Assembly: GCA_026713545.1 (NCBI GenBank)
Contig: JAPOOG010000014.1
Span: 1 to 42,888, forward strand
DNA: 42,888 nucleotides
Origin: Bryobacterales bacterium
GTDB taxonomy: Bacteria > Acidobacteriota > Terriglobia > Bryobacterales > UBA6623
Direction of reading: 5' to 3'
Shown here: in pieces, positions 1 through 42,888 of the stretch
Numbering within the stretch: position 1 is the first letter of the stretch
How the letters are laid out: each line of letters starts with the position of its first letter
Program-made: the position numbers and the translations under genes
Notes under the pieces: generated by a model
The model's database searches: none
The model's input: only the letters and a program-made list of their open reading frames with translations
Told to the model about the DNA's origin: nothing

Positions 1-36
1 GAGGCTCCCGCCTCGACTTGCCGTACCGCCCGCAAC

Positions 37-504
37 TTGAACTCCGCAGAAAACTTCCGTCTTGACAACGCCATAGCACCTCTCTCCGATCACTGTAAAA
101 AGATGCTTAGCTACTTGTCTCATTTTTGGGGTCCACTCCGCCCACTTGGAGCACGAGTGGTCATTTGTCAATTGTTTAGGAGCCGCCTGAACCAGCACTT
201 ACTACGGCTCAATGGTGAGTACCCATCCGAATCTGAGGAAGTCATTACAAGTTGTGAATGCCAGACGCTCCTTCACAGGATGATGGTCATCCATTCGCCC
301 GCTAGTCTTCCTGTGGTACACAACCAGACGGTCCTCCTATACCACGAGGGTACGGCTTCTGCTTGGGAAAGAGTTGACACAGCAGGGGCAGTCTTTCTGC
401 ATGCTCTGCGTGATCACGACCTAATTCCGGGCCAACTCTACGAGATCGTACGCCAGGATGATGGCACGCTCACCGTTAGAAGTAGCCCCGCAGCAAACAA
501 CTGA
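37..504 (+). CDS. Hypothetical protein, 155 aa, upstream partner of the GHKL ATPase
   Basis: I do not recognise this protein. The frame starts with TTG at 37 but stays open to the left edge of the window, so the gene may begin outside it; an ATG at 103 would give a 133-residue product. There is no signal peptide or membrane helix. The N-terminal half is rich in Leu, Arg and Cys (two cysteines in CECQ, near residue 75), and the C-terminal third reads as a compact alpha/beta unit (LYEIVRQDDGTLTVRSS at the end). Its stop lies 14 bases before the ATPase gene, which has its own good ribosome binding site, so the two are probably co-transcribed and may act together. Base composition is less GC-rich than that of the housekeeping genes to the right, consistent with an island next to ssrA. 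Confidence 0.6.
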   Translation: MNSAENFRLDNAIAPLSDHCKKMLSYLSHFWGPLRPLGARVVICQLFRSRLNQHLLRLNGEYPSESEEVITSCECQTLLHRMMVIHSPASLPVVHNQTVLLYHEGTASAWERVDTAGAVFLHALRDHDLIPGQLYEIVRQDDGTLTVRSSPAANN

Positions 505-518
505 GGAGAATCACTGCA

Positions 519-2069
519 ATGTCAATGCGACTGATCGTTGGTCCAGACGCCATTACCTCGTACAGGCGGCTTGACTACTCACCGTGGCACGCGATTGCTG
601 AGTTTGTCGACAACTCGACGCAATCGTATTTCGACAATCGGGATGAGCTTGATCAGCATATGAAGCATGAGGAGGACAAAATATTAAATGTCTCGGTCGT
701 TTACGATCGGTCTGACGATTTGTTGCGCGTAGCCGACAACGCCATGGGGATGTCAAGCACCGACCTCGAACACGCCCTCCACGTTGCACGCCCGCCTGTA
801 AATACCAATGGTCGGTCGAAGTACGGCATGGGGATGAAGACCGCGGCGTGCTGGCTTGGGAACCGATGGACGATCAAGACTAAGAAGCTCGGCGAATCCG
901 TTGAGCACACCGTGACTGTAGACGTAGACAAGGTGGCAGGGCAGCAGCCGGACAGCGTTGTATACACAAATGCACCGAAAGCAGCAGATCGTCACTACAC
1001 AATCATCGAGGTCAAAGCGATGAATCGGAGCTTTCAAGGTCGAACACTTGGCAAGATCGGCGATTTTCTGCGCTCAATGTACCGCTCAGACCTTCGCACC
1101 GGAATCCTCAACCTCCGGTGGAGGGGCCAGATCCTCACATGGGATTCATTGGAAGGACGCCTCTTGGTTTCGAGCGATGGCAAAAAGTATCGGAAGGACT
1201 TCTCATTCGATGTCGACGGCAAGACCGTGAAGGGGTGGGTTGGAATTCTCGATCCGGGCAGTCGCGCAGACGCCGGCTTCTCAATATTGCAAGCCAATCG
1301 CGTTCTCAGAGGATTTCCTGACGCTTGGCGACCTTCGGATCTTTATGGGCAGTTCCAAGGTTCCAATGATTTGGTCAACCAACGACTGGTCGGAGAAATC
1401 CACCTTGACGGCTTTGATGTGAGCCACACAAAGGACAACATTCTGTGGCGTGGTAGCCAAGAAGATGATGTGCAGGCGGGCCTGAAGACCCATTGCGCCA
1501 GCTATCGAGACTTCGCAAAAGATCGCCGCTTGGATGATAACGATCAAAGGGTTCCGAGCGAGGCGGATACCAAGGTGGCGCTAGATGACATCAAGAAAGA
1601 GCTTACGTCTCCTGAAATGGTCGACCAGATCAACATTAGCGTTATTCCCACACCGGAGATGATCCACGCCAGCAAGGAGAGGATTCTCAAGTCCGTAGTT
1701 GGCACGCGGACTGCAACCCAACAAGGGACAATCGGTTGCACGCCGCCGATTGCCTGGAAGATCTTTCTACAGAAGATGTCGCCGTATGACCCGTATGTCG
1801 TGAGCGATTCCACGTTGGGAAACGAAATTACCCTCGTTGTCAACCTGAACCATCCTTATTTTGCTACGCAACTGGGCGGCTTGGAGAGCGTACGCGACTA
1901 TCTTCGCCAGTGCGTTTACGATTCAGTGGCGGAATGGCAGGCACGTGCGAAAACTTCGAGGATTGATTCGGACACAATCAAGCTCCTTAAGGATCGACTT
2001 CTTCGCGTTCCATTGGAAATGGAATCGCACGATACCGATGAAGAGGCCCCGGAAGAATCGGATAGCTAA
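519..2069 (+). CDS. GHKL (Hsp90/MutL/MORC-like) ATPase, 516 aa
   Basis: ATP-binding protein of the GHKL superfamily. The N box is EFVDNSTQS (residues 28-36, with Glu28, Asp31 and Asn32 placed to bind Mg-ATP). The G1 box is DNAMGM (73-78), in which the first glycine of the usual DxGxG is Ala. The G2 box is GRSKYGMGMKTAA (98-110). A transducer-like region follows, with a segment DGFDVSHTKDNILW near residues 297-310 that is typical of MORC/MutL-like ATPases; the last 15 residues are acidic. There is no signal peptide, so it is cytoplasmic. AGGAG stands 8 bases before the ATG. Such stand-alone ATPases are known from restriction-modification and other defence contexts (prokaryotic MORC families), but no nuclease, methylase or helicase is visible beside it here, so a defence role is inference. 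Location just beyond the ssrA 3' end suggests horizontal acquisition. Confidence 0.8.
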   Translation: MSMRLIVGPDAITSYRRLDYSPWHAIAEFVDNSTQSYFDNRDELDQHMKHEEDKILNVSVVYDRSDDLLRVADNAMGMSSTDLEHALHVARPPVNTNGRSKYGMGMKTAACWLGNRWTIKTKKLGESVEHTVTVDVDKVAGQQPDSVVYTNAPKAADRHYTIIEVKAMNRSFQGRTLGKIGDFLRSMYRSDLRTGILNLRWRGQILTWDSLEGRLLVSSDGKKYRKDFSFDVDGKTVKGWVGILDPGSRADAGFSILQANRVLRGFPDAWRPSDLYGQFQGSNDLVNQRLVGEIHLDGFDVSHTKDNILWRGSQEDDVQAGLKTHCASYRDFAKDRRLDDNDQRVPSEADTKVALDDIKKELTSPEMVDQINISVIPTPEMIHASKERILKSVVGTRTATQQGTIGCTPPIAWKIFLQKMSPYDPYVVSDSTLGNEITLVVNLNHPYFATQLGGLESVRDYLRQCVYDSVAEWQARAKTSRIDSDTIKLLKDRLLRVPLEMESHDTDEEAPEESDS

Positions 2070-2757
2070 GACAAGTCGGGGCTACAGTACTTGATCGACA
2101 GCCATGTGCAGCACCGCTGTGACACGCGTGGCTCGCAGAAATCGGAATCGATCAGCCTAGCAATCTTTAGCCGGCAGGGGCTGTGAGAGTAACGGCGCGA
2201 GCCGAGGGCTACCGTTTCGACCGCTCAACCGACTGCAGTGGGCCGTTGTCTCAAGTGCCTACGAGATGAGGCAGGGTCAGTATCAGCCGAGGCGAAGCCT
2301 AGCAGTTACATTCGGGTTATGCGGTCTGGTATGTGCATGTTGGAGACGAACCGGCCAGCAGGGCACAAGCTGCTGGGGTGGCTGCCAGCGCGGCCCGGCA
2401 GTTCACGCAGCATCCGACGAAGGCAACCGTTGTTTACAGATCCGATGCTATCAAGTTTGACAGGGACACAACCGTTGAAACCGCTCAATAGACCGTCATC
2501 TTTACGGTCCAAGCAACTCGCCGCTTCCGAAGGATGGTGCATTTGCGACGAAAGAGTACCCAAGCGCAGGTGAGAGGTCACGCTCCGTAAGCCACTCGCA
2601 GCTGCACTGACGGTTGCTGACAGGTATCGTTCTTGCGAATCGTGGCCTAACGATTTGACGATCCCAACAACTAGCTTGTACAGTTGGAAACTACAAGGTG
2701 TTCAATCTGTATCTCTTAGCCTAAGCAATTGATTATAAAATGTTTACAGAACAAATG
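2070..2757. other. Gene-poor stretch between ATPase gene and ssrA 3' end
   Basis: No convincing gene, integrase or IS was found in this 688-base stretch. The last 60 bases (about 2695-2757) are clearly AT-rich compared with the surroundings and directly abut the CCA-encoding 3' end of ssrA. That is where the junction of an integrated element would be expected. One open stretch (2303-2491, plus strand) looks faintly coding and is listed separately. Confidence 0.5.
2303..2491 (+). pseudogene. Possible gene remnant, 62 codons without start codon
   Basis: Between in-frame stops at 2300 and 2489 the plus strand reads as a protein-like segment (it includes YAVWYVHVGDEPASRAQ and TKATVVYRSDAIKFDRD) with balanced composition and alternating hydrophobic residues, unlike the other frames here. 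No ATG, GTG or TTG start with a ribosome binding site precedes it. After the TAG the frame continues open for about 30 codons. It may be a decayed gene of the island; the family is not recognised. Confidence 0.2.
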
Positions 2758-3108
2758 TGGTGGAGGCGGCGGGAGTCGAACCCGCGTCCGGAATAGTCCT
2801 CCATGGAGAGCCTACATACTTAGTCCGCTCGAAAGTCTCGACCGGTTCGTTGGAACGGACACGCCTGAACCGGTCCAGCCCGATTGTGTGTCAGCCTTGC
2901 GCTCCGGACAGAAGCCTGGGGCCCATCCCGCCAGATGACGCTCCACGCCCCCATGCGGGCCTGTGGACGCGAGCGGCTGCCTGATCAGGCAGCGTATGCT
3001 AACGAATTATCGTTGGCAGTTGTTGTTTTTCCGATCGTTTTACGGGAGCTCGGAACCCGATATGCCTCTCCACGACGGAAGCAATCCCGTCGAATCCGTT
3101 ACGCCCCC
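2758..3108 (-). ncRNA. ssrA: tmRNA (transfer-messenger RNA)
   Basis: One-piece tmRNA, 351 nt, which rescues stalled ribosomes with SmpB and tags the unfinished protein for proteolysis. On the minus strand the 5' end GGGGGCG (3108-3102) pairs with CGCCTCC just before ACCA (2768-2758) to form the 7-bp acceptor stem, and the T-arm GGTTCGACTCC follows the usual pattern. The mRNA-like part lies at 3017-2985: GCC AAC GAT AAT TCG TTA GCA TAC GCT GCC TGA, giving the tag ANDNSLAYAA after the alanine carried by the tmRNA itself. The conserved 5' segment GTAACGGATTCGACGG is present. The CCA end is encoded. No strong terminator follows the 3' end; AT-rich sequence starts at once. Confidence 0.97.
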
Positions 3109-3149
3109 ACACTCGAATCAGGGGGAAGAGAACGTGCTCTTCTCCCTAT

Positions 3150-3155
3150 ATTGTA
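3150..3155 (-). promoter_or_regulatory. Candidate -10 element for ssrA
   Basis: The minus strand reads TACAAT here, about 42 bases before the mature 5' end of the tmRNA. Transcription would then start in a leader removed by RNase P. No good -35 hexamer is seen at 16-18 bases, so this is only a candidate. Confidence 0.3.
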
Positions 3156-3206
3156 ACGGCGGTGTCGAGGCCGGCTTCGATCCTTCCGCCGATGGAGCAG
3201 CGCCGG

Positions 3207-3471
3207 CGCGTGCGAGAGAAGGCTGTCGGGGCGAGGCGCGAGCCGGGCGGAGGAAAAAGGCGCGCGCAACACGGCCTGTAAGGTTTTTCACGAATCACGA
3301 GACACGAGACACGGCCTTTCCCGAATCACGCCGTTTCCCGTTCCCCGGCCGTCAAACATTTCTTCTGGAGCAAACCAGATCCCCTGCCCATGGTTTTCAC
3401 GAGACACGAATCACGAGACACGAAACACGGCCTTTTTCTCGCGTGCTGCGGCCGTCAAGTGGTGAGTAATG
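3207..3471 (+). repeat. Dispersed mosaic repeat, copy A (two heptamer arrays)
   Basis: This copy fills the space between ssrA and the 3' end of ubiX. It holds two arrays of a 7-bp unit: CACGAAT, CACGAGA, CACGAGA, CACGGCC (3289-3316) and CACGAGA, CACGAAT, CACGAGA, CACGAAA, CACGGCC (3398-3432). The left flank (about 3234-3288, including GAGCCGGGCGGAGGAAAAAG) matches copy D (9793-9837) almost base for base, and both copies end in GGTGAGYAATG. No coding function is apparent. Confidence 0.9.
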
Positions 3472-3480
3472 CAGGTTGGT

Positions 3481-4044
3481 TCAGGCTCCGTCCCAGCGAT
3501 GCGCGTCGCCGGGGGGAAGCCCCAGCAGATCGAGAATGCGGTTGACGCCGTGATCGACCAGGTCGTCGATGCTCTCCGGTTTCGTGTAGAACGCGGGCAG
3601 GGGCGGAGCGATCACGGCCCCCATTTCCGTCAACGAAACCATCGTCCGCAAGTGGCCGAGATGAAAGGGCGACTCCCGGACAGCCAGAATCAGAGGCCGC
3701 CGTTCCTTGAGCGTCACGTCGGCGGCGCGCACCAGGAGATTGGACGTGATTCCGGCGGCAATGGCCGACATCGTGTGGACCGAGCAGGGCGCGACCACCA
3801 TGGCGTCGATGGGATACGAGCCGCTCGCGATGGACGCCCCGATGGCGTCGACGAAATGCCAGTGGGTCGCCAGGGCCTTGATGTCCTTGGCGCTGAGCCC
3901 GGTCTCGTGGAAGAGGGTCTTCTCACCCGGCCGCGAGAGCACCGCGTGCGTCTCGACGTCGGGGAGCTTCGCCAGCTTCTCGAGCAGTCGGACGCCGTAG
4001 ATCGTGCCGCTGGCGCCGCTAATCCCGACGATGATCCGGGTCAT
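3481..4044 (-). CDS. ubiX: Flavin prenyltransferase UbiX
   Basis: UbiX, 187 aa, makes prenylated FMN, the cofactor of UbiD-type decarboxylases, from dimethylallyl phosphate and FMNH2. The FMN-binding motif GISGASG is at residues 7-13. APCSVHTMSAIAAGI (85-99), the ADVTLKERRPL segment (108-118), REsP (123-126) and the C-terminal PAFY (150-153) are all family hallmarks, and the length is usual. The start chosen is ATG 4044, which begins exactly with the conserved MTRIIVGISG; the frame is open upstream but that part is repeat R2, which begins two bases before the ATG and leaves no recognisable ribosome binding site. No ubiD lies in the window. The gene is bracketed by different repeats: copy A downstream, R2 upstream. 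Confidence 0.95.
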   Translation of the reverse strand: MTRIIVGISGASGTIYGVRLLEKLAKLPDVETHAVLSRPGEKTLFHETGLSAKDIKALATHWHFVDAIGASIASGSYPIDAMVVAPCSVHTMSAIAAGITSNLLVRAADVTLKERRPLILAVRESPFHLGHLRTMVSLTEMGAVIAPPLPAFYTKPESIDDLVDHGVNRILDLLGLPPGDAHRWDGA

Positions 4045-4364
4045 GACAGTCCGTGGTGAAACCCCGCGTAGCACCGAGAGCGGCCCGCGTAGCACCGTAA
4101 ACGGCGCTGCGCTTGGCTGACAAGGCGCGGCGAGGAAGCATATTCGACCGAGGAGCAACACAGTTCAGCCGGGATGCATCGCCGCTTGAATGCAGCGGAG
4201 CTTTTACCACGGGCTGATAAGTCCCCAATGCCGTCCTTGATTGCCTTCAAGGCCCGGTTCTGCTCCTGAATCAGGCGGCCGGAGCCCTCGGCGGCAGGCT
4301 CCATTCTCTCATGCCGCGATTCGGCCTGCTTTTTCCATTCCTCGGCGAGTCGGCTGTCGACCAT
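4041..4364 (-). CDS. Doubtful small ORF running into repeat R2
   Basis: The first 49 codons (4364-4218) give a charged, helix-prone peptide (EEWKKQAESRHERMEPAAEG) that looks more coding than its surroundings. The remaining 58 codons are simply the translation of repeat R2 and overlap the ubiX start. It may be the stump of a small gene cut off by the arrival of R2, or chance. The frame is also open upstream towards 4460. No family is recognised. Confidence 0.2.
   Translation of the reverse strand: MVDSRLAEEWKKQAESRHERMEPAAEGSGRLIQEQNRALKAIKDGIGDLSARGKSSAAFKRRCIPAELCCSSVEYASSPRLVSQAQRRLRCYAGRSRCYAGFHHGLS
4047..4216 (-). repeat. Dispersed repeat R2, copy 1, abutting ubiX start codon
   Basis: About 170 bases that recur inverted at 36152-36309. 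Shared blocks include CAGTCCGTGGTGAAACCCC, GCGTAGCACCGAGAGCGG, GTTCAGCC, GGATGCATCGCCGCTTGAAT and GCTTTT-CCAC. Copy 1 carries an internal near-duplication of about 21 bases (CCGCGTAGCACCG occurs twice) that copy 2 lacks. It ends two bases from the ubiX ATG. The strand given is that of the ubiX side; which strand, if any, is functional is unknown. Confidence 0.85.
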
Positions 4365-4461
4365 CCGCGAACTTTCGTACGGTTTCGACCGTGGGCAATG
4401 CCGCCGCGTGTCCTGGCCCGGTCGGGAGCTTGCCGGAACAGGGCTCGTGTCTCCTTCGAAG

Positions 4462-5379
4462 TCAGTCCTTGGTGGTTCGGTTCAGGTCGTAGAGGCCGGG
4501 GACGCCTCGGATGTGGAGGTGGTTGAGAGTGCGGCGTTGCGGGTTGCGCCGCTCGAAGCCGGCCGAGGCGCCGCTGAGGTGGAGCGCGCGGGAATCCCGG
4601 GACCAACGGTATGCGAAGGAACGGCCGCCGCCCGGTTCGGATTCATGCAGCGACACGACCGTTTCGATCTCGCCGCTGTCGAACGACCATAGGTGCAGGC
4701 TGTAGAAGCTGGAGGCGGTGGCGCCCGATCGCAGCAAGGCGCCATGAGTGCGGTCGGGTGAAACGGCCAGGCTGTGGCCGGGGCCGACGTAGCTGAGGTT
4801 CCGCGTTTCCAGGTCGTAGAGGTAGAGCGAGCGCTCCGGCCGGAGGGTATCGTCGAACCAACTGTTCGCATAGCGGCGGAGCTTGTCCCGGACGGGCATC
4901 AACCAGGAATTCCGGCGTTCCAGCACGACGAACGTTTCGCCCCGGCGGCGGATGAATCGTGGCTGGTCGAAGACGATCGAGCCGGGCAGGCTGAGTTCTT
5001 CGAGAAAGCCATCGGTTTCCGACCAGAGGTAGAAGTGCCGCTCGGCGACCCGTCTCTCGCCTTCGTGGGATTGAATGACCCATCGGCCGCTCGATTCGTC
5101 GTGGTCGGTTGCCGCGACCCGGCCGCGGACCGCAACGCCCGGCGGCGTGGCGGGTGCGGTTTGCTCGGCAAGCGGGGTGCCGTTGGAAAACTCGCTGCGG
5201 TAGCCGGCCAGGGCCGGATGCGATTGATCGGTGAGGATCTCGGGAATATGTTCTTCCATGCCGGAGCCCCAGTTGCCGGGCCCGAGAACGGCGACGCACG
5301 AAGCGTGAATGGCCAGGGCGGGGAACAGAAGGGCAAGCAGAACGGCGAAGATCCAGCGCTTGGAACCGGCTGAGTGCAT
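4462..5379 (-). CDS. Secreted protein of unknown function, beta-propeller-like, 305 aa
   Basis: The protein begins with a clear signal peptide (residues about 1-27: basic SKRW, then FAVLLALLFPALAIHA, with the mature part starting around a Cys, so a lipoprotein is possible). The rest is soluble, with repeated short beta-strand segments such as RSLYLYDLETRNLSYVGPG and HSLAVSPDRTHGALLRSG, which resemble WD40/TolB-like propeller blades, but no named family can be given. ATG 5379 is preferred over an upstream TTG at 5397 because it places the basic signal-peptide start correctly; the ribosome binding site is weak either way. Repeats lie on both sides, so no operon partner is evident. Confidence 0.65.
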   Translation of the reverse strand: MHSAGSKRWIFAVLLALLFPALAIHASCVAVLGPGNWGSGMEEHIPEILTDQSHPALAGYRSEFSNGTPLAEQTAPATPPGVAVRGRVAATDHDESSGRWVIQSHEGERRVAERHFYLWSETDGFLEELSLPGSIVFDQPRFIRRRGETFVVLERRNSWLMPVRDKLRRYANSWFDDTLRPERSLYLYDLETRNLSYVGPGHSLAVSPDRTHGALLRSGATASSFYSLHLWSFDSGEIETVVSLHESEPGGGRSFAYRWSRDSRALHLSGASAGFERRNPQRRTLNHLHIRGVPGLYDLNRTTKD

Positions 5380-5611
5380 CACTTCATTCTGCAGCAAAAC
5401 ATGCCGGCGGAGGTTGACTGCGCCCGATCCGGTTGCAATTTGTGTGCGGACGATCTCATCGACGACAGGCGGGAGTCGCCTACCTGGAAGGCCGCGCTTC
5501 GGGGATTTGGAGTCCTGCGCAAGTTACTGGCAGTAGGCGGCGGGACGCCATGAATAGAACGGCGGCGCAGTCCGGAGCCTGGTGTCGAGAGCGCTAAGTG
5601 CCGGCGCAATG

Positions 5612-5747
5612 GGAGAAGTGCCCCTCACGAGACACGAGACACGAAACACAGCTTTTCCCTGTCCCTCCGGCGACTCCAAGGAGAGCAACCCCAAGCCCGG
5701 CCAACGGGTTTTCACGAAACACGAGACAAGAGACACGAGACACGTAT
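5612..5747 (+). repeat. Dispersed mosaic repeat, copy B (two heptamer arrays)
   Basis: Two heptamer arrays: CACGAGA, CACGAGA, CACGAAA, CACAGCT (5627-5654) and CACGAAA, CACGAGA, CAAGAGA, CACGAGA, CACGTAT (5713-5747). The spacer between them (CTTTTCCCTGTCCCTCCGGC, ACTCCAAGGAGAGCAAC, CCAACGGG) recurs between the third and fourth arrays of copy C (6226-6285), so B is a partial copy of C. Confidence 0.88.
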
Positions 5748-5763
5748 TTTTGATACCTCTTGG

Positions 5764-5788
5764 TACTGAAGCCCTTCAGTCTTTTTTT
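5764..5788 (+). terminator. Intrinsic terminator without an upstream gene
   Basis: ACTGAA-GCCC-TTCAGT forms a six-base stem with a four-base loop (5765-5780), followed by C and seven T (5782-5788). It has the form of a rho-independent terminator on the plus strand. No plus-strand gene lies upstream within the window's left part except across repeat B, which ends 17 bases earlier; it could end a transcript of the repeat or a readthrough RNA. Confidence 0.55.
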
Positions 5789-5889
5789 ACTGCCCCGGTC
5801 GGCCTAGCATGAGGTCAGGATGTCGGGAATCATCCGGATCGACTTGCCATCGGCGCGGCGCTCGCTGGGGCGGCGGCCGTCACCCAAGC

Positions 5890-6560
5890 CGGCAACACGG
5901 CCTGTAAGGTTTTCCGCGAGACACGAGACACGAAACACGGCTTTTATGCTTTTCACGAATCACGAGACGCGAATCACGGCCTTTGTGGCCGTTCGGGTCG
6001 CCATGGGCGCGCAAGGGTCGCACCACCAGGAACCGCCGTCCGGACCACTGCGCCCGTCGCCCCGTCACTGTTTCCCTGTTCACGATTGTTCACTATTGTT
6101 CACGATTGTTCGGCATTGTTCAGTAAAAAATATTACCCCTGAGCCAGTGTCCCTCTCCGTCCACACCGGCAACGCGGCCTGTAAGGTTCTTCACGAGACA
6201 CGAGGCACGAATCACGCAACATGGTTTTTCCCTGTCCCACCGGCGACTTCAAGGAGAGCAACACAAGCCCGACCAACGGGTTTTTCACGAATCACGAGAC
6301 ACGAGACACGGCTGTTATGGCTGCCCGAACCCTCGCGCCCGCCGGCAAGTCACTGCTTCTCTGCCCGGAATTGCCCGGCATTGCTCGGTAAAAAAATGTC
6401 CTGCGCCAGTGTCCTTGCCCCGTCAGCCGTTCTCGGTCGGTCTCGAGACGAGCGCCGTTCGCCGCTGCTCCCGTTGCCCTCCGGGCTCGTTCCTTTGCGG
6501 CGAACGCCAAACGAACCCATGCCGAGAAAGGAGGACGTTCGAGATTGCGCCGACAGCCCT
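5890..6560 (+). repeat. Dispersed mosaic repeat, copy C (longest; four heptamer and two decamer arrays)
   Basis: Heptamer arrays stand at 5915-5942, 5954-5981, 6192-6226 and 6286-6313. Decamer arrays stand at 6081-6120 (CACGATTGTT, CACTATTGTT, CACGATTGTT, CGGCATTGTT, then CAGTAAAAAA) and 6364-6383 (CCCGGAATTG, CCCGGCATTG, then CTCGGTAAAAAAATG). Each decamer array is followed by an A-tract and then a block with CCAGTGTCC. The last module (6384-6550, including GTTCTCGGTCGG and CCCATGCCGAGAAAG) is repeated closely, inverted, at 42353-42510 and in decayed form at 11713-11857. Confidence 0.92.
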
Positions 6561-6660
6561 GGCCCGCTATTTGACCGCTCTCCAAGCGGCTGATAGACTA
6601 AGGTTTCTGTAATCTTGAGCGGATTTGCGGTGGTGAGTGTGACCGCTTCTCGCTAAAGCA

Positions 6661-6807
6661 ATGCCCAAGCGAACGTATCAACCGAACCGAAGACAGCGAG
6701 CCAAGCGGCATGGTTTTCGCGCCAGAATGAAGTCTCCCGGTGGTCGGAAGGTGCTGGCGAATCGCCGGGCCAAGGGCCGGCATGTGCTCTCCGTCAGCTC
6801 CGAATGA
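6661..6807 (+). CDS. rpmH: 50S ribosomal protein L34
   Basis: A 48-residue, strongly basic protein starting [20 protein letters not shown], followed by [18 protein letters not shown], the L34 signature. It binds 23S rRNA in the large subunit. The gene stands first in the L34-RNase P-YidD-YidC cluster. Its 3' end overlaps the likely start of rnpA (ATG 6782) by 26 bases, indicating joint transcription and probable translational coupling. The C-terminal end (HVLSVSSE) is a few residues longer than in many L34 proteins. Confidence 0.96.
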
Positions 6808-7186
6808 TCTTTTCGATTCCGGAGCCCCCGTTTCTCAACGCTTCCCGAAGTTCCGGCGCCTCAGAAAGAGAGCTGAGTTCCAGAGGGTGTATGAGCAGGG
6901 TCGGCGCATCCGAAGCTCGCTCTTTACGGCTCATGTTCGAGACGCGGAAACGACGGCGCCCGGCCGCGTGGGACTGACCGTTACGCGAGCCATCGGCAAG
7001 GCTGTTGTCAGGAACAGGGTGAAGCGCAGATTGCGGGAGGCGATCCGGCGGCACTGGCCGGAGTTGCCGGACGGCTTGGAAGTAGTGCTCCACGCGCGGC
7101 GCCCGATTGCCGGCGTCGCTTGGTCGCGTTTGGAGACGGAAGTCCGGCGAGTGTTTCAAGCTGCGAAGAATGCAAGCTCAACATAG
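6782..7186 (+). CDS. rnpA: Ribonuclease P protein component
   Basis: Small basic protein subunit of RNase P, 134 aa, which helps the RNA subunit cleave the 5' leader of pre-tRNAs. The conserved region [30 protein letters not shown] contains the RNR motif, and the preceding [18 protein letters not shown] is the usual N-terminal part. ATG 6782 is chosen: it sits inside the rpmH end and gives a family-like length, whereas GTG 6740 would add 14 more residues lying in rpmH. The stop overlaps the yidD start by 17 bases. Confidence 0.95.
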
Positions 7187-7445
7187 CAAAGTGTCGAACG
7201 GAAGCCGTCCGTCCGAACCGCGTAGCCTCGGCCAGTGGACGGTCGTCTTCTGCCTGCTTTTCTACAAGTCCGCGCTCTCTCCCCTGCTGCCTTCGTTCTG
7301 CAAGTTCTATCCCACTTGCTCGGTCTACGCCAGAGAGGCTGTCGAGCGTCACGGTGCCCGGCGCGGGTTGGCCCTCGCGGCCCGTCGACTGCTGAAATGC
7401 CGGCCGTTTTCGCAAGGTGGAATCGACCCCGTACCCGATGTCTGA
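7170..7445 (+). CDS. yidD: Membrane protein insertion efficiency factor YidD
   Basis: Small membrane-associated protein of 91 aa that assists YidC/Sec insertion. The conserved core [20 protein letters not shown], with [14 protein letters not shown] and [13 protein letters not shown], is complete, including the three cysteines. ATG 7170 lies in the end of rnpA and gives a size near the family norm; the frame is open further upstream but that part belongs to rnpA. It overlaps yidC by eight bases. The order rnpA-yidD-yidC is the standard one. Confidence 0.95.
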
Positions 7446-9186
7446 AAATACCGACGAACAATTCATGCAGCGCCGGCTGCTGATCGCCTCGGTGCTCTCG
7501 GCGATGGCGATGGTGGCGTATATCTATATGCAGGAGCCTACGACTCCTGCCCCGGATGAGCCGGCCGCAACCCAACAGGCCGTCTCCTCGGCGCCGGCGG
7601 ACACTCCGGACGGTCTCTCGCAGGAGCCGGGTACAGCACCGGGAGGTTCTGATCGGACGCCCGATTCGTCTCGAGCCGCAGAGAACAAGGCCGCAAAGGT
7701 CGAATCGGAGTCCATCATCGAGACGGACTTGTTCAAGGTGCGCTTCTCCAACAAGGGCGCCGTCGTAAAGAGCTGGATCCTCAAGGACTACGAGAATGCC
7801 AAACAGGATGGTGAGCTTGACTTGGTCCACAGGGGCGGAGCGGAGGTTAACGGATACCCCTTCGAGATAGACCTGCCGGGTGGCAGTCCGCTGGAGGAAC
7901 TCAACAATGCCCTTTTCGTAATGACCAGAGAACCCGCCTTCGGAGCCGCTGGCCCGGCCGTTGTATTCGAATATTCCGATGCCGGCATCAGCGCCACCAA
8001 GGTGTTCCGTTTTCAGAAAGAGGGTTATCTCCTGCGGGTGGAAAGCGAAGTCACCAGGAACGGTGTGCCGCAGTCCCACCTGCTGACATGGAAAGGCGGT
8101 TTTGGCGATACCGCACAACTGCAAAACTCGCTCAGCAGCGCAACGCTCTATTACGATCCGGTCGAACTCTCGGTCGAACGCAACGAGGCGAGTGACGCCG
8201 AAGACGAGCGGCTCATCAACATCGGCTCATTCACGTACGCGGGAATCAACGACTTGTTTTTCGCTGCCTGCTTTCTGCCGTCTGAAGAACAGACCGAGTT
8301 GCGGCTGGAGACCACGGCAGTCAGTATCGTGCCGGCCGAGGGCGAGTCTGAGCAGATCTTCGCAGCCATGGGGATCAGTGCGCCGGGACGCAACGAATTC
8401 GATGTCTTTGTGGGGCCCAAGAGTGTCGATATTCTCCGTCCCATCCGCCCCGAGCTTGCAGAGGTCGTCGACTTCGGCACGGTCTGGGGTTTTATCGCCG
8501 AACCGATTTTCTGGATGCTCCGTTGGACGCACGCCAACATCGTTTCGAATTACGGCTGGAGCATCATCCTGGTAGCCGTCTTCATCAATTTCGCCACGTT
8601 TCCGCTGAAATGGAAAAGCATGAAATCGATGAAGAAGATGCAAGCCCTGCAACCCCTCGTCAAGGAAATCAACGAGCGGTATAAAGGGCTCGGCATGCGG
8701 GACCCCAAGAAGAAGCAGCAGCAAGAGGAAATGATGGCGCTCTACAAGAAGCATGGCGTCAATCCTCTCGGCGGTTGCCTGCCGATGGTCTTGCAATTGC
8801 CCTTCTTCATCGGCTTCTACAACGTACTGTCGGTCGCCATCGAGATGCGCCAGGCCGAGTGGCTTTGGGTCCAGGACTTGTCGACTTATGAGCATCTCCC
8901 GATTCGCGTGCTGCCGATTGCCATGGTTGCCACCCAGTACTGGCAGCAGGCAATGAGTCCTCCCACGACGTCGGCGGACCCTGCTCAGATGCGGCTGATG
9001 AAGTTCATGCCGCTCATGATGGGGTTCTTCTTCTACGGGTTCTCCAGCGGCCTTGTGCTATTCTGGCTAACGGGCAACCTCACCGCAGTCCTGCAACAGG
9101 TTATTCAGAACCGTTTCTCATCCGAAGATACTGTGATACAAGCTCCACGCGGTCGAAGAAAGAAGAAGAGCAAGCCTCGAGGCTAG
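7438..9186 (+). CDS. yidC: Membrane protein insertase YidC
   Basis: YidC/Oxa1 insertase of 582 aa, which inserts and folds inner-membrane proteins alone or with SecYEG. There is an N-terminal membrane anchor (residues about 14-32), a Pro/Thr-rich linker and a large periplasmic beta-domain (about 80-340), as in Gram-negative YidC. The C-terminal insertase domain starts around [14 protein letters not shown] and contains the coiled C1 loop ([17 protein letters not shown]) and helix pairs up to the basic tail [15 protein letters not shown] 7438 is chosen over GTG 7417 because it gives the [13 protein letters not shown] start right before the anchor. Confidence 0.96.
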
Positions 9187-9210
9187 TAGGTCCGATTGTT
9201 GTAGAAGAGT

Positions 9211-9723
9211 ATGTCGCGAGAGGCGTGGGCACAGGAAGAGATCGCTAAGAAGTTGGACCAGTTTCTCGGGCCGGTCCTTTCCGCCGCCCGGCTCTCCCTT
9301 GATTACGAACTCCACGAGGGCAGAGACGACGGGAAGTTCATCAATCCGGACATTACCGTGAGTTTTGACGGGGATGACATCGAGTTGCTCCTCGCTCAAA
9401 AAGGTGAATTGCTTCTCGCCTTGGAACAACTTACCCTCGAAGCGCTGCATGTCCCGCACGAAGATCGCTACAGGATCATCTTCGATGCGCACGATTATCG
9501 CCTGTTGCGCATCGAAGAATTGCGGATGAGCGCCGAAAAAGCCGCCGAAATGGTCAAGCGAACCGGCATGGCGTACAGCTTTAACCCCATGACGTCTCGT
9601 GAGCGGCGCATCCTGCATCTCGCCCTGCGTGATGACGCCGAAGTCTACACGACGAGTGAGGGCATCCCGCCGCACCGCCATACCGTGGTCCGGCTCGCGA
9701 AAGAGGGTGGTAAGACGAACTGA
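9211..9723 (+). CDS. Jag/KhpB-type RNA-binding protein (KH + R3H), short form
   Basis: A 170-residue protein encoded 24 bases after yidC, the standard place for jag (khpB/eloR). The middle part (about 45-105) fits the KH-like domain (LLLALEQLTLEALH). The C-terminal part is an R3H domain: MTSRERRILHLALRDD followed by VYTTSEG and PHRHTVV. The usual N-terminal Jag_N domain is missing; only about 40 residues precede the KH part. It should bind RNA in the cytoplasm; in other bacteria it influences cell elongation and division through mRNA binding. The ribosome binding site before the ATG is poor. Confidence 0.85.
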   Translation: MSREAWAQEEIAKKLDQFLGPVLSAARLSLDYELHEGRDDGKFINPDITVSFDGDDIELLLAQKGELLLALEQLTLEALHVPHEDRYRIIFDAHDYRLLRIEELRMSAEKAAEMVKRTGMAYSFNPMTSRERRILHLALRDDAEVYTTSEGIPPHRHTVVRLAKEGGKTN

Positions 9724-9759
9724 CTTGGCCTGGATGTCTCACCTGGTGGCGAGGCGAAG

Positions 9760-9903
9760 TTCGTGAGAGGGCCGGCAGGACAAGGCGCGAGCCGGGCGGA
9801 GGAAAAAGGCGCACGCAACACGGCCTTTAAGGTTTTTTACGAATCACGAAACACGAATCACGGCCTTTTTTCGCGTTCTCCGGCCGTCTGGCGGTGAGCA
9901 ATG
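9760..9903 (+). repeat. Dispersed mosaic repeat, copy D, ending in the mnmE start codon
   Basis: One array: TACGAAT, CACGAAA, CACGAAT, CACGGCC (9838-9865). The flank GAGCCGGGCGGAGGAAAAAG is shared with copy A, and both copies end in GCCGTC, a few variable bases and GGTGAGYAATG. Here that last ATG is the mnmE start. It interrupts a cluster whose other genes overlap or lie within 25 bases. Confidence 0.9.
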
Positions 9904-11295
9904 AAGGCCAGGACTACGTTGTCCGGCTCCGGGGCTTACCCGGCAATACATCCCGACGATACGATCGTCGCGGTTTCCACTCCGCCCGGCAGAGGCGGCA
10001 TCGGTATCGTTCGCCTCTCCGGACCGCAGGCCTTGGAAATCTCCGAACAGCTTGTCCGGCGCACTGATGCGGCGCCCGCGCACGTTCGAAGGCCGCTGCT
10101 TGGTTCATTGCTCGACGATGCCGGCAACGTCGTCGATGAAGTGCTCGTCACCCTGTTCTGCGCGCCGAAATCATATACAGCCGAGGATGTCGTCGAAATC
10201 TCCTGCCACGGCTCGCCCGCGATCCTCGCTTTTGCCGTCGAACGCGCTGTCAGACTCGGTGCTCGCCTGGCCGAACCCGGTGAGTTTACCCGGCGGGCCT
10301 TTTTGAATGAGCGCATCGACCTGGCGCAGGCCGAGGCAATCCACGACCTCATTGAGGCCACCACCGTCTATCAGGCCCGTGTCGCCCTGCAGCAGGCCAA
10401 GGGCGCGCTCTCGAATCGACTTGCTCCCGTCAAGCAGCAGCTCTGTGACTTGATCTCATTGCTCGAAGCAGGAATCGACTTCGCCGAGGATGACATTGAC
10501 GTTGCTTCCGCTGACCAGCTTCTTGAGCGTCTTGAGCCCATTCAATCGGAGGTCCAACGCCTGGTCGAGAGCTATCGCTACGGAAAAGTCGTCCGAGGTG
10601 GACTGACGCTGGCGATTTTGGGACGCCCCAACGTAGGCAAATCCAGCCTGTTCAATCGGCTGCTCGAGCGTGAGCGAGCCATCGTCACGCCACAGGCCGG
10701 AACTACCCGCGACTCGGTCAGCGAAGTCGGTTCGATTCAGGGTCTCCCTATCCAGTTCATCGACACGGCCGGTATCCGCGCCACCACCGACGTCGCCGAG
10801 GTGCAAGGCGTGGAACGCAGCTATCAGGCTTTGGCGGACGCCGACCTCGTGCTCGTCGTCATCGATCTGTCGCAGCCTCTGGATGACACCGATCAACAAT
10901 TGCTGGCGGAGGCGCGCGAGCGCGGCAAGAGCCTCGTTGTCGGCAACAAGGCCGACCTCCCTTCTCAAAACAATTCGGCGGTCGATCTCCGGGTCAGCGC
11001 TGTCACGGGAGAGGGGGTTCAGGCTCTCCGTAAGAGCATTCACGACAGTGTCTTACCCGCTTCCGGCGTCGAGGAAGAGGCCGGCTGGATCACCAACCTG
11101 CGCCACGAAACGCTGCTCAGGGAGTCGCTCGGATCGCTGCAACAGGCCCGCGAGGCCGTCGAAAACGGCATCCCCCATGAGATGCTGCTTCTCGATTTAT
11201 ACGCGGCGCTCCAGGGTTTCGATCAAATCACCGGCGCTACGACCGTGGACGACATCCTCGCCAACATCTTCTCTCGCTTCTGTATCGGCAAGTAA
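9901..11295 (+). CDS. mnmE: tRNA modification GTPase MnmE
   Basis: MnmE, 464 aa, with MnmG modifies the wobble uridine (cmnm5U34) of tRNAs. The N-terminal formyl-THF-binding domain starts at DDTIVAVSTPPGRGGIGIVR (19-38). The inserted G domain has GRPNVGKSS (241-249), GTTRD (267-271), DTAG (288-291) and NKAD (349-352), and the C-terminal motif is CIGK. All key residues are present. The first ATG coincides with the end of repeat copy D; about 16 residues precede the conserved start, more than in typical MnmE, so the repeat may have replaced the native leader. No mnmG is seen nearby. purS follows after 15 bases. Confidence 0.96.
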   Translation: MKARTTLSGSGAYPAIHPDDTIVAVSTPPGRGGIGIVRLSGPQALEISEQLVRRTDAAPAHVRRPLLGSLLDDAGNVVDEVLVTLFCAPKSYTAEDVVEISCHGSPAILAFAVERAVRLGARLAEPGEFTRRAFLNERIDLAQAEAIHDLIEATTVYQARVALQQAKGALSNRLAPVKQQLCDLISLLEAGIDFAEDDIDVASADQLLERLEPIQSEVQRLVESYRYGKVVRGGLTLAILGRPNVGKSSLFNRLLERERAIVTPQAGTTRDSVSEVGSIQGLPIQFIDTAGIRATTDVAEVQGVERSYQALADADLVLVVIDLSQPLDDTDQQLLAEARERGKSLVVGNKADLPSQNNSAVDLRVSAVTGEGVQALRKSIHDSVLPASGVEEEAGWITNLRHETLLRESLGSLQQAREAVENGIPHEMLLLDLYAALQGFDQITGATTVDDILANIFSRFCIGK

Positions 11296-11310
11296 CCTTA
11301 GAATTAAGAT

Positions 11311-11550
11311 ATGCGAGCGGTCGTTCACGTCACCCTCAAGAAAACGGTTCTCGACCCCCAGGGTCGCACTATCTGCTCCACTCTCAACGGCCTCGGCCAC
11401 GGCAACATCGTGGACGTGCGTCAGGGTAAGTACTTCGAGATCGAACTCGACGGCGACATGGACGAAGTACGCGAACAGATCGACAAGATCGCCCATGACG
11501 TTCTCGCAAATCCCGTGATCGAGGAATACCGCGTCGATGTGGAAGATTAG
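11311..11550 (+). CDS. purS: Phosphoribosylformylglycinamidine synthase subunit PurS
   Basis: A 79-residue protein matching PurS: it starts MRAVVHVTLKKTVLDPQG, continues GHGNIVDVRQGKYFEIEL and ends with NPVIEEYRVDVED. PurS forms the FGAM synthase complex with PurQ and small-type PurL in purine biosynthesis. It is normally followed by purQ/purL; here it follows mnmE by 15 bases and is followed by about 470 non-coding bases, so its partners must be elsewhere. Confidence 0.93.
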   Translation: MRAVVHVTLKKTVLDPQGRTICSTLNGLGHGNIVDVRQGKYFEIELDGDMDEVREQIDKIAHDVLANPVIEEYRVDVED

Positions 11551-11712
11551 CGAGGCTCCGCCTCAGACCGACAAGAAGGATATCTGATCACCTCGTGAAC
11601 TTGACTCAAATGTAAACCTTAGCCGGAGACAAAAACTAGCGAGGCTCATATCCGGTTTTGTGGGGGATTGTTGCGCACTAGTGCCGTCTCGGGGGCAGAT
11701 TTGTTGCACATG

Positions 11713-11857
11713 AGCTGGTGTCCGCGGACCTTCCGTAGTTCTCGGTCGGCACACGACAAGCGCCGTCGGCCGCAACTCCCGTCGCCCTGCGGACTTCTTG
11801 CGATGCCGTGAAGGCCCAATGAACCATGCTGAGCAAGGGGAACGTTCTTTACTGCAC
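11713..11857 (+). repeat. Dispersed mosaic repeat, decayed copy F
   Basis: It aligns with the last module of copy C (6405-6550) and with copy E: GGTGTCC, AGTTCTCGGTCGG, AAGCGCCGT, GTCGCCCT, AATGAACCATGC and GGGGAACGTTC recur in the same order, with many substitutions. There are no heptamer or decamer arrays in this copy. Confidence 0.75.
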
Positions 11858-11948
11858 AAACAGAGGAGCTTTCTGGGTCGCGTTGGCACGCCCGGCTCCA
11901 ATCTTGACAGCGAAGTATAGTACCCCCTAATCTGAAAGTTCGAAACCG

Positions 11949-11964
11949 TACTGATTGGTATAGT
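11949..11964 (+). promoter_or_regulatory. Candidate promoter/operator of the suf operon
   Basis: TACTGATTGGTAT (11949-11961) runs into TATAGT (11959-11964), a fair -10 box, 61 bases before sufB. The core can be read as a dyad GTAC-N6-GTAT. The same 13 bases recur at 21184-21196, there as a perfect ATAC-N6-GTAT dyad. The Rrf2 regulator encoded in the operon could bind here, but no matching known motif can be confirmed. Confidence 0.3.
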
Positions 11965-12024
11965 TTCTTTTCCTGTTACCGGACGGAGATCACCACTCTG
12001 GTCTCGGCCGGCCCTGGAGACCTG

Positions 12025-13470
<1,446 letters not shown>

Positions 13471-13527
13471 CGAGCCGCTCCTGACGAGCCTGGGGACACG
13501 GCCTGCCGAGACGCGGGCGGAAAAAGA

Positions 13528-14304
13528 ATGACCATGCTGGAAATCAAGAATTTGCAAGTAAGCGTTGAAGACAAGCAGATCCTCAAGGGGATCAACCTCT
13601 CCGTCTCTTCAGGTGAAGTCCACGCCGTCATGGGGCCGAACGGCTCCGGCAAGAGCACCTTGGCCCAAGTGATTGCGGGCCGAGACACCTTCGAAGTCAC
13701 TGCCGGCTCGGTCACCTATTTTGGTAAGGATCTGCTTGAGCTGGCGCCTGAGGAACGCGCCTGCGAAGGTATCTTCCTTGCGTTCCAATACCCGGTCGAG
13801 ATTCCCGGCGTCAGCAACCTCTACTTCCTGCGCGCCGCCGTCAATGCTGCTCGCAAGCATCGTGGTGAAGACGAACTCGACGCCATCGACTTCATGGAGA
13901 TCGCCAAGAAGAAGATGGCCTCCTTGGGAATGGACAACCAGATGGTCTCACGGGCAGTCAACGTCGGCTTCTCCGGCGGTGAGAAAAAGCGCAACGAGAT
14001 CTTCCAGATGGCGCTGCTCGAACCGAAGCTGGCAATCCTCGATGAGACCGACTCCGGTCTCGATATCGACGCGCTCAAGACCGTTGCCGACGGCGTCAAT
14101 GCCCTGCGCGGCCCCGAGCGCGCGATCGTTGTCGTCACGCATTACCAGCGTCTGCTCAATTACATCGTTCCCGACTTCGTTCATGTGCTGGCCGACGGAA
14201 AAGTCGTCAGGTCCGGCGACAAGAGCCTCGCTCTCGAGCTCGAAGACAAGGGCTACGGCTGGCTTGGGAACGGAGCCCGGCCTGAATTGGCTGTCCGCGC
14301 ATAG
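13528..14304 (+). CDS. sufC: Fe-S cluster assembly ATPase SufC
   Basis: ABC-type ATPase of 258 aa that drives conformational changes in SufBC2D. Walker A is GPNGSGKST (36-44). The SufC-type signature FSGGEKKRNEIFQM begins at 148. Walker B LAILDETDSGLD is at 168-179, and the switch His is in VVVTH (201-205). ATG 13528 and ATG 13534 are both possible; the second would drop only two residues. There are no membrane segments, as expected for SufC. It follows sufB by 57 bases and precedes sufD. Confidence 0.97.
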   Translation: MTMLEIKNLQVSVEDKQILKGINLSVSSGEVHAVMGPNGSGKSTLAQVIAGRDTFEVTAGSVTYFGKDLLELAPEERACEGIFLAFQYPVEIPGVSNLYFLRAAVNAARKHRGEDELDAIDFMEIAKKKMASLGMDNQMVSRAVNVGFSGGEKKRNEIFQMALLEPKLAILDETDSGLDIDALKTVADGVNALRGPERAIVVVTHYQRLLNYIVPDFVHVLADGKVVRSGDKSLALELEDKGYGWLGNGARPELAVRA

Positions 14305-14318
14305 GGAACGTGATAACG

Positions 14319-15641
14319 ATGCCGGCTGTTACAGAAGAGTTGAGCACCTACCTCGATGTTTTCGGATCCCGCGCCGAGCGGCGACGGGCCGAGCCCGATT
14401 GGCTCGTCGAGCGCCGCAACCGGGGCATGCGTCAGTTCGCCGAGCAGGGCTTCCCCACGACGAAGCACGAGGAATACCGCTACACGAATCTCGCGCCGAT
14501 CGCCAAGACGCCGTTTCGGATTGCAGACGGCGGCACGGTCACGCTCGACGATCTCGCGCCCTTCCTCTACAACGAGATCAAGGGCGATCGGCTTGTCTTT
14601 GTCAACGGACAGTTCTCGCGGACACTCTCCAGCGTCGCTGACCTCAAGGCCTCCGTCACAACGACCGGCTCCCTCCTCGCGGACAATCCCGCTGTCATCG
14701 CGCCGCACTTGGCACGCTACAGCACCGAGCGCAACAACCCGCTTGCCGCCCTCAACAGTGCTCTGTTCAGTGACGGAGCCGTCGTCCGCATCCCCGAGTA
14801 CAGTGCCTGGGACGCACCGATCCATCTGGTTTTCGTCTCGACCGCCGACGCCCCTGACACAGCCACTCATCCGCGAGTGCTGGTCATTGCCGGACGTGAC
14901 AGCGAAGCCGCAGTGATCGAAACTCATTGCGGGATCGGCGGCACACCCTATTGGACGAATGCCGTCACCGAGATCGTCGCGGCCGACAACGCGCGTCTCG
15001 ATCACTATCGACTGCAGCAGGAAACTCTGTCTGCCTTCCATTCCAGCCTCGTAGAGATTCACCAGGGCCGCGATGCCAATGTCACGACGCATTCGGTCTC
15101 CTTCGGTGGCGCGCTTGTCCGAAATGATGTCGAGGTCGTGCTTGAAGACGAAAACTCCGAGTGCACCATGAACGGTCTCTATGCGATCAATGGCCGCCAA
15201 CACGTCGACAACCGTACCTGCGTCGACCACACAATGCCGCACTGCACCAGTCACCAGCTTTATAAAGGTGTCCTTGACGGTTATGCCCGCGGGGTCTTCG
15301 GCGGCAAGATCATCGTCCGCCCCGATGCCCAGAAGACGGATGCTTTTCAGAGCAACAAGAACCTGCTGCTCTCCGAGAACGCAGATGTCAACACCAAGCC
15401 CCAGCTCGAAATCGACGCCAACGACGTCAAGTGCTCGCACGGTGCGACGATCGGACAAATCGACGGCGAGGCGGCCTTCTACTTGCGTTCGCGAGGTCTC
15501 GGCGAGAGTGAGGCTCGCAGCCTGCTGACCTACGCCTTTGCCGCTGACCTTCTCGAACGCATGAAGTTCGCCCCGGTTCGTGACCGGTTCGAATCGCTGC
15601 TGATGGCGAAGCTCGTCCAGCAGAGAGCAAGCAAGAAATGA
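14319..15641 (+). CDS. sufD: Fe-S cluster assembly protein SufD
   Basis: SufD, 440 aa, the SufB paralogue in SufBC2D, needed for iron entry. The N-terminal helical part contains TTKHEEYRYTNLAPI; the beta-helix core ends with SNKNLLLSENADVNTKPQLE, IDANDVKCSHGATIGQID (the conserved Cys-Ser-His) and YLRSRGLGESEAR, typical of SufD. ATG 14319 is preferred to GTG 14310 because AGGGAA lies at a suitable distance. It overlaps sufS by four bases (ATGA), so translation is probably coupled. Confidence 0.95.
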   Translation: MPAVTEELSTYLDVFGSRAERRRAEPDWLVERRNRGMRQFAEQGFPTTKHEEYRYTNLAPIAKTPFRIADGGTVTLDDLAPFLYNEIKGDRLVFVNGQFSRTLSSVADLKASVTTTGSLLADNPAVIAPHLARYSTERNNPLAALNSALFSDGAVVRIPEYSAWDAPIHLVFVSTADAPDTATHPRVLVIAGRDSEAAVIETHCGIGGTPYWTNAVTEIVAADNARLDHYRLQQETLSAFHSSLVEIHQGRDANVTTHSVSFGGALVRNDVEVVLEDENSECTMNGLYAINGRQHVDNRTCVDHTMPHCTSHQLYKGVLDGYARGVFGGKIIVRPDAQKTDAFQSNKNLLLSENADVNTKPQLEIDANDVKCSHGATIGQIDGEAAFYLRSRGLGESEARSLLTYAFAADLLERMKFAPVRDRFESLLMAKLVQQRASKK

Positions 15642-16897
15642 CCGCCCATCCTGCGACCTTGGACATTGAACGAACAATAGGTCTCGATCCCGAAGCGTTG
15701 CGTCGTGACTTTCCGGTCTTGCACCAGGAGGTGCATGGGAAGCCGCTCGTCTATCTCGACAACGCCGCGACGACTCAGAAACCGCGCTCCGTCATCGACG
15801 CCCTGGTCCGTTATTACGAGCACGACAACGCCAATGTCCATCGCGGCATTCACGAACTGAGCCAGCGCGCAACCAACGACTACGAAGATGCCCGAACGGT
15901 CGTCCAAGCGTTCCTCGGCGCGGCGGAATCGGAAGAGATCATCTACACCCGCGGCACAACCGAGTCGATCAACCTTGTCACCGCGAGTTGGGGCCGTGCG
16001 AACGTCGGCGCCGGAGATGAAGTCCTCATCTCCGCCATGGAGCACCACTCCAACATCGTTCCCTGGCAGATCTTGTGCGAAGAGAAGGGCGCCCAACTCA
16101 AGATCGTCCCCATCAACGACGATGGCGAGTTCCTCCTCGACGAATACGAGAGGCTTCTTTCCGACCGCACCAGGATCGTCGCGGTCAACCACGTCTCGAA
16201 TGCGCTCGGCAGCGTCAACCCGGTCCGAGAAATCGTCAAGCTCGCCCACGAACGCGGTGCGCTGGTCTTGATCGATGGTGCTCAGGCTGTGGCTCACATG
16301 AAGGTCGACGTCCGGAGCCTCGATTGCGACTTCTACGCTTTCTCGAGTCACAAGATCTTCGGCCCCACCGGCATCGGTATTCTCTACGGGAAGCGCGCCA
16401 TTCTCGAGGCCATGCCCCCTTGCGAAAGCGGCGGCGACATGATCAAGCATGTCACCTTCGAGAAGACGATCTACAACGATTTGCCCTACAAGTTCGAGGC
16501 CGGCACCCCGAACATCGCCGACGCTATCGCTCTCGGAGCCGCTCTGCGCTATGTGAACAACGTGGGCCTGGAAGCTATCGGCGCCTATGAAGAAGACCTG
16601 CTCGCCTACGCCACCGAGCGCCTCGCGGCATTCGAGGGGGTGCGCTTGATCGGCACGGCGAAGCATAAAGCGAGCGTCCAATCGTTCAACCTCGACTCGA
16701 TTCATCCTCACGACCTGGGCACGGTGCTTGATCGCGAGGGGATCGCCGTGCGCGCCGGCCACCACTGCGCGCAACCCGTGATGGACCGCTTCGGCGTCAC
16801 GGCCACCGTACGGGCCTCTTTCGCCTTCTACAACACGCGCGCCGAAGTCGACCGGTTGGTCGAAACGCTCCACAAGGCCCGGGAGATTTTTGCCTGA
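15638..16897 (+). CDS. sufS: Cysteine desulfurase SufS
   Basis: PLP-dependent group II cysteine desulfurase of 419 aa, supplying sulfur for cluster assembly. It has YLDNAATTQKP (39-49), NANVHRGIHELS (64-75), EHHSN (135-139) with the cofactor-stacking His, the PLP-binding Lys239 in SSHKIFGPTG, and the catalytic Cys377 in RAGHHCAQP. The length is usual. The start overlaps the sufD stop by four bases and the stop shares one base with the sufU start, so the three are tightly coupled. Confidence 0.97.
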   Translation: MTAHPATLDIERTIGLDPEALRRDFPVLHQEVHGKPLVYLDNAATTQKPRSVIDALVRYYEHDNANVHRGIHELSQRATNDYEDARTVVQAFLGAAESEEIIYTRGTTESINLVTASWGRANVGAGDEVLISAMEHHSNIVPWQILCEEKGAQLKIVPINDDGEFLLDEYERLLSDRTRIVAVNHVSNALGSVNPVREIVKLAHERGALVLIDGAQAVAHMKVDVRSLDCDFYAFSSHKIFGPTGIGILYGKRAILEAMPPCESGGDMIKHVTFEKTIYNDLPYKFEAGTPNIADAIALGAALRYVNNVGLEAIGAYEEDLLAYATERLAAFEGVRLIGTAKHKASVQSFNLDSIHPHDLGTVLDREGIAVRAGHHCAQPVMDRFGVTATVRASFAFYNTRAEVDRLVETLHKAREIFA

Positions 16898-17358
16898 TGT
16901 CGGACTTGCAGGACCTCTATCAAGAGTTGATCATCGATCACAGCAAACGTCCGCGCAACTTCGGTTCGATGAATGATGCAAACCGCACGGCCGACGGCTT
17001 CAATCCGCTTTGCGGCGACAAACTCAAGCTCTTCCTCAAGATCGAAGACGGCGTGATCCGGGATGTCAAGTTCATCGGTGCGGGCTGCGCGATATCGACG
17101 GCTTCAGCGTCCGTGATGACCGATATGCTCAAGGGACAGACGATCGAGCAGGCCGCGAGCCTCTTTGAAACGTTCCACTACATGATCACTGGGCCGAAAG
17201 ATCCGCAACACGTCGGGAGCGGGTTGGGCAAGCTCGCCGTATTCGCAGGCGTGAGTGAATTCCCGGCGCGCGTCAAGTGCGCCACTCTCGCCTGGCACAC
17301 CATGAGGAACGCGATCTCGGGCAAGACGGAAGCAGCTTCGACTGAGCAGGTCAAGTGA
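16897..17358 (+). CDS. sufU: Zinc-dependent sulfurtransferase SufU
   Basis: SufU, 153 aa, takes persulfide sulfur from SufS and passes it to SufBCD. The zinc ligands are all present: Cys39 and Asp41 in NPLCGD, Cys64 in GAGCAIS, and Cys128 in VKCATLAWHT. The family insertion between the second and third Cys (GPKDPQHV region) distinguishes it from IscU. It overlaps sufS by one base, and sufT follows directly. Confidence 0.96.
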   Translation: MSDLQDLYQELIIDHSKRPRNFGSMNDANRTADGFNPLCGDKLKLFLKIEDGVIRDVKFIGAGCAISTASASVMTDMLKGQTIEQAASLFETFHYMITGPKDPQHVGSGLGKLAVFAGVSEFPARVKCATLAWHTMRNAISGKTEAASTEQVK

Positions 17359-17359
17359 T

Positions 17360-17842
17360 ATGAGAGATTACAACCCACTGAGCATTCTCAGGGAGCCCGA
17401 ACATCCGAAGTCGGACACACCCTTGGAGCCGCCGCGGACTAGTCAACCTGTGGCCACCACTCCGACCACCTCGCCGGAGGCCCCGTCGTCCGCGAACGGT
17501 GCGTTACCGAAGGAGTTCCCGCCGTTGGACCCTGCGCCCGGCAGTGTCGAGGAACGAGTGGCGGCTGCCATCAAGGAATGCTATGACCCGGAAATCCCGG
17601 TGAATATCTACGAACTCGGGCTCATCTACGCCATCGAAGTCAACGCCGAAGAGCACGCTAGGATTACGATGACGTTAACGGCCCCAAACTGCCCCGCCGC
17701 GCAGTCGCTACCGTTAGAAGTCCAAAGGAGGGTCGAGGTGGTGGAGGGCGTCAAGACGGCCGAGGTGGACATCACGTTCTTCCCGCAGTGGACGCCTGAC
17801 AAGATGAGCGATGCAGCAAAGTTGCAGTTGAATATTTTGTGA
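17360..17842 (+). CDS. SufT-like Fe-S assembly protein (DUF59/MIP18 family)
   Basis: A 160-residue protein with a Pro/Ser/Thr-rich, probably disordered N-terminal part (about 1-58) followed by a DUF59 domain. The core YDPEIPVNIYELGLIY (about 74-89) and the cysteine motif TAPNCPAA are those of SufT, which supports maturation of Fe-S proteins. The start follows the sufU stop by one base, so it belongs to the suf operon. The disordered leader is longer than in most stand-alone SufT proteins. Confidence 0.9.
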   Translation: MRDYNPLSILREPEHPKSDTPLEPPRTSQPVATTPTTSPEAPSSANGALPKEFPPLDPAPGSVEERVAAAIKECYDPEIPVNIYELGLIYAIEVNAEEHARITMTLTAPNCPAAQSLPLEVQRRVEVVEGVKTAEVDITFFPQWTPDKMSDAAKLQLNIL

Positions 17843-17883
17843 ACGGATATGAGCTGGATAGACCTTGCGAAAGCTGGTGACAC

Positions 17884-18384
17884 ATGTACTTTAGCGCGCA
17901 GGAAGAATACGGCCTACGTTGTCTTTTGAGATTGGCGGCGGCCGGCCCCAACGAAAGCCAGACAATCAACGAGATCAGCCGGGCGGAAGGAATTTCGGCG
18001 CCCTATGCCGCCAAGATGATGCGCATCCTGCGCTCCGGAGGCCTCGTCACAAGTGTTCGCGGACAGTCAGGCGGATATCGCCTGGCGCGCCCGGCCGTCG
18101 AAATCACCGTCAGCGAGACTCTCGGAGTGCTTGGCAGTCCGTTGTTCGAGGGTGAGTTCTGTGACAAGCACAGCGGCAACGAGGAGACCTGCACGCACTC
18201 GATTGACTGCTCGATTCGGTCGCTGTGGCGCGGCGTCCAACGGATCGTCGACAGAGTGCTCAGCCGCACGACGATTCAAGACTTGCTCCGCCAGGAACCA
18301 CAGATGGACGTATTCGTAAAGGATCTGGTGCTCTGGGCGACGGCCAATGAGCCGGCTCGAATTGAGGTGAGGCGCTTCGGATAG
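17884..18384 (+). CDS. Rrf2 family transcriptional regulator with three cysteines (IscR/SufR-like)
   Basis: An N-terminal winged helix (1-80, with YAAKMMRILRSGGLVTSVRG and the wing QSGGYRLARP) is followed by a loop with Cys93, Cys103 and Cys109 (C-x9-C-x5-C), spaced similarly to the Fe-S ligands of IscR. It probably senses cluster status and controls the operon. Unusually it lies near the 3' end, between sufT and mrp, rather than at the front, so it would act back on the sufB promoter about 6 kb upstream. A mild C-terminal extension follows (ATANEPARIEVRRFG). Confidence 0.9.
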   Translation: MYFSAQEEYGLRCLLRLAAAGPNESQTINEISRAEGISAPYAAKMMRILRSGGLVTSVRGQSGGYRLARPAVEITVSETLGVLGSPLFEGEFCDKHSGNEETCTHSIDCSIRSLWRGVQRIVDRVLSRTTIQDLLRQEPQMDVFVKDLVLWATANEPARIEVRRFG

Positions 18385-18393
18385 AGGTTCGTG

Positions 18394-19470
18394 ATGGTCA
18401 ACCAGGAAACAGTACAAGATGCGTTGAGGGTGGTAATCGACCCGGATCTGCGCCGCGATATCGTCTCCCTCGGCTTCGTGCAGAACCTCAAGGTCCACGC
18501 TGATCGAGTCGCTTTCACTTTGAAGCTGACTACGCCGGCTTGTCCCGTCAAGGACGAGCTCAGGAAGCAAGCTGAGGATGCCGTTCGATCAATCCCCGGT
18601 GTCGAGGCGGTTGAAGTCGACATGACGGCCGAAGTACGCCCCAACCCGGGTGCGATCGGTCGAGCAATGCTGCCCGGTGTAAAGAACATCATTCCCGTCG
18701 CCTCCGGCAAGGGCGGCGTCGGCAAGTCGACCGTCTCAGCTAACCTCGCCGTCGCACTGCGCCAGGCCGGCGCCGACGTCGGTCTTCTCGACGCTGATGT
18801 CTACGGCCCCAGTATCCCGATGATCATGGGAGCAACGGAACGTCCCATGCCCAGCGGAGGGAAAATCCAGCCCGTCGTGTGCCACGGCGTGCCGGTGATT
18901 TCGTCCGGCTTCTTTGTGCAGCCGGGACAGGCCGTCGTTTGGCGCGGACCGATGCTCGCAAAGATGGTCGAGCAGTTACTGGCCGGCGTGAACTGGGGCG
19001 AACTCGACTACCTCGTGATCGATCTGCCCCCGGGGACGGGCGACGTGCAGTTGACCCTCTGTCAGCGTATCCCGCTGACCGGAGCGGTCATCGTGACTAC
19101 GCCACAGCCCGTCGCCGTGAACATCGCCGAGAAGGCTGTTGCCATGTTCAATCAGCTCAAGACGCCCGTGCTGGGCGTGGTCGAAAATATGAGCTACTGG
19201 GAATCGAGCAAGACCGGCGAGCGCGAATTCATCTTCGGCGCCGGTGGCGCGGACCGCATCTCGCTCAAGTGGGACTTCCCCGTACTCGGCAAAGTCCCGC
19301 TCGCGACCACGGTGCGCGAGACCTCCGACGGAGGCCGGCCGATCGTCCTCGATGAACCCGAATCACCAGCAGCCGTTGCCTTCACCGAGTGCGCCCAGAA
19401 CTTGGCGGCGCAAGTCAGTATTCACAACCTCAAATCGGAAACCGACGATTTGGTGAAAATCACTTTCTGA
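18394..19470 (+). CDS. Mrp/ApbC family P-loop ATPase (Fe-S carrier) lacking the CxxC motif
   Basis: A 358-residue Mrp/NBP35-type protein. An N-terminal DUF59 domain (about 5-80; its one Cys is in TTPACPVKDEL) is followed by the deviant Walker A GKGGVGKST (105-113), LLDADVYGPSIP, VIDLPPGTGD and TPQPVAV. In most Mrp proteins a CPxC motif follows NMSYF; here the stretch is NMSYWESSKTGEREFIFG with no cysteine, so the usual bridging-cluster ligands are absent. ATG 18394 has AGAGG upstream; GTG 18391 would add one residue. It is the eighth gene of the suf operon. Confidence 0.93.
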   Translation: MVNQETVQDALRVVIDPDLRRDIVSLGFVQNLKVHADRVAFTLKLTTPACPVKDELRKQAEDAVRSIPGVEAVEVDMTAEVRPNPGAIGRAMLPGVKNIIPVASGKGGVGKSTVSANLAVALRQAGADVGLLDADVYGPSIPMIMGATERPMPSGGKIQPVVCHGVPVISSGFFVQPGQAVVWRGPMLAKMVEQLLAGVNWGELDYLVIDLPPGTGDVQLTLCQRIPLTGAVIVTTPQPVAVNIAEKAVAMFNQLKTPVLGVVENMSYWESSKTGEREFIFGAGGADRISLKWDFPVLGKVPLATTVRETSDGGRPIVLDEPESPAAVAFTECAQNLAAQVSIHNLKSETDDLVKITF

Positions 19471-19609
19471 CGGTGCAGAGGGCTCTGCTGAATGAATAGG
19501 ATGTACAAGCTTGCTCGGCGACATCTCGGCAGGGTTTTGCGGGAGGCCGGTACGGACGAATCCATTTCAGGTCGAGGAAGGGTGTTCCAGAAAGCGTTGC
19601 AGGCCGAAA

Positions 19610-19921
19610 ATGAGAGCTCCTGAACCACCTCGTCCAATCGAAATCGGCCGCGCCAACGAACACGACGTCAAAATCCGCTGGAAGGACGGCGCCGAAGCCG
19701 TCTATCCGGCGCGTCTGCTTCGTCTCGAGTGTCCCTGTGCCAACTGCGTAGATGAGTTGACGGGCCGCAAACTTATCCAGGAAGGCGTTATCGCAGAAGA
19801 TGTTCACCCAGCCGGCATCGACCCCGTCGGACGTTATGCCATCCAGATTTACTGGTCCGACGGCCACCAGACGGGCATTTATACTTGGGAACGCCTTTAC
19901 GACTTGATGCGGAAGTTGTGA
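19610..19921 (+). CDS. DUF971 (GBBH-like N-terminal domain) protein
   Basis: A small soluble protein of 103 aa. It contains VKIRWKDGAEAVYPARLLRL, the zinc/Fe-S-like motif ECPCANCVDELTGR, and WSDGHQTGIYTWERLYDL, all typical of DUF971, which resembles the N-terminal domain of gamma-butyrobetaine hydroxylase. DUF971 genes often sit next to mrp, so a role in Fe-S trafficking is likely, though unproven. ATG 19610 is chosen since the 33 codons upstream in the same frame look non-coding. It ends four bases from the convergent DUF3500 gene. Confidence 0.85.
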   Translation: MRAPEPPRPIEIGRANEHDVKIRWKDGAEAVYPARLLRLECPCANCVDELTGRKLIQEGVIAEDVHPAGIDPVGRYAIQIYWSDGHQTGIYTWERLYDLMRKL

Positions 19922-19924
19922 AGA

Positions 19925-21064
19925 TCAGTCGGCGGCTTCGACTTGCGTCCTCAGGCCATGGTCGAAGCGGCGGTGGTGCATCGCGAGGACATCGAGCCCG
20001 AAGTCACCCTTATAGTCGCGCCACACTGAGTGGCTGTGATTACTGAGGTTCTGCGTATTGTCGTACTCGATGAGGAATGTCGGAGCCTGAACACGGTAGT
20101 AGTTGCCGTTGTGCTCACGGTTGCCGGTCGTCGGGCCGCCGATCACGACAGGCTTCGGCTTTGGACGCCTCACACGGCCTGCCCATGCGAACAGAAGCTG
20201 ATCGCGCGGCGTTTCCTCAGCGAACTTCATCCGTGCGGCAGCGACTTCCGCAGGCATGTTGAGGGCGTATTCGGCGATCAGGTTCATTAGTAGATCAAAC
20301 TGTAGAGGGGTCATCTCCGAAGCTGGCAGGCCCTTGCCGGCGTCCTCCAACTCGGCTCGTGTATCCGCCATCGTCAATATATCGTAGGGAGCAATTTCGT
20401 TAATGAGGGCCTTCTTTTTCTGCTTCTCGTCGAGCGAATTCATCAGGTCGGCGGCGAAGTCTTCTTCATCCTTGAGAGCGATCATGCCCTTGTGAGGCCC
20501 TTGCGCCACTTCATGAGGATTGGCCCCGAAAAAAGTCGGTGTCGTCGAAATCAACTCGCCGTTCTGGATCGTGTAGTGTAGCGAGAGGTGATGCCCCTCG
20601 ACGCGCCAGCCCCAGGTGCCGGTCGCTGACGGTTCCCCGAAGATCGTGAAGTGAAAGCCGTCGGCATCACGGTGTCCTGTCGTGTCGTCTTCGATGACGC
20701 GAACAATCTCCTCGAGCGTCATCACGTCGACCGCCTTGAGATAACCCTGCTTGCTGAGACCGCTGCTGAGCAGTCCATGCGCCAAGTGGCGTTGCTTGGG
20801 ATCCATGTCCGCGAACGTAATGCCGTTGCGGGCGTAGCCGTGTTCTTGCGTAAATCCGCCTTCGGGGAAGTAGTGCCAATTGGTGCGGTCCGGAGTGTCG
20901 AACTTGAAGACCGTGTGAGGAAGCTGGAATTTGTCAAGAGAATCGATCAGCCTCTGTGCCGTCTCGGTCATCATGACTTCCGTTTTGGCGGCCTCGTAGG
21001 CAACCGTAAGCGCCGTTGCGCCAAGAAAGAGAACAAGTAGACGAAGTTTCAAGTTCTTGTCCAT
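19925..21064 (-). CDS. DUF3500 family exported protein, 379 aa
   Basis: A signal peptide (LKLRLLVLFLGATALTVAYE) is followed by a DUF3500 domain: GYLKAVDVMTLEEIVRVIED, TWGWRVEGHHLSLHYTI, TPTFFGANPHEVAQGP, and the C-terminal IEYDNTQN with HSHSVWRDYKGDFG. The family's function is unknown; its conserved His/Asp/Asn residues suggest a metal-dependent or hydrolytic role. ATG 21064 is decided by GGAGGA eight bases upstream; the frame is open further up but without a ribosome binding site. It lies about 200 bases downstream of the CocE/NonD pair on the same strand. Confidence 0.85.
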   Translation of the reverse strand: MDKNLKLRLLVLFLGATALTVAYEAAKTEVMMTETAQRLIDSLDKFQLPHTVFKFDTPDRTNWHYFPEGGFTQEHGYARNGITFADMDPKQRHLAHGLLSSGLSKQGYLKAVDVMTLEEIVRVIEDDTTGHRDADGFHFTIFGEPSATGTWGWRVEGHHLSLHYTIQNGELISTTPTFFGANPHEVAQGPHKGMIALKDEEDFAADLMNSLDEKQKKKALINEIAPYDILTMADTRAELEDAGKGLPASEMTPLQFDLLMNLIAEYALNMPAEVAAARMKFAEETPRDQLLFAWAGRVRRPKPKPVVIGGPTTGNREHNGNYYRVQAPTFLIEYDNTQNLSNHSHSVWRDYKGDFGLDVLAMHHRRFDHGLRTQVEAAD

Positions 21065-21183
21065 GGAGATCCTCCGATCCTGGATGAAGTCTCGCTCAAT
21101 TATACCGCTATTCCGCTGGGCACAAAACGCGGATGAGCGGAAGAAGTGGAGTACGTTTCGGCTCAAACCGGCGACCTTCGGAA

Positions 21184-21197
21184 TACTGATTGGTATC
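21184..21197 (-). promoter_or_regulatory. Candidate dyad operator ATAC-N6-GTAT
   Basis: ATACTGATTGGTAT stands about 120 bases upstream of the DUF3500 start codon and shares 13 bases with the region before sufB. It may be a binding site or a chance match. Confidence 0.2.
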
Positions 21198-21267
21198 GGT
21201 CAGGCTGATTTACCGGGTGTAATTTACGACGACGTCAGGGGCAAACAGTAATCACGGTGATGAGGGT

Positions 21268-23370
21268 TCAGTTGAGCTTTCGGGGGACAGTGACGGACCA
21301 GCTTTTGTTGAAGTGGCGCATTCCGTTCACCGTAATATCCACTTCGACCATATGGTGATAGGCGGCTTTGTCACTGGCAAGCGTGGAATGGGCGCTGACG
21401 TTCACCTCGGCATTGAGCAGAGGAACGGGAAACTCGTAGCTGGATCGGATGACAGCCTCGGCGGGATCTCTTTGTGAGACCGTAAAACTCGACCGGTTGA
21501 CTCCTCTGACCGGTGTGCCCGACGGGCTGTTGAAGCTGCTGGTTGTGGTAAGGTTCACGAGGTCCTGCGTGACCGTGTGCTCGGCACGCGGCACGTCCTC
21601 GAGTTTCGGGTCCGGATGCGGTGACGGCTTGAAGTCGGGCTCGGGCAGTTTCGGATTCTGCTCCGGTACGATCGGAAGTGTCAGGTGCGAGGATTGCCGC
21701 GCGCCTCGGTAGACGGCATTCACCGCCGGCTTTCCGGCCGGCCAGGCGTTCTGGAAGTCCGAACTGGTGACGTTCACGCGAATGCGGTGACCCTTTTCGA
21801 AGACGTAGGCCGTCGACTTCAGTTCAAACTTCAACTCGTAGACTTGACCCGGCTCAAGCGCCTTGGGATTGGTGTGGGAATCGCGGTGAGTCGCCAGCAG
21901 TCCACTGTCGGTGACGAGCTTGGAGGTGCCATCCGGAGCAACATCGCAGAGCTTGACAGCGAAGTAGGCGGTGTCAGCGGAGGACGAGACGTACAGCGTC
22001 GCCTCAGGTTCTCCCGTGACCTCCGTGTCTTCTTCCAGCGGTGCCGTCGTGTAGCTGAGTGAATATGCCTCATCGATTCGCTGATCGAGAGGCATGGCCC
22101 ATGGAGTGATATTTCCCCTTCCGTGCCTGCCTGCTGCGATACCCACGGCCGGATGGTACTCGTAACTGTCGTTGGTGTAGCTGGCCTCCTCGGGTGCCTC
22201 CGTCCCCAGCTCCCAGTCAGGCTGGAAGTACATCGGAGTATTGTTCGCCCGGGCGAGCGGCCATGTGCTCTCGTTGCGCCAGAAGCCGTTTTCTTCGAGG
22301 TAGATCGGTGCCGGTTCCTTGTATTTGCGGATGAAGAGAGTCACCGGAGGCTCGTCCATCACGCCCGTGTCAAGGTCCTTGAGCCAGTAATCAAACCACT
22401 TCAGGTACTCGTAGCGGCTATCCACTCGCGGACCGGGGAGGGCCAACTTTTCTTCGGGGTAATAATGGCCCCAGGGTCCCACCCAGGCCTTCTTGGGGAC
22501 GTTGAGGTTTGAAAAGGCCTTCAACAGAGGCGTCGCGTACCAGTCGGCCCATCCGCCGACTACAAACACGGCGCACTTGACGCGGTTGTAGCCCGGCTGC
22601 AAAGAGCGCCTCTCCCAGTATGGGCCGTGGAGGATGTTCTCGATGTAACTGATGCTCCACGGTTCGCTCTCGTCCAGGCGTTCCTGCCAGATCTCCGACC
22701 ACTTGGCACCGACGATGTCGATGTCAGGGGGAGCGAAGTTGTAGGCCGTCATCAAGGGGCCGTAGCTCTCAAACATGTAGGGTCGGATGGCGCCGCCCGG
22801 GTTAGTCCAGTCGGTGTAGACATCGTGGTTTGCCGAACGCACGATGATGGCCTTCAAAGCAGGCGGGTTTTGCACGGCAACCTGCCACTGCACGACCGCG
22901 CTGTAGGATTTGCCCAGCATCCCGACCTTGCCGGTGCACCAGGGCTGCCTGGCGATCCACTCGACTATCGTGTAGGCGTCTTGGCGTTCTTCGTCGGAAT
23001 AGATATCGGTGCTGTAGCCTCCCGAGTTGCCGGTGCCGCGGACATCAAACTGGACGATGACGTACCCGCGCTCGGCCAAATAGGGAACGGGTGGCGGGTA
23101 CTCGTCGTTGTAGTCCGGGAGTGGCTTGGCGATACGGCGGTAGGGGTTGTACTCCATGATCGCCGGGAACTGTCCTTCGGCATCAGGGCGGGTGATCTTG
23201 ACGGCCAACTCCACTCCATCGCGCATCGGCACACGAACGTCCGGGATGATCTTTACCTTGTATTTCGCTTCAGAGACAGCGGCCTGAGTGGTCATGGTGA
23301 TCGTGATTGTGGCAAAGACAGTTGCGATGAGGCGGAGCTTTGCCAGGCCCGACATATCTTTATTCCCCAT
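21268..23370 (-). CDS. CocE/NonD family secreted hydrolase, paralogue 1, 700 aa
   Basis: An alpha/beta-hydrolase of the cocaine esterase / X-Pro dipeptidyl-peptidase-like family, probably cleaving ester or amide bonds of small acylated or peptide compounds. A signal peptide (about 8-31) is followed by RDGVELAVKITRPDAEGQFP and the oxyanion-region Tyr in YNPYRR. The nucleophile is Ser155 in GKSYSA (usual GxSYxG; the final Gly is Ala here). The catalytic Asp is probably in GGWADWY and the His in GPWGHYY. The C-terminal jelly-roll domain starts near ITPWAMPLDQRIDEA. A second start, ATG 23355, has GGGGA upstream. It is clearly a tandem duplicate of the next gene. Confidence 0.92.
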   Translation of the reverse strand: MGNKDMSGLAKLRLIATVFATITITMTTQAAVSEAKYKVKIIPDVRVPMRDGVELAVKITRPDAEGQFPAIMEYNPYRRIAKPLPDYNDEYPPPVPYLAERGYVIVQFDVRGTGNSGGYSTDIYSDEERQDAYTIVEWIARQPWCTGKVGMLGKSYSAVVQWQVAVQNPPALKAIIVRSANHDVYTDWTNPGGAIRPYMFESYGPLMTAYNFAPPDIDIVGAKWSEIWQERLDESEPWSISYIENILHGPYWERRSLQPGYNRVKCAVFVVGGWADWYATPLLKAFSNLNVPKKAWVGPWGHYYPEEKLALPGPRVDSRYEYLKWFDYWLKDLDTGVMDEPPVTLFIRKYKEPAPIYLEENGFWRNESTWPLARANNTPMYFQPDWELGTEAPEEASYTNDSYEYHPAVGIAAGRHGRGNITPWAMPLDQRIDEAYSLSYTTAPLEEDTEVTGEPEATLYVSSSADTAYFAVKLCDVAPDGTSKLVTDSGLLATHRDSHTNPKALEPGQVYELKFELKSTAYVFEKGHRIRVNVTSSDFQNAWPAGKPAVNAVYRGARQSSHLTLPIVPEQNPKLPEPDFKPSPHPDPKLEDVPRAEHTVTQDLVNLTTTSSFNSPSGTPVRGVNRSSFTVSQRDPAEAVIRSSYEFPVPLLNAEVNVSAHSTLASDKAAYHHMVEVDITVNGMRHFNKSWSVTVPRKLN

Positions 23371-23451
23371 TGTGCATTGGAAGATCGTCTTGACCGGGCT
23401 GTTGTGTCCTCTCGAAAACGGTAAGGTAGGCGGGCTTCGACCGGCGTTGGT

Positions 23452-25557
23452 TCAGTTAAGCCTGCGCGGAACCGAGACACGCCAACTCTTGTTGAAGTGC
23501 GGCTTACCTTGGACGGTCACCTCGACTTGGGTCAGGAACCGGAACGAGGTAATGTCGCTGACTAGTGTTTCGCTGGACTCGACGATGATCTCTCCCTCCG
23601 CGCCGTTCAGAGTCAACCTGCATCCGGCCCGCATCGAGGCTTCCGCCGGATTGGCCTTTGAAACGGTGTAAATGGAGGAGATGTACCGCCCGGTCTGCCT
23701 GCGGCCGTCATCACTTTCCCCATTCCTCTGTGCCATCAAGTGAACCGTGACGGTGTCGCTGACCAAGTCACGTGTGATCTCATGCTTTACGGTATTCAGA
23801 TCCTCCAGCTTGGGTGCAGGACGCGGCGAGGGTTTGAATTCGGGCGTGGGCAGCTTCGGGTCCTGAGCTGGTGTGATGGGCAAGACGACATATGACGTGT
23901 TGCGGCCGCCACGATGGATCTTGTTGACGGCCTCTTCCGCAACCGGCCAGGCGTTCTGGAAGTCAGCACTGGCGATGTCCACCCGGATACGATGGCCCTT
24001 GGGGAACACATAGGCTACGAATTTGAGAGGGATGCGCAGCTCGTAGATTTCGCTAGGCTCAAGGGGTTCAGGGACGGCATGAGAATTTCGGTGCGAAGCC
24101 AGCAGTCCTTCGTCCGCAATCCACTTCGAAGTGCCGTCCGGCGCAACATCGGTCAGTTTGACATGGAAATAGGCGCTGGTCGCGGATGAGCTGACGTACA
24201 AAACAGCGATCGGCTCGCCTATTGTTTCCACGTCTTCTTCAAGAGGCGGCGTCGTGTAGGTCAACGACAATGCTTCGTCAGTGCGTTGGTCAATGGCCAT
24301 ACCCCAGGGAAGGACCCCCCCTCCCCAGTAAATGCCGGATGTCGCTCCGACAGTGGGATCGTAAGTGTACTGGTCGGCCTCTTCGGGAGCCGAAGCGGAG
24401 GAGTCCTCACTCAGCAGTCCATCTGCGTGTAGATACATCGGCGTATTGTCGTTGCGCGCCGGCGGCCACTCGTTCTCGAAACGCCAAAACCCGTTGTCAT
24501 CGATGTACATGGCAGGTTCGGGTTCCTTGTACTCCTTCACGAACAGGGTCACGGGAGGCTCATCCATCACACCGGTATCCATCCCCTTGAGCCAGTGGTC
24601 GTACCATTTGAGCAGCTCGTGTCTACCATCGATCCGAGGCCCGGGCACGGCCATTTCCGGCCACCAGTGCCCCCAGGGTCCGACCAGGACTTTCTTGGGA
24701 ACCTCGAGATTGGCGAAAGCGCGGAGGATCGGAGTGGGATAGACGTCCGCCCAACCACTCCAAAGAAGCGTGGGGACCTTCACACGGCTGTAGTCGGGTT
24801 GCAGCGAACGGTCGGTCCAGTAGGAGCCGTGAACCGGATGAGTAATGTAGCCAATGCCCCAGGGGCGATTGTTGGCGAGGCGCTCTTCCCAAATCTCGGT
24901 CCACTTCTGACCGACAAGGTCGATATCGGGCGGCGCGAAATTGAAAGCCGCCATCAGAGGGGAATAGGTGTCGAACATGTACGGCCGCAGCGAGCCGCCC
25001 GGGTAGACCCAGTCGAGATATACATCATCGTTGGAGGAGCCCACGACCAGCGTCTTGAGATGCGGCGGGGTCTTAATGCCGACCTGCCATTGCACCACAC
25101 CGCCATAGGAGTAGCCCCACATACCGACACCGCCATCGCACCAGGGTTGGGCTGCAATCCATTCGACCATGTCGTAGGCGTCGTTTTGCTCCTTCTCGGA
25201 GTAGATGTCCTGACTTGAACCTCCGGAGTTGCCGGTGCCGCGGACGTCGTAATAGACAACCGCATAGCCGCGTTCCGCGAAATAACTTGGGCCATGAATG
25301 GTGTTGCTATACTTCTCCTCGTCGTAGGAGGATTTTACGTGGCTCAAAGTGCGATACGGCGTGTAGTTCATGATTGCGGGGAATTGACCCTCCGCGTCGG
25401 GCCGCACGACAACCGCGCCAAGCTCCACGCCGTCCCGCATTACGGGCCGTACGGTTCGGTCGATCTTGACTTTGTACCGCGGTTGTGAGAGAGCACCCAA
25501 TGCCGTTGCCGTGAGCAAGGAAACCAGAATGAACCGCACCGCATGTTGAACAATCAT
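23452..25557 (-). CDS. CocE/NonD family secreted hydrolase, paralogue 2, 701 aa
   Basis: It has the same architecture as its neighbour at 21268: signal peptide (about 5-24), alpha/beta-hydrolase with Ser150 in GYSYGG, Asp in WSGWADVYPT, His in LVGPWGHWWPE, then the C-terminal beta-domain (PWGMAIDQRTDEALSL). The start ATG 25557 is decided by AGGAGG ten bases upstream; ATG 25566 lies directly against that site and is too close. The two genes are 81 bases apart and probably form one transcript with DUF3500. It is divergent from the symporter cluster, sharing an 82-base intergenic space. Confidence 0.92.
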   Translation of the reverse strand: MIVQHAVRFILVSLLTATALGALSQPRYKVKIDRTVRPVMRDGVELGAVVVRPDAEGQFPAIMNYTPYRTLSHVKSSYDEEKYSNTIHGPSYFAERGYAVVYYDVRGTGNSGGSSQDIYSEKEQNDAYDMVEWIAAQPWCDGGVGMWGYSYGGVVQWQVGIKTPPHLKTLVVGSSNDDVYLDWVYPGGSLRPYMFDTYSPLMAAFNFAPPDIDLVGQKWTEIWEERLANNRPWGIGYITHPVHGSYWTDRSLQPDYSRVKVPTLLWSGWADVYPTPILRAFANLEVPKKVLVGPWGHWWPEMAVPGPRIDGRHELLKWYDHWLKGMDTGVMDEPPVTLFVKEYKEPEPAMYIDDNGFWRFENEWPPARNDNTPMYLHADGLLSEDSSASAPEEADQYTYDPTVGATSGIYWGGGVLPWGMAIDQRTDEALSLTYTTPPLEEDVETIGEPIAVLYVSSSATSAYFHVKLTDVAPDGTSKWIADEGLLASHRNSHAVPEPLEPSEIYELRIPLKFVAYVFPKGHRIRVDIASADFQNAWPVAEEAVNKIHRGGRNTSYVVLPITPAQDPKLPTPEFKPSPRPAPKLEDLNTVKHEITRDLVSDTVTVHLMAQRNGESDDGRRQTGRYISSIYTVSKANPAEASMRAGCRLTLNGAEGEIIVESSETLVSDITSFRFLTQVEVTVQGKPHFNKSWRVSVPRRLN

Positions 25558-25581
25558 CAATATCATTCCTCCTAGCGCGCT

Positions 25582-25587
25582 ATTGTA
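25582..25587 (-). promoter_or_regulatory. Candidate -10 element for the CocE/NonD pair
   Basis: The minus strand reads TACAAT 25 bases before the start codon at 25557, with the AGGAGG ribosome binding site between. No convincing -35 box is seen, so an activator would be needed or the call is wrong. Confidence 0.3.
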
Positions 25588-25639
25588 GAACAGTCCTCTT
25601 GGCTCGTATGCCGTCGTCCGACCGCAGGGAGATAGTGCA

Positions 25640-25813
25640 TTGAAAATAAGCGACTCAACCCGGTTCGCAGACAGCGGCCGATACGACGACAGCGAGCTCG
25701 ACCGGATGGACCGGGTGGCTACTCCCAGGTTCAATCCCTGGTTGGCGCTGATTCTGCTGATGTCAGGAGGTTTTCTTTACATCTGGATCTGGGGAGCATT
25801 GCTGCGGGGATAG
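25640..25813 (+). CDS. Small single-span membrane protein upstream of the symporter, 57 aa
   Basis: A TTG start with AGGGAG eight bases upstream opens a 57-codon frame. A hydrophilic, acidic N-terminal part (about 1-33, with several Asp) is followed by one membrane helix (LALILLMSGGFLYIWIWGALL) and a basic end RG. Its TAG directly abuts the symporter ATG, so translation is very likely coupled. By position and shape it recalls the small DUF4212-type subunits that accompany some sodium:solute symporters, though no sequence family can be asserted. An internal ATG at 25706 would give a shorter peptide with the same helix. Confidence 0.6.
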   Translation: MKISDSTRFADSGRYDDSELDRMDRVATPRFNPWLALILLMSGGFLYIWIWGALLRG

Positions 25814-27253
25814 ATGGTGGAAAATCTGGAAGCATCCTGGTGGCTGATCGCCGCTTATCTCATCGTGATGCTGGGGATCGGCATCCTGGGGCGGGGAAAA
25901 GTAACAAACATCGAGGATATGGCGGTGGCCGGACGCCGCTCGGGAGTATGGTTGATCGCTTTTTCCGTGGCGGCGACGTGGATCAATGGCACGACCCTGG
26001 TAGGCAATTCCGCCCTCGGCAGGGATTTTGGATTAAGCAGTTATTGGGCCGGCGGCTCCTTCCTGTTTGTTACGGTGTGGATCGGATATTATGTGGTGCC
26101 CAGGCTTAGAGAAACCGGAATAATAACAATTCCCGAGTTGTTCGAGCGTTTTTTTGGTCCGGCATATCGGTTACTAGCCCTCGTACTGGTCATCCTTCGT
26201 GATTTGGGCGTCACGGCGGGCACTCTTGGGGCTCTGACCGTGGTGACGATGGCATTGCTGGACATCTCCGCTATCGAGTCGCAAGCCCTTTGGCTGGGTG
26301 TCACGGTGATCTATGTCTTCCTTGGAGGCATGTGGGCCGTCCTGGTGACTGACTCTATTCAGTTCGTCATCATTGTGGCCGGCACCGTGGGGCTGCTATT
26401 CTCGGGCATTGGTCAATTGGGCGGCCTCTCGGAACTCGGCAGCCGCGTTGACCCCATACTTCTTGACCAGTTCGGCCGGGCGGGCGGCTTGCAGGTCTTG
26501 GGGTGGATTGTTATCGGGATCGCCGTCACTTGTGGATATCAGGGGATTATCCAGCGAGGGTTCGCCGCGTCCAGCCCGGAAACCGCAAGGAAGGGTTTTC
26601 TGTATGGAGGAGTTCTAGGAATCCTTTGGTATATGGTTCCTCCTCTGATCGGTCTGCTCGGCTTGGCGATCCACGACAGCACCGTAAGAGCTGAAGATAC
26701 CTTCGTCCGAGTAGCATTTGAGTCAGCAAGCGGTCAGATGGCAACCTTGATCGTCGTCAGTGTCCTGGCGGCAAGCATGTCTACGCTGTCGTCGACGATC
26801 AACACCTTGGCTTCGAACTTCACACTCGATATTTACCAGCGCTTCATCGACCCGAATTCCAGCATGCGGCGCCGGCTCTGGGTCTACCGCGTCAACGTCA
26901 TATTGATCGGACTCTTGGCGGCCTTGATTTACTATCTCGTTCCACTGCTAATCGAGCTGTTTTGGCTGGGCGGACGAATTATGGGCTCTTCGGTGGCGCC
27001 GGCTCTGGTAGCTCTCGTTATGTTTCCGGCTGTCAGGAGAGCACCAAAAACGGTCTTGGCCGCGATGATATCAGGAGCCACGACCGTTGCCGCGTTACAG
27101 ATTTTCGGAGCTGTTCAGGAAGTCGGATCGGTCGTAATCATTTGGCGGCTCGACCCGATCCTGGTGGGTTTCCCCATTGCCGTTCTTACGCTGTGCGTGG
27201 GCACCTGGATCGAGACACGACGGACGACCGGCGCGGCGGGCATCCCAGCCTAG
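25814..27253 (+). CDS. Sodium:solute symporter (SSS family), 479 aa
   Basis: Inner-membrane Na+-coupled transporter with about 12-13 helices; the substrate is unknown. The SSS pattern is visible: helix 1 WWLIAAYLIVMLGIGILGRG, AGRRSGVWLIAFSVAATWINGTT, the helix-3 region GLSSYWAGGS, the long conserved helix with GMWAVLVTDSIQFVIIVAG, and VVSVLAASMSTLSSTINTLA (the Na2-site Ser/Thr region). Its start abuts the stop of the small membrane protein; hydantoinase A follows after 12 bases. Context suggests import of an N-acylated, hydantoin- or lactam-type compound for the downstream hydrolases. Confidence 0.92.
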   Translation: MVENLEASWWLIAAYLIVMLGIGILGRGKVTNIEDMAVAGRRSGVWLIAFSVAATWINGTTLVGNSALGRDFGLSSYWAGGSFLFVTVWIGYYVVPRLRETGIITIPELFERFFGPAYRLLALVLVILRDLGVTAGTLGALTVVTMALLDISAIESQALWLGVTVIYVFLGGMWAVLVTDSIQFVIIVAGTVGLLFSGIGQLGGLSELGSRVDPILLDQFGRAGGLQVLGWIVIGIAVTCGYQGIIQRGFAASSPETARKGFLYGGVLGILWYMVPPLIGLLGLAIHDSTVRAEDTFVRVAFESASGQMATLIVVSVLAASMSTLSSTINTLASNFTLDIYQRFIDPNSSMRRRLWVYRVNVILIGLLAALIYYLVPLLIELFWLGGRIMGSSVAPALVALVMFPAVRRAPKTVLAAMISGATTVAALQIFGAVQEVGSVVIIWRLDPILVGFPIAVLTLCVGTWIETRRTTGAAGIPA

Positions 27254-27265
27254 AAAAGTTTCAGC

Positions 27266-29353
27266 ATGAGCACTTTCAGATTGGGTGTGGACATCGGGGG
27301 CACATTCACGGATGCCGTAATGATGAACGAATCGACAGGCGAGATTCGTTTGGTGAAGATGTCGAGCACGCCGAGCGATCCGTCCGTGGGCTTCGTTAAC
27401 GTCATCGAGCGCATTCTCGAGGAATCGAAGGTCCCCGCACGGAGCGTCACGTACAACGTGCACGGTACGACGGTCGCCACGAACACCATCATCGAAGGCA
27501 AAGGCGCCAAGGCCGCCTTGATCGCCACCAAGGGCTTCCGCGATGTTTTTGAAATCGCGCGGCAAATTCGGCCCAAGCTGTACGACATCTTCTGCGACAA
27601 GCCGAAGCCGTTGATCCCTCGGGCGCTCTGTTTCGAAGTGCCCGAGCGGCTCGATTTCGCCGGGGATGTTCTCGCGGCGCTGGACGAGGCGAAGGTCCGC
27701 GAGGTGGCGCGGCGCATCAAGCGGGAAGGGGTCGAAGCTGTCGTTGTGTGTCTGCTGCACTCGTACGTGAACCCGGCTCATGAAAGGCGGGTGGGCGAGA
27801 TTGTCCGTGAGGAGATGCCGGGGGTGTTCGTAAGCCTTTCCTCGGACCTGTGCCCTGAAATGCGGGAGTACTTTCGCGCCAGCACTACTGCAATCAATGC
27901 CTTGGTGATGCCGATCGTCAGCCGTTATCTCGAGCGCCTCGAACGGCGGCTTAAGGAGATCGATCTCCGCGCGGGGCTGCACTTGATGACTTCAGCCGGC
28001 GGCATCATGTCATCGCAAGTGGCTCGGCAACAGCCCGTCAATCTTATCGAGTCCGGTCCGGCGGCGGGGGTTGCCGCGGCCACTCACTTGGGGAGGCTAC
28101 TGGGGCCGCACAATCTCATCAGCTTTGACATGGGGGGCACGACAGCGAAAGCGGGCTTGGTGGAAGGAGGCGTTCCGAAGATCGTTCCCCATTTCGAAGT
28201 CGGCAGCGCGGCAGTTTCCGAGAACCGCTCGGCAGGATACCCGGTGCGCACGCCGGTGGTGGATCTGGTCGAGATCGGAGCGGGCGGCGGATCAATCGCT
28301 TGGGTAGATCCGGGCGGAGGACTGAGGGTCGGACCGCAGAGCGGAGGAGCCGATCCGGGCCCGGCCTGTTACGGCAAGGGTCAGACCGAACCCACCATCA
28401 CCGACGCGAATCTCTTCCTGGGCCGCATCGATCCCGAGTACTTCCTGGGAGGAGAGCACAAACTGAATCCCGATCTTGCCGTGAACGCAATTGGGCATCT
28501 TGCCCGAAAGCTCGATCTCCAACCGGTCGAGGCGGCGCGGGGCATCATCGAGATCGCCAACGCCAACATGGTGGGCGCCATACGGCTGATTTCAGTGCAA
28601 AGGGGTTTTGACCCACGGGATTTCATGCTGGTCGCCTACGGCGGCGCGGGACCGATGCATGCCAATGCTCTAGCTCGGGAGTTGCATATCCCCATGGTGC
28701 TGATCCCGATGAGCCCGGGTGTGACGTCGGCGCTTGGACTCTTGGTGACAGACATCAAGCATGATTACGTCCGTGCCCATATCCGTCCGATGGAGGCAAT
28801 CGATTTCGACAAGCTGACCCAGGAGTATCAGAGCTTCGAACGACAGGCACGAGACGTGCTGCGTTCCGAAGGCATTTCAGAGGCCGACATCTCCTTCTCG
28901 CGATCTGTGGACATGCGCTACGTCGGCCAGTCTTACGAACTGCGGGTGGAAGCTCCGTCTCGATATTTGAAGCCAGGCGACGAAGGCAAGCTTAATGCCG
29001 CATTCTTCGAAGCTCATCAGCGGGCCTACGGCTACGCCGAAACTTCTGAACCGACGGAAGTGGTGAACCTGCGGCTGACGGCGCTGGGCCGCATTCGGCG
29101 ACCTCAGTTGCGACGGCTCGCGACCGGAGGGCAGGACAGCACCGAGGCCGTCAAAGGCGTGCGACAGGTCTATTTTTCCGAAGCCGGCAAGAGCGTTGCC
29201 TGCAAGATCTATGACCGCTACCGTCTTCGATGTGGTAATGCCGTTCCCGGGCCGGCGATCGTGGAAGAAAAGGATTCGACGACCGTGATACATCCGGCCT
29301 TCCGCGCAAATGTGGACGAGTACGGAAATCTGATGATACAAGAGTCACACTGA
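27266..29353 (+). CDS. Hydantoinase/oxoprolinase subunit A (HyuA-like)
   Basis: A 695-residue HyuA/oxoprolinase N-terminal-type protein of the actin-like ATPase fold. GVDIGGTFTDAVM (7-19) is the first phosphate loop; VHGTTVATNTIIEGKGAKAA follows, then ESGPAAGVAAATHLG, SFDMGGTTAKAGL (second phosphate loop), the family segment VDLVEIGAGGGSIAWVD, and a C-terminal domain with VDMRYVGQSYEL. With the B subunit it would open a cyclic amide (hydantoin, N-methylhydantoin, 5-oxoproline or acetone-type carboxylation relatives) using ATP. The stop overlaps the start of the B subunit gene (TGATG). Confidence 0.93.
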   Translation: MSTFRLGVDIGGTFTDAVMMNESTGEIRLVKMSSTPSDPSVGFVNVIERILEESKVPARSVTYNVHGTTVATNTIIEGKGAKAALIATKGFRDVFEIARQIRPKLYDIFCDKPKPLIPRALCFEVPERLDFAGDVLAALDEAKVREVARRIKREGVEAVVVCLLHSYVNPAHERRVGEIVREEMPGVFVSLSSDLCPEMREYFRASTTAINALVMPIVSRYLERLERRLKEIDLRAGLHLMTSAGGIMSSQVARQQPVNLIESGPAAGVAAATHLGRLLGPHNLISFDMGGTTAKAGLVEGGVPKIVPHFEVGSAAVSENRSAGYPVRTPVVDLVEIGAGGGSIAWVDPGGGLRVGPQSGGADPGPACYGKGQTEPTITDANLFLGRIDPEYFLGGEHKLNPDLAVNAIGHLARKLDLQPVEAARGIIEIANANMVGAIRLISVQRGFDPRDFMLVAYGGAGPMHANALARELHIPMVLIPMSPGVTSALGLLVTDIKHDYVRAHIRPMEAIDFDKLTQEYQSFERQARDVLRSEGISEADISFSRSVDMRYVGQSYELRVEAPSRYLKPGDEGKLNAAFFEAHQRAYGYAETSEPTEVVNLRLTALGRIRRPQLRRLATGGQDSTEAVKGVRQVYFSEAGKSVACKIYDRYRLRCGNAVPGPAIVEEKDSTTVIHPAFRANVDEYGNLMIQESH

Positions 29354-31113
29354 TGGCAACCGTTGCCAGTCACGAAGACCAGCAGCGATCGAAACTGGAG
29401 ATGGACCCGATCCGTTTCGAAGTGATTCGGAGTGCTTTCGATGCCGCTGCTGACGAGATGGGGGCGGCCCTCCGAAAGTCGGCCTATTCCACAAACATCA
29501 AGACTCGAGCTGATTTCTCGTGCGCGCTGTTCGACGCCAAGCTGCGAATCATCGCCCAGTCGTTCTCACAGCCAGTTCACTTGGCGTCGATGTCGCGGAT
29601 GGTGCCCAATGCCATCCGTCAGTACGGTGTGGACAAGCTCGAGCCGGGCGACGCACTGGTCATGAATCACGCTTACCGCGGGGGCGTTCACCTGAACGAT
29701 ATCGTAGTGATCGCCCCTTATTTTGGTGATGAGAAGCTGCAAGGGTTCGTTGCCGCGCTGGCCCATCACGTGGACATCGGAGGCTACGCTCCTGGTGGCT
29801 ACTGCATATCGACGGAACTTTACCAGGAAGGCATCATCCTGCCTCCGGTAAAACTCGTTTCGCGCGGGAAGATCGTCGAGGATCTCTTTCAAGTGATCCT
29901 GGCCAACATCCGCTCCCCGCGGCAGTCAGCAGGGGACTTTCGAGCGCAGATCGCTTCCTCTCTATTGGGTCAACGAAGAATGGGTGAAATCATTCGCAAG
30001 TTCGGAGAGGAAACGATTGAAACGTTCGTGGACGAGCTGATCGATTACACGGAGCGGTGGTCTCGCCAGGAAATTGCCAACCTCCCCGAGGGCGTGTACC
30101 ACTCGGAATGTTATCTCGACGACGACGGCATCAGCGACGAGCCCATCAAGCTGGTGGTGACCGCCAGAATCCAGGGCGGGCGAGTCTCCTACGATCTGAC
30201 CGGTTCGGCGCAGCAAAGAAACTCGCCGATGAACGCCACTCTGACGCAAACCTACTCCCCGCTGGCGTACGTCATCAAGTGCCTGATCGACCCCAACGTA
30301 CCGACGAACGAGGGCTTTTACCGCTTGATCGACGTCAGCGCACCAGAGGGGACGGTCGTCAATGCAAAAGCCCCTGTCGGTGTGGTAGGAGGCTGGGAGG
30401 TCGCCATGCGGCTGTGCGACCTCACCTTCCGCGCCTTTTCCGAGGCGATGCCTGGACAAGTGATGGCTAGCACGAAAAGCATCAACTGCCACATGGCGTG
30501 CGGAGGAGAAGATCCGCGCAGCGGGGAGTACTACACTTTCATCGAAACAATGGCTGGAGGATACGGTGCGCGGCCTACCAAAGACGGCTTGGACGCCGTT
30601 CAAAGCCACATCCAAAACACCGAGAACTCTGCCATCGAAGAGACTGAAAACAACTTGCCTTTCCTAATAACGCGATATGAGCTCATACCGGATTCAGAAG
30701 GTGCGGGCCGCTATCGAGGAGGCCTCGGCATCCGGCGCGATTGGAAATTTCCTGACCACGAGGCCACGCTCACGGTGTTTTCCGACAACCGCAAGTATGC
30801 TCCTTGGGGATTGTTCGGAGGAGGGAACGGGGCCAGTTCCCGGTACGTACTCGACCCGGACGGCGAAGCCAGGGAACTGCCTTCGAAAATCACGCTGCAT
30901 CTTGCGCCGGACTCGGTGATCAGCTACCGCACACCCGGAGGCGGCGGGTACGGACCGCCTCACGACCGAGATCCGGAAGCCGTGCTTGGCGATGTTCTCG
31001 ACGGCAAGGTGACCGCTGCTCGCGCCCGAAAGGTTTACAGGGTGGTCGTGGATACCGAGCATCGTTGCGTTGACTTTGAAGCGACCAGGAAACTCAGAGA
31101 CGGTAATCGATGA
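29353..31113 (+). CDS. Hydantoinase/oxoprolinase subunit B (HyuB-like)
   Basis: A 586-residue protein with the HyuB core: MDPIRFEVIRSAFDAAADEM, the block ALRKSAYSTNIKTRADFSCA, NHAYRGGVHLNDIVVIAP, and the C-terminal RGGLGIRRDWKF and TPGGGGYG. It forms the catalytic complex with the A subunit. The region after residue 330 carries the conserved CHMACGGED and YTFIETMAGGYGARP. It overlaps the ceramidase-like gene by four bases, so the A, B and ceramidase-like products are made in step. Confidence 0.93.
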   Translation: MATVASHEDQQRSKLEMDPIRFEVIRSAFDAAADEMGAALRKSAYSTNIKTRADFSCALFDAKLRIIAQSFSQPVHLASMSRMVPNAIRQYGVDKLEPGDALVMNHAYRGGVHLNDIVVIAPYFGDEKLQGFVAALAHHVDIGGYAPGGYCISTELYQEGIILPPVKLVSRGKIVEDLFQVILANIRSPRQSAGDFRAQIASSLLGQRRMGEIIRKFGEETIETFVDELIDYTERWSRQEIANLPEGVYHSECYLDDDGISDEPIKLVVTARIQGGRVSYDLTGSAQQRNSPMNATLTQTYSPLAYVIKCLIDPNVPTNEGFYRLIDVSAPEGTVVNAKAPVGVVGGWEVAMRLCDLTFRAFSEAMPGQVMASTKSINCHMACGGEDPRSGEYYTFIETMAGGYGARPTKDGLDAVQSHIQNTENSAIEETENNLPFLITRYELIPDSEGAGRYRGGLGIRRDWKFPDHEATLTVFSDNRKYAPWGLFGGGNGASSRYVLDPDGEARELPSKITLHLAPDSVISYRTPGGGGYGPPHDRDPEAVLGDVLDGKVTAARARKVYRVVVDTEHRCVDFEATRKLRDGNR

Positions 31114-32519
31114 GCGGAGCCAGAACCATCATTGCCGGCGCAGGCCGTTCGGATATCACTCCCCCGGTCGGGTCACCCCATTTGAACTGGGGAGCCGCGA
31201 CGCACGAAGTTGCCGCGGGAATCGACATGGAGCTGTATTCGACGGTGCTCTATCTCTCGGACGGCGCCTCTGAGGTCGTTCTCCTCAACCTGGACGTGGC
31301 GACGCTGACCGAGGGGTTGGCTCTCGAAGTACGGCAGGCGGCGGCGAGGGAATCCTCAGTCTCGCTCGACAGAGTGCTTGTTACGTGGACGCACACCCAT
31401 TCTGCCGTCCCGTTGCATGACACGCCATGGATGGAACAGGGCCGCGAGCTGTTTCTCGAATACCAGAGCTCGTTTGCGGCGAGGGCGGCTCAGGCGGCCG
31501 GCGAGGCCAAGAGGAACGCGCGTCCCGCGAGGTTGGGGTGGGGCAAGGGCCGCTCCGGCATCGGAATCAACCGCCGTCAACACTTGGACAACGGCCGAAT
31601 TATCACAGGCAACAATCCCGCAGGCCCGGTCGATCATGAGGTGGTCGTTTTCCGCATTGACGATACGGACGGTATGCCGATAGCGACCGTGGTGAACTTC
31701 GCGATGCATCCGACCATCATGGGACATGAGAACGACAAGATCACGCCGGATTATCCCGGGGCTATGAAACGAGTTGTCGAGCGCAACCTTGGAGGGCTGA
31801 GCCTGTTTCTCCAAGGAGCGACTGGCGACATCGGTCCCGTAGAAGGTTTCACCGGCGACCTGGCGGTCTATCGCCGCGCCGGAGCACGTCTCGGATATGA
31901 GGTCTGCCGGGTCGCCGAAGGCATTCGCACCGCCGGAGGCAGACTCGAGTTCCAACATGTTCTCGAATCAGGAGCTCCGCTGGGCATCTACAAGTGGCGG
32001 CACGAACGGGAAACGCCCATTTCGATCCGTAGCGAGAGCAGGGTCGCGCGACTCATGCCACACTCGGTTGAACCGGTCGAGAAGCTGGAAGGCGAGTATC
32101 AGGATCTCGATCAAAAGCTTCGGCTTGCCCATCAGGATGGTGACGAGAACGAAATCAAGCGCTTCCACTACCAAGTCAAGCGAGCGGCGCTACAGCTTCA
32201 ACGTGCTCAACGGCTCTCGGAGCCGGGAGCGGTCGAGATCCCGGTTCAGGTGATCACTTTGGGTGAAGCGGCTCTAGTCCTGACGCCCCTGGAACCCTTC
32301 TGTGAAATCGGGATCGAGGTCAAGAGGCGATCACCCTTGCCCGCGACCATGTTTTGCGGTTATTCCATGGGCGGCTACTTCCTGTGCTACCTTCCAACCG
32401 ACGAAGCGCTGGACGAAGGCGGTTATGAACCCGGCATCTCTCTTTTCGGCAAGGGTTCGGCAAAGGAGCTAGAGGACACTGCGGTCTCATTGCTGAAGGA
32501 GCTTTCGACGCAAATGTAG
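31110..32519 (+). CDS. Neutral/alkaline ceramidase-like hydrolase, 469 aa
   Basis: It matches the N-terminal domain of neutral/alkaline non-lysosomal ceramidases, zinc amidases of N-acyl groups: AGRSDITPPVG at the start, TWTHTHSAVPLHD (His pair), VVNFAMHPTIMG with a metal His, DYPGAMKRVVERN and LFLQGATGDIGP (catalytic-pocket Gly/Asp). No signal peptide is present, so a cytoplasmic amidase is more likely than a secreted ceramidase. A helical insertion (about 320-365: LEGEYQDLDQKLRLAHQDG) is unusual. As the last overlapping gene of the symporter-hydantoinase operon it probably handles the same substrate or its product. Confidence 0.88.
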   Translation: MSGARTIIAGAGRSDITPPVGSPHLNWGAATHEVAAGIDMELYSTVLYLSDGASEVVLLNLDVATLTEGLALEVRQAAARESSVSLDRVLVTWTHTHSAVPLHDTPWMEQGRELFLEYQSSFAARAAQAAGEAKRNARPARLGWGKGRSGIGINRRQHLDNGRIITGNNPAGPVDHEVVVFRIDDTDGMPIATVVNFAMHPTIMGHENDKITPDYPGAMKRVVERNLGGLSLFLQGATGDIGPVEGFTGDLAVYRRAGARLGYEVCRVAEGIRTAGGRLEFQHVLESGAPLGIYKWRHERETPISIRSESRVARLMPHSVEPVEKLEGEYQDLDQKLRLAHQDGDENEIKRFHYQVKRAALQLQRAQRLSEPGAVEIPVQVITLGEAALVLTPLEPFCEIGIEVKRRSPLPATMFCGYSMGGYFLCYLPTDEALDEGGYEPGISLFGKGSAKELEDTAVSLLKELSTQM

Positions 32520-32521
32520 GT

Positions 32522-32617
32522 CCGCAGACACCCGTGGAGCGATGTTTCGAGTGTCATGGACTGTTCGCACGCGGGGCAATGTCCTCCGCAATCGCTCGGG
32601 AGGAGGACGTCAGATGA
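32522..32617 (+). pseudogene. Possible cytochrome c remnant with a CXXCH motif
   Basis: In the gap after the ceramidase-like gene, one frame reads ERCFECHGLFARGAMSSAIA before stopping at 32615. CFECH (32543-32557) has the form of a haem c attachment site. A GTG at 32534 could start it. Acidobacterial TPR proteins are often paired or fused with multihaem cytochromes, so this may be a leftover; it may equally be chance. Confidence 0.2.
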
Positions 32618-32642
32618 TAATCATGCCGGCTGGTGTCTTCTC

Positions 32643-34022
32643 ATGGGGCTCACGCGGATGAGGACGGTGCTTGCCTTGCTGCTTACGGCTCCGTCGCTGT
32701 TCGGGGCCGGCTGGGAAGCGGCTCTGCAGCGTGGTCTGGATCATTTCCGTGCAGGCGACTGCGAATCCTCACTGCGAGAATTGACAGCGGCCGTGGCCGG
32801 GAACCATGAAATCGCGCAGGCCCACCTGGCCATTGCGATTTGCGAGACGCGCCTGGGCCGCCCGAACCGCGCTACACCGTCCTTCGAGCAAGTTGCGAAG
32901 ATTCGTCCCCACGACTGGCAGGCGTGGAACAACCTCGGCGCTAACCTGATCGAAACCGGGAACCCGGACAAAGCGCTGCCGGCTTTCCAGCAGGCCGCCC
33001 GGCTCAATGGCGGCAACGAGTTGGTCTGGTTCAACGTGGGATCGACCCTTCTGAGCCTGCGAAAGAACGATGAAGCCTTTCGGGCGTTGAGCCAAGCCCG
33101 GAAAATCGCACATCAGGATCCGGAAATTGAAGCCGCCTGGCAGGCGGCGGCAACCCGCGCCGCCGAAGACGCTCACGAGATGTTCGGCCGAGAGCAGTAC
33201 GCCGAAGCGAAGAACGTTCTATCGGCTGTTCAGCCGGCTTTGAAAAACAGCGGCGCTTGGAACAGCCTGTTCGGACAAATCGAGTTCAAACTCAACCAGC
33301 CGGAATCAGCACTTCAGCATCTGCAAAGAGCGCTGGAACTGGAACCCGGCAACGAACAGTTCCTTATAGATATCGGTCAGTTTCTGATTCACTATCGTGC
33401 CTTCGCCGCGGCGCTTACGATGTTCGAAGAGGGCCGCGGAAGGTTTCCTTCTTCGGTGGGTGTCCAGTTCCTGCTGGCGCTGGCTTACATCTTGGAGGAG
33501 CGTAGACCGGCGGGCATCGAAGTGCTCAAGCAGATTCTTGCGGTTGACAAGGAATTCGAGCCGGCGTACAAGGCGCTCGGCGAATGCTATGAGCAAGAGC
33601 GGGACGGCAACGCATTGGTCGCGCTCGGCGAGGAGTTCATCGGCATCCGACCGGCCAGCGCTACGGGATATTACCTCAAGGGGATGGGATACTTAAGGCT
33701 GGCGATGGACAACCGCACGTCGATGTTACCGGCGATCGAAGCACTGCAGAAAGCCGTCGAGCTCGAACCGGGCGTTAGCGACCGGCATTTCACTCTCGGC
33801 AAAGCATTCCAATGGGAAGAAAAATATGACCAGGCGATCACGGAGTTGAAGGAAGCCATCCGTTTGGACCCGCGGCATGATCGAGCGCACTATGTGCTCG
33901 CTACTTTGTACAGGCGCACGGGAAGCCGCGAGCTTGCCGCCCAGGAACTGAAGATCCACCAAAGTCTGCCCAAGCGTGTCCCGAGGGGGATACGTCTGTT
34001 GGTGGACGTCAAACCTCGCTGA
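32643..34022 (+). CDS. Exported tetratricopeptide-repeat protein, 459 aa
   Basis: A signal peptide (MRTVLALLLTAPSLFGAGW) is followed by about ten TPR-like helix pairs: for example AWNNLGANLIETGNPDKALPAFQQAARLNG, FKLNQPESALQHLQRALELEPGNEQ, SDRHFTL.GKAFQWEEKYDQAI (short units only), and the last RAHYVLATLYRRTGSRELAAQEL. It probably scaffolds protein contacts in the periplasm. ATG 32643 and ATG 32658 both suit the signal peptide; the upstream 29 codons in frame are rejected as non-coding. It is 123 bases after the operon before it and convergent with the gene at 34071. Confidence 0.8.
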   Translation: MGLTRMRTVLALLLTAPSLFGAGWEAALQRGLDHFRAGDCESSLRELTAAVAGNHEIAQAHLAIAICETRLGRPNRATPSFEQVAKIRPHDWQAWNNLGANLIETGNPDKALPAFQQAARLNGGNELVWFNVGSTLLSLRKNDEAFRALSQARKIAHQDPEIEAAWQAAATRAAEDAHEMFGREQYAEAKNVLSAVQPALKNSGAWNSLFGQIEFKLNQPESALQHLQRALELEPGNEQFLIDIGQFLIHYRAFAAALTMFEEGRGRFPSSVGVQFLLALAYILEERRPAGIEVLKQILAVDKEFEPAYKALGECYEQERDGNALVALGEEFIGIRPASATGYYLKGMGYLRLAMDNRTSMLPAIEALQKAVELEPGVSDRHFTLGKAFQWEEKYDQAITELKEAIRLDPRHDRAHYVLATLYRRTGSRELAAQELKIHQSLPKRVPRGIRLLVDVKPR

Positions 34023-34070
34023 GCACCTCCGGGCGCACTGACCGTAATTCGCGCGCGGTCTCCGTTATCT

Positions 34071-35948
34071 CTATCTCGCAGGGATGACCGGCAAGAGGAT
34101 GTGAGACCGATGCTTCTCATCGTGATAGATGGTCTGATGCGCCACCCGCCGTTCGGCATCCTCTCCGATCGGGTGGCCGGTGTTCGGGTTGCGGTCGTAC
34201 TTGGGGAAATTGCTGCTCGAGATCTCGACCCGAATTCGGTGTCCCCGGCGGAATAGATTGCTCGTCGACCAAAGATCGATCAGGTACTTCTCGATCTTTC
34301 CGGGCGTGACGAGCTTCTGCCGCTCGAACGATTCCCGGTAACGAGCGCGGATGACGCCTTCCAACAAGATCTGCGCATAGCCGTTCGGCCAAACATCCAC
34401 CAGCTTGCCGGTGAAGTCCGTATCCGTAGCGTCGGTCGATGCGTACAGCTCGATGAAGACCGGTCCGGTCACCTCCAGATCTTCCGAAAGAGGCGGCGTC
34501 GTATAGACGAGGACATCGTCCCGCCGCTCGATCGCCGTCTGATCATAGGGCCCGGAGGATGCCGGCTTCATCGAAACATTGCCGCCGAGAGTGGGGACAG
34601 GATTGTCGGGGTCATAGGTAAAACGATCGGGCGGTTCGGGTCCGGGCTGCTCGGTTGACAGGGAGCCATCCCCCAGAAGGCTATTGGCCCGGCCCTGACT
34701 GCGCAGATAGTACTTGGTGTATTCCGTGCGGGCCAGCGGCCACTCGTCTTCCAAGCGCCACTCATCCGCTCCCATCACATAGATTCGGACGGGAGGTTCA
34801 TCCAGGAAATCGTTCTGTGTCCCTTTGAGCCAGTAGTCCATCCAGCGCAAGACGATCTTTCTCATATCGGGAGCGGACTCGGGCGGGAAAGTGAGATCGC
34901 CCTGCTTGCGCGTCACCCCGAAGCTGACAGCGTGCGTCCAAGGTCCCATCAGCAACTTATGCTTGCCGCGCAAATGTCCGGGGCCGTGACGGACCATTCC
35001 CAGATAGTTGTTGATGGTGGCCTGGCTCACCTGGTCGTACCAACCGGAGATGTTGTAGGAGGGCACCTTGATGCGATGGTATTTACCGGGCCCGTTCTTG
35101 CCCGGCGCGATGCGATGGCCTGGTCCGGGCCAGTAGTTATCTCGCGTCGGATGGTCCAGCCAATCGGACCAGAACTCCGCTCTAAGCCCCAAGGCTTCCC
35201 GGTCAAGGTTCCTGAGGGGCAGGTGCCGGTAGACCTTGTCCCAATCCAGCACGGCGTCGGGATTCTGGTTGGTATGCTTGCCGAGGATCCAGGCCAGGTT
35301 GATGCTGTTGGAAAGCTGGAAGGCCCCGGAAGGATAAACATTGTCGTAATGATCGTCCGGGCTTACCATGGGCACCATGCAGGTGTAGTTCGGATTACCT
35401 TCCAGGGCTGCTTCCAGTTGGACAAAACCGAGATACGAACCGCCGGTCGTTCCGATCTTGCCGGTTGACCAGGGTTGCTCCGCCGCCCATGACTGAATGT
35501 CGTAGAGGTCGGGACCGTCGTGCGGGCCATAGAGGTAGTTCTCGCCGTCGGAGTCATAGCGGCCCCGCACATCGGCGATGACGGAAGCGTAGCCCCGCTC
35601 GGCAAAGTACTGCCCCCATTCGAGGTACGCTTCCCTCATCTTGTCGTAGGGGGTGTTGATGAGGAAGACGGGAAACCGTCCGGGCGCGTCCGGGCGGTAA
35701 ATGATCGCCCGCAAGATGACGCCGTCCCTTGCCGGAATCTCCTCGACACCGAATCGCAGTTTGCCGTGATAGATGGGTTGAGAGAGCATCTTATGCCAAT
35801 CCGGATCGGAGGCAGAACTGTTGACCATTGACACGCAGAGCAGAGCAGCCAAGACGCCGAACCGCGTTGTGGGGAGCCGGGAGTCCCGCTCCATCATGAT
35901 CCCCGGGAGCGATAGTATCCGATACCCGTATCCTACTTTTTTTTTCAT
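34071..35948 (-). CDS. CocE/NonD family secreted hydrolase, third homologue, 625 aa
   Basis: An alpha/beta-hydrolase with Ser171 in GGSYLG, the canonical CocE nucleophile motif. The catalytic Asp is probably in ISGWYDQV and the His in LMGPWTHAV, and a C-terminal jelly-roll domain ends RSHILLPVIPAR. It is only distantly similar to the tandem pair at 21268-25557. ATG 35948 is chosen because it overlaps the stop of the preceding remnant gene by four bases (ATGA) with GGAG upstream; this leaves a long leader before the signal-peptide helix (FGVLAALLCVSMVNSSA), and ATG 35897 remains possible. A run of nine A follows the start. Confidence 0.9.
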   Translation of the reverse strand: MKKKVGYGYRILSLPGIMMERDSRLPTTRFGVLAALLCVSMVNSSASDPDWHKMLSQPIYHGKLRFGVEEIPARDGVILRAIIYRPDAPGRFPVFLINTPYDKMREAYLEWGQYFAERGYASVIADVRGRYDSDGENYLYGPHDGPDLYDIQSWAAEQPWSTGKIGTTGGSYLGFVQLEAALEGNPNYTCMVPMVSPDDHYDNVYPSGAFQLSNSINLAWILGKHTNQNPDAVLDWDKVYRHLPLRNLDREALGLRAEFWSDWLDHPTRDNYWPGPGHRIAPGKNGPGKYHRIKVPSYNISGWYDQVSQATINNYLGMVRHGPGHLRGKHKLLMGPWTHAVSFGVTRKQGDLTFPPESAPDMRKIVLRWMDYWLKGTQNDFLDEPPVRIYVMGADEWRLEDEWPLARTEYTKYYLRSQGRANSLLGDGSLSTEQPGPEPPDRFTYDPDNPVPTLGGNVSMKPASSGPYDQTAIERRDDVLVYTTPPLSEDLEVTGPVFIELYASTDATDTDFTGKLVDVWPNGYAQILLEGVIRARYRESFERQKLVTPGKIEKYLIDLWSTSNLFRRGHRIRVEISSSNFPKYDRNPNTGHPIGEDAERRVAHQTIYHDEKHRSHILLPVIPAR

Positions 35949-36130
35949 GACTCTCCAGGCTCTTCCACGAGCATACTGCAGTTGACCTGATCGACAGAGA
36001 CGGACTGCTCCGTTCCAGCGGGCCAGCGGACAACAAAGGTCGGGACCTCGGTGTGCTCACCAAGTTCGAAGAAGACCCTCGGGTACAGAAAGAACGGCTC
36101 GGGCACCGAAGTGGCCCCGAGCCATTCCTT
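35945..36130 (-). pseudogene. Truncated ASPIC/UnbV (CRTAC1-type) gene, C-terminal 61 codons
   Basis: The minus strand frame is closed upstream by TGA at 36133-36131 and then reads LGATSVPEPFFLYPRV, FFELGEHTEVPTFVVRWPAG, TEQSVSVDQVNCSMLVEEPG before TGA at 35947. The pattern FxLGExxEVxxFxVRWPxGxxQ is the C-terminal ASPIC/UnbV signature of CRTAC1-like secreted proteins, usually several hundred residues long. No start codon with a ribosome binding site exists, and repeat R2 begins 22 bases upstream. The ATGA overlap with the CocE/NonD gene shows that the fragment was once the end of a coupled gene. Confidence 0.6.
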
Positions 36131-36151
36131 TCAACCGTGCTCAGGTGTTAG

Positions 36152-36309
36152 CAGCCTGTGGCAAAAGCCCCACTACATTCAAGCGGCGATGCATCCGGGC
36201 TGAACTGCGTTGCTGCTCGGTCGAATCTGTCCAATATGCTCCCTCGTCGAGCCTTGTCAGCCGGTCGCCTCGCCGCTCTCGGTGCTACGCGGGGTTTCAC
36301 CACGGACTG
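36152..36309 (+). repeat. Dispersed repeat R2, copy 2, abutting the receptor stop codon
   Basis: Inverted relative to copy 1 (4047-4216). The shared blocks are continuous over about 155 bases with a handful of substitutions, one extra 9-base insertion and no internal duplication. Its right edge (36309) touches the TAG of the TonB-dependent receptor gene (36312-36310). Confidence 0.85.
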
Positions 36310-39300
36310 CTAGAAATCGTACCGCAGGCCGAACTGAATCGTACGGTTCGGGACGGACGTTCTTCGTATCGTGCCTGTCCGACCCGGGATATACGGCAAC
36401 GATGCATTCGGATTGCCGAAGTTCGGGTGGTTCCAGGCATTGAAGAACTCCGTTCGCCACTGCACCGAGTGGCCCTCCCAAGGAAGGGGGAAGCGCTTCA
36501 TGATGCCCAGGTCCCAGAGGTTCAGGCCCGGTCCGACGATGCTGCCACGACCGGCATTGCCAATGGATCGCCACACATCCTGTCCGGAATCCAAGACCTG
36601 CTGCAGAGTTGGAGGTCTGACGAAAGCCGTGTGGTCGAACCAGTTGTCCAAGGTTCTGGCGGCGTTCGCCATGGGGTCCCCGATCTGATCCGGCCGGTTG
36701 CCGCCCGCATTGCTGTTGTTGTAGGTCAGAGCCGGCGTGACGCGACTGCCTGTCTGGAACGTGGCAATGGCCGAAACCTGCCAGCCTCCGATCACCATGT
36801 CGAGTCCGGGGGATGCATCACCCCCGAAGCGTTTTCCGCGGCCGAACGGCAGTTCGGCTACACTACTGATCACCAGCCTGTGGCGGATATCGGCGGGTCC
36901 CGGGCCCTTGTCCAGCCCGAAGTTGGTGGGGTTGCGGAACCCTTGACATTCGTTCTGCGACCCTACGACACAGCCGATGGCATTCGACTTGCCCCAGGTA
37001 TACGCACCGACAAAATTGAAACCGCCGGTGAAGCGCCGCTCCATTCTCACCTGCAGGGAGTCATACCAGGACTGTCCCACATTGCTCACATAACTGATGT
37101 TCTGCAGTTGCGGGAACCGGCGCCGAGCCTGCGTCGGTCCGAGACCGGCCCCGACGAAGTTGGGATTCCAGCCGTGGACCGTGGAGATGCCGCGATTCGC
37201 GACGTAAGCGACATCGAGCACCGTATCGGTAAACAACTGCCGCTGCAGACCGAGCGACCATTGGTGGACATAGCCCCCCCTGAGGTCGCGGGCCACGGCA
37301 GTTCCGGTGGTGGCGTCCGCCGCCGTCGGCGTAGACGGAATCGGCCCGGGGAAGGGGTTCTGGAACGTCAAGGTCGGGACATCGGGATTGCTGCTCCGCG
37401 GGTCCTGGAACTGCCAGGGAGGAGACTGGTTCATGTTGAAGAACGAGTTGGCGATGCGGTAGTCGTAGAAGATGCCGTATCCTCCTCGGACGACCGTCTT
37501 GTTGTCGCCGAACACGCGCCAGGCGAAACCGATACGGGGCATGAAGTTGTTGTTGTCGGGATCATACCCGGCCCGCGGGACGCCGGCAGTGGCAACCACC
37601 GGGCAGAACTGCTCGATGTCGAAACAGAAGGTGTTGAAGCGGTCGAACCGCTCGTAGACGCCCGAGTAACGCTCCCAGCGCACTCCCAGGTTCAAAGTGA
37701 AATTAGGGCGGACTCGCCAGTCGTCGTGCAGGTACGCGCTCCACCAATTCGACTTCGTGATGTTGTCCGGGAAGCCGAAAGCGCGGTTGGTGGCAGTTAT
37801 ATCGCCCAGCAAAAACTCGGCAAAGGCGTTGTCGGGTCCGCCGGGTCCACTCACCAGTTCCGTCGAGTAGCGCGGACGAAACTGATACGTGCCACGATCG
37901 TTCGCGTGGAAATGGAGCGGCGAGGTCTTGTAGGTGAACTCGACGCCCGCCTTGAGCGAATGGTTGGTCAGCTCTTTGCTGATCTTGTTAAAGATCTGGT
38001 AGCTATCGTCCGACTGGAACAGCGGAGCAAAGGCATGCTCGTGGGGCATCGCAAAGCCCGACACGCTCAGGGCAGGGAAACCGCCGGTGCGCTGTCCCTC
38101 CGGCAGGCCGGATTGCTCGGCCAAGCCCAGTTGCGCTCCGATATCTTCTCCCTGATGTCCGTGATAGCGGTTCTGGAAGAAGCGGTTATAACCCAGAAGC
38201 AGCTCGTAGACCATGGTGGGATTAATGATCTCGGTGTGCGTGATGTTGGCGTTCTGGGCCGGGAAGTTCTGAACCTCATGGAAACCCGGGAACATCACGC
38301 TACCCAAGAAACCCGGGACAATCCCATTCCTCTCGTTCCAGGTGTACCTTCCGGAGGTGATGGAATTGGCGTTCCAGTGATGATCTCCCTTGAAGGTGTA
38401 CTGGTTGACGTCGGTGCTGGCGCTCGGAGTGGCGGTGTAGTTGTTGGTCTGGCCCGGGCCGTTGGGGAGCGGCGTAAAACCCAGATAGTTGATGGACACC
38501 GGATCGATGCGGCTGGCCGGGATCATGTTGTTCGGGAACGGCATGCGCGAGTTCGTAGCCGGATTCAGAGTGGTGGGGTCGTGAATGATCCTTGTGCGTT
38601 GGCTGAAATCTCCGTCCCGCAGAAAGTTGTCGGGCACGGTGAGAACCCCACGGGCCACCTCACGGATGCGTTTGCCTTCGAAATTGAAGAAGAAGAAAGT
38701 CTTGTTTTCGTCGATGGGTCCACCCAGCGACACGCCGAACTGGTTGCGGATGTACGGGGGGCGCGGGGACAGCCCGGCCGCGACGCGCTGCTCGGTCGAC
38801 TGGTCGAAGGTGTTCAGCGCCGCCAGCTTGGCGACACGGTTGAACTCGTACAAGGAACCATGGAAGTCGTTGGTACCGCTTTTGCTGATGGTGTTGATCT
38901 GGCCGATCCCGGCGCGCCCTTGCGAGGCATCGAACTGAGCGGTCTGGATCTTGAACTCCTGGATCATGTCCATGCTCGGAACGATGTTCGGACGCCCGAA
39001 GGCCGCCTCGAAGTTGTCGACGCCATCGATTTGCATCAGGCTGCCGCTTTGACTGCCGCCGCCGTTGATGAAGACGCCGCAGGTCTCCCCGCAGGCTACG
39101 CCTCTCCGCTGCGCCACGCCGGGCGTCAATCGGGCAAGGTCAAGGAACTCGCGGCCGTTCATCGGCAATTCGATAATCTTCTTGTTGTCGATCACCTGAC
39201 CGACCGTGGCGTTTTCCGAGGCCACCACCGGAGTGGTCGCTTCCACTTCGATCACCGTGCCGACCTGACCAATCTGCAGGGTGAAGTCGGTGCGAGCCAC

Positions 39301-39609
39301 CTGATTCACCTGCAACACCAGGCCGCTCTGCACCTGCGTGTTGAAGGCGTCAGCGGAAACCTCGATCGTGTACGAACCGGCCGGCAACGGCGCCACGCGA
39401 TAGGAGCCCTCGACGTTCGATTCCACTTCGCGAACCGCCCCCGTGGCCTCGTTCGTAGCCGTTACCGTGGCTCCGGGCACAACGGCTCCCGAAGGGTCCA
39501 TGACGGTGCCTACCAGCTCAGCCGCTTGCTGTCCGGAAGCGGGCATCGCGATCAGGAACACCGCGAGCACGGTGACTGCCCAATGATAAAACCATCTACT
39601 TCCTTTCAT
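36310..39609 (-). CDS. Oar-type TonB-dependent receptor with carboxypeptidase-regulatory domain, 1099 aa
   Basis: Outer-membrane receptor for energised uptake of a large or scarce nutrient. A signal peptide (WAVTVLAVFLIAMPASG) is followed by a carboxypeptidase-regulatory-like beta-sandwich (about 30-115: VMDPSGAVVPGATVTATN, GSYRVAPLPAGSYTIEV), a plug (VIDNKKIIELPMNGREFLDL, ARLTPGV) and a long beta-barrel ending in RTIQFGLRYDF, with a terminal Phe as usual. Architecture and length fit acidobacterial Oar-like receptors. ATG 39609 follows GGAGGA by eight bases (GTG 39612 is adjacent). It is 39 bases after the Gfo/Idh/MocA gene, probably the same operon. The complementary strand is open for over 1,100 codons, a codon-bias artefact. 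Confidence 0.94.
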   Translation of the reverse strand: MKGSRWFYHWAVTVLAVFLIAMPASGQQAAELVGTVMDPSGAVVPGATVTATNEATGAVREVESNVEGSYRVAPLPAGSYTIEVSADAFNTQVQSGLVLQVNQVARTDFTLQIGQVGTVIEVEATTPVVASENATVGQVIDNKKIIELPMNGREFLDLARLTPGVAQRRGVACGETCGVFINGGGSQSGSLMQIDGVDNFEAAFGRPNIVPSMDMIQEFKIQTAQFDASQGRAGIGQINTISKSGTNDFHGSLYEFNRVAKLAALNTFDQSTEQRVAAGLSPRPPYIRNQFGVSLGGPIDENKTFFFFNFEGKRIREVARGVLTVPDNFLRDGDFSQRTRIIHDPTTLNPATNSRMPFPNNMIPASRIDPVSINYLGFTPLPNGPGQTNNYTATPSASTDVNQYTFKGDHHWNANSITSGRYTWNERNGIVPGFLGSVMFPGFHEVQNFPAQNANITHTEIINPTMVYELLLGYNRFFQNRYHGHQGEDIGAQLGLAEQSGLPEGQRTGGFPALSVSGFAMPHEHAFAPLFQSDDSYQIFNKISKELTNHSLKAGVEFTYKTSPLHFHANDRGTYQFRPRYSTELVSGPGGPDNAFAEFLLGDITATNRAFGFPDNITKSNWWSAYLHDDWRVRPNFTLNLGVRWERYSGVYERFDRFNTFCFDIEQFCPVVATAGVPRAGYDPDNNNFMPRIGFAWRVFGDNKTVVRGGYGIFYDYRIANSFFNMNQSPPWQFQDPRSSNPDVPTLTFQNPFPGPIPSTPTAADATTGTAVARDLRGGYVHQWSLGLQRQLFTDTVLDVAYVANRGISTVHGWNPNFVGAGLGPTQARRRFPQLQNISYVSNVGQSWYDSLQVRMERRFTGGFNFVGAYTWGKSNAIGCVVGSQNECQGFRNPTNFGLDKGPGPADIRHRLVISSVAELPFGRGKRFGGDASPGLDMVIGGWQVSAIATFQTGSRVTPALTYNNSNAGGNRPDQIGDPMANAARTLDNWFDHTAFVRPPTLQQVLDSGQDVWRSIGNAGRGSIVGPGLNLWDLGIMKRFPLPWEGHSVQWRTEFFNAWNHPNFGNPNASLPYIPGRTGTIRRTSVPNRTIQFGLRYDF

Positions 39610-39648
39610 CACTTCTCTCCTCCTGAGTGTGCTAGAAATCCTTGGCCA

Positions 39649-40971
39649 TCATACGTTTGACCAGTCAAACCTCTTGCGGCCCTTCCATTTTCCCCGAGTG
39701 TAGTCGGGGATTTCCTGGGGCATGCCCTTTTCTCGAATCGACTTCGCCGACAGAGGAATCAGGGAACTCCAGGTAACAGCGTCATAAACATCAATGCCGA
39801 AAGGTTTACCCTCGCGGATACAACCGTAGAAGTGCTGTAGCGTGAAATAATCTCCGCCGCCATGTCCATACGTCCGGGCCTTCTCAGCGTGGCGGAGCCA
39901 GTAGGGGTGCTCATAGTCTGCGTAGTACTTCGAAATGGGGTCCCAGCCCTTGGATTTGCCGTCAATGTAGATGCCGGCCTCATCGTCATAGGAGGCGCCG
40001 GTTCCCTGCAAGGTGTAGAAGTCCATGTGATGAGGCCGCGGTGATTGGACATCAAAGCGGAGCGAGATAACGACCCCGTTTGCGGTCTGAATCAAACTGT
40101 TCGTGGTGTCGCCATTCCAGGTGGTGACCTTGCCGGCGGGGCTGTCGGGGCCGAAGCGTTTCAGGGCGGTCTCGCGGAAGGTGGCCGAGCGGCTCATCAT
40201 GGTGGTCGCGCGAAGCATCCGATCACCCCGCGTGATACCCAGCCACATCGAGACGGGGCCGAGGGAATGGGTGGGGTAGGTATTGCCAATCAGCTCGGCG
40301 GAGCTGTTCAAGCGGCCGCGCCAGTTCAGGGTGCCGTCGGGATTGAACTGCAGGTCACGCGCCTCGTGGATGTAACCGCATTCCGCAAAGGTGAAGGTTT
40401 TGAACACTCCCTTCTCGACCATGTTCAAAACCAGCAGGTTGTGGCGCATGAAACAGTAGTTCTCGGCCATGAAGTAACCCTTGCCGGATTCTTCGGCGGC
40501 GTTGATCAGATCCCAGCCCTCCTCGATCGTGTTGCAGGCGGGCACTTCGCTGAAGACCCACTTTTTGGCCCGCAGGCTTGCCGCGCCCATCGGGCCGTGA
40601 AACACCGTGGGTGTCGTGACGAAGACCGCATCGATGTCGTCTCGCTGCAACATCCTTTTGTAATCGTCGGGACCGTCGGAGAAAAGGGCGGGCTTGTAGT
40701 CGAGTTTCGTCTGAACGAAGTCCGCGCCGCGGTTGACCGCCTCGCGCCGGATGTCGCACAGGGCGGCAACATCAATGCCGCCGATGGCGAGGGAAGCTTT
40801 CAGAACGCCCATCCCGCGCCCTCCGACACCAATGACGGCGATGCGCAGGCGCTTTTCGTTCTTGTTGGCGGCCGCATCGGGTGCGGCCGAGCCGGCGCTG
40901 TAGCCGGTGAGGGCCGACGCGGCGGCGGCCACGCTCAGAAATCGTCTGCGAGTGGGTGGTTGCGTTGCCAC
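39649..40971 (-). CDS. Tat-exported Gfo/Idh/MocA family oxidoreductase, 440 aa
   Basis: A twin-arginine signal (TRRRFLSVAAAASALTG, residues 7-23) precedes an NAD(P)-binding Rossmann fold with GVGGRGMG (48-55). The usual EKP motif is EVP (142-144), so the catalytic-site Lys is missing, as in a subgroup of exported members. The C-terminal domain holds SPRPHHMDFYTLQG and HGGGDYFTLQHF. The likely role is redox or lyase-type chemistry on sugars or polyols in the periplasm. GTG 40971 is chosen with AGGA upstream; it lies nine bases after the previous stop. An upstream start would overlap that gene. Confidence 0.88.
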   Translation of the reverse strand: MATQPPTRRRFLSVAAAASALTGYSAGSAAPDAAANKNEKRLRIAVIGVGGRGMGVLKASLAIGGIDVAALCDIRREAVNRGADFVQTKLDYKPALFSDGPDDYKRMLQRDDIDAVFVTTPTVFHGPMGAASLRAKKWVFSEVPACNTIEEGWDLINAAEESGKGYFMAENYCFMRHNLLVLNMVEKGVFKTFTFAECGYIHEARDLQFNPDGTLNWRGRLNSSAELIGNTYPTHSLGPVSMWLGITRGDRMLRATTMMSRSATFRETALKRFGPDSPAGKVTTWNGDTTNSLIQTANGVVISLRFDVQSPRPHHMDFYTLQGTGASYDDEAGIYIDGKSKGWDPISKYYADYEHPYWLRHAEKARTYGHGGGDYFTLQHFYGCIREGKPFGIDVYDAVTWSSLIPLSAKSIREKGMPQEIPDYTRGKWKGRKRFDWSNV

Positions 40972-40979
40972 GGAGTTTC

Positions 40980-42194
40980 CTAGCCCGGCGCGCGCCCGAA
41001 GTCCGGAATCTTCTTCCACCCGCCTGCTTCGCGGGCGGACTCGTGAGCGACGATGCCCGGGGCGCAGAAAGCCACCGCCTCATACACATTGATCGCCGGC
41101 CAGCGTTGTTCTGCCACACTGCTCACGAATTCATGGGTGAGGTGGGTATGGGACCCGCGGTGGCCGCTGGACTTTCTCAGTTCCGGCGGGAGCAGGTCCT
41201 GATGGTCCTCGATCTCCCAGTCCGTCATTTCGTGTGGCGGCGTGCTGACCGTCGCCTCGCCGTTGCCCATCTTGTCAAAGAAGCTCATCCGGGTCCCGTA
41301 GAAGGCGTTTCTCACCATCCCGGCTGGAGCGCAGTGGCGGAACTCGGTAATGCGCGACGAGTGTCCTCCCGAGGTCTTGAACAGCGCGACCGAGTTGGAG
41401 AAGGAATTGTCCCGATAGCGGTTTTCGCGCAGGGCGTCATGATCGTGCCCCCAACCCAAACAGGCCACCTCGGTCAGCCGTTCACCCGTCACGGAAATGA
41501 CCCCGGCGGACGAATGGGTGATGTAGAACATCGGGGGCAGGCCCAAGCGCCAAGTGGGTTTGCCCTTGAAGTAGAACCACTTGGATTCTTTGCGGAGGTC
41601 CTCGATGTCGTGGTTGTATTCCCCTTCCGAGTAGAAGATCTCTCCAAACTTCCCTTCACGCTTCCATCTCCGGCACGTCATCACACTCGGGTAGTAGTAA
41701 CTGGTCTCGGCATTCATGTAGGTCATGCCGGTGGATTTCACGGTGTCGATCAGACGCCGGCATTCCTCGAGGGTGATCGCGGCCGGGACCGCGCAAACCA
41801 CGTGCTTCCCTCGCTTCATGGCGTACTCGGCCATCCAGGCATGTTCGGGGACGCCGGTGAAAACAGCTACCGCATCGACCCTCTTGTCTTTGACGAGGTC
41901 CTTGAAATCAACGTAGGCTTCGGCCTTGGGGTTTTGGCGCTGCAGCCTGGACCGTCGATCCTGGCGTAATTCCGCTACGGCAACCACTTCGGAATCCGGG
42001 TGCTCGTGCCAGTGAAAGCTGGCGCCGAACCCACCCCCGACAACTCCCATGCGGACCTTGTTGTTGGCTCTGGGGCCGGGGAGCAACTGCGAAGGAGCAG
42101 CCAAGAGGAGACTGGAGGAAGCAGTGATCTTCTTCAGGGCTCCCCGACGGGACACTTCATCCCCATCGGTAGCCGGACGGCAGATTTGAGACAT
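40980..42194 (-). CDS. Tat-exported Gfo/Idh/MocA family oxidoreductase, 404 aa
   Basis: A Tat-type signal (SRRGALKKITASSSLLLAAP, 15-34) is followed by a Rossmann fold with GVVGGGFGASF (50-60). The EKP position reads AVP (135-137), again without Lys. The C-terminal part holds FYITHSSAGVISVTGERLTE and a His-rich segment GHRGSHTHLTHEF, possibly metal-binding. It shares fold but little sequence with the next gene. ATG 42194 has GGAGGG nine bases upstream. First gene of the putative operon Gfo-Gfo-receptor-(ASPIC/UnbV)-CocE/NonD. Confidence 0.9.
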   Translation of the reverse strand: MSQICRPATDGDEVSRRGALKKITASSSLLLAAPSQLLPGPRANNKVRMGVVGGGFGASFHWHEHPDSEVVAVAELRQDRRSRLQRQNPKAEAYVDFKDLVKDKRVDAVAVFTGVPEHAWMAEYAMKRGKHVVCAVPAAITLEECRRLIDTVKSTGMTYMNAETSYYYPSVMTCRRWKREGKFGEIFYSEGEYNHDIEDLRKESKWFYFKGKPTWRLGLPPMFYITHSSAGVISVTGERLTEVACLGWGHDHDALRENRYRDNSFSNSVALFKTSGGHSSRITEFRHCAPAGMVRNAFYGTRMSFFDKMGNGEATVSTPPHEMTDWEIEDHQDLLPPELRKSSGHRGSHTHLTHEFVSSVAEQRWPAINVYEAVAFCAPGIVAHESAREAGGWKKIPDFGRAPG

Positions 42195-42888
42195 GGAGCA
42201 GATCCCTCCGACCTTGGTGACCAAAGCCGGGTCTGTACAACAATCCCGTAGCCTGAACTAAACCACCGTGCACGGCGAGTATGTCAAACCGGCCGGCGGG
42301 TGTCAAGGTAGTTTCCTGGTCTGTCAAGGCTCGATAGAAATGCGTCATCGCAATATCGAACGTTCCCCTTTCTCGGCATGGGTTCATTCGGTGTTGGCCG
42401 CAGCGCAAGGAGCCTGGAGGGCGATGGGAACTGCGGCGAACGGCGCTCGTCTCGAGGCCGACCGAGAACGGCTGATGGGGCAAGGACACTGGCGCAGGAC
42501 ATTTTTTTACCGAGCAATTCCGGGCAATGCCGGGCAATTCTGGGCAATTCTGGGCAGAGAAGCAGTGACTTGTCGGCGGGCGCGACGGTTCGGGCGGCGA
42601 AAAAAGCCGTGTTTCGTGTCTCGTGATTCGTGAAAAGCATAAAAGCCGTGTTGCGTGACTCGTGTCTCGTGAAGAACCTTACAGGCCGCATTCCCGGTGT
42701 GGACGGAGAGGGGACACTGGCTCCAGGGTACTATTTTTAGCTGAACAAGGCGGTGGACCCCTGAAGTGAGACAAGCCGGTAAGCAGGTTTTCCCCATTTG
42801 CTGAAAAATGGTGGGCTGGGGAACGGCCCTCATAGTAAACTCTTCGTCGGCTGGCGAAGCGGAGGCGGGCTCTGCTGGAGAGCAACCC
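42195..42888. other. Intergenic region to the window edge
   Basis: Mostly repeat copy E (42353-42752). The remaining bases (42195-42352 and 42753-42888) contain no recognisable gene or site; a promoter for the Gfo operon should lie in 42195-42350 but no clear boxes are seen. Confidence 0.5.
42353..42752 (-). repeat. Dispersed mosaic repeat, copy E, inverted
   Basis: On the plus strand: the module matching 6384-6550 in reverse (42353-42505), an A-tract as T-run, then decamers CGAGCAATTC, CGGGCAATGC, CGGGCAATTC, TGGGCAATTC (42511-42550), heptamers AGCCGTG, TTTCGTG, TCTCGTG, ATTCGTG (42605-42632) and AGCCGTG, TTGCGTG, ACTCGTG, TCTCGTG (42644-42671), then a block matching 6121-6190 in reverse. 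Module order equals that of copy C, so C and E are two inverted, near-complete copies about 36 kb apart. Confidence 0.92.

What the first reader, a model, noticed from the sequence alone, without database searches (positions are those of the whole stretch)
3289..6313. Interspersed arrays of a 7-bp unit, CACGARA/CACGAAT, closed by CACGGC
At least eleven short arrays (3289, 3398, 5627, 5713, 5915, 5954, 6192, 6286, 9838, and inverted 42605 and 42644) each hold three to four 7-bp units and most end in CACGGCC/T. All are intergenic. Unit order varies between arrays, so the arrays seem to turn over while unit length is conserved at exactly seven. An RNA of this sequence would be almost unstructured on one strand. 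This matches no element class I can name (not CRISPR, REP or ERIC). Possible roles: protein-binding array, RNA linker, or selfish repeat.
Basis: seen in the sequence. Interest (0 to 1): 0.75.

Follow-up and report, generated by a model that had tools for sequence, protein, structure and literature searches.

The report
Heptamer arrays inside miniature transposons
The short CACGARW arrays are real, number in the hundreds in this type of acidobacterium, and turn out to be an interchangeable inner piece of small hairpin-shaped jumping elements that share their ends with a known transposon family, so they are mostly a genome parasite's cargo and not a new stand-alone repeat class.

Summary
CACGARW arrays lie at the stated places, and the window's genome carries 813 exact CACGARWCACGARWCACG matches (reversed-pattern control 0). 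A sister species also has 813; a third congener has 14. Unit length is almost strictly seven and no sampled array falls inside a called gene. Most arrays end in CACGGC.

The arrays are not free-standing. Most sit in the loop of ~150-350 bp hairpin elements with inverted ends CCTGCATTTCTCACCAC...GTGGTGAGAAATGCAGG. Comparing ~94%-identical orthologous DNA of the two species gives about a dozen precise empty sites, so the elements insert. The sister species carries two intact 1.7 kb IS1380-family insertion sequences with the same ends, the probable source of transposase. The array-free form is older (found across the order, with compensatory base pairs); the array form is derived, seen only in the two sister species. 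At sites occupied in both species the ends are shared but the interior is often swapped. Arrays look like a 4-unit master eroded by unit loss.

Verdict: a new MITE variant carrying a heptamer cassette, related in kind to known heptameric repeats of Xanthomonas and Nostoc. Host function is not shown.

The parts
3210..3479 (+). Heptamer-bearing miniature element (two-array form), left tip lost, between tmRNA and a ubiX-like gene; right inverted end 3459-3475
   Evidence: Repeat coverage 3197-3509; right end GTGGTGAGTAATGCAGG; 83% identical to element consensus; absent between tmRNA and the next gene in G002
3289..3315 (+). Array CACGAAT CACGAGA CACGAGA + CACGGC
3398..3431 (+). Array CACGAGA CACGAAT CACGAGA CACGAAA + CACGGC
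5623..6556 (+). Mosaic cluster of repeat modules holding six arrays (5626, 5713, 5915, 5954, 6192, 6286); element ends not resolved here
   Evidence: Repeat coverage at least 6 and up to 134 fold; module alignments
5763..5788 (+). Terminator-like repeated module: hairpin ACTGAAG-CCC-TTCAGT followed by a run of T
   Evidence: Sequence; recurs after other arrays
6077..6126 (+). Decamer array TGTTCACGAT in the same mosaic
   Evidence: the repeat finder D5; period-10 runs are the second most common intergenic period
9725..9911 (+). Complete single-array miniature element; inverted ends 9729-9745 and 9891-9907; just after the stop codon (9721-9723) of the upstream ORF
   Evidence: 88% identical to element consensus; orthologous copy in G001; ends
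9838..9864 (+). Array TACGAAT CACGAAA CACGAAT + CACGGC
11548..11888 (+). Worn repeat; in G001 the orthologous place carries an array, here it is missing
   Evidence: Alignment with L067; repeat coverage
42322..42707 (-). Mosaic repeat in inverted orientation with two arrays (42652-42671 and 42606-42632) and a decamer array
   Evidence: Repeat coverage; module alignments; array positions; orthologous place in G001 is also repetitive but with different modules

Best explanation
The arrays are an internal cassette of a family of non-autonomous miniature inverted-repeat elements (MITEs). Each element is a long imperfect hairpin with ends CCTGCATTTCTCACCAC; the cassette (GG-TTTT, then usually 2-5 CACGARW units, then CACGGCC/T-TTTT) occupies the loop side. 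Shown: the elements insert precisely at Y-T sites and often right after stop codons, they are high-copy and intergenic, and intact IS1380-family insertion sequences with the same ends exist in the sister species. Inferred: that this transposase moves them in trans. Arrays multiply because the elements multiply, and diversify by loss or gain of whole 7-bp units and by exchange of the interior between dispersed copies that share arms (interior replacement is shown at shared sites; the recombination mechanism is inferred). No host function is needed to explain copy number, placement or the closing CACGGC, though none is excluded.
For: Conserved flanks and inverted ends around arrays; size classes, array-free mostly 174-198 bp, one array 149-179 bp, two arrays 220-345 bp. 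An inverted end lies within 450 bp of 48 of 75 arrays (G000) and 107 of 143 (G001). About a dozen orthologous sites filled in one species and empty in the other, e.g. GCCGCA|CTAG|AGCC empty against GCCGCA CTGA-CCTGC...GCAGG CTAG AGCC filled. IS1380 transposase NF033539, 3.8e-115, in two intact 1723-bp copies with ends CC[TC]GCATTTCTCACCA and direct repeats CTAA and CTAG. Element end exactly at a stop codon in 19 of 61 and 31 of 105 stop-facing ends (distance-0 values). Interior swapped at shared sites C3_166370/L228, L141/L208 and C3_40774/L083. Array-free form in G002 and other genera of the order with 19 compensatory pairs, 0/500 shuffles. Sub-orders of one master array.
Against: Not every array has a recognised inverted end nearby: in G000 19 lie in a second mosaic repeat whose own ends were not resolved and 4 have neither; in G001 25 have none. 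Target duplication is irregular: the first two bases agree in most empty-site comparisons, but the next two at the left end belong to the element and not the target. G000, the window's own genome, shows only broken or partial transposase copies, so activity there is probably over. Off-pattern substitutions in the units (17/777, 12/1316) are fewer than in the element arms (617/9549), which could hint at constraint on the units, although the array count excludes allowed changes and is anchored by a pattern.
Confidence: 0.82

Rival explanations
1. Free-standing heptameric simple-sequence repeats made by replication slippage, as described for GGGNATC in Xanthomonas and Nostoc; the flanking element is incidental.
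For: Unit length seven, intergenic, few units; heptamer abundance in bacteria is known (PMC4692102). Lysobacter, Luteimonas and a Caldilineaceae MAG have near-homogeneous CACGAAT arrays.
Against: In G000 and G001 neighbouring units are identical less often than shuffles predict (24 vs 41.2 +- 5.3; 32 vs 88.4 +- 7.6), the opposite of slippage-made arrays; flanks are shared far beyond the array; empty sites show insertion of the whole element.
Confidence: 0.1
2. The array is a functional binding array (protein or RNA target), kept by selection and carried by the element as a regulatory module.
For: Variation is almost confined to R and W at positions 6-7, with few off-pattern changes; the same slot holds other heptamer flavours (CACTAAC/CACTATC, CACTAGY..CACTGC, AAACGAA) with the same period.
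Against: No clear enrichment at promoters: elements favour convergent regions and stop codons; arrays are absent from the older array-free elements and from almost all relatives; no bound factor identified.
Confidence: 0.12
3. REP/BIME-type palindromes moved by a Y1 (RAYT) transposase, or a CRISPR-like locus.
For: Palindromic, intergenic, high copy.
Against: No Y1_Tnp (PF01797) in either genome while the same search rings in five control genomes; no spacer-repeat alternation; Rfam finds only tmRNA in the window.
Confidence: 0.02

Closest known systems
[quoted passage not shown] Correia elements and TIMEs (PMC4133298)
   Same: Short, inverted ends matching those of an insertion sequence, hundreds of copies, precise empty sites, intergenic
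   Different: Parent is an IS1380-family element; the interior is an exchangeable slot that carries heptamer arrays
GGGNATC heptameric repeats of Xanthomonas and Nostoc (Rehm et al. 2015, PMC4692102)
   Same: Heptamers, mainly intergenic, few units, many copies
   Different: No run of three G, so no G-quadruplex; units are mixed rather than homogeneous; here embedded in a mobile hairpin element
TAACTGA direct repeats of Beggiatoaceae (MacGregor 2015, PMC4679880)
   Same: Intergenic heptamer arrays with patchy distribution across phyla
   Different: Those lie mostly just upstream of start codons; these are inside MITEs that favour stop codons
IS1380-family insertion sequences, e.g. IS1247 (1672 bp, IR 16/13, DR 5; PMC3281130)
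   Same: The sister-species IS is 1723 bp with 16-bp ends matching at 13 positions and an IS1380 transposase
   Different: 4-bp direct repeats in the two copies seen; the arrays themselves are not part of this IS

Membership tests
MITE | Terminal inverted repeats | tested here: met
   61 and 126 paired-end elements found in ~1 Mb of each genome; arms pair along the length
MITE | Small size and high copy number | tested here: met
   Mostly 149-345 bp; 196 exact 16-bp ends in G000 and 542 in G001
MITE | Ends shared with an autonomous element | tested here: met
   IS1380 copies in G001 with the same 16-bp end
MITE | Precise insertion (empty sites) | tested here: met
   About a dozen orthologous empty sites
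MITE | Target-site duplication | tested here: inconclusive
   Two bases (CT or TT) repeated in most cases; four bases in a few
MITE | No transposase gene of its own | not tested
   Implied by the small size only; frames inside elements were not examined one by one
MITE | Transposition in trans by the cognate transposase | not testable with these tools
   Needs an assay
IS1380 family (the autonomous partner) | IS1380 transposase | tested here: met
   NF033539 384.9 bits against cut-off 180; PF13701 494 bits
IS1380 family (the autonomous partner) | Length ~1.7 kb, ~16-bp ends, short direct repeats | tested here: met
   1723 bp; ends 13 of 16 alike; CTAA/CTAA and CTAG/CTAG; compare IS1247
Heptameric G4 repeats (GGGNATC) | Seven-base unit, mainly intergenic | tested here: met
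Heptameric G4 repeats (GGGNATC) | G-tract able to form a quadruplex | tested here: not met
   Unit CACGARW has no GGG on either strand (sequence itself)
REP/RAYT system | Y1 transposase gene | tested here: not met
   0 matches in both genomes
CRISPR | Repeats alternating with unique spacers | tested here: not met
   Head-to-tail units without spacers

The most novel reading that the evidence does not exclude
The element has a dedicated loop slot in which period-7 arrays of one common grammar (roughly MACKRRN, closed by CACKGC) are replaced as whole blocks, so that a whole array, closer included, changes flavour at once; this would point to a templated or recombination-driven process that writes short period-7 arrays into a mobile hairpin, and possibly to a factor that reads a 7-nt period.
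Probability: 0.12. Interest if true: 0.75.

Novelty: new variant of a known kind. Interest (0 to 1): 0.45.

Why it matters
Heptameric intergenic arrays have been reported from several phyla without an explained origin. Here they are caught inside mobile hairpins with a named transposase family, with empty sites and interior swaps between two close species. That makes one route of spread testable and suggests checking whether heptamer arrays elsewhere (Xanthomonas, Lysobacter, Nostoc, Beggiatoaceae) also ride in miniature elements.

Tried and rejected
RAYT/Y1 transposase: none. IS110 as the mover: the only G000 hit (C13) is an IS110 that sits inside an array-free element, whose two halves flank it, so it is a passenger. 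Rfam: only tmRNA. Plasmid collection: no match to the element. Viral contigs: one array match and no element end. First idea that the closing CACGGC is universal: not so in G002 (0 of 11) and only in part of the other taxa sampled; the taxon list is biased because the pattern contained it. First idea of a clean 4-bp duplication: the oriented comparison supports two bases, with the next two at the left belonging to the element.

Full report
What was checked. The window's genome (G000, 5.6 Mb, 170 contigs) holds 813 exact three-CACG matches, 0 for the reversed control. A sister species (G001) also has 813, a third congener (G002) 14, and one of 58 further relatives has a single hit. The longer pattern with CACGGC occurs 289 times in G000 and in none of 296 other genomes sampled from the phylum; that sample did not include G001. 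A scan of species genomes found the pattern in many contigs of a Bryobacterales MAG (RHO3_bin_12), whose match positions and contig lengths correspond to those of G001, and singly in others; so the window comes from an acidobacterium of the order Bryobacterales (lineage). That the host is a sponge is my guess from the MAG name and is not shown.

Array anatomy. In ~1.04 Mb of G000 and ~1.06 Mb of G001, arrays have mostly 2-4 units. Unit spacing is seven in 266 and 523 cases, eight in one each. The typical slot is ...GG-TTTT(T)-[CACGARW]n-CACGGC(C/T)-TTTT.... Arrays begin most often with CACGAAT and end mostly with CACGAAT or CACGAAA before the closer. Identical neighbours are depleted relative to shuffles. 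More than half of the arrays are sub-orders of CACGAAT-CACGAGA-CACGAAA-CACGAAT, twice the shuffled number. Inference: a 4-unit master lost units in its descendants. Period 7 dominates intergenic tandem runs (68 and 101), period 10 is second (32 and 12), other periods are few (a few runs of N may be in the count). Other heptamer flavours fill the same slot.

The element. Lining up the flanks of arrays showed shared sequence well beyond the array, ending in inverted repeats CCTGCATTTCTCACCAC ... GTGGTGAGAAATGCAGG. Paired ends define elements with size classes: array-free mostly 174-178, 186-187 and 197-198 bp, one array about 149-180 bp, two arrays about 220-345 bp. Intact copies fold along their whole length (array-free -107 against -70 kcal/mol for mono-shuffles; one-array -86 against -67). 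The two window copies are worn and do not fold clearly better than shuffles. A second kind of mosaic (window 5623-6556 and 42322-42707) combines arrays with decamer arrays and a terminator-like hairpin; its ends were not resolved.

Mobility. Orthologous DNA of G000 and G001 is about 94% identical, which gives clean comparisons. Roughly a dozen places are filled in one and empty in the other. Oriented by the arms, the target keeps a Y-T at both sides in most cases, the bases right of the element mostly equal the empty site, and the two purines left of CCTGC belong to the element. Because Y-T followed by two purines usually reads TAA, TAG or TGA, an insertion at a gene end restores a stop codon; consistent with this, 19 of 61 (G000) and 31 of 105 (G001) stop-facing ends start exactly after the stop. 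Elements are about twice as frequent per convergent intergenic region as per divergent one. The gene calls are from a home-made codon-score caller.

The likely mover. G001 carries two intact 1723-bp insertion sequences with the same 16-bp ends, 4-bp direct repeats CTAA and CTAG, and a 492-codon frame for an IS1380-family transposase. G000 shows only broken or partial relatives of it. Size and ends fit the family (IS1247: 1672 bp, IR 16/13, DR 5). That this enzyme moves the miniature elements is inferred from the shared ends.

Age and turnover. The array-free element is found in G002 at 82-87% and in genera of another family of the order at 71-75%; across seven copies from these lineages, 19 of 65 pairs show changes on both sides with pairing kept, 0 of 500 shuffles reaching that. 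Related sequences can exceed such shuffles without structure, and the structure was derived from the same alignment, but sliding the partner by 1-3 columns drops the score at least threefold. So the hairpin is old and the array form is derived. At sites occupied in both species the interior often differs: array-bearing in one and array-free in the other at C3_166370/L228 and L141_4342/L208, and array-bearing against another interior at C3_40774/L083, while arms and flanks, including some private variants, are shared. Replacement of the interior is thus shown; gene conversion between dispersed copies is the inferred cause. In the window, the element at 9725-9911 is shared with G001 with the same number of units and a few base changes, the one at 3210-3479 is absent from G002 between tmRNA and the next gene, and at 11.6 kb G001 has an array where the window has none.

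Comparison with the known. Heptameric intergenic repeats are known (GGGNATC, PMC4692102; TAACTGA, PMC4679880), and so are MITEs with parent transposons (PMC4133298). I found no paper that joins the two or describes IS1380-derived elements of this kind in the open library searched; subscription literature was not searched. Near-homogeneous CACGAAT arrays occur in Lysobacter, Luteimonas and a Caldilineaceae MAG at about 20-50 matches per genome, and in several Lysobacteraceae loci as inverted pairs; whether those ride in elements too was not tested. Single or few copies of this very element or its modules in MAGs labelled Rhodothermales, Latescibacterota and Chloroflexi lie on short contigs, so transfer and misbinning cannot be told apart.

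Limits. About a fifth of each genome was read directly. The element assignment of arrays is incomplete. No expression data exist here. The lower rate of off-pattern change in units than in arms leaves room for selection on the array.

Noticed in passing
window 2758-3108 (-): tmRNA gene (Rfam RF00023, 179 bits), directly beside the first array element.
   Followed up: partly
window 6662-6800 (+): Reading frame starting [23 protein letters not shown], which looks like ribosomal protein L34 (rpmH), just after the mosaic repeat cluster.
   Followed up: no
L272 641-2262 (G000:C13): An IS110-family element sits inside an array-free miniature element, whose two halves flank it.
   Followed up: partly
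window 4047-4219 and 36149-36314: Another dispersed repeat (13- to 15-fold coverage from the sample) that looks unrelated to the heptamer elements; near the second copy G001 has ~1.7 kb of other sequence instead.
   Followed up: no
window 6077-6126 and 42322-42707: Decamer arrays (TGTTCACGAT, TGCCCAGAAT) are the second intergenic tandem class, seen here in the mosaic repeat.
   Followed up: partly
L345, L346, L347, L348: The 176-bp array-free hairpin element is spread over several genera of the order with compensatory changes; its conserved interior may deserve its own study.
   Followed up: partly
L187-L196 (G002): The third congener has a few CACGARW arrays with other flanks and no CACGGC closer, apparently of separate origin.
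   Followed up: no
L104, L041, L052, L058, L062, L078: Near-homogeneous CACGAAT arrays in Caldilineaceae and Lysobacteraceae; several of the latter lie in inverted pairs around a short spacer.
   Followed up: partly

What the first reader, a model, noticed from the sequence alone, without database searches (positions are those of the whole stretch)
6081..6400. Second tandem unit of 10 bp in the same elements, always followed by an A-tract and CCAGTGTCC
Decamer arrays at 6081-6120, 6364-6383 and, inverted, 42511-42550 have four, two and four units (core ATTG every ten bases). Each runs into TCAGT/TCGGT plus six or seven A. Ten-base spacing would put a bound protein on one DNA face, and the A-tract may bend the helix. 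Copy number differs between copies, so the arrays expand and contract independently of the heptamer arrays in the same element.
Basis: seen in the sequence. Interest (0 to 1): 0.65.

Follow-up and report, generated by a model that had tools for sequence, protein, structure and literature searches.

The report
Transposons that land beside promoters
The ten-base repeats lie inside short transposons that, like related insertion sequences in sister bacteria, sit a fixed 15 bases upstream of the promoters of other genes, which suggests that these mobile elements find their targets by finding promoters.

Summary
The decamer arrays are real: 58 arrays in the loci read, 10-bp spacing strict, none in reversed controls. 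The A-tract follows 39 of 58 arrays and exact CCAGTGTCC 22 of 58, so "always" is wrong. Orthologous arrays in a sister species differ by one unit at three sites.

The larger finding is what carries them. The arrays lie inside non-coding, 0.44-1.35 kb transposon-like elements with 26-bp terminal repeats. Some still have 15-bp target duplications. A related high-copy insertion sequence in two relatives shows 15-16-bp duplications in all 16 insertions whose flanks could be paired. One of its ends faces a sigma70-like promoter, whose -35 box starts 15-16 bp away, in 18 of 24 insertions (0.17 expected); the other end does so in 1 of 33. The window elements keep this geometry: TTG 15 or 16 bp beyond the right end in 15 of 35, and beyond the left end in 8 of 26.

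Best reading: relics and non-autonomous copies of a promoter-targeting insertion sequence, probably IS1202-like. Its own transposase was not recovered. The decamer arrays are internal repeats whose role is unproven.

The parts
5599..6555 (+). Composite transposon-like element 1, between the gene at 4462-5397 (-) and rpmH (+). Its two halves probably come from two different insertions.
   Evidence: left and right terminal repeats; the flanking 15-mers do not match each other
5599..5625 (+). left terminal repeat, TGCCGGCGCAATGGGAGAAGTGCCCCT
5584..5598 (+). 15-bp left flank GTCGAGAGCGCTAAG; 13 of 15 bases equal to the right-hand spacer of the element in locus L013 (GTCGAGAGCGCTTCG)
5765..5789 (+). 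terminator-like palindrome ACTGAAGCCCTTCAGT followed by a T run; 126 copies in the genome at up to 2 mismatches
6079..6118 (+). decamer array, TTC type, 4 units
6119..6130 (+). TTCAGT plus A-tract
6364..6383 (+). decamer array, CCC type, 2 units
6384..6396 (+). CTCGGT plus A-tract
6405..6555 (+). conserved right-end module (tail), beginning GCCAGTGTCC
6530..6555 (+). 26-bp terminal unit GGAGGACGTTCGAGATTGCGCCGACA, the right end of the element
6556..6570 (+). 15-bp spacer between the element end and the -35 box
6571..6599 (+). sigma70-like promoter of rpmH, TTGACC-17-TAGACT; also present without the element in G002
11837..11888 (+). element 3, right end: two tandem 26-bp units; -35 TTGACA at 11904-11909. 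No decamer array left in this copy; the orthologue in G001 has 4 units
42343..42751 (-). element 2, right part; the left end is not seen before the contig end
42515..42554 (-). decamer array, CCC type, 4 units
42322..42368 (-). right-end 26-bp unit (42368-42343), 15-bp spacer (42342-42328) and TTGACA (42327-42322). The best-scoring promoter uses a second TTGACA 36 bp from the end
3210..3475 (+). related heptamer repeat without decamers, absent at the orthologous site in G002
9724..9918 (+). related module plus heptamers without decamers, absent at the orthologous site in G002

Best explanation
The decamer arrays are internal tandem repeats of non-autonomous or relic transposons. SHOWN: the elements end in 26-bp repeats (left TGTCGG..., right ...GTTGACA, often two tandem copies at the right end). 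Some are flanked by 15-bp duplications. Their ends match those of a high-copy insertion sequence in two related genomes. In all three groups one edge of the 15-16-bp duplication tends to abut the -35 box of a promoter. INFERRED: the transposase joins DNA at the upstream edge of a promoter's -35 box and 15-16 bp further upstream, so that the element ends up beside a working promoter; it may recognise the -35 sequence itself or RNA polymerase bound there. INFERRED: decamer units are gained and lost by slippage or recombination between copies. WEAKER: the decamer core TTC-NNN-ATTG also occurs in the terminal units, so the arrays may be multiplied transposase-binding cores.
For: Relatives: 16 of 16 insertions whose two flanks could be paired have a 15-bp (13) or 16-bp (3) duplication, and TTG follows the duplication directly in 12 of 16. 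End-B flanks: TTG at 15 or 16 in 12 of 16 (G002) and 7 of 8 (G004); end-A flanks: 3 of 25 and 0 of 8. Promoter score of 8 or more at 15/16: 18 of 24 end-B flanks (0.17 expected) against 1 of 33 end-A flanks (0.18 expected); the gene after end B points the same way in 19, opposite in 1, unclear in 4 of 24. G000 right ends: TTG at 15 in 12 and at 16 in 3 of 35, no other offset above 4; -10-like matches are among the highest at 38. Second G000 sample, found by another route: TTG at 15 in 7 of 14, at 14 in 2. G000 left ends: 8 of 26. G001: 5 of 17 at 15. Promoters exist without elements at three orthologous sites in G002. Duplications in G000/G001: 5 of 66 spacers have an upstream copy with 13 or more of 15 matches, shuffled maximum 12; copies beside the left repeat in L284, L271, L103 and L097. 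Terminal units containing TTCNNNATTG: 27 of 59, shuffled units 0.1%.
Against: Most G000/G001 elements show no clear duplication, and about half or more lack a recognisable -35 at the expected place. Polarity differs: in G002/G004 end B is promoter-proximal, while in G000 both the right (A-like) and left (B-like) ends are. The transposase of the high-copy element was not recovered. The one transposase found next to similar ends (L344) belongs to a different copy that has no 15-bp duplication and no promoter at the fixed distance. Element 1 in the window lacks matching duplications. No transposition was observed.
Confidence: 0.78

Rival explanations
1. The fixed spacing is made by selection. The elements insert anywhere, and copies whose end lies 15 bp from a promoter are kept because they help, or at least do not harm, expression of the gene.
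For: In G000/G001 the elements are old and degenerate, so survivors could be a selected subset. Tails face a same-strand downstream gene in 44 of 55, opposite in 9, no gene called in 2.
Against: In G002 and G004 the ends are sequence-identical, which points to recent insertions, yet 18 of 24 end-B flanks already have a promoter at 15/16. Selection would not set the duplication length.
Confidence: 0.12
2. The decamer arrays are helically phased operator arrays for a host regulator, and the transposon is only their vehicle.
For: Spacing is strictly 10 bp. The arrays sit at a fairly constant distance from the right end, mostly 155-181 bp. The units next to the array borders differ in a regular way.
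Against: The genome below the genus level lacks the arrays. Orthologous genes keep different array types or none. Curvature exceeded shuffles in 2 of 6 arrays only. No binding protein is known.
Confidence: 0.12
3. The arrays are multiplied transposase-binding cores that help assemble the transposition complex, like the extra transposase sites near the ends of Tn7 and IS1202-type elements. This adds to the best explanation.
For: The decamer consensus TTC-NNN-ATTG occurs in 27 of 59 terminal units against 0.1% of shuffled units. IS1202-type elements carry an additional transposase site near each end (abstract of PMC10132070).
Against: CCC-type arrays (26 of 58) do not match the terminal core. 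Some elements have no array. Arrays lie about 170 bp inside the end.
Confidence: 0.3
4. Ordinary intergenic repeats (BOX- or STRR-like) that multiply by slippage and recombination, without transposition or targeting.
For: Modular make-up, intergenic position, unit-number variation.
Against: Terminal repeats, 15-bp duplications and end homology with a high-copy insertion sequence.
Confidence: 0.05

Closest known systems
IS1202 family of insertion sequences, long-duplication subgroup (Harmer et al. 2023, PMC10132070; abstract and sections 17-19 read)
   Same: Ends 5'-TGT and ACA-3'; about 24-26-bp terminal repeats; an additional repeat next to the terminal one; long target duplications (16-28 bp in that subgroup, 15-16 bp here); strong orientation relative to the target in G002/G004.
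   Different: The paper reports no conserved target for the long-duplication members; here the target is the -35 side of promoters. The duplication is 15 bp in most cases. The transposase of the element itself was not seen.
ISAjo2-type IS1202-family elements that target dif sites (same paper)
   Same: Insert at a fixed distance and in one orientation beside a site that is bound by a host protein.
   Different: 5-bp duplication and XerC/dif target there; 15-16-bp duplication and promoter target here.
Pneumococcal BOX elements (PMC3049150; 12 passages seen)
   Same: Small intergenic interspersed elements with conserved outer modules and a variable number of inner units.
   Different: No promoter-targeted insertion is described in the passages seen; module sequences were not compared.
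Short tandem repeats: TAACTGA heptamers of Beggiatoaceae (PMC4679880; abstract and introduction read) and repeat elements of Geobacter metallireducens (PMC2700814; 11 passages seen)
   Same: Many copies of 7-8-bp tandem repeats in intergenic DNA, proposed as regulator sites.
   Different: 10-bp units here, inside a transposon with terminal repeats.
Ty3 and Ty1 retrotransposons of yeast (recalled, no call)
   Same: Integration next to genes through contact with the transcription machinery.
   Different: Eukaryotic, RNA polymerase III, retroelements; for the bacterial element such contact is only a hypothesis.

Membership tests
IS1202 family | ends 5'-TGT ... [quoted passage not shown]
   G002/G004 ends A and B agree in 21 of 26 positions and end in GACA; G000 left and right ends agree in 19 of 26
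IS1202 family | additional transposase-binding site near each end | tested here: inconclusive
   Ends A and B each show a second tandem repeat of about 26 bp; that the transposase binds it was not tested
IS1202 family | long target duplication (16-28 bp) in the IS1202 subgroup | tested here: inconclusive
   13 pairs with 15 bp, 3 with 16 bp, of 16 pairs: at the lower border of the published range
IS1202 family | transposase related to those of the family | tested here: inconclusive
   High-copy element: body not assembled. A related 1.9-kb element in G002 (L344) with similar ends encodes a protein matching NF033594 ISNCY family transposase, 363 bits against a cut-off of 250. That NF033594 covers the IS1202 group is recalled
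IS1202 family, ISAjo2 type | 5-bp duplication next to a dif-like site | tested here: not met
   Duplications are 15-16 bp and the neighbouring sequence is a promoter; dif sites were not searched for
IS200-type REP elements (RAYT) | Y1 transposase in the genome | tested here: not met
   PF01797: no match in G000
IS21 family | IstA/IstB pair between the ends | tested here: not met
   IstA/IstB locus L325 carries none of these ends within the 3.7 kb read
Rfam RNA families | match to a described structured RNA | tested here: not met
   No match in 5550-6660 up to E = 1
BOX elements | boxA-boxB-boxC sequence modules | not tested
   Compared by architecture only

The most novel reading that the evidence does not exclude
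A bacterial insertion sequence selects its target by recognising promoter-bound RNA polymerase (or sigma factor at the -35 box) and joins DNA at the upstream edge of that complex: a bacterial counterpart of transcription-machinery-guided integration. Its non-autonomous offspring have spread over the promoters of a whole genome, and the decamer arrays are multiplied transposase-binding cores.
Probability: 0.35. Interest if true: 0.92.

Novelty: new variant of a known kind. Interest (0 to 1): 0.8.

Why it matters
If true, a bacterial insertion sequence has a simple, testable rule for finding promoters. That would explain how such elements multiply without breaking genes and why they settle upstream of many genes, and it would give the long-duplication IS1202-type elements a target, which the published survey did not find. 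Their insertion sites would mark promoters in uncultured bacteria, and the rule could be useful for placing DNA upstream of promoters.

Tried and rejected
Structured RNA: no Rfam match. RNAalifold gives 3 pairs for the right-end module. A hand-drawn 12-pair stem is paired in 85.3% of cells, far above slid versions, but no better than shuffles on any of the five measures. So an inverted repeat exists without evidence for selection on a structure.

DNA bending: 2 of 6 arrays exceeded shuffles; the wedge parameters are recalled.

REP/RAYT: no Y1 transposase in G000. IS21: the IstA/IstB locus has other ends. Phage or plasmid origin: no blastn match. An 84-residue open frame inside the relic L235 matched no Pfam or NCBIfam model.

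Extension to named relatives: three ISNCY-transposase loci from plasmids were read. One (L346) shows a 5-bp duplication; no confident ends with a duplication were found for L347 and L348. None tests the long-duplication group.

The wide occurrence of ATTGTTC-NNN arrays in other phyla (45 stretches; contexts) was not resolved. In viral contigs the pattern gave 13 stretches against 3 for the reversed pattern. No control scan of genome contigs was possible.

A 16-mer of the right-end module in viral contigs: 6 hits, none with further similarity in the printed context.

Rows dropped: tail hits not reaching position 140 of the model were left out of the orientation count. Elements without a recognisable 26-bp unit were left out of the spacing profile: 2 G000 tails are named. 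Identical flanks were counted once. The gene calls are a home-made codon-score method.

Full report
1. The observation. A 10-bp periodic ATTG pattern occurs 4 times in the window against 0.01 in shuffles and 55 times in the genome (G000) against 0 for the backwards pattern. In loci read from G000 and the sister species G001, 58 arrays of 2-6 units were found against none in reversed sequence. Spacing is strict: 101 ATTG pairs at 10 bp, 1 at 9 and 6 at 11. There are two unit types, TTC-NNN-ATTG (32 arrays) and CCC-NNN-ATTG (26 arrays). An A-run follows 39 of 58 and exact CCAGTGTCC 22 of 58.

2. Unit gain and loss. G001 (about 94% identical in aligned coding DNA) has orthologous elements. At three orthologous sites the arrays differ by one unit: 2 vs 3 (L045/L161), 3 vs 2 (L028/L091) and 2 vs 3 (L041/L163); the third pair also differs by a larger rearrangement. 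At site 11.6-11.9 kb of the window, G001 has 4 units and G000 a decayed remnant. Array type can differ too: the element at 42.5 kb has CCC units, its orthologue TTC units.

3. The surroundings. The arrays belong to a composite element: a terminator-like palindrome (126 copies in G000, 44 in G001, 0 in G002), heptamer arrays, a border GTCACTG...CTG, the decamers, an A-tract, CCAGTGTCC, and a conserved right-end module of about 150 bp. Searched with part of the window element, 3 of 61 genomes match, all of one genus: G000 and G001 strongly, G002 weakly. In 0.66 Mb read from G002 the right-end, terminator and array models had 0 hits and another module 7. In G000 and G001 together the right-end module faces a same-strand gene in 44 of 55 cases, the opposite strand in 9, and no gene was called in 2.

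4. A fixed distance to promoters. The right end consists of one or two 26-bp units, GGGGAACGTTCTATATTGCGTTGACA. Measured from the end of the last unit, TTG lies at offset 15 in 12 and at 16 in 3 of 35 G000 tails; no other offset exceeds 4. The mean match to TTGACA peaks at 15 (2.51, all offsets 1.41, sd 0.24), and the match to TATAAT is among the highest at 38, where a -10 box would lie. In 17 G001 tails, some of them orthologous, offset 15 holds 5 and the -10 match peaks at 38. A second G000 sample, collected through the 26-bp unit alone, gives 7 of 14 at 15 and 2 at 14. The same promoters exist in G002 without an element at three sites (rpmH, 11.9 kb, L013).

5. The same ends form a high-copy insertion sequence in relatives. 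The 26-bp unit was searched in eight genomes. G002 and G004 returned 25 and 8 near-identical copies, nearly all about 40 bp from a contig end, as expected of a mobile element that breaks assemblies. The element has two ends, A and B, each with two tandem units. Pairing of flanks gave 16 insertions, all with a duplication of 15 bp (13) or 16 bp (3); TTG follows directly in 12 of 16. At end B the promoter score at 15/16 is 8 or more in 18 of 24 flanks (0.17 expected from shuffles); at end A in 1 of 33 (0.18 expected). The gene beyond end B points away from the element in 19, opposite in 1 and unclear in 4 of 24. End A is a built-in control, since it belongs to the same insertions. Several targets with a poor -35 box (for example TCGCCA and TTGCGC) still have a good -10 box at the right distance, which fits recognition of a promoter rather than of one hexamer; this is a small sample.

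6. Back to the window. The G000 elements have left ends like end B (24 of 26 positions) and right ends like end A (23 of 26). Left and right ends enclose 0.44-1.35 kb in the better cases. Of 66 spacers examined, 5 have an upstream copy with 13 or more of 15 matches (shuffled maximum 12); four of these copies lie directly beside a left terminal repeat, the fifth (L101) one base away from it. So at least some composite elements are transposons with 15-bp duplications. Left ends also face promoters: TTG at 15 or 16 outwards in 8 of 26. The polarity is thus mixed in G000 but nearly fixed in G002/G004. I have no explanation for this.

7. The window junction. The left flank of element 1 (GTCGAGAGCGCTAAG) matches the right-hand spacer of another element (L013, GTCGAGAGCGCTTCG) in 13 of 15 positions and not its own right-hand spacer. 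In G001 and G002 the gene at 4462-5397 lies near the L013 gene and not beside rpmH. The window therefore joins two insertions through the repeat, either by recombination in the cell or by an assembly error.

8. Which transposase? The body of the high-copy element was not in the assemblies. One rve transposase in G002 (L344) lies between similar ends (TIR 20 of 26, 1.9 kb) and is an ISNCY family transposase (NF033594, 363 bits, cut-off 250). This copy has no 15-bp duplication and no promoter at the fixed distance. Published IS1202-family elements have TGT/ACA ends, an extra transposase site and, in one subgroup, duplications of 16-28 bp with no known target (PMC10132070, abstract and sections 17-19). 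The fit is good but indirect.

9. Role of the decamers. The core TTC-NNN-ATTG is present in 27 of 59 terminal units (0.1% of shuffled units), and arrays lie mostly 155-181 bp from the right end. They may be multiplied transposase-binding cores. The CCC type and the absence of arrays in some elements speak against a strict need.

10. Novelty. Searches for promoter-targeting insertion sequences found none (two returned no papers under strict terms, so they are weak evidence). The IS1202-family survey states that targets of the long-duplication group were not found. I rate this a new variant of a known kind.

Noticed in passing
window 5528-6405: The gene at 4462-5397 is joined to rpmH through element 1, but in G001 and G002 it lies near another gene (that of L013). 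A rearrangement through the repeat or an assembly error.
   Followed up: partly
window 5765 and 126 places in G000: A near-identical terminator-like palindrome ACTGAAGCCCTTCAGTCTT, 126 copies in G000, 44 in G001, 0 in G002, control 0. Its function inside the element is unknown.
   Followed up: no
L013 1975, L021 1802, L022 250; G000:C59:4551 and C112:47452: Another decamer-like repeat family (AAGAATTCCG / ATTGTGGGGA units), also followed by TCGGTAAAAA in three loci.
   Followed up: no
L109-L153: ATTGTTC-NNN arrays of three or more units in 45 stretches of many phyla (Planctomycetales, Bacteroidota, Geobacter relatives and others), without the A-tract and CCAGTGTCC continuation outside Bryobacterales. 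No control scan was possible.
   Followed up: partly
L174-L186: The same decamer pattern in 13 viral-contig stretches against 3 for the reversed pattern.
   Followed up: no
L201 and L317 (G002): One insertion of the high-copy element has end A next to a promoter; its end-B flank, after the duplication, begins with another terminal repeat. Perhaps a nested insertion.
   Followed up: no
window 2758-3108 (-): tmRNA gene with tag ANDNSLAYAA; a heptamer element lies just beside it.
   Followed up: no
window 3210-3475 and 9724-9918: Heptamer-bearing modules without terminal repeats or decamers, missing at the orthologous sites of G002.
   Followed up: partly
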